Shown: positions 1 to 62,715 of the stretch, one piece after another | Layout: the number at the start of each line of letters is the position of its first letter | Position numbering within the stretch: the first letter of the stretch is position 1 | Source: an uncultured Bacteroidales bacterium | GTDB lineage: Bacteria; Bacteroidota; Bacteroidia; Bacteroidales; Paludibacteraceae | Length of the DNA: 62,715 bases | Reading direction: 5' to 3' | NCBI GenBank assembly: GCA_900319645.1 | Contig: ONPG01000011.1 | Location: forward strand, 1 to 62,715 | Translations under genes and position numbers: made by a program | Notes under the pieces: model-generated | What the model was told of the DNA's origin: nothing | Seen by the model: only the letters and a program-made list of their open reading frames with translations | Database searches by the model: none

Positions 1-252
1 CAAGTGGTGGCGATGCCCTTCATGGCGATCTGCTATCCGGCTATTACCTATTTCCAAGCCATGCAACGCACGCGGGAAGCTCTGGTCTGCAGCATTCTCC
101 GGAAAGGAGTTTTGGACATCCCTCTTTTGTTCCTAATGAACGCGTGCCTGGGCTTATACGGCTGCATGTGGGTCCAACCCATCGTTGATTTCACCTCGAT
201 GCTTTTTGCCGTCTTCTTCCTCTACCGCATCCACCACACACCCATCGACTAA
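1..252 (+). CDS. MATE-type multidrug/polysaccharide exporter, C-terminal fragment
   Basis: Open at the left edge; the frame runs from base 1 to a TAA at 250-252, giving about 83 residues of a C-terminus. It holds two hydrophobic helices separated by a short basic loop (around QRTREALVCSILRKG), typical of the last two membrane segments of MATE-family exporters, where a glutamine/arginine-rich loop precedes the final pair of helices. MATE proteins are 12-helix inner-membrane antiporters that export drugs or metabolites using sodium or proton gradients. The start and the substrate-binding half lie outside the window. It converges on the thioesterase gene with a 37-bp gap. The family call rests on hydrophobic pattern and loop style only. 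Confidence 0.6.
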   Translation, partial: QVVAMPFMAICYPAITYFQAMQRTREALVCSILRKGVLDIPLLFLMNACLGLYGCMWVQPIVDFTSMLFAVFFLYRIHHTPID

Positions 253-289
253 CCGTTTGGCAACCCTTTGCTACTTGTTTGGAATGGAT

Positions 290-1093
290 TTATTTTCTCG
301 GGGCATGCTCCGAGACGTCAATATGCTCTGTGCGGGGAATCCATTCGGAATAGACCTGCGCGGCTGTTTCGGCATCGTTGCGGGCAATCGAGTGGAGATA
401 GTGATAGACGTGTTCGTCGGTCTCGTTGGGTAGCAAGGTCAAACGGCAGGTGAGTGTGTCTCCCAGGAACGTCTCTTTGAGCCAATGGATGGTCAGGCAA
501 CGGATCGCGTACGCGTCCATAAACGCTTCGTCTGCAGATTGCATGGCGATACTCAGGTACGTGCGGTTGTTGACATGTCCGTTAAAATCGAGGTTGATCG
601 GATTGACCCTGTGTTCGATCTGTTGCAGAGGTGTGCCATCCGTCGGGTAACGACGTTTTCTGTGGGTCTCAGAAGTCATTTCCGGCAGGACGGGTATCTG
701 CGGCTGAAAAGGTGTCATAGGCGCGAGACGATGTGCCTCGGTATCCAGCAAAGTCCAGCAGCCGTAGCCATGCGCCACATCTACCCCATCCGACCGGCGC
801 ACGCGGAACTCGGCATAGAGCCGGAGTGCGCCCACTTCGCTATTCCAAACGGTCACTTCGATGTCGTCCGACCAAAGGGCAGTCTGCTCTTCAAACCACG
901 CGTTAAACTCCGTAATGACCCAGAGGCGGTTCTGTTTGACCACATCAAAAGCCGCCAAATGGAGACACGACATATAGCGTGCCCAGCAGTCCTGATAATA
1001 GAGCAGCACGGCATTAGGCGTCATTCGGTAACGCGTGTCCATATCCGCCGCCGTGAGCGAATAGGTGTGCGAATATTGATTCATGTTGTTCAT
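290..1093 (-). CDS. acyl-ACP thioesterase family protein
   Basis: 267 residues, a normal length for bacterial FatA/FatB-like thioesterases with two hot-dog folds. The first fold is residues ~1-130 (MDTRYRMTPNAVLLYYQD, a typical opening strand-helix). The second is ~150-250, with NPINLDFNGHVNNRTYL at ~163-179, the N-G-H-V-N motif carrying the expected Asn/His of acyl-ACP thioesterases. The enzyme would hydrolyse acyl-ACP to free fatty acid in the cytoplasm. Its start overlaps the stop of the upstream ligase gene by 4 bp (ATGA), so the two are translationally coupled: the thioesterase could release a fatty acid that the ligase re-activates, or both may edit acyl pools. Met4 is an alternative start. 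Confidence 0.8.
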   Translation of the reverse strand: MNNMNQYSHTYSLTAADMDTRYRMTPNAVLLYYQDCWARYMSCLHLAAFDVVKQNRLWVITEFNAWFEEQTALWSDDIEVTVWNSEVGALRLYAEFRVRRSDGVDVAHGYGCWTLLDTEAHRLAPMTPFQPQIPVLPEMTSETHRKRRYPTDGTPLQQIEHRVNPINLDFNGHVNNRTYLSIAMQSADEAFMDAYAIRCLTIHWLKETFLGDTLTCRLTLLPNETDEHVYHYLHSIARNDAETAAQVYSEWIPRTEHIDVSEHAPRK

Positions 1094-2769
1094 ATGTTAT
1101 CTTCGTAGTAGCCGGTGAGAAGATGGCTGTAATAATGGCGGTCGATTTTCCCGACGATATTGATTTTCAGTTGTTCCTGCTCCAAGCGGTATTTCTCGAT
1201 ACGCAGCCCCTCTGGCAGGTACTCGGACATCGTGTTGTCCAGCCGTCGGATCACATCGCGTTCTGTTTCGCGGATGTTTTTCTCAAGCACGATATGCGCC
1301 ACCAGAGGTTTGCCTTCTGTGACCAAGGGACATACCAACGCCTCTTTGACGGCAGGATCATCCCGCAGCCTGTTGGCTATGTCAAAGAGATAGACTTTCT
1401 CTCCTCCGGGCGCCTGTACGTATTGCGCCATGCGGCCGTAGATATACAGTTTGCCGTTCTCCGCCAGTTCGCCGATGTCCTCGGTGTGCAACCAGCCGTC
1501 GCGCAGTTTGGTTTGGCTCAGTTCGGGGTTGTTCATATATCCAACGGTCAGGGATTGTGTCTTCACCCATATCTCTCCGCGTTGATTGCAACTCAGTTCC
1601 TTGCCGTTCTCGTCAAAGATCCCGACCGTGACGCCCGGGAAAGGCGTTCCCACGCACACGGCATGTCGGGAATAATCCTTGTCGAAACCTGTGGGATCGT
1701 AGTCCACCGTGCAGACGGAAAACGTCTCGCTAAGCCCGTAACCGGACGTCAGGGCAACCGTACTGCCGCAAGCCTGCATGACTTCGTTGATATGCCGGAG
1801 AGCTTGTGGCGTGCAGCCTTCGCCACCCATAACCGGGAAGCGGAAGAAACTCAGATCAGGCCGTTTGCCGCTTTGGATCAGTTGGTCTATATGCCGGATG
1901 AGGAACACCCAGGATGCGCCTGTAGCCAAGGCTGTCTGCGGACGGAAAGCGAGGATATTCTTGGTGAAATGATGCACATCCGGTCTTGGGTCGAGATAGA
2001 CGGTCATGCCTCGGAAAAGAGGCGCTAACACGAGCGCAAAGAAACCTGTGCACACAAATGGCGGCAACTGGCAATACGAGGTGGTTCCTTCGCAGAAAGG
2101 ATTGCCTTTCTTGTTAAAAGCCAAGGCGTTCGTAAACATGGCTATCATGGCTTCGTCGCTCATGCCAATCTGGTTGGCTACTCCTTTGTTGGACGTGCCG
2201 GAGGAGCAGAAGAAGAATGCCGCTTTGCCTTTTACGGGAGCCGCCTCCAAGGCTCCCTCATAGTGTCCGAAACGCCGGATGACGGCATCGGCGGTCAGGT
2301 ATTTGGTTCTATGGCGGGAACTGAAATGTCTGATGCTGTTCAGGGGTGAAGCTATCATCTTGAGCGGATAGCCCATCGATCGGGTGGCGGAGAGGATGAC
2401 GACTTGTTCAAACTGCCCGCGTTGGAGCGTGCGACGAATCGTTTTCTCCATTCCGTCGAACACAAAGGCTACGCGGCTTTTGCCCGCCATGGTCTCCAAC
2501 GCCTCAGCCGACGCCATCAGGTTCGGCAGGTTGGCGGTCACGCCTGCCATGTCGGCGGCTAACATGATATAGATGAACTCCGGTATCGAAGGCCCGAAGA
2601 GCAGCAGTTCGTCGCCCGCTTTCAGCCCCATCCCTTTGATGACACCTGCCCACAGGTGTACCTGCTCCACGAATGTCTGACGGCTGATCCGGCGTCCGAA
2701 ATAAACCAGAGCGTCGTGGCGGTTGTTGTCTAAAAGGATCCCGCGCTCCATAAATTTCCACAAAGTCAT
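1090..2769 (-). CDS. AMP-dependent acyl-CoA/acyl-ACP synthetase (ligase)
   Basis: 559 residues, ANL superfamily. Visible motifs are the P-loop-like A3 region FFFCSSGTSNKGVANQ (~185-200), the A5 region SGYGLSETF (~340), the A7 region WLHTEDIGEL (~425) and the A8 hinge IYGRMAQYVQAPGGEKVYL (~443). The C-terminal A10 lysine region is KINIVGKIDRHYY, near residue 540. The reaction activates a carboxylic acid as acyl-adenylate and transfers it to CoA or a carrier protein; the substrate cannot be read from the sequence. It lies 36 bp downstream of a hydrolase gene and overlaps the thioesterase start by 4 bp, so the four leftward genes from xpt are probably one transcript. A role in lipid remodelling or a small acyl-product pathway is inferred from neighbours only. 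Confidence 0.82.
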   Translation of the reverse strand: MTLWKFMERGILLDNNRHDALVYFGRRISRQTFVEQVHLWAGVIKGMGLKAGDELLLFGPSIPEFIYIMLAADMAGVTANLPNLMASAEALETMAGKSRVAFVFDGMEKTIRRTLQRGQFEQVVILSATRSMGYPLKMIASPLNSIRHFSSRHRTKYLTADAVIRRFGHYEGALEAAPVKGKAAFFFCSSGTSNKGVANQIGMSDEAMIAMFTNALAFNKKGNPFCEGTTSYCQLPPFVCTGFFALVLAPLFRGMTVYLDPRPDVHHFTKNILAFRPQTALATGASWVFLIRHIDQLIQSGKRPDLSFFRFPVMGGEGCTPQALRHINEVMQACGSTVALTSGYGLSETFSVCTVDYDPTGFDKDYSRHAVCVGTPFPGVTVGIFDENGKELSCNQRGEIWVKTQSLTVGYMNNPELSQTKLRDGWLHTEDIGELAENGKLYIYGRMAQYVQAPGGEKVYLFDIANRLRDDPAVKEALVCPLVTEGKPLVAHIVLEKNIRETERDVIRRLDNTMSEYLPEGLRIEKYRLEQEQLKINIVGKIDRHYYSHLLTGYYEDNI

Positions 2770-2776
2770 TATGATG

Positions 2777-2803
2777 GACGATTTGACGGTTTAACGATTT
2801 AGG
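2777..2803. repeat. short 8-bp tandem array (unit GACGATTT)
   Basis: The 36-bp gap between the hydrolase and ligase genes is filled by units GACGATTT, GACGGTTT and AACGATTT plus a degenerate fourth. The period is exactly 8 bp. It belongs to the class of short-period arrays seen at many gene boundaries in this window. Confidence 0.6.
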
Positions 2804-2805
2804 AT

Positions 2806-4206
2806 TTATTGGACGGATTTGAATATTTTTTGCATGCCTTCGGGGTTCTCCACAAAAGCCATCGTCATCTGTCCCATAAAGGCAAGAATAAAATGCCGTT
2901 TCATGCCTCCGCGGGGCACAAGACGCATAGACGGGACATTCAGCATGTGCACTTTCGGGTTCTTTCTTCCGTTACTGATGGCCATATACTGGTCGTACGT
3001 GTATTCGTAAGGGAACATGTCATCTGCGGGGCTGTGCGCGATATAAATAGCGTGCTCGGGTGTCCAGCCGCTCAAGTCGTTTTGCACACGCAGACATTCC
3101 AGCCAGGCTTTTATCTTCGGGCATTCCATATCCACCTGGCCATCCGGCGTGAGCATATCCGGGGCAACCAGTTCCGCATAGCAACTGATGGTGTCGGAAA
3201 GAGGGAACATCGCCTCCGGGATGTAATGACATACGGCGTCGAAGAAGGATATCTCACGTCCGTTCACTTGAAACTTGGTGTCGTTCCACCATTGAGGAAC
3301 CAATTCCTGAGGCTTGTAGCCGCCCAACTGTTCCGGAGTAAAGGCTTTGAGATAGCCCACCAAAGTAACCGGTTTGAGCGGATAATCCTGCCCGTTCTGG
3401 TATATGTATGTCGTCAGCACATGTACTTTGGCAACACCTTCCACGATGAACGACGACCGCAGTCTAAGTTCCTCTTTGAACCATTGTGGCGCTTCGGTAT
3501 CATACCATTTGTCGAAGCAAAGTGTCGGCATAGCGCCTTGCGAACCACCCCAGAGAGTGGTATAGCCTTCAGGCGCAAGTTCCACATGGTGTTGGCGCAT
3601 GATCTCCAGGGCAGCCACCACACAATCGGCTATCTGGCGGGCTGTACGGATGGCGGATCCGCTTCCGTCGCTCTCGATACCGTGGGTGATACCCCATTTC
3701 TGCAAATCCGGCTCGATCACTACCGAATCACGCATCACTTTGAGCGGCACATACATCAGACTCCGCGAAGGAGCCCATTCGGGATTGAAGAACGCCTGGT
3801 GGACATGTAGCGAGATCGTTTTCGCCCGGTGAGGGATGTTAGCGTCCCGGTTGTTGAGAAAAGTGACGCGTCCCGAGAGTGTCTGGTTGCGACCGTCGGT
3901 CGTCTGGCTGCGATAAGAAAAGGTATAGCTCTGTATCTCCCAGCATCGTTTGGCAAACAAGCCCAAGCCGCACTCTTTGGCAAAGCGTCTGTTCATTTTC
4001 GGCACGCACGACAGTACGGCGGCTTTGAAAACCGTCTTTATTCCCCAAGGGGCAAAGGGGTTGACGCTCTTGAGCAGTTGGGTGAAAGAAGGAGAGCCTA
4101 ACGCGTCCGCAAACTCGCCCGGAGAATAATGGCTTTCCGTGAGGATGCTCACCAGCGTTTTCCGGGACAACTCCCATTTATCCTGCTCCAATACACTCTT
4201 TCCCAT
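2806..4206 (-). CDS. alpha/beta-hydrolase fold protein (lipase/esterase-like)
   Basis: 466 residues without a clear signal peptide. The nucleophile elbow is TLWGGSQGAMPT (G-G-S-Q-G, Ser near 225). Near the C-terminus HSPADDMFPYEYT supplies a likely acid (Asp) and GGMKRHF a possible His. The layout resembles the larger hydrolase lipoprotein at 12074-13432, which has GYSQGG, HSMDDETVPY and GHYGSH at matching places, so the two look like paralogs, one cytoplasmic and one lipid-anchored. Function is probably ester hydrolysis; the substrate is unknown. It is 27 bp from xpt and 36 bp from the acyl ligase, all leftward, so co-transcription is likely and a lipid-related role is plausible but inferred. 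Confidence 0.68.
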   Translation of the reverse strand: MGKSVLEQDKWELSRKTLVSILTESHYSPGEFADALGSPSFTQLLKSVNPFAPWGIKTVFKAAVLSCVPKMNRRFAKECGLGLFAKRCWEIQSYTFSYRSQTTDGRNQTLSGRVTFLNNRDANIPHRAKTISLHVHQAFFNPEWAPSRSLMYVPLKVMRDSVVIEPDLQKWGITHGIESDGSGSAIRTARQIADCVVAALEIMRQHHVELAPEGYTTLWGGSQGAMPTLCFDKWYDTEAPQWFKEELRLRSSFIVEGVAKVHVLTTYIYQNGQDYPLKPVTLVGYLKAFTPEQLGGYKPQELVPQWWNDTKFQVNGREISFFDAVCHYIPEAMFPLSDTISCYAELVAPDMLTPDGQVDMECPKIKAWLECLRVQNDLSGWTPEHAIYIAHSPADDMFPYEYTYDQYMAISNGRKNPKVHMLNVPSMRLVPRGGMKRHFILAFMGQMTMAFVENPEGMQKIFKSVQ

Positions 4207-4233
4207 GTTGATTTGTGCTTTTGGTTGTTTCGT

Positions 4234-4806
4234 CTATTCTATCTCCATCGTGTTGTCCTCGCGAATCTGTTTGATGGTTGCCAAGGCATGATACGGGATG
4301 CCGTGGTCACGCAGGAACTGCCCGCCTTTCGCGAAACCTTTCTCCACCAGGAAACCCATTCCCACAATCTGTGCGCCCGATTGGCGGCAGAGGTGGATAA
4401 TACTTCCCGAAGCGTGACCGTCCGCCAGAAAATCGTCAATAAACAGGATACGGTCTTTCTCTGTCAGGAACTCACGGTCGATACATACCGTTTTCTCGTC
4501 TCCGCGGGTGAACGACCACACCCACGATTTCCACGACTCGTCGATGGTCTTCGGCACGCTTTTTTTCACAAACACAACCGGCAGGTGCATGATATAGCCC
4601 AATAGGATTGCCGGAGCGATACCGGACGCCTCGATGGTGACAATCTTGTTGATGCCTTGGTTGGCGAACAAACGTGCGAACTCCTGCGCACAATGCATCA
4701 TCAGTTCCGGATCCAACTGGTGGTTCAGGAAACGTCCGACACGTATTATATTGCCTTCTTTCCGGGCTAATCCGTCCTTTAAGATTCGTTGTTTCAGTTC
4801 TTCCAT
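4234..4806 (-). CDS. xpt: xanthine phosphoribosyltransferase
   Basis: 190 residues, the standard length for Xpt. The PRPP-binding loop is ILFIDDFLADGHASG at ~120-134, the family form of the type I PRTase motif. KIVTIEASGIAPAILLG (~54-70) and VVFVKKSVPKT (~77-87) match the purine PRTase core of the Xpt branch. It converts xanthine plus PRPP to XMP in purine salvage. A Bacteroidota-type promoter lies about 55 bp upstream. I see no purine-riboswitch core in the leader. It heads the leftward set hydrolase, acyl ligase and thioesterase; no metabolic reason for this grouping is evident. Confidence 0.92.
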   Translation of the reverse strand: MEELKQRILKDGLARKEGNIIRVGRFLNHQLDPELMMHCAQEFARLFANQGINKIVTIEASGIAPAILLGYIMHLPVVFVKKSVPKTIDESWKSWVWSFTRGDEKTVCIDREFLTEKDRILFIDDFLADGHASGSIIHLCRQSGAQIVGMGFLVEKGFAKGGQFLRDHGIPYHALATIKQIREDNTMEIE

Positions 4807-4860
4807 TTTGTTTTCAGGTTGTGATTAACCGATTAAAATAGTGTTTTGCTTAAGCGAGCA

Positions 4861-4891
4861 CAAAGGTACAACATTTTTTTGACATATGCAA
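4861..4891 (-). promoter_or_regulatory. Bacteroidota sigma-ABfr-type promoter for xpt
   Basis: On the minus strand a TTG box (4889-4891) is followed by 20 bp and then TACCTTTG (4861-4868), the -33/-7 arrangement of Bacteroidota. Predicted transcription start is about 4855, giving a leader of about 50 nt to xpt. Confidence 0.75.
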
Positions 4892-5002
4892 TAGTTTGTC
4901 CCATAAATTGTAAATTTTGTCCCACTACTTGTGCAATATGTTCCATTACATGTGCATTTTGTCCCTAAGCGTCTAATGATTGTTGGTTAACAACATAACA
5001 TG

Positions 5003-5035
5003 GAGCCGACCTTGAGCCGACCCTGAGCCACTTTT
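5003..5035. repeat. 11-bp tandem array GAGCC-type, with dispersed core
   Basis: Three 11-bp units read GAGCCGACCTT, GAGCCGACCCT and GAGCCACTTTT. The preceding 15 bases (TAACAACATAACATG) plus the first unit recur at 31088-31113, 26 kb away, again with a second 11-bp unit. Confidence 0.55.
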
Positions 5036-5128
5036 GATCCGCCCGCGTCTCGAAGAAAAGTCGAGTTTGCGTGGGTTGTAACATGCGTGAGAGATGCTTG
5101 AGAGAAGCTAAAAAGCAAAGGCTATGGT

Positions 5129-8100
5129 TTATCCTATTTTCTCCATGATTACTTTCGTCTCTATAAGGACAGAAATGATCTTGCGATAGTGCTCAATATC
5201 GTCAAACGAAAGCGTACGTCCTTTACGATCTTTGAGCCATTTCTGCGCAGGTTGATAGCCTCCGATATAGAAATTCCACGCTTCGGTCGGAACACCCTCA
5301 AAACATTGAGTTTCGTTGATCCATATATTGCCCGAATAACCATCGTCTTTATTCCACTCCCAACGCAGATAATCCACTTGCATAGTTCCGGCATTGGGGA
5401 AAGAAACAGGCGAATCCGGCACTTTGTGCATCAAATGCAACTCACGGAGTTGGTTGCCGAAAGAGCGAAAATGCTCGAATTCATCGGCATTTTTCGGATA
5501 AGGAATACGCGGGAAATCCACCTTTAGAAACTCCTTATATTTCGCGCGATACGCAGGCGAATGCAATACACCATAGATATAATCGAAGATGTCTTCAGGC
5601 GTTGCTTCTTTGCCGATTATTGTATTGATTTGCGCCCAAATCTTCTCATCCAAATTCGCACGACGCTCGGTTTCTATAGAACCTTCCTCCGGATAGAGGT
5701 AGAGGGGGAAAACCGTACCGCCTCCTCTATAATATATATTCAAATCGGAAATCGTATCTATTGAATAGATAAGATTCCATTCCATCTTTCCAACAGCTTG
5801 TCCTTGACGTCCAATAACGAAAGCTATATTTGGGGATAACATATGTGACAATATGGCAGACTGCGGACTAGAATAAAGACCTCTAGAGTTTCCAGTATAA
5901 TATGTGTATCGTGTATCGAAAGGTCTATAAATAACTTTCTTAACTAAATTATTTCTAAACGAATGCGCATCTTTTCGAGCAGTTTCATATTTCCAATCTC
6001 TAGAATCTTTCTCTCTGCCATATTTTATTCTCCATTCGATTTCAGGCATTTCCAGAAACTCTTGAATTTTCTTAATATGTTCCTCTTGCGAGAATGATAT
6101 ATTGAGTTTATCATTTGCTGTCACAAATCCTAATGTCCAAGTCGAGAAAATTTCATCTACACCAAAGCCCGCCATATATTCAGATTTTCCTTCCTCATCC
6201 ACTTCTACAAATGGATAAAAAGGCTCTGAATAGTTTAATTTTTTAAAATCCACACTCGATAAAACATGTGATACTAAGTATTCATACTTGTCTCCTCTTA
6301 ACCCATACAAGTCTTTATAGAACACTTCCGCTAAATCCCCTTTCTTTTTCTTTCCTGTCTTGATAAATATGTTAATGGATGTACCTACCATGATGTCAAA
6401 GACATTTTCATCTTTTTCTCCATCGGGTGTGGTCTCTTTCGTTTTACTATTTCCATGTAGATTGATAATATAGATTTTATCAAAACTGTGTAGTAAATTC
6501 CAGCGCATTCCACGGAAAGTAGGAGCTTCCAAAAAGCCATTATTGCAAATATAGGCAAGTACGCCCTCTTTATTTCTATCTACATAATACTGCCCTAAAC
6601 GTATAAATTTACAATAATCATCGTTGAGCCAGATTTTGCGTTCTTGTAATGGCTGAACACCTCCCGGCTCTTTCTTGTAATCACTAAGCAAATTGGTAAT
6701 CCATTCCCCGTTATTTTGCGAAATACCCGAATACGGAGGATTTCCCATAACAATCATTACGGGAGCATTTTTCTTGATTCGTGAAGCAGAATTGGCTTCC
6801 TCTGCCAAATAAAGTCCAAAAAGAGTGTTAGCATCTTGATTCGCTTCCTCCAAAGAGTTGGTCAGGAAGACCTTGAGACGTTGTTGCGCCGGAATACCGA
6901 TCTCCATGTCGAGTTTGAGATGGGCAATCGTATAAGGCGCCATCATCAGTTCAAAACCATGCAAACGAGGCAAGAGATGTTCGGGTACGTAACTTGGCCA
7001 AGCGCCCATTTGTCCACCAAGGTCACGTTTGATCTGTCGTACCGTTTCCGCCAAGAATGTACCTGTTCCTGTAGCAGGATCAAGGACTTGCACACGATGA
7101 ACGAGTTTCTTCTCCTTGCGATGTTTGAGGTCTTGTTCTATCTCTTGCTCTATCTCCACTTTGGAGGTGTCTGCCAAACCCATCGGCAAATTAAACTCCG
7201 TACGCAAAATATCATCCACGGCTCGCACAATAAACTCCACTACCGGTTGCGGCGTATAATAGACACCACATTGTTTCTTGGCTGCAGGGTCATATTGGAA
7301 CAAGAAATCTTCGTAGAAATGCAGCATCGGATCGGTTTGTTGTGTGCTCTTTCCAAAACCCTGCATGATCTTCTCCATGTCGGTTGCCGCAAACGCAGAA
7401 ACAAGGTCATCCACTATCCATGCAATACGTTCGTCCAAGTCAAAACCGGCTATCTGTTGGAAGATCTTGCGCAAGAAAGGATTTGTCTTCGGAATAAGGT
7501 TCGCAGCCTCAGCACGTGAGAAATCGTCCGGACTTTCGTCATGTAGACGTGCAGCAAACATACCATATGCGATGGTCTGCGCATAGATATCCGCAAAGGT
7601 TTTCGGCGTTATATCATGGATAAGAACCTGTTGAAAAGCCTGCATATAGCCGCGTAGTTCCGTGGGCGTGTCTCCGTCTTGGATAAGTGCCTGCTCGATG
7701 ATGTCACGCAACAAACGCGCCTTGCCCGCCATCAGTTGCGCCAATTTAGAAGCCGAAGTGATACGTTGTGGACGGGCGTTTTTGATATGCTCCATGAGCG
7801 AGACAAAACGGTCTGCGTCCGACAAACGGATCTTATTGCCTTGTATCTCCGCCAAGCGAACGGATTGTTGCCATTCGCCATGCTCATACAAATGAAAATC
7901 AAGATAATCGGTAAAGATAATAGTGTCCAACGAAGCCTTGTAGCGGTCAAACTGCTCTTTGTTCTTCTTGCGTCCGTCCAGGTCACCGTCTTCGAGGTCT
8001 TTTGCCTCGATATAAGCAATCGGCAGTTGCTTGCTAACCAAAGTTAAATCCGGCGCTCCGCAATCAATATGGCTTTGCTCGTTAATAACAATACATCCTG

Positions 8101-8212
8101 TGCAATCATGTAATAGACGCTGGAGCGCAGGACGAAAAGAATGTTCGGTCGTCAGACCTGTCTGATACAGTTGATTGATCTCCTTGATATACGTGGAGAT
8201 AAATTCATTCAT
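5129..8212 (-). CDS. Type IIG-like restriction-modification enzyme (nuclease and N6-adenine methyltransferase in one chain)
   Basis: 1027 residues. The N-terminus has a PD-(D/E)xK nuclease signature: PD at 54-55 and ExK at 69-71 (AYIEAKD). A helical connector follows, then GVYYTPQPVVEFIV (316-329) leading into the methyltransferase, with SAM motif I DPATGTGTF (378-386) and catalytic motif IV NPPY (491-494). The C-terminal third would hold target recognition. This order matches single-chain Type IIG/MmeI-like or Type ISP-like enzymes; no helicase motifs are visible, which argues against Type ISP. No separate specificity or nuclease gene is adjacent. Codon use around 5.7-6.6 kb is more AT-rich than neighbouring genes, consistent with horizontal acquisition of the recognition part. 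The leader is long and contains the structured element at 8303-8468. Confidence 0.85.
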   Translation of the reverse strand: MNEFISTYIKEINQLYQTGLTTEHSFRPALQRLLHDCTGCIVINEQSHIDCGAPDLTLVSKQLPIAYIEAKDLEDGDLDGRKKNKEQFDRYKASLDTIIFTDYLDFHLYEHGEWQQSVRLAEIQGNKIRLSDADRFVSLMEHIKNARPQRITSASKLAQLMAGKARLLRDIIEQALIQDGDTPTELRGYMQAFQQVLIHDITPKTFADIYAQTIAYGMFAARLHDESPDDFSRAEAANLIPKTNPFLRKIFQQIAGFDLDERIAWIVDDLVSAFAATDMEKIMQGFGKSTQQTDPMLHFYEDFLFQYDPAAKKQCGVYYTPQPVVEFIVRAVDDILRTEFNLPMGLADTSKVEIEQEIEQDLKHRKEKKLVHRVQVLDPATGTGTFLAETVRQIKRDLGGQMGAWPSYVPEHLLPRLHGFELMMAPYTIAHLKLDMEIGIPAQQRLKVFLTNSLEEANQDANTLFGLYLAEEANSASRIKKNAPVMIVMGNPPYSGISQNNGEWITNLLSDYKKEPGGVQPLQERKIWLNDDYCKFIRLGQYYVDRNKEGVLAYICNNGFLEAPTFRGMRWNLLHSFDKIYIINLHGNSKTKETTPDGEKDENVFDIMVGTSINIFIKTGKKKKGDLAEVFYKDLYGLRGDKYEYLVSHVLSSVDFKKLNYSEPFYPFVEVDEEGKSEYMAGFGVDEIFSTWTLGFVTANDKLNISFSQEEHIKKIQEFLEMPEIEWRIKYGREKDSRDWKYETARKDAHSFRNNLVKKVIYRPFDTRYTYYTGNSRGLYSSPQSAILSHMLSPNIAFVIGRQGQAVGKMEWNLIYSIDTISDLNIYYRGGGTVFPLYLYPEEGSIETERRANLDEKIWAQINTIIGKEATPEDIFDYIYGVLHSPAYRAKYKEFLKVDFPRIPYPKNADEFEHFRSFGNQLRELHLMHKVPDSPVSFPNAGTMQVDYLRWEWNKDDGYSGNIWINETQCFEGVPTEAWNFYIGGYQPAQKWLKDRKGRTLSFDDIEHYRKIISVLIETKVIMEKIG

Positions 8213-8302
8213 GGTAGCGTTTGTTTATGGTTCGCTACTTATTCCTTTTGATATGAGAAAAGCAAATATGGAGACAAAAAAAGTGAGCTTCACTTAAGTC
8301 TC
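8213..8302. other. short leader between structured element and restriction-modification gene
   Basis: These 90 bases separate the closing stem of the structured element from the start codon. They are AT-rich and hold a short inverted repeat (AAGTGAGCTTCACTT near 8282). No other feature was seen. Confidence 0.35.
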
Positions 8303-8468
8303 CGAGGTATTTGCCTTACCCATACCACATAAGTTCCGCCCACACTTTCGTGGGCGTTTACCGAACTTATTCGTGTGGTATATTCTTTCTATTGGCAAAT
8401 TTTCGGAATACCTCGAATAAATAGCAAACGCTAATTATTAATATGTTTATAGCACAACGCTTTGTGCT
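8303..8468 (-). ncRNA. structured RNA element, copy C (leader of the restriction-modification gene)
   Basis: Read on the minus strand it starts with hairpin AGCACAA-AGCG-TTGTGCT (8468-8451) and a 35-nt linker. Then comes a long nested hairpin: CGAGGTA/TACCTCG closes it, TTTGCC/GGCAAA lies inside, then TACCACA/TGTGGTA with TAAGTTC/GAACTTA, then a CCCAC/GTGGG apical hairpin. One unpaired side loop is purine-rich. Copies A (43138-43317) and B (18386-18586) share the small hairpin with compensatory changes and the overall plan. It is probably a cis-acting leader or a processed small RNA; its function is unknown. A promoter lies about 180 bp upstream. Confidence 0.5.
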
Positions 8469-8642
8469 TGTTTTATGTCTATCTTTCTCCTTCTTTTACG
8501 TCCCGGAGAACGGACGATGTTCTCTAAAATGGTCAAATTCGACCACTTATTGATTACGTTTTTTCGTTCTTGAACTCATCTAAAACAGATACCGGGTTTA
8601 GCCGTTTTATCGTTTTTCGTAGCACTCGACTAAAAACTGCTG
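8469..8642. other. upstream part of the leader of copy C
   Basis: This would be the first ~170 nt of the transcript from the promoter at 8643-8673. It contains imperfect inverted repeats (CGGAGAACGGACG near 8505 and GGTCAAATTCGACC at 8531-8544). No open reading frame is supported. Confidence 0.35.
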
Positions 8643-8673
8643 CAAAATTACAACTTTTTTCTGAATTATGCAA
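8643..8673 (-). promoter_or_regulatory. Bacteroidota-type promoter for structured leader C and the restriction-modification gene
   Basis: Minus-strand TTG (8671-8673), 20-bp spacer, TAATTTTG (8643-8650) followed by CAGC. The start is about 430 bp before the 5129-8212 gene, so the leader is unusually long. The same TAATTTTGCAGC string is used by the promoter in front of copy A. Confidence 0.75.
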
Positions 8674-8768
8674 ATAAATACACAAAAAAAGTGCCCGAAA
8701 AGAGCACTTTTAATGGGGTTAAACTTGTTCTGGAACGTGTTAAAATGCCTGTTTCAACCTATTTCGGG

Positions 8769-10403
8769 TTATTGTACAAGCACGCCTTTGGCGTCATACA
8801 CGTGTCCTCCGAACGAAACATACACTTTTCCTGCGTGAACAAATTTCTGCGCGGAACGAATCTGCTCGGGCGAGAGTTGTCCTATAGACGTCGGTTGCTG
8901 TTCCTGACTCGGCAAAATAGTGAATGTCTGCATAATAACCGTAGTCGGCAGATAGTTATGGTTGCCCGGATGATATGCAATTACCGTCACTTCGCCTTCG
9001 TTCTCCGGCGTGATCACGCCATCCTCTATCGAGAGCAGACAAGCCGTATAAGCGTACGTAACAGGCAGACCGGACGAGAGCGTGGCGGTCGAAATAGCTT
9101 GCGTACCAACCGTCAGAACCGAATCCTGATCCTCCCAGACGATTGTCTGCACAGCCTTGTTCACATGCAAAGCAACGGGGAGCGTGCGGAAATTATATAT
9201 ACCCGTATCTGCCGGCGTGAAGAGGAGCGAAAGGATGTAGTCTCCGGCATCAAAAATCGTGTCGGTCGTGATATCCAGCCACGAGAACTCGCCGGGCACC
9301 TGACCGTTCGATTCATGCAAAACGGCTTCGCTCAGACGCTGGCCGTACGTCAGGTCCTCAGCCGAAGCGCTTACGTTCGGATCGGCTTTGCGGATAACCA
9401 AGGCCTTCTCCTCGGAATTAGCTGCGTTATACTTGTAGTTACCCGGCTGGGTGGCGGTCAGTTGGATCGTACCCGAACGACGAATCTGCAGAGCGTTACC
9501 CTCTACTTTGGCAATCGTGGTATCGGAACTCAGATAAACAACATCCAGTCCGGATGTGGCATAAGCGTTAAACGACAGTTCGTCGGTGGTCAGACACTCG
9601 TCAAGCGTTTGGTTCCAAGTAAGCGTCTGGTCGTATTTCTTGGTCGTACCGGCCACTTTGATGCGCGCCTCACGGCCTTCGCCGGAAATGATGATCTCGC
9701 CTTCGTGCGTACCGGCTTCCTCGTGCGAATAATAGAGGGTAATGGTCGTCTTCTGATCAATCAGGTTCTTCTGTCCCACGGACTCTACCGAAGCGCTAAA
9801 CTGCGGGTTGGTCGAAGTCACAGAAGCCACGATATTCGTCCAGTTGACCGTCACGTTCTTGGTAGCAGGAGCGTCGTCCACCATAGCCGAAGCAGGTTCC
9901 CACTCTTCCAAGCCTACAGAAAGGCTCTTGAGCTCACTAACGCGGATTTTGCTGATGGCTGCGGCGGTACGACCTGTAGCCGCGAACTTGATATAACGGG
10001 TGGTGGAAGCCAACGAAGCGGAATCAGCCTTAGTCAGAGATATCGTGTTTCCTTCCGTAGTAAAGACCGTTGACCAATTGTTATGATCCTGAGACTGCAA
10101 CACAGAGATCGTTCCGCTGGAAGCTCCTTGCCACGAGAAATAGATCTTCTCGGCAATACCTTCTTCCGGCAGGGCAATAACGCACTCGTCATTATACGCG
10201 GAACCCAAAACCACAATTTTTCCGATTTGCAGACTCGCTCCCATACCGAACGCGCCGTTGTTCCAACTCACGTTATCGGACTTGGAAATGACAGTCTTGG
10301 CATTGTTGAAATCAGCCTGTTTGAACTCTGTGTCCCACGCCAACTGGGCGGAGAGCGTAATGGTCGTTGCTAAAGCAACCAAAAGGGAGAATATTTTTTT
10401 CAT
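8769..10403 (-). CDS. exported Ig-like/MBG-domain surface protein
   Basis: 544 residues with a clear signal peptide (MKKIFSLLVALATTITLSAQ). An N-terminal beta-sandwich of about 130 residues, a discoidin/carbohydrate-binding-like fold by style, is followed by Ig-like and MBG-like repeats. These are recognisable by the phrases TLSYGQRL-type (here LTYGQRLSEAV), NKAVQTIVWEDQD and LTWNQTLDECLTTDE, as found in Bacteroidales adhesin-like proteins. The C-terminus (QKFVHAGKVYVSFGGHVYDA and on) resembles the ends of the surface proteins at 15040-18330 and 32014-35124, possibly a shared export or anchoring tail. No enzymatic motif was seen. Likely cell-surface or secreted; the ligand is unknown. Confidence 0.75.
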   Translation of the reverse strand: MKKIFSLLVALATTITLSAQLAWDTEFKQADFNNAKTVISKSDNVSWNNGAFGMGASLQIGKIVVLGSAYNDECVIALPEEGIAEKIYFSWQGASSGTISVLQSQDHNNWSTVFTTEGNTISLTKADSASLASTTRYIKFAATGRTAAAISKIRVSELKSLSVGLEEWEPASAMVDDAPATKNVTVNWTNIVASVTSTNPQFSASVESVGQKNLIDQKTTITLYYSHEEAGTHEGEIIISGEGREARIKVAGTTKKYDQTLTWNQTLDECLTTDELSFNAYATSGLDVVYLSSDTTIAKVEGNALQIRRSGTIQLTATQPGNYKYNAANSEEKALVIRKADPNVSASAEDLTYGQRLSEAVLHESNGQVPGEFSWLDITTDTIFDAGDYILSLLFTPADTGIYNFRTLPVALHVNKAVQTIVWEDQDSVLTVGTQAISTATLSSGLPVTYAYTACLLSIEDGVITPENEGEVTVIAYHPGNHNYLPTTVIMQTFTILPSQEQQPTSIGQLSPEQIRSAQKFVHAGKVYVSFGGHVYDAKGVLVQ

Positions 10404-10452
10404 TGTACCTTGTTTTTGTTCTTTTTTACGTTTATCCGGACAAAAATCCGTG

Positions 10453-10483
10453 CAAAATTACGAATTATTTTTCACGCGCACAA
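10453..10483 (-). promoter_or_regulatory. Bacteroidota-type promoter for the Ig-like surface protein
   Basis: Minus-strand TTG (10481-10483), 20-bp spacer, TAATTTTG (10453-10460). It predicts a leader of about 45 nt to the gene ending at 8769. Confidence 0.7.
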
Positions 10484-10612
10484 GACTTAGGCGCATTTAC
10501 ATAACAATCGGCAATAAATTAACAAAATATGCTATTTTTTATGGAACAAAGCAAATTTTACCCATATTTGATATTTTTTTGTGTACTTTTGTTAATAAAA
10601 ACCGGAATTTAA

Positions 10613-10643
10613 TTGCATATTTGATGATTTTTTTGTAATTTTG
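10613..10643 (+). promoter_or_regulatory. Bacteroidota-type promoter for the 10867-11295 gene
   Basis: TTG (10613-10615), 20-bp spacer, TAATTTTG (10636-10643). The predicted start near 10650 leaves a 5' leader of over 200 nt that holds 11-bp repeats. Confidence 0.65.
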
Positions 10644-10696
10644 CACGTTTTTTGTCTCCTGACAAACGAAATGGTGAGACTCGTCGCTTACGACTC

Positions 10697-10775
10697 ACAT
10701 ACGGGACACATACGGGACGATAGCATACACGATTTGCAAACACGGTATCTCGTCGGTATCCCGTCGGTATTCCGC
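10697..10775. repeat. two 11-bp tandem arrays in the leader of the 10867 gene
   Basis: ACATACGGGAC occurs twice (10697-10718). CGGTATCTCGT, CGGTATCCCGT and CGGTATTCCGC follow in register (10743-10775). Both have an exact 11-bp period. The rest of the 10404-10866 gap holds two promoters and no gene. Confidence 0.6.
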
Positions 10776-10866
10776 CGGAAGCAAATCGAGAGACAATCGC
10801 ATCCTGTAGCACCTTATAATATACTATGTATATTATCCCGTTGATTTTGAAAATACTGTTTTTATT

Positions 10867-11295
10867 ATGAAAAAATATCTTTATTTACTAACCTGCCTTT
10901 TGCTGGCAGGAACGGCAACAGCCCAGAGTCTGTTGACCCCGGAACAACTGGCGAAGCGCGAAAAGCGCAAGAACCTGACCGTCAAAGAGTGGAATACTGA
11001 TTCCAAAACCAAAGTGCGCTGGCTCGACCACGTCAAAGTATATGATAGCGAAGGACGCTGTGTGGAGGAAATCGAGTACGCCAGCTACGGCCAGCGAAGC
11101 CGCGTGACAAGCAAATACGACGACGTTACCGGCAAAGTGATCGAAGAAGTCGAATACAACGACCGCAACAAACCCGTTCGTATCCGCAAGTACGAGTGGA
11201 ATGAGGATGGCACTAAAGCCAAACAGTACAACTATCTGCCCAACGGCAAACTCTTTAGCGTGAAAGTATTTGAGTATATTTTTAGCGACAAGTAA
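10867..11295 (+). CDS. small exported protein with YD/MORN-like repeats, function unknown
   Basis: 142 residues with a signal peptide cleaved after ATAQ (residue ~20). The mature part has three or four repeats of the form V-x-Y-D-x-E-G-R or K-x-Y-x-x-N-G-K (DHVKVYDSEGRCVEE, VEYNDRNKPVRIRKYEWNEDGT, YNYLPNGKLFSVKVFEY). This is the style of YD-repeat, YwqK or MORN-like beta-hairpin proteins. No catalytic residues stand out. It probably lies in the periplasm or on the surface. It is followed by a clear terminator, so it is likely a single-gene transcript. I do not recognise a named family. Confidence 0.6.
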   Translation: MKKYLYLLTCLLLAGTATAQSLLTPEQLAKREKRKNLTVKEWNTDSKTKVRWLDHVKVYDSEGRCVEEIEYASYGQRSRVTSKYDDVTGKVIEEVEYNDRNKPVRIRKYEWNEDGTKAKQYNYLPNGKLFSVKVFEYIFSDK

Positions 11296-11306
11296 ACCGG
11301 ACAGAC

Positions 11307-11336
11307 AAAAAAAAAATGCTCTTCGGGGCATTTTTT
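11307..11336 (+). terminator. intrinsic terminator after the 10867 gene
   Basis: The stem AAAATGC/GCATTTT with a UCUUCGGG loop is followed by a run of T. It sits immediately before the next promoter at 11338. Confidence 0.75.
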
Positions 11337-11337
11337 C

Positions 11338-11368
11338 TTGCATATATGAGAAATTTGTTGTACCTTTG
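11338..11368 (+). promoter_or_regulatory. Bacteroidota-type promoter for the 11387 operon
   Basis: TTG (11338-11340), 20-bp spacer, TACCTTTG (11361-11368). The ATG at 11387 follows about 12 nt after the predicted start. The -33 box touches the T-run of the preceding terminator. Confidence 0.78.
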
Positions 11369-11386
11369 TCGCGAATTTTGAAAATT

Positions 11387-12052
11387 ATGAAACGATTACA
11401 CTACTTGATTATCTCACTTTGCGTTGCCGCAGTCTGGTCTCCGACGGCTAAAGCCGAGACGAAAACAGACTACTTGTTCCAACGTAATGAGATTCGTATC
11501 GGCTGGGGAGACCAGCTGTTCGAGAGTCTCGTTTGGCACAATCCCACGAGTATCACGAAGCAGATGCCGACCTCGGCACAATACACCTACAAAGAGCGTT
11601 ACCGCCACAACCAGCATCTCTGGGTCGAGTACCAATACCGCTTCAACCACTGGTTCTCGTTGGGCGGAATGATGGACATGAGCTCCGTGGGTTGGGATCT
11701 GGTCACGCGTGACGGAAAAGGAAACGAACTGGCACGCGACAAGAAAAACTATTTCTACAACCTGGCGATTATGCCTACCGTCCGGTTTACGTATTTCCAC
11801 CACCCGAATGTCAATATCTACTCCGGACTCGGAGCAGGAATCGATATCAACGGCGGAACCGAAGTGGATGGCAAAGGCAACCACACGGTCTGCGCTCCGG
11901 CACTCAACTTTACCCTGGTCGGTATTAGCGCCAACTACAAGCGGTGGTTCTGCGCCTTCGACTACGGAGGACTCTACGCGCTCAAAGACATGAATGCAAT
12001 CTATATGCTCAAATCACGTATGTTGAATTTCAGTATTGGAGCACGTTTCTAA
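11387..12052 (+). CDS. outer-membrane beta-barrel-like protein
   Basis: 221 residues counted from ATG 11387. The start was chosen because it follows the promoter by a short leader and opens a good signal peptide (MKRLHYLIISLCVAAVW, cleavage after AKA). The mature protein alternates hydrophobic and polar residues with many Tyr, Phe and Trp (LWVEYQYRFNHWFSLGG, YSGLGAGIDINGG) and ends in SIGARF, a terminal-phenylalanine strand as in outer-membrane barrels. It probably forms an eight-stranded barrel in the outer membrane. It leads an operon with a hydrolase lipoprotein (22 bp), a second lipoprotein and rlmH. Confidence 0.7.
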   Translation: MKRLHYLIISLCVAAVWSPTAKAETKTDYLFQRNEIRIGWGDQLFESLVWHNPTSITKQMPTSAQYTYKERYRHNQHLWVEYQYRFNHWFSLGGMMDMSSVGWDLVTRDGKGNELARDKKNYFYNLAIMPTVRFTYFHHPNVNIYSGLGAGIDINGGTEVDGKGNHTVCAPALNFTLVGISANYKRWFCAFDYGGLYALKDMNAIYMLKSRMLNFSIGARF

Positions 12053-12073
12053 TCTGACTAATTAAGAATCATT

Positions 12074-13432
12074 ATGAAAGCAAAGAAAATACATACACTC
12101 ATGTCAGGACTGATAGTCCTGTCCATTTTCAGTTTTCTGTTCTCACTTTCCTCTTGCCGTTTCCGCGAGAACGAAGTGGTGGATTTCACGGATATAGAGG
12201 CAGCCAAGAACTTGAAATTCCGCGTAATCGGACAATACGAACGCGATCTGTCGGAAGGTATTCCGTACGATTGCTACCTGCCGGATGGCACGCGGGTAGA
12301 GGATTTTACTAAGGAGGAAGACACCCCTTCACCTCTCCGAAAGCCAGCCACAACCGGCACAACGGGAGCCGGATTCCTGCAGGAACTGCTCCGATGGGGC
12401 AACCAGAACAGTGTTATCGAAATAGCTGGTACCTACCCCAGTGTGGATACCGAATGGAACGAAGTCACTCTTTCCGGCAAAGTCATTCTGCCGCGAAACG
12501 GTCGCCCGAAGCGAATGATCTTAGTGAGCCATTACACCACCTGCTCCAACGCAGAAGCACCCAGCAACTGCTTCCCGCTGGAGGGTATCTTGGTCAAAAT
12601 GGGTTATGGTATTATCTCGCCGGACTATCTGGGCTACGGCGTCACAGCCGACAAGATCCACCCCTATCTGGTGATGGACGTCACGGCTCGAAACGTTGTG
12701 GATATGTACTTAGCCGTCAAGCCGTGGTTGGAAGCGGTTGACCGCAAACCCGAGGAGGTGGATTTAGACTTAATGGGTTATAGCCAGGGCGGAGCTACTA
12801 CGATGGCTGTTCAGAGCCTCATCGAGACAGAATACTGTTTTCCGGATTACGACGATTATATTCAACTCCATCGCGTGTTCGCCGGCGGAGGACCCTACGA
12901 TGTTCAGGCTACCTACGAGCGCTTTGTCAATACCGATACGGCCGGCTACCCTGTTGCCGTGCCACTCGTGCTGCAAGGAATGATCAAGGGTCACAACCTC
13001 AATATGCAGATGGAGGATATGATGCAGCCGTGGCTCTGCGAGCACATGGACGATTGGATCAACAGCAAAGTCTATACCTCGGCGCAAATCAACAAACTCA
13101 TTGGCACCAAGGTGACACACAATATCCTGACCGAGGAGGCGATGCAACAGAAATCCGAAAAAGTGGCAGAACTATACAAAGCCATGACACTCAACTCTAT
13201 CATCGCTTACGACTGGACTCCCAAAGCCAGCGTGTATATGATGCACTCCATGGACGATGAGACTGTGCCTTACACGAATGCGGCACACGCCAAATCCAAA
13301 TGGTCAAACGCCAATATCACCTATAATTTCGGGCACTACGGAAGCCATGTGATGACCTGTTTGCGTTTTATCTATTCGGTACAATCGCTCTTGAAACAAG
13401 AGGAAGAAGAAAGGAAAAAATATGAGGACTAA
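12074..13432 (+). CDS. lipid-anchored alpha/beta hydrolase (secretory-lipase-like)
   Basis: 452 residues. The lipoprotein signal has the lipobox SLSSC near residue 28. Hydrolase features are DYLGYG (oxyanion side), the nucleophile elbow LMGYSQGGATT (Ser ~237), a likely acid in HSMDDETVPY (~395) and the His in FGHYGSH (~425), which together make a full catalytic triad in normal order. It probably hydrolyses esters or lipids at the cell surface or in the periplasm. It resembles the uncleaved cytoplasmic hydrolase at 2806-4206. The final 11 bp overlap the next lipoprotein gene, indicating translational coupling. Confidence 0.75.
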   Translation: MKAKKIHTLMSGLIVLSIFSFLFSLSSCRFRENEVVDFTDIEAAKNLKFRVIGQYERDLSEGIPYDCYLPDGTRVEDFTKEEDTPSPLRKPATTGTTGAGFLQELLRWGNQNSVIEIAGTYPSVDTEWNEVTLSGKVILPRNGRPKRMILVSHYTTCSNAEAPSNCFPLEGILVKMGYGIISPDYLGYGVTADKIHPYLVMDVTARNVVDMYLAVKPWLEAVDRKPEEVDLDLMGYSQGGATTMAVQSLIETEYCFPDYDDYIQLHRVFAGGGPYDVQATYERFVNTDTAGYPVAVPLVLQGMIKGHNLNMQMEDMMQPWLCEHMDDWINSKVYTSAQINKLIGTKVTHNILTEEAMQQKSEKVAELYKAMTLNSIIAYDWTPKASVYMMHSMDDETVPYTNAAHAKSKWSNANITYNFGHYGSHVMTCLRFIYSVQSLLKQEEEERKKYED

Positions 13433-14423
13433 ATCGTACAACGATAGCGGTCTTACCGCAAAGCGGTCTTACTGCATCAGCGGCCTTACAGCCATCTTGA
13501 TGGCGGTCGCAGCTCTGCTGCTCCCCTCTTGCAATCCGGAGGCTGAATATGAGACCAAAAATGTCAAGGTAAAGATGGAAATCAAGACGGTTTCCTCGGG
13601 ATTCGTAGAGTGCCAATTCTCTACCGACAAGGATGCCTATTACCTCATTGGCATCATCGAGCCTTGGGAGGATTTCAATCCTGTGTACAACCAGAAACAG
13701 TTCATGCAGCTGGCACTGGACTACGCTTATGCCGAATATCTGGTGTGGCGCAACGACCTGTTGATCGGCAAGGAGTTCAATGTGGCTTCCTTTGCCAGCC
13801 ACTCGCTCCAGTACGGTAGTTTACACCATTTCTTCACAGGACTCGTGCCGAATCATGACTATTGGCTGTATGCTTTTGCGGTCAATCCCGAAACGATGCA
13901 ACCCATTAGTAATCTGCAGCTGGAGAATGTTCTTACGAAGGAGGAAAGTATTATGGATATTCATTTCGAGTATCGCGTCATGGGAGAATGGGACTACGTA
14001 TATCCGGTAGATACCAACGGCAACCTCAACAGCCATTTCCCCTATATCGCCATAACATACGATAGTCTGACACTGAGTCAAGACTCTGACTTCTTAGAGG
14101 TATTGGATTATGTAGAAGACACTGTGGCAGACACAACATTGGCGGCAACAGCATATTATTTCGCAGCATGGGCTGCGGAGTGTTTCTTGGAGCCGGAGAA
14201 AGCCAAGGTGCGTTATGGCGTCCATGCCGTTAAAAACGACGGCATCCACTCCGACGATGCATGGCAGGAAGGACATACCTATTATACCGCTCTCAGCGGC
14301 TACGATGGTAGTTTCCGCCAAACTACCATCTACCGGTTCGTTTGGACGGGAGATTCATGTAATCTCTATTTCAAGGATACCGACCCGGCTAACATCATCA
14401 ATATCCTCAGCGAGGAAGAATAA
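13422..14423 (+). CDS. lipoprotein of unknown function
   Basis: 333 residues. The start overlaps the upstream hydrolase by 11 bp. A hydrophobic stretch ends in a lipobox LLLPSC at ~36-41. The first ~25 residues before it are encoded by three ~17-bp repeats (AGCGGTCTTACCGC-like, 13446-13493), so the signal peptide has an odd repeat-derived n-region; the true start may be the internal ATG near residue 28. The mature part opens with a fibronectin/Ig-like beta region (VKVKMEIKTVSSGFVECQFS) and later a mixed Asp-rich region. No known family was recognised. Co-expressed with the secreted hydrolase. Confidence 0.6.
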   Translation: MRTKSYNDSGLTAKRSYCISGLTAILMAVAALLLPSCNPEAEYETKNVKVKMEIKTVSSGFVECQFSTDKDAYYLIGIIEPWEDFNPVYNQKQFMQLALDYAYAEYLVWRNDLLIGKEFNVASFASHSLQYGSLHHFFTGLVPNHDYWLYAFAVNPETMQPISNLQLENVLTKEESIMDIHFEYRVMGEWDYVYPVDTNGNLNSHFPYIAITYDSLTLSQDSDFLEVLDYVEDTVADTTLAATAYYFAAWAAECFLEPEKAKVRYGVHAVKNDGIHSDDAWQEGHTYYTALSGYDGSFRQTTIYRFVWTGDSCNLYFKDTDPANIINILSEEE

Positions 14424-14444
14424 GGCTGCAATAGAGAGTTAACG

Positions 14445-14915
14445 ATGAAAATCACTCTTTTGGTTGTCGGAAAAACAACCGACCAACGGCTCGTTTCGCT
14501 TATAGAAGACTACCGGCAACGGCTCACGCACTACGTGCCGTTTGATTTGGTTGTTATTCCCGACCTCAAGAACACCAAAGGTCTAAGCGAATCGCAGATC
14601 AAGACGACGGAGGGCAACGAGATACTCCGCTGTCTGACGCCCTCCGCCGAAGCGGTTCTGCTGGACGAGCACGGACGGGAGTTTCGGTCTGTCGAGTTCG
14701 CCGAGTGGCTGCAAAAAAGAATGTCCTCCGGCAGAGATCTGACCCTCATCATTGGCGGACCTTACGGATTTAGCTCCGAGGTATATCAGCGTGCGAATGG
14801 CAAAATCTCGCTAAGTCAAATGACCTTTTCGCACCAAATGGTCCGTCTTTTTGCTATCGAACAACTCTATCGTGCTATGACCATCCTCCGAAACGAACCC
14901 TACCACCATGAGTGA
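14445..14915 (+). CDS. rlmH: 23S rRNA pseudouridine-1915 N3-methyltransferase
   Basis: 156 residues, the exact family size. SPOUT-fold signatures are visible: LLDEHGREFRSVEFAEWL (~72-89), the SAM-binding glycine run TLIIGGPYGFS (~101-111) and the C-terminal knot SLSQMTFSHQMVRLFAIEQLYRA. RlmH methylates pseudouridine 1915 of 23S rRNA in the assembled ribosome. It follows the lipoprotein gene by 21 bp. The last base of its stop codon begins a 7-bp repeat array. Confidence 0.95.
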   Translation: MKITLLVVGKTTDQRLVSLIEDYRQRLTHYVPFDLVVIPDLKNTKGLSESQIKTTEGNEILRCLTPSAEAVLLDEHGREFRSVEFAEWLQKRMSSGRDLTLIIGGPYGFSSEVYQRANGKISLSQMTFSHQMVRLFAIEQLYRAMTILRNEPYHHE

Positions 14916-14956
14916 ATTGATAATTGACAATTGATAATTGACAATTGATAATTAAA
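14915..14956. repeat. 7-bp tandem array (AATTGAT/AATTGAC)
   Basis: Six 7-bp units alternate AATTGAT and AATTGAC and end in AATTAAA. The array begins on the last base of the rlmH stop codon. A related 28-bp array lies inside the trhA coding sequence (36530-36557). Confidence 0.65.
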
Positions 14957-14989
14957 AGAGGCTCATTGCACGAATGCATATAAAATAAT

Positions 14990-15017
14990 GAGGGTGTGTC
15001 AAAATTGACACACCCTC
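14990..15017. terminator. bidirectional terminator between rlmH and the BspA-like gene
   Basis: A perfect 13-bp inverted repeat (GAGGGTGTGTCAA / TTGACACACCCTC) with a 2-nt spacer. It lies between converging genes and is flanked by A/T-rich runs on the downstream side for the minus strand. A slightly diverged copy sits at 19924-19952. Confidence 0.7.
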
Positions 15018-15039
15018 TCGTAATGATATTAGGCAATGA

Positions 15040-18000
15040 TTATTGTATCTCTTGACCTAAGATGGTATAGATCTTATCTTTCCTGAGTATAAGAATTTGG
15101 CCGTCGCGCAAAGTCTTTTGTATGTCGGTGCCATTAACATTAACATTCTCTACTCCTTCGCCAATAGGAGAAGCATCATAAGTCGCAAAATATGTAGCAT
15201 CCATAGTTACAGCAACTATTTCAGGAGTCCATCCCTTAAATGTATAAGTATATTCTTCGTCATTCGGACGAGTTGGAGGAGCGCCTGCGTATATAGGTGT
15301 TGTTCCATAATCCCACAAGTCGGCAGATAAAACATTATCTCCATTCATAAAGGTAATTGTGTACTTGTTAATAATGGAGTTATAAGTGGCTTTGTAAATG
15401 GCATCTGTTGTAACTGGAACAATTTGCGGAGACCAACCTCCAAACGTGTAAGAATATTGCTCATTTCCTGTTTTAACGGGATCTGCCGGTGGTATCGGAG
15501 TAGCACCATATTCATATTCTTGTGAAATCAATATAGTATCATTATCATCTACGAAAGTAATCGTAAATGTTTGCGCAGCAAAAATAGCTGTGAATGTTGT
15601 ATCCTGTGATACATCTTCGTATCGAGGATTATCTGTTACCTTATCTTCCCATTGAACAAAATAATAACCGGGATAAGGAATAGCTTCAATTCTAACAGCC
15701 TCACAAATACTGCCTGGATTTTCAATTTGCACATATCCAGAATTATTAGGCTGTACCTTTCCGTTTACCGTATAAGAGGCTGCTGAGTATTGCAGTTGAT
15801 AATTAGCCCAATCGCTTTGAATGTACGTATCGTAGGTTCCGCAGGGGATATATGTAGGCACATTATTAGGTAATGCACAATTCTGACATATAGGAGGCGT
15901 CGTTGGATGCAATATAATACGATTGATATTTGTGCATCCACTGAAAGCCCAAGGCTCAATCGTTTGTACATTTTCTGGAAATTCTACATATCTCATGTTC
16001 CAACAACCATAAAAGGCACTATTTTCAATGGTTTCTATTCCTTTTCCGAACACTATAAGTGCCAAATCTGTACAGTTCTGGAAAGTATTTGAAGCTATTG
16101 TCTTAACATTGTCGGGTATAGTTACCACATTAAGTCTGCTACAGCCTTTAAAAGCTAAAGTATCTATACTTTGCAGCGCATTAGGCATATATATGTAACG
16201 AAGGTTTGTGCAATCTGCAAATGACGATCTACCGATATGCAGAATGCTTTCTGGAAGAATAATTGAATCCACACTCATACCCGAGCACAAATAATTTGGC
16301 ACTCTTTCAACGTCATCTCCAAATTCCAAATGCTTTATTAAAGAACTAAACGGGGAACTTGTATGAATGTCTGGGTATCTTATCGGATTCCATATGACAG
16401 TATCAATTGAGGAAGAAAAGGCATACTTACCAATTGACTCTACGTTCGATGGTATAACGACAGAATGAGGTGCACAAAATAAAGACAAATAAGATGGTAT
16501 ATGCTTTACATTTTTTCCAAAGGTTAAAAACTGCGCCTTATTATCTTTTATCTGTTGAAAAGATGTTGAACTCTCAAAATTAACAGCATTCCAATGAACT
16601 ATTTTAATATTTTTGCAATCACTAAAGGAAAAAGGATCAAACCAAAGCATTTTCTCTCCAAATGTTATTTCAGCAATAGATGTGTCTCCCGAAAAAACAT
16701 AAGGTCGCACCATTTCCAAACTATCTGGTAGCACCACATACTCCAGTTTCCTACAAGCATAAAATGCTCCATTCTCAATACTATATACCGTATAGGGCAG
16801 AATAAGACTATCCAATACAACGCATGAAGCGAACGCACTTGTACCTATAGTTTCAAGTCCTTCATTGAATCTAACAAACCGTAATTGGGAACATGAAGCA
16901 AAAGCATTCTCACCAATAGTTTTAGTACTTGGTGAAAGGATAATAGAATCAAGCCGGTTACAACTATAGAAACAATTTTTATCAATATTTATGATGTTGT
17001 TACCGAAATGGATTCGTGTTAATGTGTCGCAATTATAGAACGCAGCTTCACCTATACTTTGCATGTTATTAGGAATGGTAACTTCTAAAAGGGAACTACA
17101 CTCTTTGAATGTGGTTTTACAAATACTATCCAATGATTCTGGCAGAGTAATAGATGATAATTTCCTACAACTTTCAAATGCCGAGGAGCCAATATATTTT
17201 GTCTTATTGGGAATTGAGATTGAGGTCAAACCGGTGCAACCAGCGAAAGCATAACTTCCTAAACTCTCTAAAGAGTCAGGAAGAACAAATTCAACAAATC
17301 CAGTACATTGCCCAAAAGCTCCACTTCCAATGTGAATGACTTTCTGAATGTTGGTTACGCTTTGCAGTGACGTGCAACTTTCAAATGCTCCATCTCCAAT
17401 TATCCTTAAATTTTCATTGCCAATTACAGATTGTAAATTAGGACATACATAGAAAGCGTCATCTGCTATTAATCGAGTATCTGTTTTTATAGAGTAATTT
17501 CCATCTACAGTTTCGTTCGCTTTTATGAGACAATCTCCTATATACAAGACTCCATTTTCCCAATTGGCTTGTGTATTATAGATTCCAGATCCATCAAATA
17601 CTTCGCTATCAATATCTATTACGCTTTGAGGAATTGTGATTTGTTGAAGTTTCTCCATCTTGTAGCAAAAACATCTGGGTATTCTTTTTACTTCATTTCC
17701 TATAATAACGGAATTTATGAAGGGTCTGGTAGATTGGAATATATCGAACGTATACATATCATAAGAGTATTGCTGACCTGTCTCCATATCAATCCCATAA
17801 CCTTTCGTGTAAGCATAACCATCACATACTTTTTCGCAATCTATCACATTCCAAATAATCTCCTTTAGTTTATAACAATCCATAAAAATCTCATTGCCAA
17901 ATTTGGTTACATTTTTGCCAATTGTAACAGAAGTCAAACTCGAACATTCCTTAAATGCCCGTTCGTCAATATGTGTTACACTATTAGGAATTTGTAACTC

Positions 18001-18330
18001 GGATAATAAGCCACATTGTGCAAATGCGTATTCTTTAATTGCTTCAAGTCCAGCTCCAAAGAAAATTTTATTTAGTTTTCTACAACCGAAAAAAGCCCGT
18101 CCACCTATAGATCTGACACTATCAGAAAATACTACATATTGGGGGTTATAATATGCCCATGGACCTTGATTTCCATAGGAATTCATATAGCCAGAACCAT
18201 TAATGTACAATGTGTCATTACTTATTGTCCATGTTAGATTTTCGCCACATGTACCAGAAGGATTGTCAGCATAAACCATCGTTACGCCTATTGCAAGTGC
18301 AATAATAAAAGATAGTGTTTTGAGTTTCAT
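15040..18330 (-). CDS. BspA-like leucine-rich-repeat surface protein with Listeria-Bacteroides repeats
   Basis: 1096 residues from ATG 18330. A GTG at 18375 would extend it by 15 residues, but the signal peptide MKLKTLSFIIALAIG begins at 18330. The bulk (about residues 50-840) is more than twenty LRR_5/BspA repeats of the form I-G-x-x-A-F-x-x-C-x-x-L-x-x-I-x-I-P. Two or three ~70-residue Listeria-Bacteroides repeats follow (ITFVDDNDTILISQEYEYG, ITFMNGDNVLSADLWDYG). The end is a short tail with QKTLRDGQILILRKDKIY, shared in style with two other surface proteins here. BspA-like proteins act in adhesion and binding. The gene is more AT-rich than its flanks, suggesting transfer. Structured element copy B lies directly upstream. 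Confidence 0.88.
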   Translation of the reverse strand: MKLKTLSFIIALAIGVTMVYADNPSGTCGENLTWTISNDTLYINGSGYMNSYGNQGPWAYYNPQYVVFSDSVRSIGGRAFFGCRKLNKIFFGAGLEAIKEYAFAQCGLLSELQIPNSVTHIDERAFKECSSLTSVTIGKNVTKFGNEIFMDCYKLKEIIWNVIDCEKVCDGYAYTKGYGIDMETGQQYSYDMYTFDIFQSTRPFINSVIIGNEVKRIPRCFCYKMEKLQQITIPQSVIDIDSEVFDGSGIYNTQANWENGVLYIGDCLIKANETVDGNYSIKTDTRLIADDAFYVCPNLQSVIGNENLRIIGDGAFESCTSLQSVTNIQKVIHIGSGAFGQCTGFVEFVLPDSLESLGSYAFAGCTGLTSISIPNKTKYIGSSAFESCRKLSSITLPESLDSICKTTFKECSSLLEVTIPNNMQSIGEAAFYNCDTLTRIHFGNNIINIDKNCFYSCNRLDSIILSPSTKTIGENAFASCSQLRFVRFNEGLETIGTSAFASCVVLDSLILPYTVYSIENGAFYACRKLEYVVLPDSLEMVRPYVFSGDTSIAEITFGEKMLWFDPFSFSDCKNIKIVHWNAVNFESSTSFQQIKDNKAQFLTFGKNVKHIPSYLSLFCAPHSVVIPSNVESIGKYAFSSSIDTVIWNPIRYPDIHTSSPFSSLIKHLEFGDDVERVPNYLCSGMSVDSIILPESILHIGRSSFADCTNLRYIYMPNALQSIDTLAFKGCSRLNVVTIPDNVKTIASNTFQNCTDLALIVFGKGIETIENSAFYGCWNMRYVEFPENVQTIEPWAFSGCTNINRIILHPTTPPICQNCALPNNVPTYIPCGTYDTYIQSDWANYQLQYSAASYTVNGKVQPNNSGYVQIENPGSICEAVRIEAIPYPGYYFVQWEDKVTDNPRYEDVSQDTTFTAIFAAQTFTITFVDDNDTILISQEYEYGATPIPPADPVKTGNEQYSYTFGGWSPQIVPVTTDAIYKATYNSIINKYTITFMNGDNVLSADLWDYGTTPIYAGAPPTRPNDEEYTYTFKGWTPEIVAVTMDATYFATYDASPIGEGVENVNVNGTDIQKTLRDGQILILRKDKIYTILGQEIQ

Positions 18331-18385
18331 ATTACCATTTATTAAGATACATAAAAAGTGTGAATTTCTTATCACTTACCAAGGT

Positions 18386-18586
18386 AGCCCTGCGACGGAA
18401 ACCTTTTCCACTTTAAGAAACTCACACTAATGTGTAAGCATCTATTATAGTGGAAAAGGCATACCTATATGCAGGTCGCCTTCACTGATTATTTCAGAGC
18501 TTTATATCCGTCAACTTTCGCAGGGCTTTCGGTAAAAGTGAAATAATAGCAATGCTTTGTTTATACGTAACGCAACGCTTTGCGCT
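18386..18586 (-). ncRNA. structured RNA element, copy B (leader of the BspA-like gene)
   Basis: Read on the minus strand it begins with hairpin AGCGCAA-AGCG-TTGCGTT (18586-18569) and a 41-nt linker. A nested hairpin is closed by a perfect 10-bp stem AGCCCTGCGA/TCGCAGGGCT (18518-18527 with 18386-18395). Inside are a perfect 11-bp stem CCTTTTCCACT/AGTGGAAAAGG and an apical CACA-TTAG-TGTG hairpin. The unpaired 5' side is about 60 nt, longer than in copies A and C. No own promoter was found, so it is probably transcribed with the 18621-19532 gene. Confidence 0.5.
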
Positions 18587-18620
18587 TAACCTTGCTTTTT
18601 TAGGTCAGCAAGAGACTATT

Positions 18621-19532
18621 TTAAGTATTCCTATTGAATAATTCTTTTTTATATGACTCGCTACAATAAGCCAAAGAAGCACGGAAATCTTCAGAATCCA
18701 AAAGGCCTTTTGTCAAGAATGTTAAATCAACATCAAAATCCTTTAGCATAGCGGAATGAATAAAATACAACACCAAGGCAACATTTGCGGATAATGGCTC
18801 GTATAAATCTTTATTGGCTGTCTCAATCGTTAAATTACTCATGCTTAATCCATGAACATGTTGAGACAAATAATCACAAAAGTCAGAATATAGACCATGA
18901 AACTTAGATGGAAGTAAATCATGCAATTCCGACCACTTATATCCCTTTGGATTCTCAAAACTCTTAAACTTCCAATTGCGTTGGAGTATCAATCTTTCTA
19001 TTAGACTTTTCCGAGATGTATAAATCTCTAAATTCTCTATCGCTTTAATGCAAAAATCTTTCGCCTGATTCAGATTATTCCTCATAAACGAAAGTTTCTG
19101 TGCAAGAAAGTTGTATTCCTTTTCTGTAATCTTATCTGTACGGTTAAGTGGATGTCTTGAATCAATGTCTAATTTCTGCGAAACTCCGTCTAAAATGTAC
19201 AAATAATGTCTTAATAGTACTTCTTCTTTATTTGCATGATAGATTAAGTGGTAAACAGAAATGCCGTCTAACAAACTTCGTAAAATAGATGATGCTACTA
19301 TATAATCTTGACATTCTTCTACAACCATTACATAAGTGCTTACGCTATGCATCAATTTTTCTAAAAGAAAAACTTTATATCCACGCAAGTCATTGATATT
19401 ATTGGAGGGATGTTTTTGTTTTAGTTGTTTTATCTCAAATCCAAATAATAACAAATACGCTTTTACTGCATTCATACTTGAGAATCCGAACATCTCAAGT
19501 TCCGGAATTGTTATTTTGGAAACTGATTGCAT
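18621..19532 (-). CDS. uncharacterised protein, possibly DUF5677-like
   Basis: 303 residues, all-alpha by appearance, with no signal peptide or membrane span. The phrase VEECQDYIVASSILRSLLDG (~72-91) is like the conserved core of DUF5677-type proteins (many such proteins have an E-x-x-R-S/L helix), but I cannot confirm the family. It is clearly lower in GC than the housekeeping genes, lies alone between two transcripts, and has its own promoter (19596-19626). It may be accessory or defence-linked; that is inference from composition and setting only. Confidence 0.55.
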   Translation of the reverse strand: MQSVSKITIPELEMFGFSSMNAVKAYLLLFGFEIKQLKQKHPSNNINDLRGYKVFLLEKLMHSVSTYVMVVEECQDYIVASSILRSLLDGISVYHLIYHANKEEVLLRHYLYILDGVSQKLDIDSRHPLNRTDKITEKEYNFLAQKLSFMRNNLNQAKDFCIKAIENLEIYTSRKSLIERLILQRNWKFKSFENPKGYKWSELHDLLPSKFHGLYSDFCDYLSQHVHGLSMSNLTIETANKDLYEPLSANVALVLYFIHSAMLKDFDVDLTFLTKGLLDSEDFRASLAYCSESYKKELFNRNT

Positions 19533-19595
19533 ATATAGTCTTTTTTCTTATGGTAGTAACTTGCGATCGGTTCGTTTAATATCCAAAATCGGGTG

Positions 19596-19626
19596 CAAAA
19601 TTACTACTTTTTTTTGACATATACAA
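19596..19626 (-). promoter_or_regulatory. Bacteroidota-type promoter for the 18621-19532 gene
   Basis: Minus-strand TTG (19624-19626), 20-bp spacer, TAATTTTG (19596-19603). The predicted leader is about 60 nt. Confidence 0.72.
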
Positions 19627-19923
19627 GTTTTGCTGCCGGAAACAACTAAATTTCTACATTTTTTGTAAACGAAGTCTGGAAAATTCCGCTTCAAAAATTT
19701 TGCTCTGAGACTTAAAGAATAGGAGGTTTATGGGTCAATTTGCAGGCGGCAACATGTTCTCTGCCTTGATAAATACAGAGTAAACGCGCATTTCAACCTT
19801 GTCAATGCTAATTTTGGGCTATTACGCGGTTCCCCAAGCCGCATACTACGCAATCCCAAACGTATTGATTATAACACGTTACGAGCAGCCAGCAAATTGC
19901 TCCCCATAAGTCCAAAACAACGA
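19627..19923. other. intergenic region without a recognised gene
   Basis: About 300 bp with imperfect inverted repeats (for example CGCGGTT and AAGCCGC around 19826-19845). One 19-codon minus-strand frame (around 19790-19735) is too short to support. I see nothing I can name. Confidence 0.3.
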
Positions 19924-19952
19924 GAGTGTGCCAATAGTTTTGACACACCCTC
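19924..19952 (-). terminator. terminator-like hairpin after the peptidase gene
   Basis: Imperfect inverted repeat GAGTGTGCCAA / TTGACACACCCTC, a diverged copy of the perfect one at 14990-15017. On the minus strand it follows the 20002-21042 gene and is trailed by GTTGTTTT. Confidence 0.55.
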
Positions 19953-19958
19953 ATTTCC

Positions 19959-20000
19959 TTTGTCCTTTGTCCTTTGTCCTTTGTCCATTGTCCTTTGTCC
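19959..20000. repeat. 7-bp tandem array (TTTGTCC)
   Basis: Six 7-bp units (five TTTGTCC and one ATTGTCC) end two bases before the stop codon of the peptidase gene. Read on the other strand the unit is GGACAAA, close to the TGGACAA unit at 43601-43684. Confidence 0.65.
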
Positions 20001-20001
20001 C

Positions 20002-21042
20002 TTACCTGACTCTAATCCGCTGACCTATTCGTAGCACGGACGTCTCTTTGATCTTGTTCAATCGGCATAGCTGTTTGACCGAAGTGCGGTAACGCTTGGC
20101 TATACCGGAGAGCGTGTCGCCGGACTTGACTTTGTACCATTGCATAGCAGCTTCTTCGGCACGCTGTTGCTTGATAGCTTTGATGCCGATCACATACTCG
20201 TCAGCGTGGCGGAGTTTGCCCGTCGAGAAATCAACGAACGTCTCCGGATCCATGGCGTTGCCCAAATAGCGGATCTCCAAATGCAAGTGGCTGCCTGTGG
20301 ATCGGCCTGTGTTACCACCCAAACCGATTACTTCGCCGCTGAACACTTTCTCGTATTCATCTACCATCGGACGGCTGAGGTGACCATAGATTGTCTCCAG
20401 TCCGTTTTCGTGACGGACTACCACATAATAGCCATAGCCGCGCGGATCCCAACCTACTATACGTACCTGACCGTCCCAAGCAGCACGGATTGAGTCTCCT
20501 ATCTGCACTTTGATATCCGTTCCTCGGTGCATCCTGTAACGTCTCCAGCCGTATTTGCTGGTCACGTAGCCCGGATGAGGAAGCGAGAATCCTTGCATAG
20601 GAATACGCACGTTGTCCTGCAAACTGTCAAACAGATTACCATAAGGATTAACGCGCGCGTCCGTCCATATATGCCGGTAAATACTATCCGCAGGATGGTT
20701 GACGGTATCGCCTACCATAAACTGGGGAGCAAGCTTGTAGATAACATCTCCGTTATTGGTGTGAACCACTAATTTGCTGGGCAGCAACTCCAGATCGCAG
20801 CCAATAAAGAGCGTGTCGTTCTGGAAATGGCTGGAGAGCCAATCAGGAATAGCGCCGGACTGCGACACATCCAACTCGTCCATCTCGTCGAGTTCGTCCC
20901 CTACTCCTTCGGCAAGTGTCGAGTCGATAGGTGGTTCCGGCATTTGCGCCAAAGGCGCCTGATTTGCAGGCGCCTTGGCGTAAACCGACAGACTAATACC
21001 CAGGCTGAAAACGATCAGCCCTAATGATAATCTTTTCCTCAT
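20002..21042 (-). CDS. M23-family peptidoglycan endopeptidase with C-terminal LysM
   Basis: 346 residues with a signal peptide ([22 protein letters not shown]). The M23 LytM domain covers ~145-265, with zinc motifs HRGTD (HxxxD) and HLHLE (HxH) both intact, so it should be an active metallo-endopeptidase rather than a degenerate NlpD/EnvC type. A LysM peptidoglycan-binding domain closes the protein ([20 protein letters not shown], ~300-346). It works in the periplasm in cell-wall cleavage. The start codon overlaps the stop of the EF-hand gene by 1 bp (TAATG), so it is in an operon with that gene and probably thrS. Confidence 0.9.
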
Positions 21043-22769
21043 TATTTGGCTTCCTCCTCAGCGGGTGTTTCAATAATGGATCCTGCCGCCTCAGCTGCTG
21101 CTTGCGGATCCACAGCCTGCTCTATCTGCTCGATAGTGGCAGGACGAGTGAGGTAACGGTAGATTCCCCATCCACCCAGACAGAGGATTGCAATAATACT
21201 GATGGTAAGCAACGTGGCTTGCCAGGGTTTCATATTTTTCTTCTTCTCAGCCAATGGGTCTTTCAGAAGTGGGAAACGAACCTGGTCGGTCAGCAGTCGT
21301 CCGAACAGCACGGAGATGAGTGCATCTGCGTTGACAGCCCAGCCGTTGGCGTTCAGCACGGGAGCCAGATTACGGCGACGCAGTTTCATCCAAGCCATGA
21401 CCATACTCGGACCGCTGATAACCAGCAGCAGGACAATAAACAGCAGCACGTATTGCCACCAAGTAAAACCGCTCATTCCCTTGGCTACTGCCACCAACGC
21501 CGAACCGATCATTCCTAACGCCATACCGATTGCAGCGAAGATACCGGCGAACTTGGCGATGTCGAAGGCTGGTTTCGGAGCGGCGTCGCCGCCTTTGGTT
21601 TTCTCCTCAATTCCGGCTGTCAGGTCGCCCATTACTTTCGAGTCTTTCTCGGCTGCGGACTTGTTGATACGCTCGGTAATCCAGTTGCCCAACTTGCGGT
21701 AAGGAGTCCAGAAAGCCTGACGGATAGAAATCGGGTTGTCGATGATCTTGGTCACAGTAGCGTCGTAGTCGTTGCCCGCGTTGTCGTAGAACACAGCGTT
21801 CTTGCCCACACTCAAGTTATTCACCTCGCCTTGCGTCATAGCGGCTGCTATCGTCATTTTCTTGCCTAATTTCTTGGAGTTGCACTCGCAGTAGATCAGG
21901 AAAATACCCGATTGCATAGCTTGCATATCGTGTTTGCTCATATCGTTGACACGGATACAGAGGTGGCAGGCACGTTGGTCGATAATAAGCGTACCGGCCT
22001 CGAACGAAGCGATGGTCTTCGGGTCGCGGTCATAGAAATCCTCCAGCGAAACAAAGTTACGCAGCACGCGGCAGAAATCACGATGCAGAATCAGCAGCTT
22101 GCGAAGCGGCGCATAAACGGCCTTGGCATCTGCCCAAGCCTTGGCATTTGCTTCCTCAGCAGCGGCTTTTGCGCCTTCCCACGCAGTTATCTGAGCACCC
22201 ATTTCCTCGAATTTCTTCTGCTCCATAGCGGGTTTCGGAGTATCTTCTGCTATCACGGCAAGACCGAGTTTCTGCAGTTTCTCCTGCTCGAAATAAGCGG
22301 CATACTCAGCCTGTTTGGCTTTGTAGGCGGCGATGACGTCGGCTTCCAGAGGAGCGGCAGGAACTACTTGTTCCTCCACACTCACGGCGGTGATAGCAGC
22401 ATCTACGTCTTCCAGCGTGACAGTCTCTTTGTCGCCGGCTACCTGTTTGGCTACTGCCAGAATGGCCTCGTCGGCTATCTCCGCTACAGCCACTTCGGCT
22501 TTCTGCTCGAACAGCGTGTCAGGGTTCTTGAGGGTTGCGCAAAGCCAATCAGCATTGCCAATCACCTCTTTCATGCGCAACATTCCGTCGCCGTCCGTGT
22601 CCATCAGTTTGAGGGTCTCTTCGTTAATCTCCAGGCCCACGGTCGGACACGAGAGAACGGTCCACATTTTCTTGTCCAGTTCGCCCAGATGGAGAATGTC
22701 TTCGCCCGACTGAATGCGAACGCGTGTTACGCCGCCTATACTGGCGAACGTCCAATTGTATTTAGCCAT
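21042..22769 (-). CDS. EF-hand-containing membrane protein of unknown function
   Basis: 575 residues. An EF-hand calcium loop [12 protein letters not shown] lies at ~58-69 with Asp/Asp/Asp/Glu ligands in canonical spacing. A long Ala/Glu-rich helical region (~80-230) follows, then a mixed domain. Three hydrophobic segments come after residue ~400 ([58 protein letters not shown]). The tail is acidic. There is no signal peptide; the N-terminal EF domain is probably cytoplasmic. I recognise it only as a Bacteroidales EF-hand protein of unknown role. It sits 20 bp after thrS and overlaps the M23 peptidase start. Confidence 0.65.
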
Positions 22770-22789
22770 AACTATTGATTTTTAACGCA

Positions 22790-24760
22790 TTAATACTCAC
22801 TCATTTGTTTCTTCACTGTCTCGTTGATGAAATCAGCGAACTCTTGTATGGTCATCTGGCCCTTCTCTTCTGCGCCTTGCTGGCGAACGGACACAAGTCC
22901 TTGCTCAGCCTCTTTCTCGCCAACGATAAGCATGTACGGAATACGTTTGAGTTCGTTGTCGCGGATCTTGCGGCCGAGTTTCTCGTTACGGTCATCTACG
23001 ATCACGCGTACATCTTGTTGCTCAAGTATCTCTTTCACTTTCCATGCGTATTCGTTGCTCTTCTCCGAGATAGGCAGTACTACCGCCTGATCCGGTGTGA
23101 GCCACAGCGGGAACTTACCGGCGGTGTGCTCGATCAGCACAGCCACGAAACGCTCCATCGAGCCGAACGGCGCACGGTGAATCATCACCGGACGGTGTTT
23201 CTGGTTGTCCTCACCCGTGTATTCGAGTTCAAAACGCTCCGGCAGGTTGTAGTCAACTTGGATAGTACCCAACTGCCAGCGGCGGCCGATGGCATCTTTC
23301 ACCATAAAGTCCAGTTTCGGACCGTAGAATGCAGCCTCTCCGTACTCTACCTTTACCGGCAGGTTCTTCTCCTTGCAGGCATCGATGATGGATTGCTCAG
23401 CCATAGCCCATACTTCGTCCGAACCTACGTATTTCTCGTGGTTTTCCGGATCGCGGAGTGAGATCTGCGCCTCAAAGTTCTCAAAATCAAGAGCTTTGAA
23501 GATGATCTCGATGATCTCCATTACGCGGATAAACTCCTGTTTTACCTGGTCTTGACGGCAGAAAATATGTGCATCATCCTGCGTGAACGAACGTACACGG
23601 GTCAATCCGTGCAACTCACCCGACTGCTCGTAGCGATAAACAGTTCCGAACTCCGCACAGCGGAACGGCAGGTCTTTGTACGAACGGGGGCTATTCTTGT
23701 AAATAGCACAGTGGTGAGGGCAGTTCATCGGTTTCAGCAGATACACCTCGCCTTCTTCGGGAGTGGTGATCGGCTGGAACGAGTCTTTGCCGTAGTGGTC
23801 CCAGTGCCCGGAAGTGACATACAGGTTCTTCGATCCGATATGCGGAGTGATCACCTGCTGATAGCCGTAGCGTTTCTGGATTTTCTTGAGGAAATCCTCG
23901 AGACGCAAACGGAGTGCCGTTCCTTTCGGCAGCCAGATCGGCAGACCTTTGCCTACCATGTCGGAGAACATAAACAACTCCAACTCTTTGCCTATCTTAC
24001 GGTGGTCACGTTTCTTGGCTTCTTCCAGCAATGCAAGGTATTCGTCCAGCATCGCTTTCTTCGGGAACGAGATTCCGTAGATACGGGTCATCATCGGTCG
24101 TTTCTCGTCGCCACGCCAGTAAGCGGCTGCGCAAGACAGCACTTTGACGGCTTTGATCGGTTCGGTACTCAGCAAGTGCGGACCTTTGCACAGATCGGTA
24201 AAAGCGCCCTGTGTATAGGTCGTAATGTGTCCGTCCTCCAGTTCGCTGATGAGCTCGCATTTGTATGTCTGACCTTTGTCGCCGAAGGCTTTCAGAGCGT
24301 CAGCTTTGGCGATCGAGCGTTTCTGCAACTGCTCTTTCTTAGCGCGCAGTTCCATCATCTTGTTCTCGATGGCTGCGAAATCGCTGTCTTTGATCGTTAC
24401 ACCCTCGGGAGGCATTACGTCATAGTAGAATCCGTTCTCGATAGCGGGACCTATACCGAACTGTATGCCGGGATAGAGTTCCTGCAATGCCTCGGCCATA
24501 AGGTGCGACGAGGTGTGCCAGAACGCGTGTTTGGCTTCGTCGTCATCCCATTTATGCAGCTTGATAGCAGCATCGGTTGTGATCGGGGTGTTGAGTTCTA
24601 CGATTGTCCACTCGGGTTCATTGTTACCGGGTACTTGATTGACTGATGCGCAAAGAATATCTTGCGCCAAACGAGTGCTGATTGATTCAGCCACTTGGAG
24701 CGGAGTTACGCCGCTCTCATACTCACGGACTGATCCGTCCGGAAATTGAATTTTAATCAT
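22790..24760 (-). CDS. thrS: threonyl-tRNA synthetase
   Basis: 656 residues, a full-length class II enzyme. Domains in order: TGS (1-62, [18 protein letters not shown]), the editing domain with [11 protein letters not shown] (~81-91) and the zinc-type editing Cys/His set, the catalytic core with NCPHHCAIY (~347), [19 protein letters not shown] (motif 2) and [11 protein letters not shown] (motif 3), and an anticodon-binding domain (~550-650, [21 protein letters not shown]). It charges tRNA-Thr. The promoter is 66 bp upstream. The EF-hand gene and the M23 peptidase follow closely and are probably co-transcribed. Confidence 0.97.
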
Positions 24761-24825
24761 AATTTTATAAACCTACAAATGTTTACGGCTTAGGGCACAC
24801 AAACGCCCATTCGCCAAATCGGCTA

Positions 24826-24856
24826 CAAAATTACTACAAATATTGCACATATGCAA
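24826..24856 (-). promoter_or_regulatory. Bacteroidota-type promoter for thrS
   Basis: Minus-strand TTG (24854-24856), 20-bp spacer, TAATTTTG (24826-24833). The leader of about 60 nt has no recognisable T-box; none is expected in this phylum. Confidence 0.72.
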
Positions 24857-24980
24857 ATAATCGGGCATTTTTTTTGAGAAAAGCGCGATTATTTGCATAT
24901 TTCCGGCAGGATGCGTACGTACATTCGGCGAGCCGCTGCCTGCAGGGAGGACCGAAGTTACTACAAACCTCCTCTCCCCG

Positions 24981-26201
24981 TTAATTCGAGTAGGCGTGCA
25001 ACCCGCCCAAAATCAGGTTCACTCCGAAATAGGTGAAAAGCACGAGCACAAACGCCACGATACAAGCGACATAATAGTGCACCGGTTTCTGTAGCCAAGG
25101 AATACTCCGCGTATGGATCATAAGCGCATAGACCATCAGCGTGACAAGCGCCCACACCTCTTTGGGATCCCAACCCCAGTAGCGTCCCCACGAGAGGTTA
25201 GCCCAGACGGCTCCGATAAAAACACCTATCGTGAGGCAGAAAACCGCCGGATAGAGCAGGATCTGCGCAAGGGTCTGCAAGCGCTTGGTCGTGGCGGGCG
25301 AACGGAGCATAAAAAGTCCCACTATTCCGATAATCATCATCGTGCCGAACAAAGTGTAAGCCATCATAATGACCGCCACATGGATGCCCAGCAGAGGTGT
25401 CTGCAACACGGGCAACAACGGCGGTTTGGGCGTCACGACTTTGGTCATCACCCACGCAAGCACGATAATAACTGCCGCCAACACTCCTACTCCCACCTTT
25501 CCTGCACGGGGCGAACGGTCTATCAGTTCGCGCCAGAGCACACGGAAATACGTGCCTCTTTGGAAGAAAAAGCCGATTATACTCAGCAGCAGCAAGGCGT
25601 AACCGGCATAAGTGACGCCGGTTCCCCAAGGGTCGTAACTATAGGCAAGAACCACACCGTTGAGGTCGCTGTCGTAATCGGATTGACAGAAACGGTAACC
25701 GTGGTAACGGAGCGGTTTGTTCATGCGGATCGTACCTTCGTCGATCGTAGTCTCCTCGCGGCTGCGGTCAAGCAGACGCAACTCGGTGATATAATCCACC
25801 GGTGTCTCGCCGTCTGCGGCATATACCACCTGAAAATCCCAAAGAAAAACCGACACCGACGATTCACTGTGTACGGTCTGTGCTTTGTCCGAACGCAGAT
25901 GCAGTTCGCCCTGCACACCCCATAGATGCGTAATCATCGCTCCGGCAAGGATCACGACAAACGAAAAATGAAGAAGAAAAGTGAACAGGTTCTCCCATCC
26001 TTTGGTTCGGAATATAGTAATCAGATAAGCCAGCCCGCTCACAGTTGCGAATGTCCAGAGCGCGATCGTCCAAGGCGCGGTATAGACATAACGCACGGCA
26101 AATGCAGTGCCGTAGATATGCTCTACGACACTGCCTGCTATCAGCAACAAAATGATAACTCCCATCAGGGAGAAACTAAACGGACGAAGAAAACGTTGCA
26201 T
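24981..26201 (-). CDS. cytochrome c biogenesis protein, short ResB-CcsA fusion
   Basis: 406 residues. The N-terminal half has four hydrophobic segments with a ~110-residue extracytoplasmic insert, as in ResB. The C-terminal half has six or so membrane helices and the tryptophan-rich heme motif WGWDPKEVWA (~340), with flanking His in GIHVAVIMMAY and MIHTRS, as in CcsA. System II proteins carry heme across the inner membrane and attach it to CxxCH motifs. The ResB part is much shorter than in typical fused CcsBA proteins. Its start overlaps the di-heme protein stop by 1 bp (TGATG), which links the assembly factor directly to its likely client. Confidence 0.85.
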   Translation of the reverse strand: MQRFLRPFSFSLMGVIILLLIAGSVVEHIYGTAFAVRYVYTAPWTIALWTFATVSGLAYLITIFRTKGWENLFTFLLHFSFVVILAGAMITHLWGVQGELHLRSDKAQTVHSESSVSVFLWDFQVVYAADGETPVDYITELRLLDRSREETTIDEGTIRMNKPLRYHGYRFCQSDYDSDLNGVVLAYSYDPWGTGVTYAGYALLLLSIIGFFFQRGTYFRVLWRELIDRSPRAGKVGVGVLAAVIIVLAWVMTKVVTPKPPLLPVLQTPLLGIHVAVIMMAYTLFGTMMIIGIVGLFMLRSPATTKRLQTLAQILLYPAVFCLTIGVFIGAVWANLSWGRYWGWDPKEVWALVTLMVYALMIHTRSIPWLQKPVHYYVACIVAFVLVLFTYFGVNLILGGLHAYSN

Positions 26202-27844
26202 CAGATAGCATTGATAAAGGCCACCACAGCGTCACGGTCTTCTTTAGGAAGCTCGTAGAATTTCTGGGTGGGATAATAAGCATCACTCTCTTCACTGTAG
26301 CCGTGCCACATGATTGCCTCGATGACGTTGCGAGCACGGGTGTCGTGCATACGAGCCTCGTAGGCGTCGCCCGTTGCCTTGCGGTGGAGACCGCGTCCCC
26401 ACAACGGAGTCGTTCTACACCAACCGGTGCGAATGTCGTTCGCCATGTGCAACTTATGCTGAACCATATCGGTGTAAGGCCAAATCTTCTGATTCGGGTA
26501 GCGTGGCAACTTGCCGTCTCCGGCACGGAAGAAGCCGTTCGGGTCACGTATCTCGTCTGCTCCCGTAGTCCAAGTGGGACGGTGGCAGTAGTCGCAACCT
26601 ATCTGCGTAAAAAGCTCTTTGCCGCGCAACACCTGTTTGTCGGTGACGTTACGAGCAGCCGGAACAGCCAGACCACGGTGCCAAACCATTACCTGCGTAA
26701 ACTCGTCGTCGGTCATCTCGGCTGGCAGGTCTTTGCTGGTCAGGAAATTATAGACGTTCTCCTGCATGTTTTCTCCCCACCATTCGGAGTGTTTCTTCTC
26801 CGGGTCGATTTGGGCGATATACTCCTCGAAACCGTCCTGAACGGACTTGTCCTTGCTGGCATACTCGGCATAGATCGTGCCGTTGAGATCGAGGTAATGG
26901 CTCTTGCGGTCGGAACGGGTGACGTTGGTGATGTTCCAGATGGCGTTCGCGCCCGCCGCGTCCTGCAACGGACCGCGCGTCAAAGCGTACGTGAAGCGCT
27001 TGGGACCCCATTGTGCATCGTTCTTGTAATAACCGCTGGTCTGGAAAGCGCCCTCATAGAAAGCAGGATTCAAACCGTTCTTGAGCTTACCGTCTGCCGC
27101 TTCTTTCTCATACTGGGCGATGATATCCTGGTCGGTGATGGCGTCCAAAAGACCCGTTCCGTACACGCCGATCGTGTTCTCTAATACAACGACATATCCT
27201 TCGCTCTCCAACAGACCGTCCGGATCGCGGTAGCCTTGGTTATACACATACACCGCCTCTTTCGGCATCTTGACCTCGGGGTAGCGCAACTCGTATTTCT
27301 CGCCGTCGGCGAACTGGTTGCCGTGTGCGTCGGTTGCGGTCTTCCACTCCACGGTGATCTTGTCCGGATCAAGCGGAGCGGGGAAAGGCTTGGCGCCGAA
27401 CAACTGCGGCATTCCTGCCAGCCAGGGCACATAGGCGTTGGTCGTCGGGTTATAAACCACCAGCAGCGTTCCGTTGCCTTGATCCTTGGCGTTATAAACA
27501 CCGGCAGGAACAGACGTTCCGTGGCTGTAGTTGGGGTGGCAGTGCTGGCACGACGAACGTACATACACCGGACCCAGACCGTGCTGGCGGCCGGAAGCGT
27601 TGGTCACGAAATCTTTCTCTGCGATGTTATCGCCTTGGGCGAAAGCCTGCCCCATTCCGGCATTTTCGGTAGCCGGTGTTGGTTGGCGGAAGGTCATCGA
27701 AGAGGTGTTGGTGGTCGTTCCTAACTTACCTCCGGTGTAGTACCAATCCGGCATCTCGGTCTCCGGTTCGGTGGACTCGCCTCCGCTCTTGCAGCCGGCT
27801 AACGCCACGGCGGCAAGTGCTATCCATAGAAATTGTTTTTTCAT
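26201..27844 (-). CDS. di-heme oxidoreductase (DHOR/DUF1111-like) c-type cytochrome lipoprotein
   Basis: 547 residues. The lipoprotein signal has the lipobox AVALAGC (Cys18). Two c-type heme sites are present: CQHCH near residue 99 and CDYCH at 417-421. GLGPVYVRSSCQHCHPNYSHG and the LWGRGLHRKATGDAYE region near the end fit the di-heme oxidoreductase family related to MauG and cytochrome c peroxidases. It is anchored facing the periplasm. It lies between imelysin (23-bp gap) and the CcsA-type assembly gene (1-bp overlap). In other bacteria such proteins accompany imelysins in iron-acquisition clusters, so a role in redox handling of iron is inferred. Confidence 0.85.
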   Translation of the reverse strand: MKKQFLWIALAAVALAGCKSGGESTEPETEMPDWYYTGGKLGTTTNTSSMTFRQPTPATENAGMGQAFAQGDNIAEKDFVTNASGRQHGLGPVYVRSSCQHCHPNYSHGTSVPAGVYNAKDQGNGTLLVVYNPTTNAYVPWLAGMPQLFGAKPFPAPLDPDKITVEWKTATDAHGNQFADGEKYELRYPEVKMPKEAVYVYNQGYRDPDGLLESEGYVVVLENTIGVYGTGLLDAITDQDIIAQYEKEAADGKLKNGLNPAFYEGAFQTSGYYKNDAQWGPKRFTYALTRGPLQDAAGANAIWNITNVTRSDRKSHYLDLNGTIYAEYASKDKSVQDGFEEYIAQIDPEKKHSEWWGENMQENVYNFLTSKDLPAEMTDDEFTQVMVWHRGLAVPAARNVTDKQVLRGKELFTQIGCDYCHRPTWTTGADEIRDPNGFFRAGDGKLPRYPNQKIWPYTDMVQHKLHMANDIRTGWCRTTPLWGRGLHRKATGDAYEARMHDTRARNVIEAIMWHGYSEESDAYYPTQKFYELPKEDRDAVVAFINAI

Positions 27845-27867
27845 TGTGTTGGTCGTTTAATAGTTAT

Positions 27868-29043
27868 TTACTTGGCTAACAGAGCCATTACTTCGTTGTC
27901 AAGCACCTCCTCGAGTTCCTGCACTTTGTCGATGGCGTTCTTCACCAGCGGGTTCTCCTTGGCGGTGTTCTCGAAGTCTTCTATCTGTTCGATGGCTTTA
28001 ATAGCCTCGTCGATAGCCGTACGCACCTGTGCGTCAACATCTTTATCCACACTCTTCACGTAGTCAGAGATACAAGCATCGCCGCTCTGCGCGCCGCAAT
28101 AAGCGTTCTGGATAGAACGGATGTTATCGGCGAAATCGATGGTGGAAGTGCAGCTGTACGGGCTCTCGATATAATCGCGTTCGTCTGGGGTGGAGCTGAT
28201 ATACGGGTTACCCATCTTCAGTTCAGCCACCTCGCCGGCTATATCGACACATCCGGCAATGATTTCCTCAGCGGCTTCCTGATAGCTGACGTAGATCGAA
28301 CCGGCTTTGCCGGCATTGATCATCTGGTGACCGTAGCGGTCCTCAAAAATCTCTACTTCGGCCTCGTCGAGCACAGCCTGTTTCTTCTCGCTGACCTCGC
28401 CAGCCCAGCAGTACTCCAAGAGGATTGCCTGTTGTGCCAGATCCTCGACGATGCCAAGCAGATAAACAGCCTCGGCGTGAGTGAGGTTGGCAGGATGAGG
28501 TTTGCCTGTTCCTACTGCACGGCCTTCTTTAATAACCGACTCGAAAAGCAGGTACTCGCAAGCGTGGAAGCCCTTGAGCGCATAGCCTAATTTCTCGCCT
28601 ACATACGCGCCGCCCTCTTCCTCGATCTGCTTCATCTGCTCTTCGTTGTGCAGCATAGCGTTCATCGAGTTGAAATCCAAAGGCCAGGAGTCGATGTGCG
28701 GGTCGATGGTGTGAGTCGCTGCAGGACCGTACAAAAACGCCTCGCTTTGTTCCCAGTACTTACGCATAGCGCGCCAGGTCTCTCCTGCGGACGCCAGCGT
28801 ACTGCTGTAATCACGGGCGGAATCGATGGCAGTCAGGATCTGCCGGCATTGGCTCACCAGCGTCAGACCTTCGTCCGCCATACTGCTGTAGGTGGCAACG
28901 ACCGTGTGATCCACGTAAGGTGTCATCACACGCTGCAAGGCTTGCTCTTTCTCCGAGATCACCTCCGAACCGCCTTTCTTTTCGCATGCGACCAAACCGG
29001 TTACGCATGCAGCACATAGTGCCAATTTCAAAAGCTTTTTCAT
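27868..29043 (-). CDS. imelysin (M75) family iron-related lipoprotein
   Basis: 391 residues with lipobox TGLVAC (Cys20). The GxHxxE signature is present as GFHACE (158-163, His160 and Glu163), the putative metal site of the imelysin/EfeO family. The mature part is mostly alpha-helical, as expected for the two four-helix bundles, and a later Cys pair (SPYSCTST, NAYCGAQSGDACIS) may form disulfides. Imelysins are periplasmic or surface proteins tied to iron uptake; most are not proteases despite the M75 label. It lies between the porin gene (112 bp upstream) and the di-heme gene (23 bp downstream). Confidence 0.88.
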   Translation of the reverse strand: MKKLLKLALCAACVTGLVACEKKGGSEVISEKEQALQRVMTPYVDHTVVATYSSMADEGLTLVSQCRQILTAIDSARDYSSTLASAGETWRAMRKYWEQSEAFLYGPAATHTIDPHIDSWPLDFNSMNAMLHNEEQMKQIEEEGGAYVGEKLGYALKGFHACEYLLFESVIKEGRAVGTGKPHPANLTHAEAVYLLGIVEDLAQQAILLEYCWAGEVSEKKQAVLDEAEVEIFEDRYGHQMINAGKAGSIYVSYQEAAEEIIAGCVDIAGEVAELKMGNPYISSTPDERDYIESPYSCTSTIDFADNIRSIQNAYCGAQSGDACISDYVKSVDKDVDAQVRTAIDEAIKAIEQIEDFENTAKENPLVKNAIDKVQELEEVLDNEVMALLAK

Positions 29044-29155
29044 TGTGATTGAAATGAATTAAATGGTTACTATATACTCTTCGTCTTCGTTTAATTACGT
29101 TGTTATTTCGTCCATTGTGCCGGCTGAGAGCCAGCATCCTTTCCCTTTTCAGTTT

Positions 29156-30670
29156 TCATCTGTCCAGTTTGTAGAACCCCGCATACACAATCCCCACGGC
29201 TAACTGCGGCTCGTCGTTATACAGTTTCCCGCGCGTGCCGTCTGCGCGCACGCCGTTCTTTAGTATTCCGTACGAGAACTCCGCCTTTACGCCTATCTGC
29301 TTGATCGGGAAATAGTTGATTCCCAGGGCAGCACGATGCCGTCCACACCACGCGTACATGTCGGTCGGCTGATTGTCGTAGCGGAACATCGAGTCGTAGT
29401 AGTCGTACCGCGCGAACACATAGAACTTCTGCTTTTTCTCCACGAGTTTCTTGTTGAGCGAGAAGAAGTCGTAACCTGCCTCTATTCCTGCAGCCAGAGC
29501 ATCCGAAGCCACCCATTGTTTACTCGACACACTACCCTTTCGCATCGCTATATTGTATTGCGTGATCAACGCCGCGTCGCTCAGGTGGCCGTACATCGCA
29601 CTTCCCCGGAGAATAACGCCGTGGTCGTTATACGCAAAATCGAACGCGCCTATACTCACCGTTCCTTTGACGTTCTTATATGCACTCGCGTCCAACTCCG
29701 CATTCGATTTGCTGAGGGTGTTTCGGAACGAGTTGCCGCAATAACCGCTCAGACTCAGCCTCAATCCCTTCACGCCCGTATAATCCACTCTCGCCGCGCC
29801 GGCGAACACGTTCGCCAGTTTGAACTCGTACGGGCTGCCTGCGCCCGGTTTCACCCAGTTCTTCCGGTTGAACCGGTCGCTGTCCAAGCCCGGAAGGAAC
29901 ATCGCCTGATAGTGCCAGCCGTTCTTGGTCGAGCCCATAAAGGTCAGTCCCACCTCGTGCCAGGTGGAAGGGATTATCGTGAACTCGCCTTCGTTACGAT
30001 AGACGCCGAAATACTCTGTCGGCTCGTGGTGTGCGTTCAGTCCGCCTACAGGTATCACCTGCATTCCCGCACGTAAAATGGCATAGTTGTTGAATTTCTT
30101 CTGCAACCAGAACTGCTCTAACGCCACTTCGCCGCCGCGTTCCACTTCGGCTTCGTACTCTCCGCCCTCTTCTTCCTCTATCTCGATGGCAGATTCCGTT
30201 CCGCCGTGCTCGAACTCGATCTCGGTTCCCACGCTCCAGCCTTTGCCGAAGTCGTAACCCATATAAATGACTACGTGCGGCAGGTCAAACTCCCCGTAGT
30301 GGTCGTTCTTGTATTTCTCGGGATTCTTGCCGTAACGAAGGTAGTTATTGCTGAAAAAGCAATGTTTGGCGGTCACTTCTCCGTAGCCGCCTATTATAAA
30401 GCGGTTGTGCGGTCGTTCCAGACCTTTTGCTTCTGCTTGTTCGGCGTTTTCACCTGGTTTTTGCGAAATTTCTTTCGTCACCATTTTTGGGGATTCGGCA
30501 AGTGCAATGCTGTCGGCTTTCTCACGTTCCGACACACTTTTTTCCAGTTTCTCCACGCGTTGGATGAGTGCCTGCAAATCCGCGGAACTCACTTTGATAG
30601 AATCATCTGCGTACGCACCCAATGCGCACGTAATCAATAATATACAGCAGATAGAATGTTTGCTCACCAT
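29156..30670 (-). CDS. outer-membrane porin-like protein
   Basis: 504 residues with a signal peptide (to ADD, ~22). A short coiled-coil stretch (LQALIQRVEKLEKSVSEREK, ~31-50) precedes the barrel, as in trimeric or OprO/P-like porins where it tethers to peptidoglycan. The remainder is beta-barrel with alternating aromatic strands. An acidic loop (EIEEEEGGEYEAEVERGGE, ~165-185) could bind metal cations. The last strand ends AVGIVYAGFYKLDR. It is first in the leftward imelysin, di-heme oxidoreductase and cytochrome-assembly operon, so it is probably the outer-membrane entry for the metal or metal chelate handled by that operon (inference). Confidence 0.75.
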   Translation of the reverse strand: MVSKHSICCILLITCALGAYADDSIKVSSADLQALIQRVEKLEKSVSEREKADSIALAESPKMVTKEISQKPGENAEQAEAKGLERPHNRFIIGGYGEVTAKHCFFSNNYLRYGKNPEKYKNDHYGEFDLPHVVIYMGYDFGKGWSVGTEIEFEHGGTESAIEIEEEEGGEYEAEVERGGEVALEQFWLQKKFNNYAILRAGMQVIPVGGLNAHHEPTEYFGVYRNEGEFTIIPSTWHEVGLTFMGSTKNGWHYQAMFLPGLDSDRFNRKNWVKPGAGSPYEFKLANVFAGAARVDYTGVKGLRLSLSGYCGNSFRNTLSKSNAELDASAYKNVKGTVSIGAFDFAYNDHGVILRGSAMYGHLSDAALITQYNIAMRKGSVSSKQWVASDALAAGIEAGYDFFSLNKKLVEKKQKFYVFARYDYYDSMFRYDNQPTDMYAWCGRHRAALGINYFPIKQIGVKAEFSYGILKNGVRADGTRGKLYNDEPQLAVGIVYAGFYKLDR

Positions 30671-30754
30671 GGTTGTGTTGTTTATTTTTTTGGTATATTG
30701 TTTGTTATTTCCGAGATTGTTTCAATATGTTTATTATCCCCTCAAAATCTTTTG

Positions 30755-30785
30755 CAAAATTACTCATTTTTCCGCTTCCCCACAA
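30755..30785 (-). promoter_or_regulatory. Bacteroidota-type promoter for the porin-imelysin operon
   Basis: Minus-strand TTG (30783-30785), 20-bp spacer, TAATTTTG (30755-30762). It predicts a leader of about 80 nt. No clear Fur-box palindrome was seen beside it. Confidence 0.68.
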
Positions 30786-30913
30786 TCCCAACAATTAGTT
30801 AATTTTCCATTCGCTCAAAAAAATTCGTTTCATTCGCTTCTTTCGCGAATAAAAACTCACACTCTTCGTCTCATCTATAGTTAATTCGCCTTATTCGCCG
30901 TAAAAAAACGCAA

Positions 30914-30937
30914 TGTCCGTTTGTCCGTTTGTCCTTT
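30914..30937. repeat. 8-bp tandem array (TGTCCGTT), inverted relative to the next array
   Basis: TGTCCGTT twice and TGTCCTTT once. The string TGTCCGTTTGT is complementary to ACAAACGGACA at 30986-30996, at the head of the next array, so the two arrays could pair. Confidence 0.55.
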
Positions 30938-30990
30938 TTGCGTAACAACCATATATCCAGTTCGTTATGTGCGATATGGACATATACAAA

Positions 30991-31070
30991 CGGACATTCG
31001 GACATTCGGACATTCGGACATTCTTTCATTCGGACATTCGTTCATTCGGACATTCGTTCATTCGGATAGG
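30991..31070. repeat. 8-bp tandem array (CGGACATT)
   Basis: Ten units in exact 8-bp register: CGGACATT six times, CTTTCATT once, CGTTCATT twice and a terminal CGGATAGG. No gene is within 500 bp on either side apart from the diverging porin promoter. Confidence 0.75.
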
Positions 31071-31087
31071 GACCATGCCATTAGCGT

Positions 31088-31113
31088 GTAACAACATAAC
31101 ATGGAGCCGACCT
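31088..31113. repeat. dispersed core shared with 4988-5013
   Basis: Twenty-six bases starting TAACAACATAACATGG are identical to 4988-5013. In both places an 11-bp unit of the GAGCCGAC type follows (here AAGCCGACTTC). Confidence 0.6.
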
Positions 31114-31228
31114 TAAGCCGACTTCATCGTCTTCCGCGCATGGCGAATGGAGTGGTTCACCGACACAAACAATGTGCGAAGCCGTTGCTTACGCTGAAGA
31201 TATGCTTTTCTCCCGTATCTCTTCCGAT

Positions 31229-31283
31229 AATCACCCATGAATCACCCATGAATCACCCAACAATCACCCATGAATCACCCATT
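31229..31283. repeat. 11-bp tandem array (AATCACCCATG)
   Basis: Five units in exact 11-bp register: three are AATCACCCATG, the others differ in the last two or three bases. A related 14-bp duplication (AATCACCCATCACC) lies within gldG at 45849-45876. The rest of the 30671-31644 gap holds two promoters and no gene. Confidence 0.65.
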
Positions 31284-31529
31284 GTCAGGTAAGAAAAGGG
31301 TAACAAATAAGGGCAGTTCAAAAATTACACTTTTTAAGAAGTCCCCTACTGATTTACAATGCTTAGAACAATGCTTAGGAATAGAGAGGGCGAATATTGG
31401 GGATGGAGAAAGTTGAGTTACATAAATGAAACGATTGATTTTGGTTCGTTTCGAACCCCAAAAAATGTGTAAAAATTGACGCAATTTGCAGAAATTCCTA
31501 AAAATTCATCTTTTTCTTGCTCTCGCGCT

Positions 31530-31560
31530 TGCGTATATAAAAAATTTGTAGTATCTTTGC
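31530..31560 (+). promoter_or_regulatory. Bacteroidota-type promoter for the 31645 gene
   Basis: TTG (31530-31532), 20-bp spacer, TATCTTTG (31553-31560). It predicts a leader of about 80 nt. No comparable promoter was found directly before the 32014 gene, so both genes may use this one. Confidence 0.72.
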
Positions 31561-31644
31561 ACTCGGATTTTGTGTTCAATGCACCAATTGTATAGTATTC
31601 CTACGGGTAAAACCATACATTATTATTTTTAACAACTACATTCG

Positions 31645-31869
31645 ATGAGTGTTACACAAACAATAGCAAGCAAACGTTTCATCTCTGCAATGGGATCAAT
31701 GGTGGAAGATGAGAAGATGCTGAATGAGGTTTTGGGGTATATTGAGTATATCAAACTCAGACCTGCATACCCGCAAATCACTCAGGCGCAACTGGATGCC
31801 AATGGGATGCCACTCCATGAGGCAATGAATCAATTACGTGCCAAAGCACGGGCATTCTATCAGGCATGA
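31645..31869 (+). CDS. small helical protein, antitoxin-like, no toxin partner
   Basis: 74 residues, mainly helical, with EDEKMLNEVLGYIEYIK (~20-36) and a Pro-rich linker before EAMNQLRAKARAFYQ. This style is common among small Bacteroidales antitoxins or addiction-module DNA-binding partners, but no helix-turn-helix can be assigned with confidence. Its stop overlaps an ATG (31866-31868, ATGA), the spacing expected for a toxin gene. That frame stops after 12 codons, so a partner has been lost or was never present. Function is not assigned. Confidence 0.5.
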   Translation: MSVTQTIASKRFISAMGSMVEDEKMLNEVLGYIEYIKLRPAYPQITQAQLDANGMPLHEAMNQLRAKARAFYQA

Positions 31870-32013
31870 AATTTATTATCATGACGCAGTGCACGACACC
31901 TTGAATTATAACCCAGAGGACAAATAACCAACGCCACGAATTTAATACACGCCAATTAGCAAAACGCTATATTATATCCAAACTTTTTGTTTAACTAAAA
32001 AATCATTTAAAAC

Positions 32014-35000
32014 ATGAAAAAATTATTCACATTAGCCGCTGCCTTGCTGGCAAGCTTCAGCTTGTGGGCAGCGACAGAAACACAACCCTCAGAGGTGCCT
32101 GGCAAAGACAATGCTATCGTTGGAACCAGTTACACCATTGCTGGCGCTTACAACGCTGGTTCTGGAAACAAAATTGACCCGATGACATCTGGAGGTGTAA
32201 AATTCCGTTTGAACAAAAACACTTCCGGTATCTCCAATGCGATTGAATTCACGGTAAATGAGGGTTACAAAATTACCAGTATCGCTTTCTGTGGATACGC
32301 TAATGATAACAGCAAAGTAGGAACACTAGAAGCCGTTTATATTGATGGAACAGAAGAAGCAAACAAACTCGCTTCTATCCCTTCAGCAGGACTTCCAAAT
32401 AAAAGCAGCACTCCTGCCTCTTTCACTATTAATGGTTTTGAAGCCACTTCTAAAGTTATCGTAGCATTTTCATCCACCAACTTGGCAAGTCAAGGTTGCA
32501 TTGAATACACCGTTACTTATGAAGAGCTGAAAACTTGCACCAATCCGGAGGCAGAGTTGACTTTGAGCAAAACGGCTATGTTCGTGAACGAGGAAGCTGA
32601 TCTGACTTTCACCACAAAAGGTACTGGACTCTGGACTTCTGAGGTTACTTTAAATGGTGAAACGGCCTCGAATGGTACTGATTATAACATGATTGGAGAT
32701 CCGTTCTCACTGCCGTTAGCAGTTAAAGTAATTCCTTTGAAAGCTGGTACATTTGAGATTACCATGACTCAGGAAGCATGGGATGGCTACTGCGCAGTAG
32801 AAGAGAAAGTAACAGCAGAAGTTAGCGCTGCGAACCCTGTAACCGCCGTTTCTATTGACGGTCCGGCTACTGGTTTTGTTGGTCAGAAGCTGACCTATAC
32901 CGCTACCGCAGAGGGCGCTACTGCTTACCAGTGGTTGGTAGATGGTATTGATGCAAACACCAACGCTGCTACGTTCACTTATACAGCCGTAAAGGGCAAT
33001 CACTCTATCGTCTGCAAAGCTCGTAACGAGTTCAACGTCCAAAACGAAGAAGAGACTTGGGTAGAATCTGATCCTATCGCGCTCACTGTTGCCAATGTAA
33101 GTGGTACGATAATTTCTTATGCCTTAGAGACGGCAAGTGGTAATATTGATAAAGATTTCACCGTTCCCGCAGGTATTAACAACGTTATTGGCGGAACTGG
33201 TCACCAAAAGACGCAGAAAGACAAGAAACTTGGCTCCAACGGCCATTACGTTAGCCTTAAATTAGCGAATGGCTCTTTCCAAATGGAGGATACAGTAAAA
33301 ATCTTCATTAACTTAAACGCAAGTGTTCCTGCTCGAATTGTATTATCAAGCGATGCTAATATAACGGATACCGTTGGCATTGTTACTGGTTTGACCAAAG
33401 AAAATGCTAATCCTGTAGTGATTACGCTGATTAAGGAAGTAGAAACATTGTATTTGGCACGTACATCGGCTATCGGTCAAAACCCGACTGTAGATTCCAT
33501 CGCCGTCATCCGTCCTGAGCAACCTGATCACGTTGATGTAGCGCTCGTAGGCGCAACTGTTAATGAAGTTGCATTAGGTGAAGAGGATATTACTACCTTA
33601 CTTACAAGCAAGGAGTTGAATATCGCTACTTCTTATGTTGACGCTCCGACTGTTACATTCGTTAAGCATAGTGACATTTACTATGAAGGTGAAAGCGAAC
33701 CGGTAAGCAAAAACGAAAACATTGAAGTTATTGCAACTGAAGTTGCAGGCGCATGGCAAGCACAGGCTACAATCGGAGATGAGACATATACCATCACATT
33801 GGCAAAGACAGCATCCTTCACTGTTCACTATATGGATGGCGAGAACGAACTGGGCACAGAGAATGTTGAAGCCAACGGTTCTGTAGCTAAATACGCTGAT
33901 TTCCAAAGCAAAACACTGGCTACCTTCGTTGGCTGGTATCAGGATGTAGATCTCACCATCGAGGCTGTCCTGACTGCTCCTATTATCGCTGAGACCTATC
34001 TCTATGCAAAATTCGAGAACAAGTATGCTGCATCTATCAACATCGAGCAACTTGTTTTGGACAATGGTACGTCTTACAACCTGCTGAATACGCTCGGCAC
34101 AAACGGCTATGCTACCAACTGGACGAATGATTTGGACTCTCTCAATAACAAAAAGGAACAACGCAACTACGCATACTTGGGTCAGAAAGTAAAAGATGCC
34201 GGTAAGATGATCGACTTCCGCCTTGCTCAAGGTAGCACCGTGAAAGTGAAATTCGGTAACGCTCCGGCTGACATCAAAGTGGTTATCAACGGCGTTGAGA
34301 ACATAGTTGCGGCTGCCGCTCTGGCTAATCCGTACGAGTACACAGCTGCTGAAGAGACCTATATCTCTATCCGCTCCACTGCTACCAGTACTTTGGTATT
34401 CAAACAGATCATGATCAACGAGGATATCCAGACTGTTGTTCTCCCGGCTCTCTTCACCGTAACTTATAACGCAGGCGCAGGTGCGTGCGAGGTTGCAACG
34501 GCTGAGACTCAGTTCTCCGGCGATGTAGTTATTCTCCCCACAGCCACACGCGAAGGCTACACCTTCGACGGCTGGTTCGATGCCGCTGAGGAAGGCGAAC
34601 TGATCGGCGTTGCAGGTGCCGAATATACTCCGTCTGCTGACATCACACTCTATGCACAATATACCGCGGAAGAGGAAGAAACCGGCTGCGACTGGTCGAA
34701 GCTGAGCTGGATCGGCGATGGTAGCCCCGAGCAAACATTTGGCAACCAGTTCAAGGTTTGCGTAGGCGATCCCGCTCCTGCGATTGTGAATATCCAGAAA
34801 CCGGGCTTTGCTTCGGAATCAGGTATCTACATGACCTTCCCGAGCGCTGCATTCACTTCCTTCTCGCTTGACGCGACCATGTACGACATCCAAGGAGCAG
34901 GTATCATCTTCCACCTCTCTGCATTCTCCAATAAAGAGACCGAGGTAACCGTTGTTTGCCAGGGTGAGAATTATGTCTTCACCGTTTACAACGACAAGGG

Positions 35001-35124
35001 TATTGCTACCGCTATCGACAATACAGAGGCTGCTGTTAAAGCACAGAAAGTGCTCCGTGACGGTCAACTCTATATTATCTACAACGGCAAGACCTACAAC
35101 GTACAAGGCGCGGCTGTGAAATAA
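32014..35124 (+). CDS. large exported surface protein with Ig-like and Listeria-Bacteroides repeat domains
   Basis: 1036 residues with signal peptide MKKLFTLAAALLASFSLWA. An N-terminal beta-sandwich (~25-170) is followed by Ig-like domains (AVSIDGPATGFVGQKLTYTA, ~280-360) and further beta-domains. Two Listeria-Bacteroides repeats are seen (HYMDGENELGTENVEANG ~612; TYNAGAGACEV ~823, with GYTFDGWFDAAEEGELIG). A C-terminal tail VKAQKVLRDGQLYIIYNGK resembles those of the proteins at 8769 and 15040. There are no catalytic motifs. Probably an adhesin or binding protein. It ends 7 bp before an 8-bp repeat array. Confidence 0.82.
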   Translation: MKKLFTLAAALLASFSLWAATETQPSEVPGKDNAIVGTSYTIAGAYNAGSGNKIDPMTSGGVKFRLNKNTSGISNAIEFTVNEGYKITSIAFCGYANDNSKVGTLEAVYIDGTEEANKLASIPSAGLPNKSSTPASFTINGFEATSKVIVAFSSTNLASQGCIEYTVTYEELKTCTNPEAELTLSKTAMFVNEEADLTFTTKGTGLWTSEVTLNGETASNGTDYNMIGDPFSLPLAVKVIPLKAGTFEITMTQEAWDGYCAVEEKVTAEVSAANPVTAVSIDGPATGFVGQKLTYTATAEGATAYQWLVDGIDANTNAATFTYTAVKGNHSIVCKARNEFNVQNEEETWVESDPIALTVANVSGTIISYALETASGNIDKDFTVPAGINNVIGGTGHQKTQKDKKLGSNGHYVSLKLANGSFQMEDTVKIFINLNASVPARIVLSSDANITDTVGIVTGLTKENANPVVITLIKEVETLYLARTSAIGQNPTVDSIAVIRPEQPDHVDVALVGATVNEVALGEEDITTLLTSKELNIATSYVDAPTVTFVKHSDIYYEGESEPVSKNENIEVIATEVAGAWQAQATIGDETYTITLAKTASFTVHYMDGENELGTENVEANGSVAKYADFQSKTLATFVGWYQDVDLTIEAVLTAPIIAETYLYAKFENKYAASINIEQLVLDNGTSYNLLNTLGTNGYATNWTNDLDSLNNKKEQRNYAYLGQKVKDAGKMIDFRLAQGSTVKVKFGNAPADIKVVINGVENIVAAAALANPYEYTAAEETYISIRSTATSTLVFKQIMINEDIQTVVLPALFTVTYNAGAGACEVATAETQFSGDVVILPTATREGYTFDGWFDAAEEGELIGVAGAEYTPSADITLYAQYTAEEEETGCDWSKLSWIGDGSPEQTFGNQFKVCVGDPAPAIVNIQKPGFASESGIYMTFPSAAFTSFSLDATMYDIQGAGIIFHLSAFSNKETEVTVVCQGENYVFTVYNDKGIATAIDNTEAAVKAQKVLRDGQLYIIYNGKTYNVQGAAVK

Positions 35125-35130
35125 AACGAA

Positions 35131-35218
35131 CCGGAATTCCAGATATCCAGATTTCCAGATTTCCAGATTTCCAAAAATCCAGAATTCCAGATATCCAGAT
35201 CTACAGAATTCCGGAATT
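35131..35218. repeat. 8-bp tandem array 1 (CCAGANNT) downstream of the surface protein
   Basis: Eleven contiguous 8-bp units in strict register: CCGGAATT, CCAGATAT, CCAGATTT three times, CCAAAAAT, CCAGAATT, CCAGATAT, CCAGATCT, ACAGAATT, CCGGAATT. Positions 1-5 are nearly fixed and positions 6-7 vary. It is the first of three arrays bracketing the four-helix-bundle gene. Confidence 0.85.
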
Positions 35219-35223
35219 CCAAC

Positions 35224-35261
35224 AAAAAAAATCGGCATACACTTGCGTATGTCGATTTTTT
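35224..35261. terminator. bidirectional terminator between surface protein and four-helix-bundle gene
   Basis: A-run, stem ATCGGCATAC paired with GTATGTCGAT (one G-T wobble), T-run. The right arm also contains the -33 box of the next promoter, so the two signals are superimposed. Confidence 0.75.
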
Positions 35262-35273
35262 GTTGTACCTTTG
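35243..35273 (+). promoter_or_regulatory. Bacteroidota-type promoter for the four-helix-bundle gene
   Basis: TTG (35243-35245), 20-bp spacer, TACCTTTG (35266-35273). The predicted start near 35280 places repeat array 2 wholly inside the 5' untranslated region. Confidence 0.75.
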
Positions 35274-35297
35274 CACCGAATTTCAAAAAAAAGAAAT

Positions 35298-35377
35298 CCA
35301 GAAATCCTGAAATCCTGAAATCCTGAAATCCAGATCTCCAGAAATCCAGAAATCCGGATCTCCAGATCTCAGGATCT
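35298..35377. repeat. 8-bp tandem array 2 in the leader of the four-helix-bundle gene
   Basis: Ten units in strict 8-bp register: CCAGAAAT, CCTGAAAT three times, CCAGATCT, CCAGAAAT twice, CCGGATCT, CCAGATCT, CAGGATCT. Same unit family as array 1. It ends 40 bp before the start codon. Confidence 0.85.
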
Positions 35378-35417
35378 CCAACACCTCTCATTCTTTCACC
35401 CTTAAATTCCCAACACA

Positions 35418-35963
35418 ATGCCTACCGTACTTAACCATTGCGTGAACTACAAGTCTTTGATTGTTTATCAAAACGCAGTTATTATCTACGACCTTACCTA
35501 TTTTTTCAAAGAACATTTCCTGCTGCACGGCGACAGAACACAAGATCAAATGGAGCAAGCTGCGCGCTCTGGCAAACAAAATATTGTAGAGGGACTCACA
35601 GATGGTGTCACCTCTATGGAAATGTCCATTAAACTACTCAATGTAGCACGTGGCAGCCTCATGGAACTGCTGGAAGATTATGAGGATTACTTACGTGTGC
35701 ACAATTTACGGTTATGGCCGGTAGGAGACGAGAGACATACTAAGATGCGAGACTACACCTATCGTCACAAACGGGCTGAAGACTATAGCCGTTATTACGA
35801 CCGATGGGACGACGAGACACTGTGCAACCTCGCCATTACACTTATTCACCAAACCGACAGAGGTTTATACGCATATATAAAGAAGATTGAGCAAACGTTT
35901 CTGGAGCAAGGCGGGATAAAAGAACGAATGTCCTCCGCTCGCCGTGAAGCCAGGGGATACTAA
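35418..35963 (+). CDS. four-helix-bundle (S23/IVP-like) protein with C-terminal suffix domain
   Basis: 181 residues. Four amphipathic helices (~10-125) have the family style YKSLIVYQNAVIIYDLTYFF, MEQAARSGKQNIVEG and SMEMSIKLLNVARGSLMELLED, as in proteins encoded by 23S rRNA intervening sequences and by free-standing chromosomal genes. The last ~50 residues (LCNLAITLIHQTDRGLYAYI, then EQGGIKERM) match what I recall as the four-helix-bundle suffix domain. The fold is shared with Avd of diversity-generating retroelements, which binds nucleic acid and a reverse transcriptase; no reverse transcriptase lies in this window. The gene has its own promoter. One 8-bp array is in its leader and another starts one base after its stop. 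Confidence 0.82.
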   Translation: MPTVLNHCVNYKSLIVYQNAVIIYDLTYFFKEHFLLHGDRTQDQMEQAARSGKQNIVEGLTDGVTSMEMSIKLLNVARGSLMELLEDYEDYLRVHNLRLWPVGDERHTKMRDYTYRHKRAEDYSRYYDRWDDETLCNLAITLIHQTDRGLYAYIKKIEQTFLEQGGIKERMSSARREARGY

Positions 35964-35964
35964 A

Positions 35965-36028
35965 CCAGATTTCTGGAACTCTGGAAATCTGGAAATCTGG
36001 AAATCTGGAAATCCAGAACTCCAGCTCT
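35965..36028. repeat. 8-bp tandem array 3, directly after the four-helix-bundle gene
   Basis: Eight units: CCAGATTT, CTGGAACT, CTGGAAAT four times, CCAGAACT, CCAGCTCT. The CTGGAAAT run is the reverse complement of the CCAGATTT unit (cyclically permuted), so the array changes orientation inside. It fills the gap to the end of the converging trhA gene. Confidence 0.82.
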
Positions 36029-36654
36029 CAGAGTATTCCGAACACCGCCACGGTGTGGCAAGCCGCGCCAAGGATGATAAACACGTGCCAAATGGCGTGA
36101 TAATAAGCGTGTTCCTCGTCTTTGTTAAAGAAATACGCGCCGCCGGTATAAGCCACTCCTTCCGCTATCACCCACCAGAACGCCGCACGAGGCATCAGTT
36201 GCCACATCGGCCAGATAATCACCAAAGCCGTCCACCCCATCGCAATATACAACGCCAGCGACAACTTGGGGTGCTTGCCCAAGGCAATACTCTTGCCGAT
36301 GACTCCCGCTATCACACACGCCCAGAGAAAACCGAACACCGTCCAGCCTATCCATCCTCCTATCACCGACAGACAAATAGGCGTATAACTGCCGGCTATC
36401 ATCACAAAGATACTAATATGATCGAACACGCGCAGGCGACGCTTGTGCGCGGGACGCGTCTCCGCGTGATACCACGTTGAAGAGCCGAACATCAGCAGCA
36501 TCCCGAATAGAAACACAACGGTACTTGCCAATTGATAATTGAAATTTGACAATTGAGAAGAATACGCTGCCCGCAAAAGCGGGTAAGCCACGGCCAATGT
36601 AGCGATGACGGCCACGAAATGAGTCAGCGTATTCACACGCTCCTCAGCCGGCAT
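36028..36654 (-). CDS. trhA: hemolysin III / TrhA family membrane protein
   Basis: 208 residues from ATG 36654. That start was chosen because an ATG at 36684 would leave almost no leader after the promoter, and MPAEERVNTLTHF is the usual family opening. Seven hydrophobic helices are visible, with the conserved SSTWYH motif (~65-70), FDHISIFVMIAGSYTP and HAIWHVFIILGA. These are the Ser, His and Asp metal-site residues of the PAQR/hemolysin III group. Oddity: the loop between helices 1 and 2 (SSQLSNFNYQLA) is encoded by four 7-bp AATTG-type repeats (36530-36557), the same unit as the intergenic array after rlmH. Confidence 0.85.
   Translation of the reverse strand: MPAEERVNTLTHFVAVIATLAVAYPLLRAAYSSQLSNFNYQLASTVVFLFGMLLMFGSSTWYHAETRPAHKRRLRVFDHISIFVMIAGSYTPICLSVIGGWIGWTVFGFLWACVIAGVIGKSIALGKHPKLSLALYIAMGWTALVIIWPMWQLMPRAAFWWVIAEGVAYTGGAYFFNKDEEHAYYHAIWHVFIILGAACHTVAVFGIL
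36530..36557. repeat. 7-bp AATTG array inside the trhA coding sequence
   Basis: Units AATTGAT, AATTGAA, ATTTGAC and AATTGAG in 7-bp register. The 28 bp keep the trhA frame and encode part of a loop. The intergenic array at 14915-14956 uses the same units. Confidence 0.6.
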
Positions 36655-36692
36655 AGAAGTGATTATGTGTGTAATTTTTGCCATTTTGTGTG

Positions 36693-36722
36693 CAAAGGTA
36701 CAAAAAATTTTGCATATGTCAA
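36693..36722 (-). promoter_or_regulatory. Bacteroidota-type promoter for trhA
   Basis: Minus-strand TTG (36720-36722), 19-bp spacer, TACCTTTG (36693-36700). It overlaps the rightward galK promoter, and the two share the AT-rich centre. Confidence 0.75.
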
Positions 36723-36740
36723 AAAAAAATCGTAACTTTG
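36710..36740 (+). promoter_or_regulatory. Bacteroidota-type promoter for the gal operon
   Basis: TTG (36710-36712), 20-bp spacer, TAACTTTG (36733-36740). The predicted start near 36747 leaves a ~140-nt leader that contains an 8-bp repeat array. Confidence 0.78.
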
Positions 36741-36787
36741 CAGTCGATTTTGCAGGCACGAATACATAATTCGTAATTTCGGAGTCT

Positions 36788-36873
36788 CGACATATCGACA
36801 TATCGACATATCGACATATCGACATATCGATATTCTGTAAATCGTAAATCGTCAAATCGTCAAATCGTAAATA
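36788..36873. repeat. 8-bp tandem array (CGACATAT then CGTCAAAT) in the galK leader
   Basis: Five perfect CGACATAT units are followed by CGATATTC and then related units CGTAAAT (7 bp), CGTCAAAT twice and CGTAAATA. It ends about 12 bp before the galK start codon. Confidence 0.78.
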
Positions 36874-36885
36874 AAAAAATATACT

Positions 36886-38067
36886 ATGACTACACAAGAA
36901 ATGAATGCTGCTTTCGAGCAAGCTTACGGCCGCAAGGCAGAGAAAATCTTTTTCGCCCCCGGGCGCGTTAACCTCATTGGCGAGCACACCGACTACAACG
37001 GTGGCTGCGTCTTCCCCTGTGCGCTGAGTTTCGGTGCCTGGCTGCTGCTGGCTAAGAACAACGACAGCGTCCTTCGTTTCCGCTCGATGAACATGCCGCA
37101 GGTCTATGAGATTCCGGTCAACGCCATCGCTCCGCAACCTGACCGCGCGTGGTGTAACTACGCACTCGGCTGCATCGAGATCATCACCCGCCGCCATCCG
37201 GAGGCCAAACTGCAAAGCGGCTACGACCTGCTCTATTACGGCAATGTGCCTGCAGGCGCAGGACTCAGCAGCAGCGCTGCTATGGAAGTGGTCACCGCAC
37301 GTGCCTTCACCGAAGAAATGGGCTGGAGCGATGCCGACGACAAGAAATACCGCACCGAACTGGCACTCATCGGCCAGGCTTGCGAACACGAATACGCCGG
37401 CGTTATGTGCGGTATCATGGATCAGTTCGCTTCCGCGCAGGGCAAGAAAGACCACGCTATCTACCTCAACTGCGACACGATGGAGTTCGACCACGTGCCC
37501 GTCAAACTGGACGGTATCAAAGTGGTGATTACCAATACCCACAGCCCTCACCATCTGGATAGCGGAGCTTACAACGACCGTGTACGCCAATGCCACACCG
37601 CAGTGGAGCAGATCAGCAAAGTCAAACCGATCAAGTTCCTTGCCGAACTGACTGAGGACGACTGGAAAGAAGTGGAAGGCGCAATCACCGACCCCATCGC
37701 CAAGAAACGTGCCCGCCACGTGGTAGGCGAAGTGGCTCGTACTGCTGCTGCCGTAGAGGCTCTTAAACGCGGCGAGATCGCTTATTTCGGCGAACTGATG
37801 ACCGCCAGCCATGTCTCGCTCCGCGATGACTACGAAGTAACCGGTCCCGAACTGGATGCACTGGCAGAAGCAGCTTGGCAGGTAGAAGGCGTACTGGGTA
37901 GCCGTATGACCGGAGGCGGATTCGGCGGTTGCACCGTCAGCCTCGTCAAAGACGAAGCCATCGAGAATTTCAAAGCCTTCGTAGGCGCTGAGTACGAGAA
38001 GAAAACCGGCCTCAAAGCCGACTTCTACGTAGCCGAGATCGGCGACGGAGTTGCACGCCTCGCATAA
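36886..38067 (+). CDS. galK: galactokinase
   Basis: 393 residues, full length. GHMP-kinase motifs are intact: the galactokinase signature GRVNLIGEHTDYNGG (26-40), the ATP loop PAGAGLSSSAAMEV (~122-135) and the C-terminal TGGGFGGC (~344). The catalytic Asp is in IMDQFAS (~180). It phosphorylates alpha-D-galactose to galactose-1-phosphate. First gene of the operon galK, galM, beta-galactosidase. No galT or galE is in the window, so the Leloir pathway must be completed elsewhere. Confidence 0.96.
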   Translation: MTTQEMNAAFEQAYGRKAEKIFFAPGRVNLIGEHTDYNGGCVFPCALSFGAWLLLAKNNDSVLRFRSMNMPQVYEIPVNAIAPQPDRAWCNYALGCIEIITRRHPEAKLQSGYDLLYYGNVPAGAGLSSSAAMEVVTARAFTEEMGWSDADDKKYRTELALIGQACEHEYAGVMCGIMDQFASAQGKKDHAIYLNCDTMEFDHVPVKLDGIKVVITNTHSPHHLDSGAYNDRVRQCHTAVEQISKVKPIKFLAELTEDDWKEVEGAITDPIAKKRARHVVGEVARTAAAVEALKRGEIAYFGELMTASHVSLRDDYEVTGPELDALAEAAWQVEGVLGSRMTGGGFGGCTVSLVKDEAIENFKAFVGAEYEKKTGLKADFYVAEIGDGVARLA

Positions 38068-38073
38068 AAAAAT

Positions 38074-38145
38074 CCAGAACTCCAGAATTCCAGAAATCCA
38101 GAAATCCAGAAATCCAGAAATCCAGAATTCCAGAACTCCAGCTCC
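38074..38145. repeat. 8-bp tandem array 4 (CCAGAAAT) between galK and galM
   Basis: Nine units: CCAGAACT, CCAGAATT, CCAGAAAT four times, CCAGAATT, CCAGAACT, CCAGCTCC. The order of variants is mirror-symmetric around the centre. The last unit stops one base before the galM ATG. The tail CCAGAACTCCAGCTC is identical to the tail of array 3 at 36013-36027. Confidence 0.85.
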
Positions 38146-38146
38146 T

Positions 38147-39142
38147 ATGAAACCTATTCAGTTCTATACGATCAAAAGCAGCGGTGGACTGGTAGCCGAG
38201 ATCAGCAATCTCGGCGCTAAGATCACCAAACTGCTGGTAGCCAACCGCAAAGGCGAAGTCAAGGATATTGTCCTTGGCTTTCGCACCGCGGAGGAATGGC
38301 GCACTCAGGAGACTTATTTCAATGCTATCTGCGGCCGCGTAGCCAACCGTATCAAAGACGGACGTTTCACGCTGGACGGGCACTCCTATCAGTTGCCGAT
38401 CAACAACGGAACCAACAGTCTGCATGGCGGCATCGAGGGCTTCAATGCCAAGATATGGGAGGTAACGGCACAGAGTCTCTATGAGATCACGCTCCGCTAC
38501 CGCGCCAAGGACGGCGAGGAAGGCTATCCCGGCAACGTGGATATCTACGTCACCTATACCGTCACCAAGGACAACCGTCTCGTGATTCACTACGAAGCCA
38601 AGACCGACGCGCCTACTCTGGTGGCAATGACCAACCATGCCTATTTCAATCTGGCAGGGGAAGGCAGCGGCACCGTACACGAGCACCTGCTCCAAATCAA
38701 CGCCGACCGCTATACGCCGTTTGACGAGACCGCCTGCCCGACAGGCGAGATACTGCCCGTAGCCGGAACACCGATGGATTTCCGCGAGCCGACACGCATC
38801 GGCGACCGTATTGATGATCCTTTCTTCGCACCCGGACGAGGCATAGACAACAACTGGTGTCTTTGCGACGGCGACGCGCCCAAACAGTTGCGCCACGCCG
38901 CTACCCTCCAAGCCGACGGACGGACGATGGAGTGCTGGACCACGATGAAGGGTCTCCAGGTCTATACCGGCAACTGGGTGGAGCAACACACCGGCAAGAG
39001 CGGACAGACCTACGACGTGCAACACGCCGTGTGTCTCGAAGCACAAAACTGGCCGGATAGTATCAACCATCCTGATTTCCCGAACATCGTCCTCCGTCCC
39101 GGCGAGAAACTCGACGAGGTAACAGAATACAGATTTCTGTAA
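38147..39142 (+). CDS. galM: aldose 1-epimerase (galactose mutarotase)
   Basis: 331 residues from ATG 38147. An in-frame upstream start at 38051 would add 32 residues translated from the repeat array and is rejected. Family landmarks: GLVAEISNLGAKITKLLV, CGRVANRI (~57), NNGTNSLHGG (~85-94, substrate Asn and His), MTNHAYFNLAG (His ~165, general acid) and CLEAQNWPDSINHPDFPN (Glu ~300, catalytic base). It interconverts alpha and beta galactose, feeding galK. It is followed by the beta-galactosidase gene in the same orientation. Confidence 0.95.
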   Translation: MKPIQFYTIKSSGGLVAEISNLGAKITKLLVANRKGEVKDIVLGFRTAEEWRTQETYFNAICGRVANRIKDGRFTLDGHSYQLPINNGTNSLHGGIEGFNAKIWEVTAQSLYEITLRYRAKDGEEGYPGNVDIYVTYTVTKDNRLVIHYEAKTDAPTLVAMTNHAYFNLAGEGSGTVHEHLLQINADRYTPFDETACPTGEILPVAGTPMDFREPTRIGDRIDDPFFAPGRGIDNNWCLCDGDAPKQLRHAATLQADGRTMECWTTMKGLQVYTGNWVEQHTGKSGQTYDVQHAVCLEAQNWPDSINHPDFPNIVLRPGEKLDEVTEYRFL

Positions 39143-39266
39143 GACCGCTTACGCTCAAAGAGAAAAGACCGCTAACACTCAAAGAAGAAAGCCGTTCATG
39201 CTTTGAGTAGCCACAGGCTACGGTCTTTCGACTTTCATCTTTTGTCTATAAATTTCAATTTATACT
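39143..39266. other. gal operon spacer with nested inverted repeats
   Basis: Two ~24-bp direct repeats (AGACCGCTTACGCTCAAAG-like) are followed by CTTTGAGTAGCCACAGGCTA and CGGTCTTT. AAAGACCG/CGGTCTTT, ACTCAAAG/CTTTGAGT and GTAGCC/GGCTAC are possible stems. It could attenuate or stabilise the message; there is no T-run typical of a terminator. Confidence 0.45.
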
Positions 39267-41690
39267 ATGCTCAGCATTTTATTAGCTGTCAGCACTTTGC
39301 TGACGACTTGGCAGTTCCGTCAGGAGCCGTCCGAACAGATGCCCCACGTGGACACCGCTTGGCACACCGTAACTATCCCGCACGACTGGGCTGTCTCCGG
39401 TCCGTTTGACCGCAAGAACGACCTGCAGGAGGTGATTGTGGTTCAGAACGGGGAGAAAGAACCGACCTGGAAAACCGGCCGCAGCGGAGGACTGCCGTGG
39501 ATGGGCAAAGGTCACTACCGCACACGTGTGGCTGTCAGCCGTGACAAATGGTACACGCTCGTTTTCGACGGTGCAATGAGTCACGCCGACGTATATGTCA
39601 ACGGCGAAGAAATGGTCTATTGGCCGTACGGATACAACACTTTCGATTGCTATATTCTGCCCCACCTCATCAAAGGTGACAGCGTGGATATAGATGTTTT
39701 TCTGGAGAACAAACCTCAACAGAGCCGTTGGTATCCTGGAGCGGGATTGTACCGCCACGTGCACTTGGTGGAGTCCGACCGCGTCCGTATTCCTACCTTC
39801 GGCGTGTGGGTCCAGACACCCGTGGTACGTACCGACAGCGCCGAGGTGAAGATTGCCGTCGAACTGATGAACGGCGTGGACACGACTACCGCCTCACAGG
39901 CAGGAGTGGAAGTAATAACCGACATTCTCCTCAACGACCGCGTACTGGCGAATATCAAAGGCACGGAAGGAAGCGCTTGGGTAGCGCAGCCGCAGTGGTG
40001 GAGTCCGGAGACGCCTAATCTCTATATTGCCCGTACACGCGTTCTGCGCCAGGGCAAGGAGATAGACCGCCGCGACACTCGCTTCGGTTTCCGCACGGTC
40101 AGCTACACGCCCGAACATGGTTTTCAACTGAACGGCGTCACCCGTAAGTTCAAGGGCGTGTGCCTTCACCACGACCTCGGTCCGCTCGGAGCAGCGATCC
40201 ACAAGGACGCCTTGCGCCACCAGCTGACGATGCTCAAACAGATGGGTTGCGACGCTATTCGTACCAGCCACAATATGCCGGCTCCCGAACTGGTGGAGCT
40301 CTGCGACGAAATGGGACTGATGATGATGATTGAGCCCTTCGACGTGTGGAACCACGGCAAGACCGAAAACGATTACCACGTGGAGTTCAACAACTGGTGG
40401 CGGTGGGACATTACCAACATGGTCAAGCAATACCGCTCCAACGCGTGTGTGATGCTCTGGTCAAGCGGTAACGAGGTGTGGAACCAGGTTCTGCCGGACG
40501 GTATCGGTATTGTCACTCAGCTGCAAGCTCTCTTCCACCAGCTCGACCCCACCCGTCCCGTTACCAACGGAATGGATCAGGCGATGCATATTATCCACAA
40601 CGGCTTCGGCGCAGCGGTCGAACTGCCGGGACTCAACTACCGCACGGGACGTTACCACGAGGCGTTTGAGTATCTGCCGCAGAAGATGATTCTCGGTTCG
40701 GAAACGGCCTCCACCGTCTCCAGCCGCGGAGTATATAAGACGCCAGCCGTCATCCGTCCTGACGCTTTGTATAAAGACAATCAGTCCAGCGGCTACGACT
40801 TGGAGTACTGCGCATGGTCGGGACTGCCGGAGCAGGATTTTCAGTTGCAAGACGACTACCCGTGGACGCTTGGCCAGTTCGTCTGGACGGGCTTTGATTA
40901 TTTAGGCGAACCCTCGCCGTACGACACCGACGCTTGGCCCAGTCACAGCAGTTATTTCGGTATCATCGACCTCGCTTCTCTCCCCAAAGACCGTTACTGG
41001 CTCTACCGCAGCCAGTGGAACAAGGAGGAAGCCACCTTGCATCTGCTTCCTCACTGGAACTGGAAGAAAGGCGAGAAAGTGCCGGTGTTATGCTATACCT
41101 CTTATCCCGAGGCGGAACTGTTTGTCAACGGCAAGCCCTACGGCCGTCTCCGTCACGCTACGCCCGAGGAGACCGAGCGGCTGAAAGCCGGTAAGAAGAT
41201 TGCCGGCGTGAGCAAGATGCCCGCTGTAGGCGAGTTTGATATTCCCGAATGGGGCTCTGCGCCTTGCCCGGAGCTGCTGCCGCGCTACCGTCTCATGTGG
41301 TGGGATATTCCCTACAAGAAAGGTAAGATAGAAGTGGTGGCTTACGATGCCGAAGGCAATGTGGCAGCACGCCAAACGATCCGCACAGCCGGCAAACCAC
41401 ATCATTTGGAAGCCGAATGGGCGAATCGTGACGAGAATCCCGAGGAGTTGTGCTACATTACGGTCAGAGTGGTGGATCGCGACGGCAACTTGTGTCCGGA
41501 TGCCGACCATCTGATTCGCTATGAGGGAGACGGATTTGTAGCTACTGCGAACGGCGATGCCGCTTGTCTGGACAGTTTTGTAAAGCCTGAGATGCACGCT
41601 TTCGCCGGCCAGTGCACGTTCATCATCCGCAAAGGCAGCATCGGCTCTTTCCTTGCGAAAGGTATCCGTCCTGCCTTCCTGAAACAATAA
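39267..41690 (+). CDS. GH2 family beta-galactosidase
   Basis: 807 residues. Modules in order: sugar-binding jelly roll (~10-160, WHTVTIPHDWAVSGPF), Ig-like (~170-265), the TIM barrel (~270-560), and C-terminal domains of the DUF4982/Bacteroides GH2 style. Catalytic acid/base Glu is in SSGNEVWNQ (~401) and the nucleophile Glu in ILGSETAST (~477). The hydrophobic start MLSILLAVSTLLT may be a short signal peptide, suggesting periplasmic action. It would release galactose for galM and galK. A strong terminator follows at 41713. Confidence 0.9.
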   Translation: MLSILLAVSTLLTTWQFRQEPSEQMPHVDTAWHTVTIPHDWAVSGPFDRKNDLQEVIVVQNGEKEPTWKTGRSGGLPWMGKGHYRTRVAVSRDKWYTLVFDGAMSHADVYVNGEEMVYWPYGYNTFDCYILPHLIKGDSVDIDVFLENKPQQSRWYPGAGLYRHVHLVESDRVRIPTFGVWVQTPVVRTDSAEVKIAVELMNGVDTTTASQAGVEVITDILLNDRVLANIKGTEGSAWVAQPQWWSPETPNLYIARTRVLRQGKEIDRRDTRFGFRTVSYTPEHGFQLNGVTRKFKGVCLHHDLGPLGAAIHKDALRHQLTMLKQMGCDAIRTSHNMPAPELVELCDEMGLMMMIEPFDVWNHGKTENDYHVEFNNWWRWDITNMVKQYRSNACVMLWSSGNEVWNQVLPDGIGIVTQLQALFHQLDPTRPVTNGMDQAMHIIHNGFGAAVELPGLNYRTGRYHEAFEYLPQKMILGSETASTVSSRGVYKTPAVIRPDALYKDNQSSGYDLEYCAWSGLPEQDFQLQDDYPWTLGQFVWTGFDYLGEPSPYDTDAWPSHSSYFGIIDLASLPKDRYWLYRSQWNKEEATLHLLPHWNWKKGEKVPVLCYTSYPEAELFVNGKPYGRLRHATPEETERLKAGKKIAGVSKMPAVGEFDIPEWGSAPCPELLPRYRLMWWDIPYKKGKIEVVAYDAEGNVAARQTIRTAGKPHHLEAEWANRDENPEELCYITVRVVDRDGNLCPDADHLIRYEGDGFVATANGDAACLDSFVKPEMHAFAGQCTFIIRKGSIGSFLAKGIRPAFLKQ

Positions 41691-41712
41691 GTTTTTCCCT
41701 ACTCTGCTACGC

Positions 41713-41755
41713 AAAAAGAGAGTGCTTCCGTTCGCTTGGAGGCACTCTCTTTTTG
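41713..41755. terminator. strong bidirectional terminator between gal operon and nrnA
   Basis: Stem AAAAAGAGAGTGC / GCACTCTCTTTTT with a ~16-nt loop and T-runs on both strands. It separates two converging transcripts. Confidence 0.85.
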
Positions 41756-41761
41756 TTTTCT

Positions 41762-41803
41762 CTTTCAACTTTAATCTTTCAGCTTTCAACTTTAATCTTT
41801 TTT
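41762..41803. repeat. 7-bp tandem array (CTTTCAA) overlapping the end of nrnA
   Basis: Units CTTTCAA, CTTTAAT, CTTTCAG, CTTTCAA, CTTTAAT and CTTTTTT in 7-bp register. The last two units cover the stop codon and final residues of the nrnA-like gene on the other strand. Confidence 0.6.
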
Positions 41804-42850
41804 CAGATATTTCGGATAGTTCTGCAGCAGCCTGTTCATAGCAGCTTGGAGAGAACCGTAGAATTCTCCGCCGGAGGCATTCATGTGCCCGCCTCCGCGG
41901 AAGATTTCGGCGGCAAAGATATTCACAGGTCTGTCGCCCTGCGAGCGGAACGAGAACTTGATTCGAGGATTAGGCGTGCCGGGTTTGGCAGGTTCCTCGC
42001 GCAGAAGAATCGAATAATAGACATCACTTATCTGCAACGGCAGATTGACCACGCCCTCTGTGTCTCCGGGTTTGAAATGGAACTCCTTGAGTTCGGCGTG
42101 CGAGAGCGAAATAACCGCCAGATGATGCTCCTGGAAAAGCCTCATTTTGCGGTAGAGGCAGTAACCCGTCAGCCGCAGACGATCAGCCGAAGCCTGGTTG
42201 AAGACCGCGTTGTAAATCTCGTCTTTGTTCACTCCTGCACGCAGAAGGTTGGCGATAATCTCGTACAAATCAGGATTGTTCGAGTTGTAGGAGAAATTGC
42301 CGGTGTCGGTCATCAGTCCGGTATAGATAGCCGTGGCGATCTCGAGGGTCAGGACAGAAGGTGTAATCTGTTCGAGCAGACGATAGACCAGTTCGCACGT
42401 CGAGGAAGCCTCGGGATAAGAGAACACCACGGAGGCAAATTCCTGCGGATTAAGATGGTGGTCAATCAATATCTTCGGACAGGTGTTCTGCAGCAGTTTG
42501 TCGCCTACGGGACCTATCCGTTTCGGGTCGTTGAAATCGAGGCAAATATGCAGGTCCGCTTCGGCTATCACGGGATCCGCCGCTGCAGAATTGGTCTCGT
42601 AGATCAACACGCGGTCCGATCCCGGCATCCACGCCAGGAAATCGGGAAAAGTATTCGGTGTCACCACGGTCACAGAGCCTTCCACGGCTCTTGACTTTTG
42701 CCGTTCGCCAATCCAGTGCCACATAGCCAGCGACGAGCCCATCGCATCGCCGTCGGGTGCCATGTGGGTAAAAATCACGATGTGGTGTGCTTCGTCTATC
42801 AGACGCTTCGCTTCTGCCACTTGTGACGATTCAAATAAGGTAGATATCAT
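41792..42850 (-). CDS. nrnA: DHH-family phosphoesterase, NrnA-like (nanoRNase / pAp phosphatase)
   Basis: 352 residues. DHH-DHHA1 architecture: FTHMAPDGDAMGSSL (~27-41, first Asp pair), LDFNDP (~104), the DHH triad in LIDHHLNP (130-132) and the C-terminal GGGHMNASGG (~323) of DHHA1. NrnA enzymes degrade short RNA oligonucleotides and dephosphorylate pAp in the cytoplasm. The final residues and stop are within a 7-bp repeat array, so the C-terminus may have been altered by repeat change. It has its own promoter at 42925-42955. Confidence 0.9.
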   Translation of the reverse strand: MISTLFESSQVAEAKRLIDEAHHIVIFTHMAPDGDAMGSSLAMWHWIGERQKSRAVEGSVTVVTPNTFPDFLAWMPGSDRVLIYETNSAAADPVIAEADLHICLDFNDPKRIGPVGDKLLQNTCPKILIDHHLNPQEFASVVFSYPEASSTCELVYRLLEQITPSVLTLEIATAIYTGLMTDTGNFSYNSNNPDLYEIIANLLRAGVNKDEIYNAVFNQASADRLRLTGYCLYRKMRLFQEHHLAVISLSHAELKEFHFKPGDTEGVVNLPLQISDVYYSILLREEPAKPGTPNPRIKFSFRSQGDRPVNIFAAEIFRGGGHMNASGGEFYGSLQAAMNRLLQNYPKYLKKD

Positions 42851-42924
42851 ATTTTGTAATTGTTCTATTCGGTTAATACTTATGCGGCAGTTTTATCGCA
42901 CAACGCTCAACCGCAAAGATGATG

Positions 42925-42955
42925 CAAAGGTACAACAAATTTTCCAAATATACAA
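42925..42955 (-). promoter_or_regulatory. Bacteroidota-type promoter for nrnA
   Basis: Minus-strand TTG (42953-42955), 20-bp spacer, TACCTTTG (42925-42932). It lies back-to-back with the rightward promoter at 42993-43023. Confidence 0.75.
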
Positions 42956-42992
42956 ATAATTGCGAAAAAAAGACAAATTTAGCCGAATTTAT

Positions 42993-43023
42993 TTGCACAA
43001 TTGAAATAAATGTTGTAATTTTG
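42993..43023 (+). promoter_or_regulatory. Bacteroidota-type promoter for structured RNA copy A
   Basis: TTG (42993-42995), 20-bp spacer, TAATTTTG (43016-43023) followed by CAGC. There is no gene for 790 bp downstream, so it most likely drives a non-coding transcript containing copy A. Confidence 0.75.
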
Positions 43024-43029
43024 CAGCCG

Positions 43030-43137
43030 ATATTCAAATCGGCAGATAGTGCACGCACGGAAATGCGAACCATGCTACCATGTAGCAGTATGCCCGTAGT
43101 GCAACGATTGTAAATAACTAATTGCGAATAAGAAATA
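43030..43137 (+). other. 5' part of the copy A transcript
   Basis: A ~108-nt leader from the predicted transcription start. It opens with a CCGAT/ATCGG hairpin (43026-43041) and has a GCTA/TAGC hairpin near 43074. There is no supported open reading frame. Confidence 0.4.
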
Positions 43138-43317
43138 GGCGCAAGGCGTTGTGCCACAACAAAAGCGTAATAAGCCAACTTGATTCATTGAAACCCTAGA
43201 CAAGTTACAAAGAATCATTAAAACTTCAAGTACGGTTTATGCACGCTCACGTGTTAGCGTGAGTTTTCCGTGCATTATTTGAAGTTTTAAGGTAAGTCTA
43301 GGACCTCAATGAATCAA
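43138..43317 (+). ncRNA. structured RNA element, copy A (free-standing)
   Basis: Small hairpin GGCGCAA-GGCG-TTGTGCC (43138-43155), then a 24-nt linker. A long hairpin follows: 12-bp perfect stem TTGATTCATTGA/TCAATGAATCAA (43180-43191 with 43306-43317), 7-bp CCTAGAC/GTCTAGG (43195-43201 with 43296-43302), and an asymmetric bubble of 16 against 5 nt. Above it are 12-bp TTAAAACTTCAA/TTGAAGTTTTAA (43218-43229 with 43279-43290) and apical TGCACG/CGTGCA and CTCACG/CGTGAG. The closing stem, large central bubble and apical stem resemble 6S RNA in plan, but no 6S sequence signature can be confirmed. A promoter lies upstream and a small terminator downstream. Confidence 0.55.
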
Positions 43318-43329
43318 ATGAAGCAAATG

Positions 43330-43347
43330 AAAGCACACGCTTTTTTG
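43330..43347 (+). terminator. possible terminator of the copy A transcript
   Basis: Stem AAAGC/GCTTT with an ACAC loop followed by TTTT. It is short, so modest confidence. Confidence 0.45.
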
Positions 43348-43410
43348 TATAAAAACCATTCCCGAGCCAATGTTAATTAATCTGCATCAATTGAAAAAAA
43401 TCGGGAGGCG

Positions 43411-43434
43411 GAGCGCTCAACAGGCGCTCTGTTT
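43411..43434 (+). terminator. second terminator-like hairpin
   Basis: Stem GAGCGC/GCGCTC with a 7-nt loop, then TGTTTT. It would back up the hairpin at 43330. Confidence 0.5.
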
Positions 43435-43517
43435 TAATGTATCCACGAGACCTCCAAGAAGGGAAAAGACAGAATCTTAATAATCGGACATTTTCAGGAA
43501 TGGCCTAAGAGTGGCGC

Positions 43518-43539
43518 GAGAGATGCTTGAGATATGCTG
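43518..43539. repeat. 11-bp pair with unit shared with 5089-5110
   Basis: GAGAGATGCTT and GAGATATGCTG in 11-bp register. The first unit is identical to the first unit at 5089-5099, 38 kb away. Confidence 0.45.
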
Positions 43540-43600
43540 ACGAACCAACAAAATACAAACAAGTGAGAAAGTCGAAAAATCTTAATAAAAGTACATTTTA

Positions 43601-43684
43601 TGGACAATGGACGATAGACAATGGACAATGGACAATGGACGATGGACAATGGACAATGGACAATGGACGATGGACAATGGACTA
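43601..43684. repeat. 7-bp tandem array (TGGACAA/TGGACGA)
   Basis: Twelve 7-bp units in strict register. TGGACAA dominates and TGGACGA recurs at units 2, 6 and 10, so a higher-order period of four units (28 bp) is visible. It lies just upstream of the promoter at 43717. Confidence 0.82.
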
Positions 43685-43716
43685 AGGTGCAAAAATACAA
43701 TAAAATTGTTTTTTTC

Positions 43717-43747
43717 TTGCATATATCAAAAAAAAGTAGTAACTTTG
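43717..43747 (+). promoter_or_regulatory. Bacteroidota-type promoter for the 43814 operon
   Basis: TTG (43717-43719), 20-bp spacer, TAACTTTG (43740-43747). The leader is about 60 nt. The same TTGCATAT start is seen at the galK promoter. Confidence 0.78.
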
Positions 43748-43813
43748 CACGCTATTTGTAGGCATTGCCTATAAACAATTAAATTTGTAATTTAAAAATC
43801 AACACATTAACAT

Positions 43814-45589
43814 ATGAGAAAGACTATTTTAGCAGTTACTCTGGCGGCCGCAAGCATAGCAGCCTTCGCCCAGGAAAAGACGCTGATGACCGTAAACGGC
43901 AAACCCGTCAGCGCAGAGGAATTTGTTTACATTTACGAGAAGAACAACCAGGCAGGTGCCATCGACCCCAAGACGATGGACGAGTATCTGGACATGTTCA
44001 TCAACTTCAAACTCAAAGTGGCAGAAGCCGAGGCACAAGGTATTGACACTACGGAGTCCTTTAAGAAAGAGCTGAAAGGCTACCGTGCGCAGGCTACGCC
44101 GAAATACCTGCAGGACCAGGCAGCCATCGACAGTCTGGTAGAGATGAGCTGGCAGCACATGGCCAAAGACCGCCGTGCAGCACATATCGCAATCCAATGT
44201 CCTCCTACTGCCGACAGTGCAGCACAAGCAGAGGCTCGGGCGAAGATCGAGGACGCCTACGTTCGCGTCACCACCGGCAAAGAGGTATTGAAAGGCAAAG
44301 GCAAAAAAGCCAAACTCGTGCGTCAGCCGGTAGAGGATTTTGCTGCCGTAGCCCGCGAGATAAGTACCGACCCGAACGTGCAGGAGACAGGCGGCGAATT
44401 AGGCTGGATCACTCCCTTCCGCTACGTTTATCCGCTGGAGGAAGCTGTTTACGGAACCGAGTTAGGCAAGATCAGCCGTCCGTTCCGTACACAATACGGC
44501 TGGCACATCGTGCTGGTAGAAGAGGAGCGTGACCACCGCGAAGTGAAAGCCTCGCATATCATGAAAATGGTTCCGCGTGGAGCCGGCGACAGCATAGCCG
44601 CAGTCAAGAAAGCCGAGATCGACTCGATAGCCAAGATCGTTACCGCAGAGAACTTCGCCGAAGTGGCTCAACGCGAGTCGGAAGACCGCGGCAGCAGCAT
44701 TCGCGGAGGCGAACTGGGTTGGTTCGGACAAGGAATGATGGTCAAGCCGTTCGAGGACGCCGCTTTTGCGCTGGAAATCGGACAAATCAGTGCACCCGTT
44801 CAGAGCGCTTACGGATGGCATATCATCCTCAAGGAAGGCGACCGTGGCATTCAGCCGCTCGACTCCATGCGTACACAGATTCTCCGTCAGGTACAACGCG
44901 ACGAGCGCTTCGGCGAAGCCGCCAAGAGCTTTGCACGCAAGACCCGTGCGGAATACAATCTGCCCGAGACCATGAGCGACAAAGAGGTGAAAGAGTACGC
45001 TGACGCTCATCTGGAGGAGAAATACCCGGAGTTGCGCCATCTGGTACAAGAGTATCACGACGGTATTCTGCTCTTCGAGGTTTCGCTCCGCGAGGTCTGG
45101 GACAAAGCAGCCAAAGACACTGCCGGACTGGAGAAATACTTCAAGGCCAACAAGAAAAATTACACATGGGAGACTCCGCGCTGGAAAGGCTATCTGCTGC
45201 AATGCAAAGACCAAGCAAGCGCCAAGGCTGCCAAAACGATTATCAAGAGCGCCGACAAAGACTCGATTGACAGCTATATTAACCATCGTATCAATACCGA
45301 CAGCGTGAAGTACGTCAAAGTGCAGCACGGCATGTGGGAAAAAGGCAAAGAGCCGATGATTGACAAATACGGCTTCAAACTGAAAGGCGCCGAGTGCACT
45401 CAGAACGAGCAACTGCCGGTTATCATCTGTATCGGCAAGACGCTGAAAGCGCCGGAGACATGGAGCGACGAGAAAGGCAAAGTGACTACCGATTATCAGG
45501 ATTACCTCGAGGCAGAGTGGATCAAGCAGCTTCGTGCCAAATATCCGGTAGTGATTAACCAGGAAGTGTGGGAAAGCATCAAAAAATAA
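43814..45589 (+). CDS. periplasmic parvulin-type peptidyl-prolyl isomerase (SurA/PpiC-like)
   Basis: 591 residues with a signal peptide (MRKTILAVTLAAASIAAFAQ). An N-terminal SurA-like chaperone region (~20-110) is followed by two parvulin domains: ~115-235 (RRAAHIAIQ ending FRTQYGWHIVLVEE) and ~238-348 (VKASHIMKM, GGELGWFGQGMMVKPFEDAAF, SAYGWHIILKEG). A long C-terminal extension has a further beta-region. It helps fold outer-membrane proteins in the periplasm. It starts a rightward operon with gldG, a LysM protein and an outer-membrane barrel, consistent with envelope biogenesis. Confidence 0.9.
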   Translation: MRKTILAVTLAAASIAAFAQEKTLMTVNGKPVSAEEFVYIYEKNNQAGAIDPKTMDEYLDMFINFKLKVAEAEAQGIDTTESFKKELKGYRAQATPKYLQDQAAIDSLVEMSWQHMAKDRRAAHIAIQCPPTADSAAQAEARAKIEDAYVRVTTGKEVLKGKGKKAKLVRQPVEDFAAVAREISTDPNVQETGGELGWITPFRYVYPLEEAVYGTELGKISRPFRTQYGWHIVLVEEERDHREVKASHIMKMVPRGAGDSIAAVKKAEIDSIAKIVTAENFAEVAQRESEDRGSSIRGGELGWFGQGMMVKPFEDAAFALEIGQISAPVQSAYGWHIILKEGDRGIQPLDSMRTQILRQVQRDERFGEAAKSFARKTRAEYNLPETMSDKEVKEYADAHLEEKYPELRHLVQEYHDGILLFEVSLREVWDKAAKDTAGLEKYFKANKKNYTWETPRWKGYLLQCKDQASAKAAKTIIKSADKDSIDSYINHRINTDSVKYVKVQHGMWEKGKEPMIDKYGFKLKGAECTQNEQLPVIICIGKTLKAPETWSDEKGKVTTDYQDYLEAEWIKQLRAKYPVVINQEVWESIKK

Positions 45590-45595
45590 ACAATA

Positions 45596-47218
45596 GTGAA
45601 AGGCTATCAACTTATAGGATTAGCGGTAGTGCTGGCGGCAATCAATGCCGTCGCCTACCTGCTGCCCGTCCGTTGGGATCTGACGGACGACAAGCGTTAT
45701 AGCCTCAGCGAAGCCTCCAAACAGCTGCTTCGCAACACCGACGAAACGGTACACGTGACCCTCTTTTTGGACGGAGACCTCAACGCCGGTTTCCGCAGGC
45801 TGAAAAAAGCCGCCGAAGAGACCATCGAGGAGATGGCAGTCTATGCCAAAATCACCCATCACCAATCACCCGTCACCACTTCCCTCGCCGATTCCCTCGG
45901 GCTGACGCCCATTATTATCCACGAGCGGGAGCAGAACGGCAAAACGGCTCAGACGACCGTTTATCCCTATATGCTTGTGCGATACAAAGGCAAGAAAGCG
46001 GTGGTACAACTGCTACGCAACACTCGCGGAATGAGCGGCGAAGAGAACCTGAATGCCAGCATCGAGCAGTTGGAGTTCGTGATTATGGAAGCGCTGAGTC
46101 TTTTGGAGCAGAAAGAGACACCACGCGTGGCGTTTATAGAAGGCCACGGCGAGACCGACGAAGCGCACACCTACGACTTAATGACAGCTCTCAGCCGCTA
46201 TTTCCAAGTGGATAGAGGTCAGCTGGGAAATGACATTCATGTGTTGGACGGCTACAAAGCGATCATCATCGCCGACCCGCAGACTCCGTTCAGCGATGCT
46301 GACAAATATATTATTGATCAGTATATTATGCGCGGCGGAGCCGTTCTATGGGCGCTTAACGGCGTTCGGCTGAGCGAGGAAGTGCTACAGCAAGAGGGAT
46401 TCACACCCGTGCTACCGCTTGACTTGGGGCTCACAGAGATGCTCTTCCGCTACGGCGTCCGCGTTAATCCGGCTCTCGTGCAAGACATCCAGTGTCTGCC
46501 CGTTCCGGTGAACGTGAGCACTGATCCCGCTCAGACCAATCTGCAGCCGATGCCGTGGACCTTTGCGCCTCTGCTGCTGACCAGCCAGATCAGTCCGATC
46601 ACCAAAAACCTCGGCCAGGTGATGAGTACGTTCGTCAGCCCGATAGATGCCGTGGGCGGCGAAGACGGGATTGACAAACGTGTGCTGCTTGCCACCAGTA
46701 CGGCAAGCCGCGTCACTGCCACTCCGGGCAAAGTCGATCTGAGCGATATGAATCCTGATACGGAACAGTTCCGATACCAGTACGTGCCGGTTGCCGTTTC
46801 GTTGGAAGGCGTGTTCGGAAGCACTTTCGCACACAGGATCGCACCCGAAGGCCTTATTACCGACGAACCGGTACGCAAGCAAAGCCCTCGAACCCGTCAA
46901 GTGGTGATAGCCAGCGGAAGCGTCCTGAGCAACGAGTTGCAGAAAGGTCAGCCGCTGCCGATGGGATACGACCGTTACAGCGGCATGCAGTTCAGCAACC
47001 GCGATGTGGCTGTCAACAGCGTGCTCTGGCTCACCGATGCGGAAGGACTCATCAGCCTGCGAGAGAAAGATATCCCGCTCCGCTTGCTCAACGACCGTCG
47101 CGCACACGATGAACGGCTGAACGTACAGCTGGTGAGCACGATCAGCCCCGTTGCAATCCTGGCGCTCATCGGATTAGTGGTGATGTTTATCAGAAAGAGA
47201 AAATACCAAAAAGCATGA
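45596..47218 (+). CDS. gldG: gliding-motility ABC transporter auxiliary component GldG
   Basis: 540 residues from a GTG start (45596), 6 bp after the previous stop. An N-terminal membrane helix (GLAVVLAAINAVAYLLPV) precedes LTDDKRYSLSEASKQLLRNT, the hallmark opening of GldG/ABC_transp_aux proteins. The large extracytoplasmic domain includes ETPRVAFIEGHGE (~177) and a C-terminal helix precedes RKRKYQKA. GldG works with GldA and GldF, which are not in this window. A 14-bp duplication (AATCACCCATCACC/AATCACCCGTCACC, 45849-45876) encodes ITHHQSPVT (~86-94), repeat-like sequence inside a coding region. Confidence 0.85.
   Translation: MKGYQLIGLAVVLAAINAVAYLLPVRWDLTDDKRYSLSEASKQLLRNTDETVHVTLFLDGDLNAGFRRLKKAAEETIEEMAVYAKITHHQSPVTTSLADSLGLTPIIIHEREQNGKTAQTTVYPYMLVRYKGKKAVVQLLRNTRGMSGEENLNASIEQLEFVIMEALSLLEQKETPRVAFIEGHGETDEAHTYDLMTALSRYFQVDRGQLGNDIHVLDGYKAIIIADPQTPFSDADKYIIDQYIMRGGAVLWALNGVRLSEEVLQQEGFTPVLPLDLGLTEMLFRYGVRVNPALVQDIQCLPVPVNVSTDPAQTNLQPMPWTFAPLLLTSQISPITKNLGQVMSTFVSPIDAVGGEDGIDKRVLLATSTASRVTATPGKVDLSDMNPDTEQFRYQYVPVAVSLEGVFGSTFAHRIAPEGLITDEPVRKQSPRTRQVVIASGSVLSNELQKGQPLPMGYDRYSGMQFSNRDVAVNSVLWLTDAEGLISLREKDIPLRLLNDRRAHDERLNVQLVSTISPVAILALIGLVVMFIRKRKYQKA
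45849..45876. repeat. 14-bp direct duplication inside gldG
   Basis: AATCACCCATCACC is followed immediately by AATCACCCGTCACC. The core AATCACCC is the same as the unit of the intergenic 11-bp array at 31229-31283. Confidence 0.5.
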
Positions 47219-48690
47219 AGAAATACGTTTACATATTGGCGGCATTGTTGGCCGCAACTACTCTCCGCGCGCAAAAACCGGAATGTCCGGTGGACACGGT
47301 AAACGGCGAAGAGGTCTATCGCTACGAAGTGGAGAAGAGTATCGGTTTGTACCGCATCGGTAAGAATTTCGATGTGCCGCAAAGCGAGATCGTCCGCATG
47401 AATCCACAACTCAAAGAGCGCGGATTGCACTTCGGCGAGACACTCTATATCCCTACCGGCCGCAAGATAGAAGCCCAAGCACCGGTGAAACACGACACGG
47501 TCGTCATAGTGGACACCGTGACCATCGTACGTCACGACACGATCATGATTGCCGCTACCAACCAAGTGGCCGTAGCAGATACCTTGGCTGCCACCGACAC
47601 AACGGCTGTGGACAGCGTCGCAGCCCAAACCATTATGCCGGCCGACACTATTGCAGCCGACTCCGTTGCGGCTGTAGCACCTGTTGTGCCCTTCCTGACA
47701 CAGCCCGCCGATGGTCAGCGGACCGTAGAACTGGCGTTGATGTTGCCGTTCGAGAGCAAACAGACCAAACGCGGTGCGAACGCAGAGCGTATCATGGAGT
47801 TCTACCAAGGCGCATTGCTGGCGTTGCACGAAGCGCAAAACGACAGTATCTTCTACCGCCTGCGTGTTTATGACACCGAACGTAGCGACCGCCGCGTGGC
47901 GGAGTTGTGTGACACCAGTTGCATAGAGTTAGAAAATACTCAAGGTATCATCGGACTTGCCTACCCTGTTCAGATTGAGCGGATGAGCGAATGGTGCCAG
48001 GCGCACAACGTGCCGTTGCTGCTCCCGTTCAGCGATGACGTCAATCTGGCGGGCAACCCGCAACTGATGCAGTTCAATTCCACAGACGCACAAGAGGCAG
48101 AGGCTTTCTGCCGATGGATCAGCCAACGCGACACGATCCTGCATTGTGTGACCGTCGAAGCCAAAGAAGCGGAAGTGGCCGGTTGTGTACGCGAATTGCA
48201 CAAAAAGATGAAGACCGACAAGATCGCGTCTGTCTCCACCACCATTCGCGACGTACTGAACGACTCGATCGAATACGCACTGGATGCCGCCAAAACGAAT
48301 CTGATTATTCTCCACAGCGACAAATACAACCGTGTGCGCACGATGATTCCGCATATCGAGCAATATGCCCGCCGCGGATACGATATTATCCTTCTCAGCC
48401 AGTACTCCTGGCAGCGCGAAGATATCCGCCTGCCGCAGATATACACGTCGGTATTCACGGGCCTCGCCGACCTCACGGCGTACGACGCTCTCTGGAACAA
48501 GTATTTCGCTACGGAGCACGTGTCCGACACGCCCCGATACGACTTGTTGGGCTATGATCTGATGAACGCTATGCTCCGCTGGCTGCAGGGCGAACAGGAA
48601 TACACCGGCATGCAATCCGACATCCACTGGTTCCGCGCCAACGAAGAGGACGGATGGCAGAACACAGGCGTGCAGGTGGTGGAAAGGTGA
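47215..48690 (+). CDS. LysM-domain exported protein with periplasmic-binding-protein-like domain
   Basis: 491 residues with a signal peptide (to LRAQ, ~20). A LysM-like domain (~40-85, RYEVEKSIGLYRIGKNFDVP) is followed by a Thr/Ala/Asp-rich linker with repeated VDTV/DT-IAADS units (~95-160). A type I periplasmic-binding-like domain comes next (~170-480; VELALMLPFESKQTKRGAN, FYQGALLALHEAQND). This order is common in Bacteroidota LysM proteins that accompany envelope operons. It overlaps gldG by 4 bp (ATGA). The ligand is unknown. Confidence 0.78.
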   Translation: MKKYVYILAALLAATTLRAQKPECPVDTVNGEEVYRYEVEKSIGLYRIGKNFDVPQSEIVRMNPQLKERGLHFGETLYIPTGRKIEAQAPVKHDTVVIVDTVTIVRHDTIMIAATNQVAVADTLAATDTTAVDSVAAQTIMPADTIAADSVAAVAPVVPFLTQPADGQRTVELALMLPFESKQTKRGANAERIMEFYQGALLALHEAQNDSIFYRLRVYDTERSDRRVAELCDTSCIELENTQGIIGLAYPVQIERMSEWCQAHNVPLLLPFSDDVNLAGNPQLMQFNSTDAQEAEAFCRWISQRDTILHCVTVEAKEAEVAGCVRELHKKMKTDKIASVSTTIRDVLNDSIEYALDAAKTNLIILHSDKYNRVRTMIPHIEQYARRGYDIILLSQYSWQREDIRLPQIYTSVFTGLADLTAYDALWNKYFATEHVSDTPRYDLLGYDLMNAMLRWLQGEQEYTGMQSDIHWFRANEEDGWQNTGVQVVER

Positions 48691-48697
48691 AAATAAA

Positions 48698-48725
48698 AAC
48701 TGAAAACTGAGAACTGAAAACAGAA
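48698..48725. repeat. 7-bp tandem array (AACTGAA)
   Basis: AACTGAA, AACTGAG, AACTGAA and AACAGAA in 7-bp register, in the 68-bp gap between the LysM gene and the barrel gene. Confidence 0.55.
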
Positions 48726-48758
48726 AGGAAACATAGTAGTGCAAGATGGTGGGGACTG

Positions 48759-49436
48759 ATGGTTCTTACTGCTCTCTGCTTACCGTTTTCCGCTTTCGCC
48801 CAGCCGCGTTTGCGAGTGCCGGAGTTCTATTTCGGCTTCCATGCAGGCGTCTCGGCGAGCAGTGTGATTTTCCAGCCTACCGTCGCGAACATGACGCCCA
48901 TTACCAAAGCGAGCGTCTTAGGCGGAAACGGAGGATTGGTGTTCCGGTACGCCGGACACAAATACTGCGCAGTCCAAGTCGAACTGAACTACATGCACCG
49001 CGGTTGGGCGGAGACAGGCGATGCCGGACGTTACAGCCGCGAACTGCACTACCTCGAACTGCCGCTGCTGATGAACATCAATTTCGGCAGCGAACGATGG
49101 AGAGGTTTTTTCAACCTCGGTCCGCAGATAGGATACTGCGTCAAAGACGGAGGAGGCAAAGGACAGGAACTGACCACCGCCGGCACACAATATGCGACAG
49201 TGGATCATCCTTTCGACTGGGGATTAGCTGCTGGAGCGGGATTCTATTACCGCTCACGCAATGCCGGATTGTATCAGTTTGAAGCACGCTTCAACTACAG
49301 TTTCGGAGGTGTCTTCGGCACAAGCCTTACCGATTATTTCAACATGGCAAGCCCTATGAGCCTCAGTCTCAATCTGGCTTGGCTTTGGGAATTCAAAAAG
49401 GACCGCCTCAAAAAGAATACTAAAAACAACCAATAA
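48759..49436 (+). CDS. outer-membrane beta-barrel protein, PorT-family-like
   Basis: 225 residues from ATG 48759, opening a short signal peptide MVLTALCLPFSAFAQ. A PF13568-type barrel follows: VPEFYFGFHAGVSASS, VQVELNYMHRGWAETGD, YLELPLLMNINFG, FFNLGPQIGYCV and a last strand SLSLNLAWLWEF. This pattern is seen in PorT and related outer-membrane proteins. Whether it is the T9SS PorT itself cannot be decided. It follows the LysM protein gene and precedes kduI by 1 bp. Confidence 0.75.
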   Translation: MVLTALCLPFSAFAQPRLRVPEFYFGFHAGVSASSVIFQPTVANMTPITKASVLGGNGGLVFRYAGHKYCAVQVELNYMHRGWAETGDAGRYSRELHYLELPLLMNINFGSERWRGFFNLGPQIGYCVKDGGGKGQELTTAGTQYATVDHPFDWGLAAGAGFYYRSRNAGLYQFEARFNYSFGGVFGTSLTDYFNMASPMSLSLNLAWLWEFKKDRLKKNTKNNQ

Positions 49437-49437
49437 T

Positions 49438-50280
49438 ATGAAAACAAATTATGAAGTACGGTACGCGTCAAACCCGATTGACGCAAAGAGTTACGACACC
49501 ACACGTCTCCGCAAGGATTTCCTGATTGAGAACGTGTTTGTAAAGAACGAAGTGAATATGGTTTATTCCATGTACGACCGAATGATCGTAGGCGGTGCAA
49601 TGCCTGTAGGCGAGACCCTGCTTCTGGAAGCAATCGATCCGCTCAAAGCACCGTATTTCCTGACACGCCGCGAGATGGGTATCTTCAACGTGGGTGGCAA
49701 AGGCCGCGTGATAGCAGGCGACGAGGTGTTTGAGTTGGACTACAAAGAGGCACTCTACCTCGGCCGCGGCGACCGCGAAGTGAAGTTCGAGAGCCTGGAC
49801 GCCAACTGCCCTGCCCTCTTCTATTTCAACTCCACTACCGCTCATTGCGCTTATCCGAACAAAAAAGTGACCAAAGCCGACGCCGTGGTTGCGCACATGG
49901 GCAGTCTGGAGATGTCCAACGAACGGGATATCAACAAGATGCTCGTCAACCAGGTTCTGCCTACCTGCCAACTGCAAATGGGAATGACCGAACTCGCACC
50001 GGGTAGCGTTTGGAACACGATGCCCGCACACGTTCACAGCCGCCGTATGGAAGCGTATTTCTACTTCGAGGTACCCGAAGAGCAAGCCGTTTGCCATTTC
50101 ATGGGCGAAGTGGAGGAGACACGCCACATCTGGATGAAAGGCAACCAAGCCGTGCTCTCGCCGGAATGGTCCATCCACTCGGCTGCTGCTACACACAACT
50201 ACACCTTCATCTGGGGAATGGGCGGTGAGAACCTCGACTACGGAGACCAGGATTTCAGCAAGATAACTGACTTGAAGTAA
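49438..50280 (+). CDS. kduI: 5-dehydro-4-deoxy-D-glucuronate isomerase
   Basis: 280 residues, full length. Cupin metal ligands are in PAHVHSRRMEAYFYF (His198, His200, Glu205), with a fourth His at ~247 (IHSAAATHNY). RYASNPIDAKSYDTTRLRK at the start is diagnostic. It isomerises 5-keto-4-deoxyuronate, released by lyases from pectin or other uronate polymers, to 2,5-diketo-3-deoxygluconate. It precedes kduD by 22 bp. No lyase genes are in the window. Confidence 0.96.
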   Translation: MKTNYEVRYASNPIDAKSYDTTRLRKDFLIENVFVKNEVNMVYSMYDRMIVGGAMPVGETLLLEAIDPLKAPYFLTRREMGIFNVGGKGRVIAGDEVFELDYKEALYLGRGDREVKFESLDANCPALFYFNSTTAHCAYPNKKVTKADAVVAHMGSLEMSNERDINKMLVNQVLPTCQLQMGMTELAPGSVWNTMPAHVHSRRMEAYFYFEVPEEQAVCHFMGEVEETRHIWMKGNQAVLSPEWSIHSAAATHNYTFIWGMGGENLDYGDQDFSKITDLK

Positions 50281-50302
50281 ACAACCTAATACATCCAAAC
50301 AA

Positions 50303-51106
50303 ATGAACAATCTTTTTTCTTTGGAAGGCAAGAACGCCTGGGTTACAGGTGCATGCTACGGAATAGGCTTCGCCATCGCAAAAGCATTTGCACAAGCAGG
50401 AGCGGAAAACATCATCTTCAACGCGCGCAGCCAGGAAGCGATTGACAAAGCGCTCGAGGCTTATCACGCAGAAGGAATAATGAACGCGCACGGATACGTG
50501 TGCGATGTGACCGACGAGAATGCCGTCAAAGCACTTGTTGAGCAGATCCACCAGGAGGTCGGAGCTATCCATATTCTCGTCAACAACGCCGGCATCATCA
50601 AACGCATTCCCATGCACGAGATGAAGCGCGAAGAGTTCCAGCAAGTGATTGATATTGACCTTGTTGCGCCGTATATCGTTTCCGCTGCAGTTCTGCCGGA
50701 GATGATGGAGCGCCGCGAAGGAAAGATCATCAATATCTGCTCGATGATGTCCGAACTCGGACGTGAGACCGTAAGCGCATATGCCGCTGCGAAAGGCGGT
50801 CTGAAAATGCTGACCCGTAACATCTGCTCAGAGTACGGCGAATACAACATCCAGTGCAACGGTCTCGGCCCGGGCTACATTGCTACGCCGCAGACCGCTC
50901 CGTTGCGCGAACCGCAACCCGACGGCAGCAAACATCCGTTCGACAGTTTCATCTGCGCAAAGACACCGGCCGGACGCTGGCTGCAAGCCGATGAGTTAGG
51001 AGGAACAGCCGTCTTCCTTGCTTCGCACGCATCCGACGCCGTCAATGGACAAATTATTTATGTAGATGGAGGCATCCTCGCCTATATTGGAAGACAGCCG
51101 AAATGA
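50303..51106 (+). CDS. kduD: 2-deoxy-D-gluconate 3-dehydrogenase (SDR)
   Basis: 267 residues. The Rossmann motif TGACYGIG (15-22), NNAG (~92) and the catalytic Tyr-x-x-x-Lys in SAYAAAKGG (~160) are intact. The family phrase VTGACYGIGFAIAKAFAQAGA matches gluconate 5-dehydrogenase/KduD enzymes. It reduces 2,5-diketo-3-deoxygluconate to KDG. It overlaps the DUF4861 lipoprotein gene by 4 bp (ATGA). Confidence 0.92.
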   Translation: MNNLFSLEGKNAWVTGACYGIGFAIAKAFAQAGAENIIFNARSQEAIDKALEAYHAEGIMNAHGYVCDVTDENAVKALVEQIHQEVGAIHILVNNAGIIKRIPMHEMKREEFQQVIDIDLVAPYIVSAAVLPEMMERREGKIINICSMMSELGRETVSAYAAAKGGLKMLTRNICSEYGEYNIQCNGLGPGYIATPQTAPLREPQPDGSKHPFDSFICAKTPAGRWLQADELGGTAVFLASHASDAVNGQIIYVDGGILAYIGRQPK

Positions 51107-52032
51107 AAAAAATAGCATTTTTCGCATTGATGGCGCTCTGTTTGAGTGCTTGTCAGAAAGAAGCCGTACAACCCAAAGTGTATGGTCGTTACGTGCCGGA
51201 ACGCAAAGATGACTTCGCGTGGGAAAACGAATATGCCGCTTTCCGCATGTACGGTCCTGCCTTGCGTCCCGAGAACCCCTCCAACGGTGTGGATCTGTGG
51301 CTCAAAGCGTCGCCCGAACTTATCGTGGACAGTTTCTACTACCGCGAGCACGTTATGGGCCTGCCCTACCATATCAACTATGGCAAAGGACTGGATTGCT
51401 ACAAAGTGGGGCACACCTGCGGAGCGGGCGGTTTGGTAGTGATGGTGGACGAAGATCCGGACGACCAAATCTATGTAGGCGGAGCGTACGACCGTTATGA
51501 GATTCTGGAGCAAACGCCGGAGAAATTCATCTTCCGTCTGAGTTACGACAGCCTCTTGGTTCATGGTCACCTGCTGAGCGAGCAAATCACGATTACTGCT
51601 GAAGCAGGCAAAATACTGAACAAAGCGGAAGTGGTACTAACCGGTGACAACACCTACGAAGGAATCATGTGGGTCGGCGGCGGCATCTACCTGCACGAAG
51701 GAACAGACACCACCAATATCTACGCTGATGGCAACGAAGGTATTGTCACCTTAGCCGAAGACGCGCTGAGCGACAAGACCGCTGCCAAAATGAACTACGA
51801 ATACAACGGTTCCACCACCCAGGGAAGCAATTATCTGGCGGTAGTGATACCTCGCGGAGGAACTTGTATGGTACAAGGCGATGTGTTGTTCGCAGCGCGC
51901 GCGTATAATTTAGGAGATACACTGACCTACTATTTCGGCGCGTGTTGGAGCCGGTGGAGTAACGGCAAACAGTCGTTCCCCGACAAAGAGGCGTGGCTGG
52001 AGGCTGTCAAACAAGAAGCAAGCAAGTTATGA
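51103..52032 (+). CDS. DUF4861-type lipoprotein
   Basis: 309 residues with lipobox LCLSAC (Cys17). The mature protein matches the DUF4861 style: WENEYAAFRMYGPAL (~46-60), NPSNGVDLWLK, HINYGKGLDCYKVGHTCGAGG (~90-110), and beta-rich repeats to the end. DUF4861 proteins occur with kduI/kduD and polysaccharide lyases, so it may bind or process uronate oligosaccharides at the surface or in the periplasm. It overlaps kduD and the next glycosyltransferase gene by 4 bp each. Confidence 0.75.
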   Translation: MKKIAFFALMALCLSACQKEAVQPKVYGRYVPERKDDFAWENEYAAFRMYGPALRPENPSNGVDLWLKASPELIVDSFYYREHVMGLPYHINYGKGLDCYKVGHTCGAGGLVVMVDEDPDDQIYVGGAYDRYEILEQTPEKFIFRLSYDSLLVHGHLLSEQITITAEAGKILNKAEVVLTGDNTYEGIMWVGGGIYLHEGTDTTNIYADGNEGIVTLAEDALSDKTAAKMNYEYNGSTTQGSNYLAVVIPRGGTCMVQGDVLFAARAYNLGDTLTYYFGACWSRWSNGKQSFPDKEAWLEAVKQEASKL

Positions 52033-53018
52033 CTTATCTGATCATCCGGTTGGCAACTTTAGGAAACGTGGCTATGACCGTTCCGGTTGTAGCATCGTTG
52101 AGCCGGCGCTACCCGGATGACCGATTTGTCATCGCCAGCAAGAAAGATCTGGGCGCCATGTTCGCCGGCATGCCCAATGTGGTGTTTCACGAGGTGGACA
52201 ACCACTTGGACTGGAAAGGTGTCCTGGCGTTATGGCGGCAACTGCGCGGACAAGTGGACTGCGTGATTGACCTGCAGAACGTCCGCAGAACACGTGTGCT
52301 CGATGGGCTGATGATGCTGAGCGGAAAACCTGTTACCATCATTCGCTACGGACGACTGCAAAAACAACTGATCACACAACTCGGTTGCACCCGTCTCCGA
52401 ATTCCCAGCGAGTTCGACCGCTACTGCGACACTTTCCGGCGAGCCGGACTGGAGACCGACACGGACTTTACCGCCATTCCTGTCAACCTGAAGGCGGCAA
52501 GCGACGTGAGCAAACGTTTCGGTACGAAAACAGGCAGGTGGATAGGCTTGGCGCCTTTCGCCAAATCCAAATCCAATATGCTGCCCTACCGCGTGACCAA
52601 AGAACTTATCGAACGGTTGACGGCGGACCCGGAGACACGTGTTTTCCTCTTTGGGGCGGGCAAGATTGAATGCGAAATGCTACGTCAATGGTCTACTGTC
52701 TTTCCGCGCACAGAGAGCATAGCCGGACAACTCCGTCTGGCGCAGGAACTGGAACTGATGCGACAGCTGGATGTGATGATCTGTATGGATAGTGCCAACC
52801 AGCATCTCTCCAGCCTCGTAGGACTACGCGCGGTCAGCGTCTGGTGTGCTACTCATCCGGTCATCGGATTTGCCGGCTGGAAACAACGCAAGGAAGACAT
52901 CGTACAACGAAATGACCTCAAGTGTCGCCCCTGCACTTGCCACGGAACCAACCACTGCCGGTATGCCAATTATGCCTGCCGGCAAATAGATACAGAAACA
53001 ATAATAGAACATATATGA
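52029..53018 (+). CDS. glycosyltransferase family 9 (heptosyltransferase-like)
   Basis: 329 residues from ATG 52029 (ATGA overlap with the preceding stop; an earlier in-frame start at 51993 is rejected because it adds residues with no family match). GT9 features: YLIIRLATLGNVAMTVPV (~3-20), a second Rossmann fold with IGLAPFAKSKSNMLPYR (~174-190), and DVMICMDSANQHLSSLVG (~247-264, the nucleotide-sugar-binding region). It adds sugars to lipopolysaccharide core. A C-terminal Cys cluster (KCRPCTCHGTNHCRYANYAC) is typical of Bacteroidota members. It overlaps parA by 4 bp. Confidence 0.85.
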   Translation: MTYLIIRLATLGNVAMTVPVVASLSRRYPDDRFVIASKKDLGAMFAGMPNVVFHEVDNHLDWKGVLALWRQLRGQVDCVIDLQNVRRTRVLDGLMMLSGKPVTIIRYGRLQKQLITQLGCTRLRIPSEFDRYCDTFRRAGLETDTDFTAIPVNLKAASDVSKRFGTKTGRWIGLAPFAKSKSNMLPYRVTKELIERLTADPETRVFLFGAGKIECEMLRQWSTVFPRTESIAGQLRLAQELELMRQLDVMICMDSANQHLSSLVGLRAVSVWCATHPVIGFAGWKQRKEDIVQRNDLKCRPCTCHGTNHCRYANYACRQIDTETIIEHI

Positions 53019-53776
53019 GTAAAGTTATTTCATTAGCAAACCAAAAAGGCGGCGTGGGCAAAACCACCACCTCTATCAACCTCTCGGCGGCTTTAGCCAA
53101 AGAGGGCAAGCGTGTGCTACTCATCGACGCAGACCCGCAAGCCAACAGCTCGTCCGGTCTAGGCGTGGAGATACGCGACCTCGACAATACAATCTATGAA
53201 TGTCTGGTAAACGGCGTTGACCCGCACAAAGCTATCGTTGAGACACCTACCAAAAACCTCAGCCTGATCCCAAGTCACATCGACTTGGTGGGCGCAGAGA
53301 TAGAGATGCTGAACATGGACCACCGCGAGCTCCTGCTTAAGAATTTGCTACAGCCGCTACGTAGCGAATACGATTATATTCTTATCGACTGTAGTCCTTC
53401 GCTGGGTCTCATCACCGTCAATGCCTTAACTGCAAGCGATAGTGTGATTATCCCTGTTCAATGCGAATTCTTTGCGCTGGAGGGTATTGCCAAACTGCTG
53501 AATACAATCAAGATTATCAAATCCAAACTCAATCCGGATCTGAAAATCGAGGGATTCCTGCTGACGATGTTTGACAACCGTCTGAGATTGAGCAATCAGG
53601 TCTATGAAGAAGTGAAACGCCATTTCGGAGACTTGGTCTTCAACACGGTCATTGCCCGCAACGTGCGCCTTAGCGAAGCGCCTTCGCACGGACTTTCAGT
53701 TCTGGACTACGACGCCAGCTCCAAAGGCGCACAAAACTACAAAGCATTAGCCAAAGAATTGATTAAGAGACAATGA
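53015..53776 (+). CDS. parA: chromosome-partitioning ATPase ParA (Soj)
   Basis: 253 residues from ATG 53015 (overlaps the GT9 stop). The deviant Walker A KGGVGKTT is at 11-18, Walker A' LLIDADPQANSSSGLG at ~36-51, and Walker B DYILIDCSPSLG near 120. It drives segregation of ParB-parS complexes. It overlaps parB by 4 bp. No parS palindrome of the TTTCACGTGAAA kind was seen in the window. Confidence 0.95.
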   Translation: MSKVISLANQKGGVGKTTTSINLSAALAKEGKRVLLIDADPQANSSSGLGVEIRDLDNTIYECLVNGVDPHKAIVETPTKNLSLIPSHIDLVGAEIEMLNMDHRELLLKNLLQPLRSEYDYILIDCSPSLGLITVNALTASDSVIIPVQCEFFALEGIAKLLNTIKIIKSKLNPDLKIEGFLLTMFDNRLRLSNQVYEEVKRHFGDLVFNTVIARNVRLSEAPSHGLSVLDYDASSKGAQNYKALAKELIKRQ

Positions 53777-54606
53777 AAAAGATCACAGGCCTGGGGCGCG
53801 GTTTAGACGCCCTGATTGACACAAGCCACGTGGACACTAACGGTGGCAGTTCGATTTCCGAGATTGAGTTGAGCAAGATCGTGGCAAACCCGGATCAGCC
53901 GAGACGCACGTTCGACGAGGAAGCCTTGCAGGAACTGTCCGACTCCATCCGTGAGCACGGCGTGATCTCGCCGATTACGCTACGCGACAACGGTGATGGC
54001 ACGTATATGATCATCGCAGGCGAGCGCCGCTTCAGAGCCAGCAAACTGGCTGGTTTGGAGCGGATTCCTGCCTATATCCGCACGGCGAAAGACGAGCAGG
54101 TAATGGAATGGGCGCTCATCGAGAACATCCAACGCGAAGACCTCGATGCTATCGAGATAGCACTCGCCTACCAGCGTCTCATGGACGACTACAACCTGAC
54201 GCAGGAGCGGATGTCCGAACGGGTGGGCAAGAAACGCGCTACCGTGGCGAACTATCTCCGCTTGCTCAAACTGCCGGCTGAGATCCAGGTGGGAATCAAG
54301 GAGAAGAAAATCGACATGGGACATGCCCGTGCTATCCTTGCTACGCCAAGTGCTGAGCGTCAATTGGCTCTCTATCAGCGTATTCTGAAAGAAGGTCTTT
54401 CCGTGCGCAAAGTGGAAGCGCTGGCGCAAGAGGACAAGACGGACAAGCCCAAAGAGCGCAAAGCCAAAGCCGGAAACGACTACGAAGAGCTCCAGAAAGA
54501 CCTGAGCAATGCCTTGGGACTGAAGGTGAAGATTCAGGATGGCAAAGTGGTGATTGCTTTTGCCAACCAGGACGAACTGAAACAAATCATCCGCAAACTC
54601 AGTTGA
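53773..54606 (+). CDS. parB: chromosome-partitioning protein ParB (Spo0J)
   Basis: 277 residues. The ParB/Srx CTPase domain has VANPDQPRRTFDEEAL (~37-52) and the box II motif IIAGERRFRASKLAG (~77-91). The helix-turn-helix lies at ~140-185 (TQERMSERVGKKRATVANYLR) and the dimerisation domain is C-terminal. It binds parS and loads SMC. It overlaps parA (ATGA) and the DUF5683 gene (TTGA). Confidence 0.95.
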   Translation: MKKITGLGRGLDALIDTSHVDTNGGSSISEIELSKIVANPDQPRRTFDEEALQELSDSIREHGVISPITLRDNGDGTYMIIAGERRFRASKLAGLERIPAYIRTAKDEQVMEWALIENIQREDLDAIEIALAYQRLMDDYNLTQERMSERVGKKRATVANYLRLLKLPAEIQVGIKEKKIDMGHARAILATPSAERQLALYQRILKEGLSVRKVEALAQEDKTDKPKERKAKAGNDYEELQKDLSNALGLKVKIQDGKVVIAFANQDELKQIIRKLS

Positions 54607-55244
54607 GATACCGTTTGCTCATAGTGCTGCTTACCGTGGCTGCGTCACTCATGGCGCAGTCCGGCGAGATATACTACAAGCCGGACACCACTACCACGGA
54701 GGAGAACTACCGCTATTATGTGGACCTGACCAAGAAACCCGATGCGATCAAGGCGGTTTGGCTGGGTGCTATCATTCCCGGAGCGGGACAGATCTACAAC
54801 GGCTCCTACTGGAAACTGCCGATTGTCTATGGCGCGTTCATGGGATGCGGCTATGCCATCAGTTGGACACAAGGACGTTACAGCAACTACAAAACCGCTT
54901 ACCTCGACCTCTACAACGACATCCAGGCGGGAACTGTCACCACCGATGAGCAGAAGAGCTATATAGCCGTTATGCCTGCGGGATACACCTTGGAGCGGCT
55001 CGGTGGCGAAAGCACATGGCTCAACACCCTCAAAAACCGCCAGAGTACCATGCGGCGATACCGAGACTACTCGATTCTTGCAACGGTCGTGGTCTATGCA
55101 CTCTCCATTATTGACGCCTACGTGGACGCACAACTCTTTGACTACGACATCTCGCCCGACTTGAGTATCAATCTGGAACCGCAGATTCATTTTGACCCTT
55201 ACACACAGCGATCCGCTGAATTAAAATTAGCTATACAATTTTGA
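54603..55244 (+). CDS. DUF5683 membrane protein
   Basis: 213 residues from a TTG start whose bases overlap the parB stop (TTGA). A signal-like N-terminus (to LMAQ) is followed by KAVWLGAIIPGAGQIYNGSY and WKLPIVYGAFMGCGYAI, the DUF5683 membrane signature, then a soluble part and another hydrophobic segment (YSILATVVVYALSIIDAYVD). It often follows parB in Bacteroidales and probably acts in the envelope. The unusual TTG start with full overlap suggests translation depends on parB. Confidence 0.8.
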   Translation: MRYRLLIVLLTVAASLMAQSGEIYYKPDTTTTEENYRYYVDLTKKPDAIKAVWLGAIIPGAGQIYNGSYWKLPIVYGAFMGCGYAISWTQGRYSNYKTAYLDLYNDIQAGTVTTDEQKSYIAVMPAGYTLERLGGESTWLNTLKNRQSTMRRYRDYSILATVVVYALSIIDAYVDAQLFDYDISPDLSINLEPQIHFDPYTQRSAELKLAIQF

Positions 55245-56581
55245 GAAATCTACTGATAATCATCTTCCTCCTCTCTGCCTTCCTGCCTTTTGCTCAGGCA
55301 GAGGAACACCTCAGCGACACACTCGCTGCAGACACCGTCAATGTGGAGTCACTCGAATTGATTCCGCTGGTGGCAGCCGATAGTGCCGAAGCGGTTCTTA
55401 CCGACAGTCAGCCGACGGTCAACCGACGGTCAACCGACACGATAGGACTCTCCAACATAGAAATCAAATGGTTTGAGCATTGCCTCCAGTGGCTCGACAC
55501 CACAGATTGTGTGGCGGTTCACGACACGACTACTCTACCCGATTCGGTCTATAAAACGCGTCTCCAAGCGTTGCCGTGCGTCATCGAGTTGCCGTACAAC
55601 GAGCGCGTCCGCGCGTTCATTCTCAGATACGTCAAACGCAGCCCGAAGCAGGTTGCCAGACTCATGCGCATGGGAGAATACTATTTCCCGATCTTCGAGG
55701 AAACACTCGGCAAATACCAACTGCCATACGAACTGAAATACCTGCCGGTTATCGAGTCTGCGCTGAATCCTATGGCACGTTCTCACATGGGAGCTGCCGG
55801 ACTTTGGCAATTTATGCCCGGAACCGGCAAACTCTACGGACTGGAAATCAACTCGCTCGTGGACGAACGGATGGATCCGATCCGCTCCACAGAAGCGGCT
55901 TGCCGCTTCCTGAGCAACATGTATAGCATTTATGGCGACTGGAATCTCGTCATTGCCGCCTACAACTGCGGTAGCGGAAACGTCAACAAAGCAATCCGGC
56001 GTGCTGGAGGCAAACGCGATTTCTGGTCTATCTATCCCTATCTGCCGCGCGAAACGCGTAACTACGTGCCTATCTTCATTGCCGCCAACTACGCGATGAA
56101 TTATGGCGAAGAACACGGTATTTGCAAAGCTCCTATCGAGCAAACAATGATCACTGACACCATTCGTACTACCCAGCGAATGCACTTGCAGCAAGCCGCT
56201 GACAATCTGGGTATTCCCATCAGCGAACTAAGACGTCTGAATCCCCAGTATTCGCGGGACGTATTGCCTGGCGGAAGCAGCTATGCCTTAGTGCTTCCGG
56301 CGGAGAAAGTCGGACTCTTTATCGAGCAGCAGGATACGATCATGGCATACAAAGCGGATAGTCTGATCAACAACCGGCGTGCCGAGATCGACCTCGCAAA
56401 AGTGACCTCCATCAACGGAGCTTATCGCATCAACGGCGTAACATATTACACCATCAAAAACGGAGACAGCCTCAGCACGATAGCCAAGAAATTCCATTGC
56501 TCGGTCAAGCAACTCAAACAATGGAACGGACTGAAAAGTGATGCTATTCGTGCCGGCAAGAAACTGAAAATCTGCAAATAA
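55241..56581 (+). CDS. membrane-bound lytic transglycosylase (MltD-like) with LysM
   Basis: 446 residues from a TTG start overlapping the previous stop (TTGA). Signal peptide (to FAQA). A Ser/Thr linker (~30-75) includes three 11-bp repeats in its DNA (55402-55434). The SLT domain covers ~145-290, with catalytic Glu in VIESALNP (~171), GLWQFMPGT (~188) and AYNCGSGNVNKAI (~240). LysM follows at ~402-446 (YYTIKNGDSLSTIAKKFHCS). It cleaves peptidoglycan in the periplasm. Confidence 0.9.
   Translation: MRNLLIIIFLLSAFLPFAQAEEHLSDTLAADTVNVESLELIPLVAADSAEAVLTDSQPTVNRRSTDTIGLSNIEIKWFEHCLQWLDTTDCVAVHDTTTLPDSVYKTRLQALPCVIELPYNERVRAFILRYVKRSPKQVARLMRMGEYYFPIFEETLGKYQLPYELKYLPVIESALNPMARSHMGAAGLWQFMPGTGKLYGLEINSLVDERMDPIRSTEAACRFLSNMYSIYGDWNLVIAAYNCGSGNVNKAIRRAGGKRDFWSIYPYLPRETRNYVPIFIAANYAMNYGEEHGICKAPIEQTMITDTIRTTQRMHLQQAADNLGIPISELRRLNPQYSRDVLPGGSSYALVLPAEKVGLFIEQQDTIMAYKADSLINNRRAEIDLAKVTSINGAYRINGVTYYTIKNGDSLSTIAKKFHCSVKQLKQWNGLKSDAIRAGKKLKICK
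55402..55434. repeat. 11-bp tandem array inside the transglycosylase gene
   Basis: CGACAGTCAGC, CGACGGTCAAC and CGACGGTCAAC, followed by a partial CGACAC, in 11-bp register within a non-conserved linker (SQPTVNRRST). Confidence 0.55.
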
Positions 56582-56907
56582 TGGAACCGGGAAAAAGATA
56601 TTATTCTATGCGCGAGACCGTTGCCGAAACAGGTGTGATGGATTCCACGTTGCGGTATTGGGAGAAAGAGTTTGCGGAGTTGAGTCCACGCAAGGATGGT
56701 CATGGCAACCGCTACTACACCTTGGAGGATCAGGAACTCATCAAACGTATCAAATACATCCGTGACGAACTCCATATCACGCGTCTGGAAGCTATCCGCC
56801 GGGAGTTGCAAAGCAACAGCAAACACTCCGACGAGCGTCAGGCGGCTTTGGATATTCTTCTCCGCGTCAAAGAGGAACTGTGTGAAATCAGAAAAATGCT
56901 GAAGTGA
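56581..56907 (+). CDS. MerR family transcriptional regulator
   Basis: 108 residues. The MerR winged helix-turn-helix opens KRYYSMRETVAETGVMDSTLRYWEKEF (residues ~5-31, with the usual start-of-domain positions), then NRYYTLEDQELIKRIKYIRDEL and a short coiled coil (~85-108). It lacks a C-terminal effector domain, as do the small MerR proteins found widely next to DUF5683 and transglycosylase genes in this phylum. It overlaps the upstream stop by 1 bp (TAATG) and its own stop abuts the converging glycosyltransferase stop. Confidence 0.85.
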   Translation: MEPGKRYYSMRETVAETGVMDSTLRYWEKEFAELSPRKDGHGNRYYTLEDQELIKRIKYIRDELHITRLEAIRRELQSNSKHSDERQAALDILLRVKEELCEIRKMLK

Positions 56908-57645
56908 TCAGTACTTGATCGAGAACGGATAGTGAAGCGCAATCAGGAAATGCGCCCACAACGTACGCGCTACTCCGAAATGAGTACACATGATATGAAA
57001 ACGCTCCTTCCAGGCGCGTTTTCTTTGTTTCTTGCTCACGCCTTCCGTCAGGAACTTGCACACATATTCATCCAGATACACATTCTTCCGCGAAGCCGTT
57101 ACCGCACGCACACACCAATCGTAGTCTGCACAAATGCGATAGCGCGTGTCATAATTCGCAGCAATAGTGCGGCGAACCAATATAGCCTGGTGGCTCACGA
57201 CCAAACCGTTCAGAAAATGCTTGCGCTGTAAGTCCGGCGGTGTCACTTTATGATGCTCGCTTACCTTGACACCCTCCGCATTGACGATACACGCCTTGCC
57301 ATAGACAATATCCGTATCTTCCGTAGCCGCAGCTACCACATGTGCCAATGTATCCGGCGCATAGATCTCGTCGCCGGCATTGACGAACCAAAGGAAATCG
57401 CCTTTTGCACGCGCAATCCCCTTGTTCATAGCATCGTAGAGTCCCTTGTCCGGTTCCGACTTCCAGGACAATCGTCCCTCAAACAACGGCTCCAAACGCT
57501 TTACGATATCGATTGTGCCATCTTTTGAACCGCCATCGACGATGATATATTCATAGTCTTTGCAACTCTGCGCCAGCACGCTCTGCATCGTCCGTTCCAG
57601 CCATCGCTCGGCATTATAGGTAATCGTGATAACAGATACTCTCAT
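56908..57645 (-). CDS. glycosyltransferase family 2
   Basis: 245 residues. GT-A fold opening VSVITITYNAERWLERTMQSV, DGGSKDGT (~37-44), SEPDKGLYDAMNKGIARAKGD (~62-82) and the DxD-like FVNAGDE (~87). It transfers a sugar from a nucleotide donor during surface polysaccharide assembly, in the cytoplasm. No membrane segment of note. It converges directly on merR (stop codons abut) and its ATG overlaps the next upstream gene by 4 bp. Confidence 0.9.
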   Translation of the reverse strand: MRVSVITITYNAERWLERTMQSVLAQSCKDYEYIIVDGGSKDGTIDIVKRLEPLFEGRLSWKSEPDKGLYDAMNKGIARAKGDFLWFVNAGDEIYAPDTLAHVVAAATEDTDIVYGKACIVNAEGVKVSEHHKVTPPDLQRKHFLNGLVVSHQAILVRRTIAANYDTRYRICADYDWCVRAVTASRKNVYLDEYVCKFLTEGVSKKQRKRAWKERFHIMCTHFGVARTLWAHFLIALHYPFSIKY

Positions 57646-58859
57646 GGTTTCTTCTGCATTAGTTGGTCAAACAAACTCATCCATTGGGACGCAATTTTCT
57701 CCATACGAAAGGCCTTACTGGTTTGGATAGCCTGCATGGCCATCTCTTTGCGCATTGCTTCCTGGCTCATCACTTCGCGCAAGGCTGAAGAAAATGCTTG
57801 TATGTTATTATTCGGAACGATGCGTCCGTTCTCTCCGTCCTTTACCATATCATGCAGTGATCCAAACGAATCCATTGCCACAACAGGAGTTCCCATTTGA
57901 GCAGCCTCCATTAATACCATCGGCCAACCTTCTGCGGAACTGGTCATTAAGAAGATGGACGCACGCCTGTAATATTCCATAGGGTTTTGTTGCCCGGTGA
58001 ATTCAACGCGTTGCAGATTCCATTTCCTCACCAGATAGCGATAGAATGGCATGTCTCGTCCGGCTCCTACCAGTTGCAGTTTCCAGTCCTGATATAGAGT
58101 ATCTTTCTCTATTGCCCGCCATGCTTTCAGAGCAAGCGAGATACGCTTGGTATCTTCGTCAAAACGCGCAACAACAATCACCGTTTTCTCTTTGGTCTGA
58201 ATATCTTCCTCCGTAGCAAATTGAGAAAAACGTAACGAATTTCCAATCGCCTTCATTTTGTCGGTATGCTTGATACCGGCATAATAGAGGTAAGGCGCGA
58301 AATAGTTTTTGGAAAGCACAACTACTCTGTCGGAAGACTCGTATGGTATTCGATACTTGGATTGCAAAATGCGTCTGGCTAAAGGTTTCCATACGGGTTG
58401 AGTCTTCGTCATCAGCCATTTCTTGGTCTCAGGAACCGCACTATCGCTATGTTTCCATCCGTATAGCATCCTTTCCCAAGACCCGTATGTCACAACCTGA
58501 AAGCCGGGACACATATGGAAGGCATATATCAGTTTAGCGCCGCATTGATGTGCTATCTCGTATAGTTGCGGCATTACCACCAGATTCTGCTTTTTGAGGA
58601 AGTTCACTTGGACAACATCAATATGATTACCGGTAAGGAATTGTGCAAATGCCTCTCTATCCAGATTCCTGTTGAGACAGATGCGTCCTTCAAACAACGG
58701 CAAGGGCTCTTTGTCTGGAGGCAAGGGCTCGAAGAAGCCCAAAAAGCAATGGATTCCACAATGCTTTGTAAAATAGGTGGTCAGCGCAACGGTTGTCTGG
58801 TTTACTCCGCCGGAAGCCTGCGCAGAGCAATCGAAACTATTGATAGTTAGAAGGTTCAT
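57642..58859 (-). CDS. glycosyltransferase family 4
   Basis: 405 residues, GT-B fold. The N-terminal half has a typical GT4 Rossmann start (LLTINSFDCSAQASGGVNQT). The C-terminal half carries TVIVVARFDEDTKRISLALKA (~218) and the E-x7-E motif in MTSSAEGWPMVLMEAAQMGTP (~315). It is probably part of the same polysaccharide pathway as the GT2 and the CDP-glycerol-type transferase. The genes around it overlap by 4 bp (ATGA), a tightly packed operon. Confidence 0.87.
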   Translation of the reverse strand: MNLLTINSFDCSAQASGGVNQTTVALTTYFTKHCGIHCFLGFFEPLPPDKEPLPLFEGRICLNRNLDREAFAQFLTGNHIDVVQVNFLKKQNLVVMPQLYEIAHQCGAKLIYAFHMCPGFQVVTYGSWERMLYGWKHSDSAVPETKKWLMTKTQPVWKPLARRILQSKYRIPYESSDRVVVLSKNYFAPYLYYAGIKHTDKMKAIGNSLRFSQFATEEDIQTKEKTVIVVARFDEDTKRISLALKAWRAIEKDTLYQDWKLQLVGAGRDMPFYRYLVRKWNLQRVEFTGQQNPMEYYRRASIFLMTSSAEGWPMVLMEAAQMGTPVVAMDSFGSLHDMVKDGENGRIVPNNNIQAFSSALREVMSQEAMRKEMAMQAIQTSKAFRMEKIASQWMSLFDQLMQKKP

Positions 58860-61261
58860 TCCTTTTCAATCTTTTTGCGGAACACCAACAGGAGCAGTAT
58901 TGCTAACACGGCGGCACAAGAAGCGATGATAGAAATGATCTGTGTCTTTTCCAACAACTCGTCTTGACAGCGGAATTCGATCGTATGTTTGCCGGCAGGC
59001 ACCTCTACCGCGCGCAAGATATAGTTCGCGCGTACAACAGGCACTTCCACGCCGTCCACAAAGGCTTTCCATGTCTTGTAATACACCTCCGAGAATACTG
59101 CCAAACCATCCTCCACGCTCTCGCTCTCATAGAACAGGTTACCCGGATTAGCGTACTTCGTCAATACGATCTTCGCAGGCTGCGTCATCATATTCTGCCC
59201 CTTAACCTTACTCCGCCAGCATGTATCCACAAACGCAACCGCCTTTAAATCAGCATCGCCGATAGCCTCAATCTCCTCATTCGGCGAGTTCACCCACTCT
59301 ACTGAATTCACGAACCACGCATTGCCGAACGCCTCGTAGTTGCGCTGTACTCCTTGCTGCGTGATCACATAGCGCGTATTCAACATATTGATTACATTCA
59401 TATTGATGCGACCGGACAGATAATAATCAATAATATCCTGGTATCTGCGTAACTTAGCCGGGCTGTAACCGCCTATTGTCTTGTGGAAATAACTGGTACG
59501 CGACTCATTGAATGTGTTCGATGCCAGATTCAGCACACGATAGTCCGGATCTTTATCCGCCAGAATCTGCTTGTCCGCTGCGGTCGGAGTGATCAACTGC
59601 TGCTTCTTCGCTACAAAATGGCTGTCGTTCAGATAGTGTTTATCCACCGCCCATAGATCAGCCAGCGTGAGTGCTCCTATGATGCCCACCAGCACAACAC
59701 TTTTCATCTTCTCCGCTCTCAGATATACAACGATTCCCACCGTAGCCACCAGAACGTAAACAATGCTCCGCCAAGCGTCTGCGGTCAGCATATGCCGACG
59801 GTCTGCGATGATGGCATCTGTCAGCCATTCCGGCATTTGTGCATCTACTGAAGCGGTAAACGCCCCCGCCAAACCGGGGAAAAGAACAAACAGCAAGCAA
59901 ATAACGGCAGTAATTCCTCCGGCTATACCCACCTGATTGAGACTCACTCTGCGCTCTACTACTTCCTTCATCGCTAACATGCCTAACATCGCCATCGCTG
60001 TAGTTGTCATCACCAACGCCATACTGGGCGTACGGAATTTGTTGTACAGCGGCAGATGGTCAAACAGCCAGTTGTTCAACTCCGGGAAGTTGCGTCCCCA
60101 TGAGAGAACAATACCGATAACCGCAGCCACCAACAACCACCAGCGCTCTTTGCCCGGTACTACTATCAGACCCAACACAAAAAGGAAACAGATGATAGCC
60201 CCCGCATACACAGGACCGGAAGTGAACGGCTGGTCGCCCCAATAGGTCGGAACGGCCTTCACAAACTGCTTCGCCTGCGATGTGCCGGCGTATTTCTTAA
60301 TGGTCTTGTAGGTCTCGCTGTCTTCGTCCAAAGAGTAATGGCTGCTTCCTCCGTAGAAATTAGGAATCAGCAACGTCATCGTCTCCGCTTTGCCGTAACT
60401 CCACATAAACGCATAGTCCCTGTTCAATCCTGACTTGCCCGCCTCGCTGTCAGCAGCTCCGTGCAACACAGCGCCGCCACGCATCGTCTCCTTGGAATAG
60501 TCCCACGTCGGCACTAACTTGTCTGCCGCAGGAGCAACCGCCATGACGGCAGCCAGCAGCAAGATACACGATGCGACCCAGAAATGTTTCTGATCTTTCT
60601 CTCGCAACGCATAAATGAAATAACTGACCGCTAATGGTATCAGCATCAGCAGCGTATAATAAGAAATCTGCTGGTGGTTCCAATACACATTCAGCCCCGT
60701 TGCAATCAACGTCACGATGAATCCGGCTATATAATGCTTGCGATAACATAACATGCAGCCGCCGATAACGGCAGGCATCGTCGCCAATACCCATCCCTTG
60801 GTCACGTGTCCGGCATCAATAATAATCAGGTTATACGACCCGAACGCAAATGCGATAGCACCCACTATACTCAGCCACGGACTACATCCGACCGCCAGCA
60901 TAAAAATATAGAAGCCTATTAACAGCAGCCACAGCACACCGCTGGTCAAACCGTTAAAGCCGCATTTCACCCATTGTGCTAAAGGACGAAAAACACTCTT
61001 CGAGTCCACGCCGGAAGTAGCATTATACGGCATGCCACCGAACATCGCGTTCGACCAGTGACTCCATTCGCCTGTCTGCTCATGGTATTCCTTCGCGTCG
61101 TGTCCCATGCCGTACGAACTGATCATATCGCCCTGCGGCAACTGCTTGCCCTCAAACACCTGAGGGGCAAAATACACCATTACCAGCACAACAAAAATAC
61201 TCACCGCCACCAAATGCGGCCAACTCTGCTGCCAAATGGCTTTCCAATTGATTTTATTCAT
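58856..61261 (-). CDS. YfhO-family membrane protein
   Basis: 801 residues with about a dozen membrane helices plus a large C-terminal extracytoplasmic region (RYQDIIDYYLSGRINMNVIN, NWFVNSVEWVN-type elements). The first loop shows the GT-C style with acidic residues (GDMISSYGMGHDAKEYHEQ). YfhO proteins are predicted polyprenyl-phosphate-dependent sugar transferases that decorate surface polymers. It overlaps the downstream GT4 gene by 4 bp. Confidence 0.82.
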   Translation of the reverse strand: MNKINWKAIWQQSWPHLVAVSIFVVLVMVYFAPQVFEGKQLPQGDMISSYGMGHDAKEYHEQTGEWSHWSNAMFGGMPYNATSGVDSKSVFRPLAQWVKCGFNGLTSGVLWLLLIGFYIFMLAVGCSPWLSIVGAIAFAFGSYNLIIIDAGHVTKGWVLATMPAVIGGCMLCYRKHYIAGFIVTLIATGLNVYWNHQQISYYTLLMLIPLAVSYFIYALREKDQKHFWVASCILLLAAVMAVAPAADKLVPTWDYSKETMRGGAVLHGAADSEAGKSGLNRDYAFMWSYGKAETMTLLIPNFYGGSSHYSLDEDSETYKTIKKYAGTSQAKQFVKAVPTYWGDQPFTSGPVYAGAIICFLFVLGLIVVPGKERWWLLVAAVIGIVLSWGRNFPELNNWLFDHLPLYNKFRTPSMALVMTTTAMAMLGMLAMKEVVERRVSLNQVGIAGGITAVICLLFVLFPGLAGAFTASVDAQMPEWLTDAIIADRRHMLTADAWRSIVYVLVATVGIVVYLRAEKMKSVVLVGIIGALTLADLWAVDKHYLNDSHFVAKKQQLITPTAADKQILADKDPDYRVLNLASNTFNESRTSYFHKTIGGYSPAKLRRYQDIIDYYLSGRINMNVINMLNTRYVITQQGVQRNYEAFGNAWFVNSVEWVNSPNEEIEAIGDADLKAVAFVDTCWRSKVKGQNMMTQPAKIVLTKYANPGNLFYESESVEDGLAVFSEVYYKTWKAFVDGVEVPVVRANYILRAVEVPAGKHTIEFRCQDELLEKTQIISIIASCAAVLAILLLLVFRKKIEKE

Positions 61262-61270
61262 ATATTGATA

Positions 61271-62605
61271 TTATTTTCCGATTGTTGTTTTCAATATCTC
61301 AAATATCTTATCTGAAGGCATCACACCGTCTTTCGGATAGAGGTATTGCTTGTAGAATTGTTCACGTTCTGCTTTCTTCGGGTCTTTTCCGGCAATCACT
61401 ACCTCGCGAATAAACTTCTCCGTCTCTTCTCTCGAATAAGCCAAATAGTGTTTATCCAGACACATCTGCCCGAATGTATTAAACTCCTCTTTCACTTTCT
61501 CGTCCCGTATCTGGAATAATACCGGCTTTTGCGCGTAGAGGTACTCTACCGTGAACGAAGCACAATCATGTATCATCGCGTCCGAGGTCTTAAACAAATC
61601 AATATAATCGCCCTGCTCTATCTGTCCGTTCTCCAGTTCTTTCCATCTGCGGTAATACGCTTCCGTCTTCTCTAATCCCCATAAGTTGATGAGCTTGAAT
61701 TTCAATACCGGATGCGGCTTAAACGCAAATTGTACTTCGTCTTTGTACTCCTCTGCCAGCCGCAACATGTCCTCGCAGTAATTCAGGAAATTAGAGAAAT
61801 TAAACAAATAATCGACCGTGTGATGCGGCGCCCAGATAATCCGTTTCTTTTTCTTTTCCTGCTTTTTCCAGACATCTTTTGCCACGTACTCTTCCTGCAT
61901 CAGTTTCTCTTCCGCCAGAGCACCCACTATCTCCACATTATCACCGTGGCTCTTCTCATAAATCTCTGCATAGTGCTTCTGAAACTCCGTCTCTACCAGA
62001 AACTTCCATAGCAAAGATTGAAAAGGAAGCTCGTAATTATTGTGATACAGATGCATACAATTAATTCCGTACGGCACATATAATGTCAACACGTCTGTGT
62101 AGTGATAAATGTGGTATGCCGGCAATGTATCTTTATACGGTTTGGTAAAAAACACCACATCCGGACTACACATTTTCTTTATATCTCTCCATTGGCGTTT
62201 TTCCCAATTGTATGCGCTGATATATTGATACCCTCTCTCTCGGGCAAAATCTTCGGTCTGATGCATCACTCGGAAACACTCCTGCATATCATAATTAAGA
62301 TGCACATTATAAGGAGATACCACTATCAGCGGTTCAAACCATTCCGAACTTTCCAGTTTTCTATATAGACTGTCATACTTCCACACAGACGGAGTCTGCA
62401 AAAAGAACAAAACACGGCATTTGTCTTGTTGCTTTAATGCCTCAATTTTTTGCTCTTGTTTCTGTCGCACTTTGCGGACTTTCCGCAGCAAACAAGAAGG
62501 AAAGGCGGCTATAAAAAAGTCACGGAACGTTATTGCCTTGTATAAACTGTCCACAAAGTTTATACCAACAAATTGTTTTATTTTTTCTTGTATCTTTTCT
62601 AACAT
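61271..62605 (-). CDS. CDP-glycerol glycerophosphotransferase family protein
   Basis: 444 residues. GT-B-like transferase of the TagB/TagF group: KRIIWAPHHTVDYLFNFSNF (~255-274), FAFKPHPVLKFKLIN (~300) and DYIDLFKTSDAMIHDCASFTVEYLYAQKPVLF (~345-377), the motif block that binds the CDP-alditol. In Gram-negative gut bacteria such genes build phosphoglycerol- or ribitol-decorated capsules and O-antigens. A coiled N-terminus is basic and probably membrane-associated. It overlaps the upstream partial gene by 7 bp. Confidence 0.83.
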   Translation of the reverse strand: MLEKIQEKIKQFVGINFVDSLYKAITFRDFFIAAFPSCLLRKVRKVRQKQEQKIEALKQQDKCRVLFFLQTPSVWKYDSLYRKLESSEWFEPLIVVSPYNVHLNYDMQECFRVMHQTEDFARERGYQYISAYNWEKRQWRDIKKMCSPDVVFFTKPYKDTLPAYHIYHYTDVLTLYVPYGINCMHLYHNNYELPFQSLLWKFLVETEFQKHYAEIYEKSHGDNVEIVGALAEEKLMQEEYVAKDVWKKQEKKKKRIIWAPHHTVDYLFNFSNFLNYCEDMLRLAEEYKDEVQFAFKPHPVLKFKLINLWGLEKTEAYYRRWKELENGQIEQGDYIDLFKTSDAMIHDCASFTVEYLYAQKPVLFQIRDEKVKEEFNTFGQMCLDKHYLAYSREETEKFIREVVIAGKDPKKAEREQFYKQYLYPKDGVMPSDKIFEILKTTIGK

Positions 62606-62715
62606 CTTTTAATCATTTTATTCCCCCACAACAACACTCTATCTATTACAGGTGTCTCTATTTGATGTGTTTGCGCCAAATCTTTTACGATCTGCAATCC
62701 ATATGGAAAATCTTC
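62599..62715 (-). CDS. partial gene, opine/octopine-dehydrogenase-like C-terminus
   Basis: Thirty-eight residues from the window edge to a TAG at 62599-62601: EDFPYGLQIVKDLAQTH, then IETPVIDRVLLWGNK. The phrase with an aspartate-glycine-type helix followed by I-E-T-P-x-I-D resembles the end of NAD/NADP octopine/nopaline dehydrogenase family proteins, which sit beside capsule genes. With so little sequence this is tentative. It overlaps the CDP-glycerol transferase gene by 7 bp. Confidence 0.4.
   Translation of the reverse strand, partial: EDFPYGLQIVKDLAQTHQIETPVIDRVLLWGNKMIKRC

Follow-up and report, generated by a model that had tools for sequence, protein, structure and literature searches.

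Three copies of the element in the window

The window, the whole stretch of 62,715 nucleotides analysed here, is contig 16 of the 48-contig, 2.64-Mb genome of an uncultured Bacteroidales bacterium of the Paludibacteraceae, and this genome is 84% complete. It carries three copies of a structured element, named A, B and C, together with the genes and upstream modules listed below. Promoter-like sites of the form TTTG...TAATTTTG were called with a consensus of the Bacteroidetes type.

42992-43023, plus strand: promoter-like site TTTG...TAATTTTG of copy A, called by eye from this consensus
43138-43155, plus strand: head hairpin of copy A, GGCGCAA-GGCG-TTGTGCC
43180-43317, plus strand: nested body of copy A with inner stem and apical hairpin; closing stem 43180-43191/43306-43317, second stem 43195-43201/43296-43302
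43257-43268, plus strand: 5' half of the putative terminator of copy A, within the 3' arm of the apical hairpin (counted by hand)
43327-43340, plus strand: tail of copy A, the 3' half of the putative terminator, followed by the U-run at 43341-43346 (counted by hand)
19596-19627, minus strand: promoter-like site of the 303-aa gene upstream of copy B, called by eye
18621-19532, minus strand: left module of copy B, an ORF of 303 aa with no Pfam match
18591-18616, minus strand: H-type pseudoknot-like module of copy B with a 3-bp first stem, seen by eye and missed by the strict scan
18569-18586, minus strand: head hairpin of copy B, AGCGCAA-AGCG-TTGCGTT
18386-18568, minus strand: linker, small hairpin and nested body of copy B; 5' half of the putative terminator at 18427-18414
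18371-18358, minus strand: tail of copy B, pairing over 14 of 14 bp with 18427-18414, followed by the U-run at 18357-18353
15040-18330, minus strand: gene behind copy B, coding for a BspA-type leucine-rich-repeat protein (LRR_5), with its ATG at 18330
8643-8674, minus strand: promoter-like site TTTG...TAATTTTG of copy C, called by eye
8485-8516, minus strand: H-type pseudoknot module of copy C, CGTC/GACG plus TTCTCC/GGAGAA, found by the strict scan
8451-8468, minus strand: head hairpin of copy C, AGCACAA-AGCG-TTGTGCT
8303-8450, minus strand: linker, small hairpin and nested body of copy C; 5' half of the putative terminator at 8343-8330
8296-8283, minus strand: tail of copy C, which also forms a local AAGTGA/TCACTT hairpin, followed by the U-run at 8282-8276
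5129-8212, minus strand: gene behind copy C, coding for a type ISP restriction-modification enzyme

For copy A, one of the pairing scans chose a different U-run from the one listed. The nearest co-oriented gene behind copy A, the PPIase gene, begins only after about 470 nt and has a promoter-like site of its own. Between the two, ATGGACA/ATGGACG-like units form a short tandem repeat (43600-43681, plus strand). The pseudoknot-like module of copy B begins 4 nt past the upstream stop codon.

The element begins at its 5' end with the head and an A/T-rich linker that often contains ACATATT. A small hairpin comes next, and then a long nested hairpin that is interrupted by internal loops and bears an apical hairpin of the TCACR/YGTGA type; a tail with endings such as TCACGC or TCGCAC and a U-run complete the element. 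The distance from the head to the U-run is about 190-260 nt in most copies, and recurring letters are seen by eye in the internal loops of the body. The original prediction had placed a 7-bp hairpin at the start of each of the three copies. The three heads lie at the predicted places, and each of them forms 7 of 7 standard pairs, wobbles included. However, the conserved stem of the family is 6 bp, closed by a loop that is mostly AGCG, and the outermost pair forms in only 7 of the 18 rows of one subfamily. The nested hairpin described behind each head is likewise present in all three copies. The bodies had been regarded as unrelated sequences built on the same plan; the plan is indeed shared, but the bodies fall into subfamilies and are not all unrelated. 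The extent first given was too short, and the elements run 27-33 nt further 3', through the tail to the end of the U-run.

At the right end of the element, loci L001, L013, L022, L028, L032, L227, L230 and L234 carry a second inverted repeat, GATTGATAGT...ACTATCAATC. It follows the U-run, precedes the start codon and often touches the ATG.

Occurrence, fold and covariation of the RNA family

The element is abundant in related genomes. A pattern search of its own genome gave 13 places, namely 10 full copies, a truncated copy that stops after the head and linker (L007), and two places that look like chance matches within coding sequence (L010 and L011). A small covariance model added two further elements with altered heads on contig 29. 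The 11 true pattern matches and these two additions therefore make 13 element places in this genome, one of them truncated; the predicted family is real, but it is not limited to three copies.

The exact 16-mer of the head, GCRCAARGCGTTGYGC, was matched 57 times across 61 genomes, whereas the reversed control pattern gave 3 matches; in the own genome alone the numbers are 8 and 0. By eye, at least two of the 57 matches (L024 and L025) look like coding sequence that lacks the element. The 16-mer occurs in 23 of 37 same-genus genomes, the own genome included, and in none of 24 genomes from other families. A longer pattern matched 2 of 393 genomes of the order, which are the own genome and one same-genus genome. 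In a named sequence collection, at least 117 stretches match a pattern that contains the head and the linker motif, the linker motif being demanded by the pattern itself. Among the matches listed (80 rows), the titles are Paludibacteraceae or (uncultured) Bacteroidales, and many carry rumen, goat, sheep or deer sample names.

The homologs that a covariance model had been proposed to find are plentiful. Model R1, built from 32 of 42 references and giving rough E-values, matches 28 of 200 genomes of the family, 22 of them same-genus (own included) and six from other genera; of these six, all but G544 and G601 were read. Full elements were seen on reading at L227-L229, L230 and L234, which represent three other genera of the family. 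The match at L233 (G461) turned out on reading to be only a hairpin without a body and is a false match. Among the 11 places read from the model search, L231 has no TTTT run and the tail pairing of L235 is weak. Changes in the head tend to affect both sides of a stem pair while the loop is mostly kept, as in GTGCGT-AGCG-ACGCGC (L229) and GCGCGA-AGCG-TCGCGC (L232); mismatches in the head occur in L230 and L234, and other loops in L228 and L234.

In total, 145 head-bearing places were extracted, mostly from metagenome-assembled genomes titled Paludibacteraceae or uncultured Bacteroidales, and part of them were read by eye. Three (L024, L025 and L146) were judged to be chance heads; these were left out of the pair-similarity, pseudoknot, promoter and joint-alignment counts given below and kept in the gene-orientation count. 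L237 and L239 were scanned for heads only. Pairs of co-oriented elements 5-8.5 kb apart on one contig were observed in G609 (C5), G602 (C29) and G620 (C4). One element pattern had no match in viral contigs, and neither plasmids nor phages matched a 243-nt query that spans almost the whole L230 element; carriage by phages or plasmids was rejected on these two results.

Head, body and some flank fold with z-scores of -6.1 in copy A, -6.5 in copy B and -4.4 in copy C, and no shuffle was equally stable. The part after the head has a median z-score of -6.6 in 98 copies (30 dinucleotide shuffles per copy), with 92 of the 98 below -3 and 5 above -2. Base changes in the body preserve its pairing. Alignment A3 was drawn from the 22 copies of clusters 0 and 3 plus L069 and, with L111, L158 and L080 omitted, contains 19; in it, 32 of the 59 body pairs vary on both sides. 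The covariation score is 0.343, compared with 0.169 in shuffled alignments (0/500 as high) and at most 0.091 with partners slid, the latter comparison favouring the tested structures because they were derived from the same sequences. In alignment A4, which holds all 12 copies of clusters 5 and 6, both-side changes occur in 21 of 39 body pairs, as high in 1 of 500 shuffles, and the score is 0.442 against 0.201 in shuffled alignments (0/500 as high). In both alignments, the body scores lie above all 500 shuffles and above the slid controls.

Consistently with the earlier statement that the element fits no named family, Rfam 15 gave no match in the window. Among 11 own-genome loci scanned with E-values up to 5, and among 10 more loci, only DUF805b passed the gathering threshold, in the former outside the element; over the element, no locus scanned had a match at the gathering score, and the 11 loci had no credible one at E-values up to 5 either. 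The DUF805b RNA (RF02914) is a cis-regulatory RNA, as the element probably is, but it is a separate 35-nt motif that does not match the element. It lies between the U-run and the downstream gene at L002:1190-1224 (minus strand) and L052:3783-3817 (plus strand). Literature searches among open-licence PMC papers listed nothing that was recognised as this RNA. The original prediction read the copies as an unnamed family of structured RNAs that keep their pairing by compensatory changes. This reading is supported, its refuting conditions having failed to refute it, and the observation is confirmed as more than chance and larger than first stated. The prediction did not cover the terminator half, the leader position before genes in the same direction or the swapping of upstream modules at the head.

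Pairing of the tail and position before genes

Immediately before the U-run, 14 nt can pair with a segment about 46-75 nt upstream that comprises the 3' arm of the apical hairpin and the adjoining loop. Up to 147 copies entered the tail test, those with less than 300 nt of right flank being skipped, and the 103 with a called U-run were kept; 98 of these were used for the body z-scores, paired nucleotides and control U-runs, and 92 and 90 for fold competition. The pairing is copy-specific. Its mean energy is -15.5 kcal with the tail's own body, -9.9 kcal with the bodies of other copies and -8.8 kcal for shuffled tails (103 copies), and the own pairing beats its cross mean in 95 of the 103. When 536 other U-runs from these loci are tested with the same geometry, their mean is -6.5 kcal against -15.6 kcal at the elements, and 0.2% of these controls reach the element median. 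At least 11 of the 14 tail nucleotides are paired in 84 of 98 copies (fewer than 11 in the remaining 14), and in 93 of 98 the pairing stops no more than one base short of the U-run. The elements of other genera (L227-L230 and L234) retain it.

Between subfamilies the terminator stem covaries, as seen in A4, where both-side changes occur in 8 of 15 pairs (25 of 500 shuffles as high) and the score is 0.371 against 0.231 in shuffled alignments (0/500 as high). In A3 the stem is nearly invariant, with both-side changes in 2 of 14 pairs (76 of 500 shuffles as high) and a score reached by 32 of 500 shuffles; because of this near-invariance, A3 says little for or against the stem.

Because the tail can pair with the apical 3' arm of the body, a predicted intrinsic terminator and the body fold compete for the same bases. 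In 90 copies, 77% of the paired bases in the 5' half of the terminator take part in upstream pairs of the body fold. The median cost of forcing the terminator is 10.3 kcal (92 copies), and the minimum free energy fold already holds the terminator in 7 of 92. The U-run thus directly follows a stem whose 5' half also joins an alternative upstream fold. The same complementarity could instead be that of a pseudoknot. Subfamily g2 and copy C also bear a local hairpin before the U-run, and this hairpin could terminate transcription without any switch.

The element lies before genes that point in the same direction. ORFs were called by a simple longest-ORF script and not by a gene caller. Of 136 copies, 112 have a co-oriented ORF as the next one downstream, 12 have an opposite one, and for 12 none was found; the bias of 112 in 124 has a probability of about 1.7e-21 against 50%. 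The nearest upstream ORF of the same copies is co-oriented in 102, opposite in 27 and not found in 7. For 93 copies a U-run was called and a co-oriented ORF follows within 400 nt. Their start codons lie a median of 50 nt behind the U-run, and only 6 of the 93 have a promoter-like site in this interval. The genes behind the element are therefore mostly without a promoter-like site of their own, copy A being an exception. Within 200 nt 5' of the head, a promoter-like site is found in 46 of 138 copies; all these promoter counts come from a single consensus without a shuffled control. The 46 upstream sites would suit stand-alone small RNAs that act in trans and have their own promoters and terminators, and copy A, with its promoter-like site and U-run, resembles such an isolated unit. 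However, the gene starts that follow the U-run closely in 93 copies, the scarcity of promoter-like sites between the two, and the linkage of the body to the downstream gene (49 of 198 gene-similar pairs compared with 241 of 6472 others, see below) make this reading very improbable for the family.

Protein scans covered 97 of 103 downstream and 90 of 94 upstream ORFs, and a single downstream protein can match several families. DNA methyltransferases are prominent downstream, with EcoRI_methylase in 23 of the 97 proteins, MmeI methyltransferase in 5 and N6_Mtase in 4; a PADLOC model of type II methyltransferases also matches 23 of the 97. MBOAT follows with 4, Acyl_transf_3, Gly_transf_sug, Caps_synth and Sulfatase with 3 each, and BspA-type LRR with 2. 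The 90 upstream proteins include YhcG/DUF1016 (6), polyvalent kinase (4), Fic (4), KilA-N (3), and ORF6N, AbiH, RhuM, AbiEii, Zeta and ParE (2 each).

The competing folds and the position before genes suggest that the element is probably a leader RNA acting by attenuation on transcription of the following gene. In this reading, RNA polymerase would enter from a promoter or from an upstream operon gene and would transcribe first the head, then the nested body, and then the tail and U-run. Pairing of the tail with the apical 3' arm would produce an intrinsic terminator abutting the U-run. Because this arm is otherwise held inside the body, the body would act as the antiterminator. Since the body fold is computed to be more stable, read-through is likely to be the default, and some signal would tip it to termination. 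The terminator presumably works in the cell, and the switch would be regulated. The body fold may also be so stable that it never yields, which would speak against attenuation.

Attenuator leaders normally guard one pathway and occur in one or a few copies. The element shares with transcription attenuators and riboswitch platforms a predicted terminator and a competing antiterminator directly before the gene, with the U-run abutting the terminator stem. It is unlike them in having many copies per genome before unrelated genes, a variable body behind a near-invariant hairpin, and mosaic upstream modules. We rate it as a new, undescribed RNA family, probably of the attenuator type, that is unusual in its copy number, gene range and modular joint.

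The dfn leader of LoaP-type antitermination combines a small RNA hairpin with a downstream terminator (PMC12691694), and such leaders resemble the element in placing a small hairpin early in a long leader and an intrinsic terminator before the operon. However, the LoaP hairpin is of the UNCG type and is bound by a NusG paralog, whereas the loop of the element is mostly RGCG, and the available excerpt of that paper mentions no alternative terminator fold comparable to the competing fold of the element. The UpxY model NF033644 was over its cut-off in 1 of 61 same-genus genomes, and its only match in the own genome was below the cut-off; antitermination of the UpxY type is thus not supported.

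Exchange of upstream modules at the head

Toxin-antitoxin-type genes, pseudoknots, tRNA-like pieces and promoters are swapped as upstream modules, and the junction is usually the head. Locus classes are set by position relative to the head and hence cannot by themselves locate the start of homology. The counts below therefore come from alignments with no filter on their start, made between copies each flanked on the left by 150 nt or more. Of the 533 alignments that cover the body, 325 start within 3 nt and 445 within 20 nt of the head start, and 6 start more than 200 nt upstream. The 75 alignments that reach at least 600 nt downstream behave likewise, 41 of them starting within 3 nt and 61 within 20 nt of the head start and none beyond 150 nt upstream. 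Among 28 left-side alignments that begin at least 150 nt upstream, 15 end 10-40 nt after the head start, 2 end before it and 11 continue past 40 nt. These counts indicate that the right-hand joint is sharp and the left-hand joint less so.

The left sides of L008 and L029 are common over 1.5 kb at 95.6% and their right sides differ, and the right sides of L029 and L054 are common over 1.4 kb at 96.7% and their left sides differ. Among 6670 copy pairs, 48 have similar left parts, and of these 2 share the body and 3 share the gene. The body is common to 49 of 198 gene-similar pairs compared with 241 of 6472 other pairs. Bodies therefore partly travel with genes, and left parts mostly travel with neither.

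An H-type pseudoknot stands left of the head in 59 of 138 copies by a strict scan, with 37 distinct second stems and a density of 2.76 per kb against 0.19 per kb in control stretches. Its first stem is CGTC/GACG in 46 of 61 modules, the scan requiring the pairing. Among the 138 left parts, 13 contain hairpins of the ATCGG type and 12 contain tRNA or tRNA-like pieces.

For 40 of the 61 pseudoknots an upstream stop codon was identified; the median spacing from this codon to the pseudoknot start is 9 nt, short enough to be covered by a ribosome terminating there. In L046, L050, L052, L107 and L161, the head is preceded by between one and three ATCGGCCAAGCTTGACCGAT-type hairpins. A truncated tRNA-like piece was seen by eye 5' of the heads in L036, L055, L065, L071, L126 and L134; it is mostly GGGGTATTAGCTCA...TTCGAGTCCGCTATACTCCAC, with the letters of the acceptor and T-arm and apparently without an anticodon arm. 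The 3' parts of tRNAs were seen by eye 5' of the heads in L016, L044 and L054. In L030, the head is followed by an inserted promoter-like site and a second pseudoknot that is joined directly to a headless body, an arrangement that suggests recombination at the joint.

CGTC-tagged REPs carry an unpaired CGTC tag, a stem of 8-9 bp, a loop of 4-5 nt and a CCA-like tail (PMC3733652). The upstream pseudoknot is like them in often beginning with CGTC and often following a coding region. However, its CGTC pairs with GACG in an H-type pseudoknot that is only an optional left module of the element, and on this structural ground identity with CGTC-REPs as described in the accessible part of that paper was rejected.

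The sharp starts at the head (325 of 533 within 3 nt, 445 within 20 nt), the opposite sharing in L008/L029 and L029/L054, the finding that only 2 of 48 left-similar pairs have similar bodies, and the two heads 836 bp apart in L069 would also be expected if the head were the attachment site of a site-specific recombinase and the left modules were integron-like cassettes of a toxin-antitoxin gene plus a pseudoknot. Such a recombination platform seems distinctly unlikely. The left-side alignments end less sharply (15 of 28 within 10-40 nt), L069 is the sole multi-head locus among those in the head scan, so that dense arrays are absent there, although the co-oriented pairs 5-8.5 kb apart occur in three other genomes. 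Behind the downstream genes of the window, the stretches read showed no further head. Head variants with changed stems argue for an RNA structure and not for a fixed DNA site, and homologous recombination among repeats could produce the same pattern. The integron integrase model TIGR02249 had no match over cut-off in the own genome (84% complete); the weak matches in this genome are also given by all 14 control genomes. An integron cassette array was rejected because there is neither an integrase over cut-off in the own genome nor a dense tandem array of heads among the loci scanned.

Mosaic repeats of bacterial genomes offer another comparison. Pneumococcal BOX elements resemble the element in being mosaic, modular, multicopy intergenic sequences with an RNA fold, placed where operons extend in the 5' or 3' direction, and they have been judged parasitic rather than specialised (PMC3049150). 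They are a precedent for a selfish or passive mosaic repeat, MITE-like or BOX-like, in which mobile structured DNA sits between genes and the RNA structure is a by-product. That the element is multicopy, mosaic and lineage-specific and that its RNA module is common to loci whose left and right neighbours differ fit this explanation. So does its absence from related loci: a match to the PPIase locus of copy A was found in 29 of 60 other genomes, and the head is present in 0 of these 29 same-genus loci (about 1.5 kb on each side, two shorter). Because the gene order at these loci differs from that of copy A and no clean empty site was seen, the absence of the head is no proof of an empty site. 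A passive repeat would not predict the orientation bias of 112 against 12, the short distance to the start codon, covarying and sequence-divergent stems, or copy-specific terminator pairing. The orientation bias, start-codon proximity and terminator pairing also set the element apart from BOX elements as far as the consulted part of that paper describes them. No transposase occurs in the adjacent-gene families listed (25 of 57 and 25 of 67); a good match to a transposon terminus was among the refuting conditions given with the original prediction. Passive repetition is an unlikely explanation.

If attenuation is the function, the near-invariant head is presumably the binding site of one shared trans-acting factor that coordinates methylation and surface genes. 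A more speculative extension, which we consider possible but doubtful, is that of a portable genome-wide cassette, in which one trans factor would read the head and switch a dozen leaders at once, and the head would double as a plug-in joint for interchangeable inputs such as toxin-antitoxin genes, pseudoknots, tRNA-like pieces and promoters.

A single undescribed family thus stands before many unrelated genes, among which DNA methyltransferases are prominent beside glycan, membrane and surface genes. Genes of these kinds are commonly varied by Bacteroidales as a defence against phages and hosts. With upstream parts being swapped at a near-invariant hairpin, the evolution of regulatory inputs becomes readable, and the arrangement points to a shared factor that can be sought. 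If the element is indeed a portable cassette, DNA methylation, surface glycans and surface proteins would change together, and the family would be an RNA-level counterpart to the phase variation by invertible promoters of other Bacteroidales.
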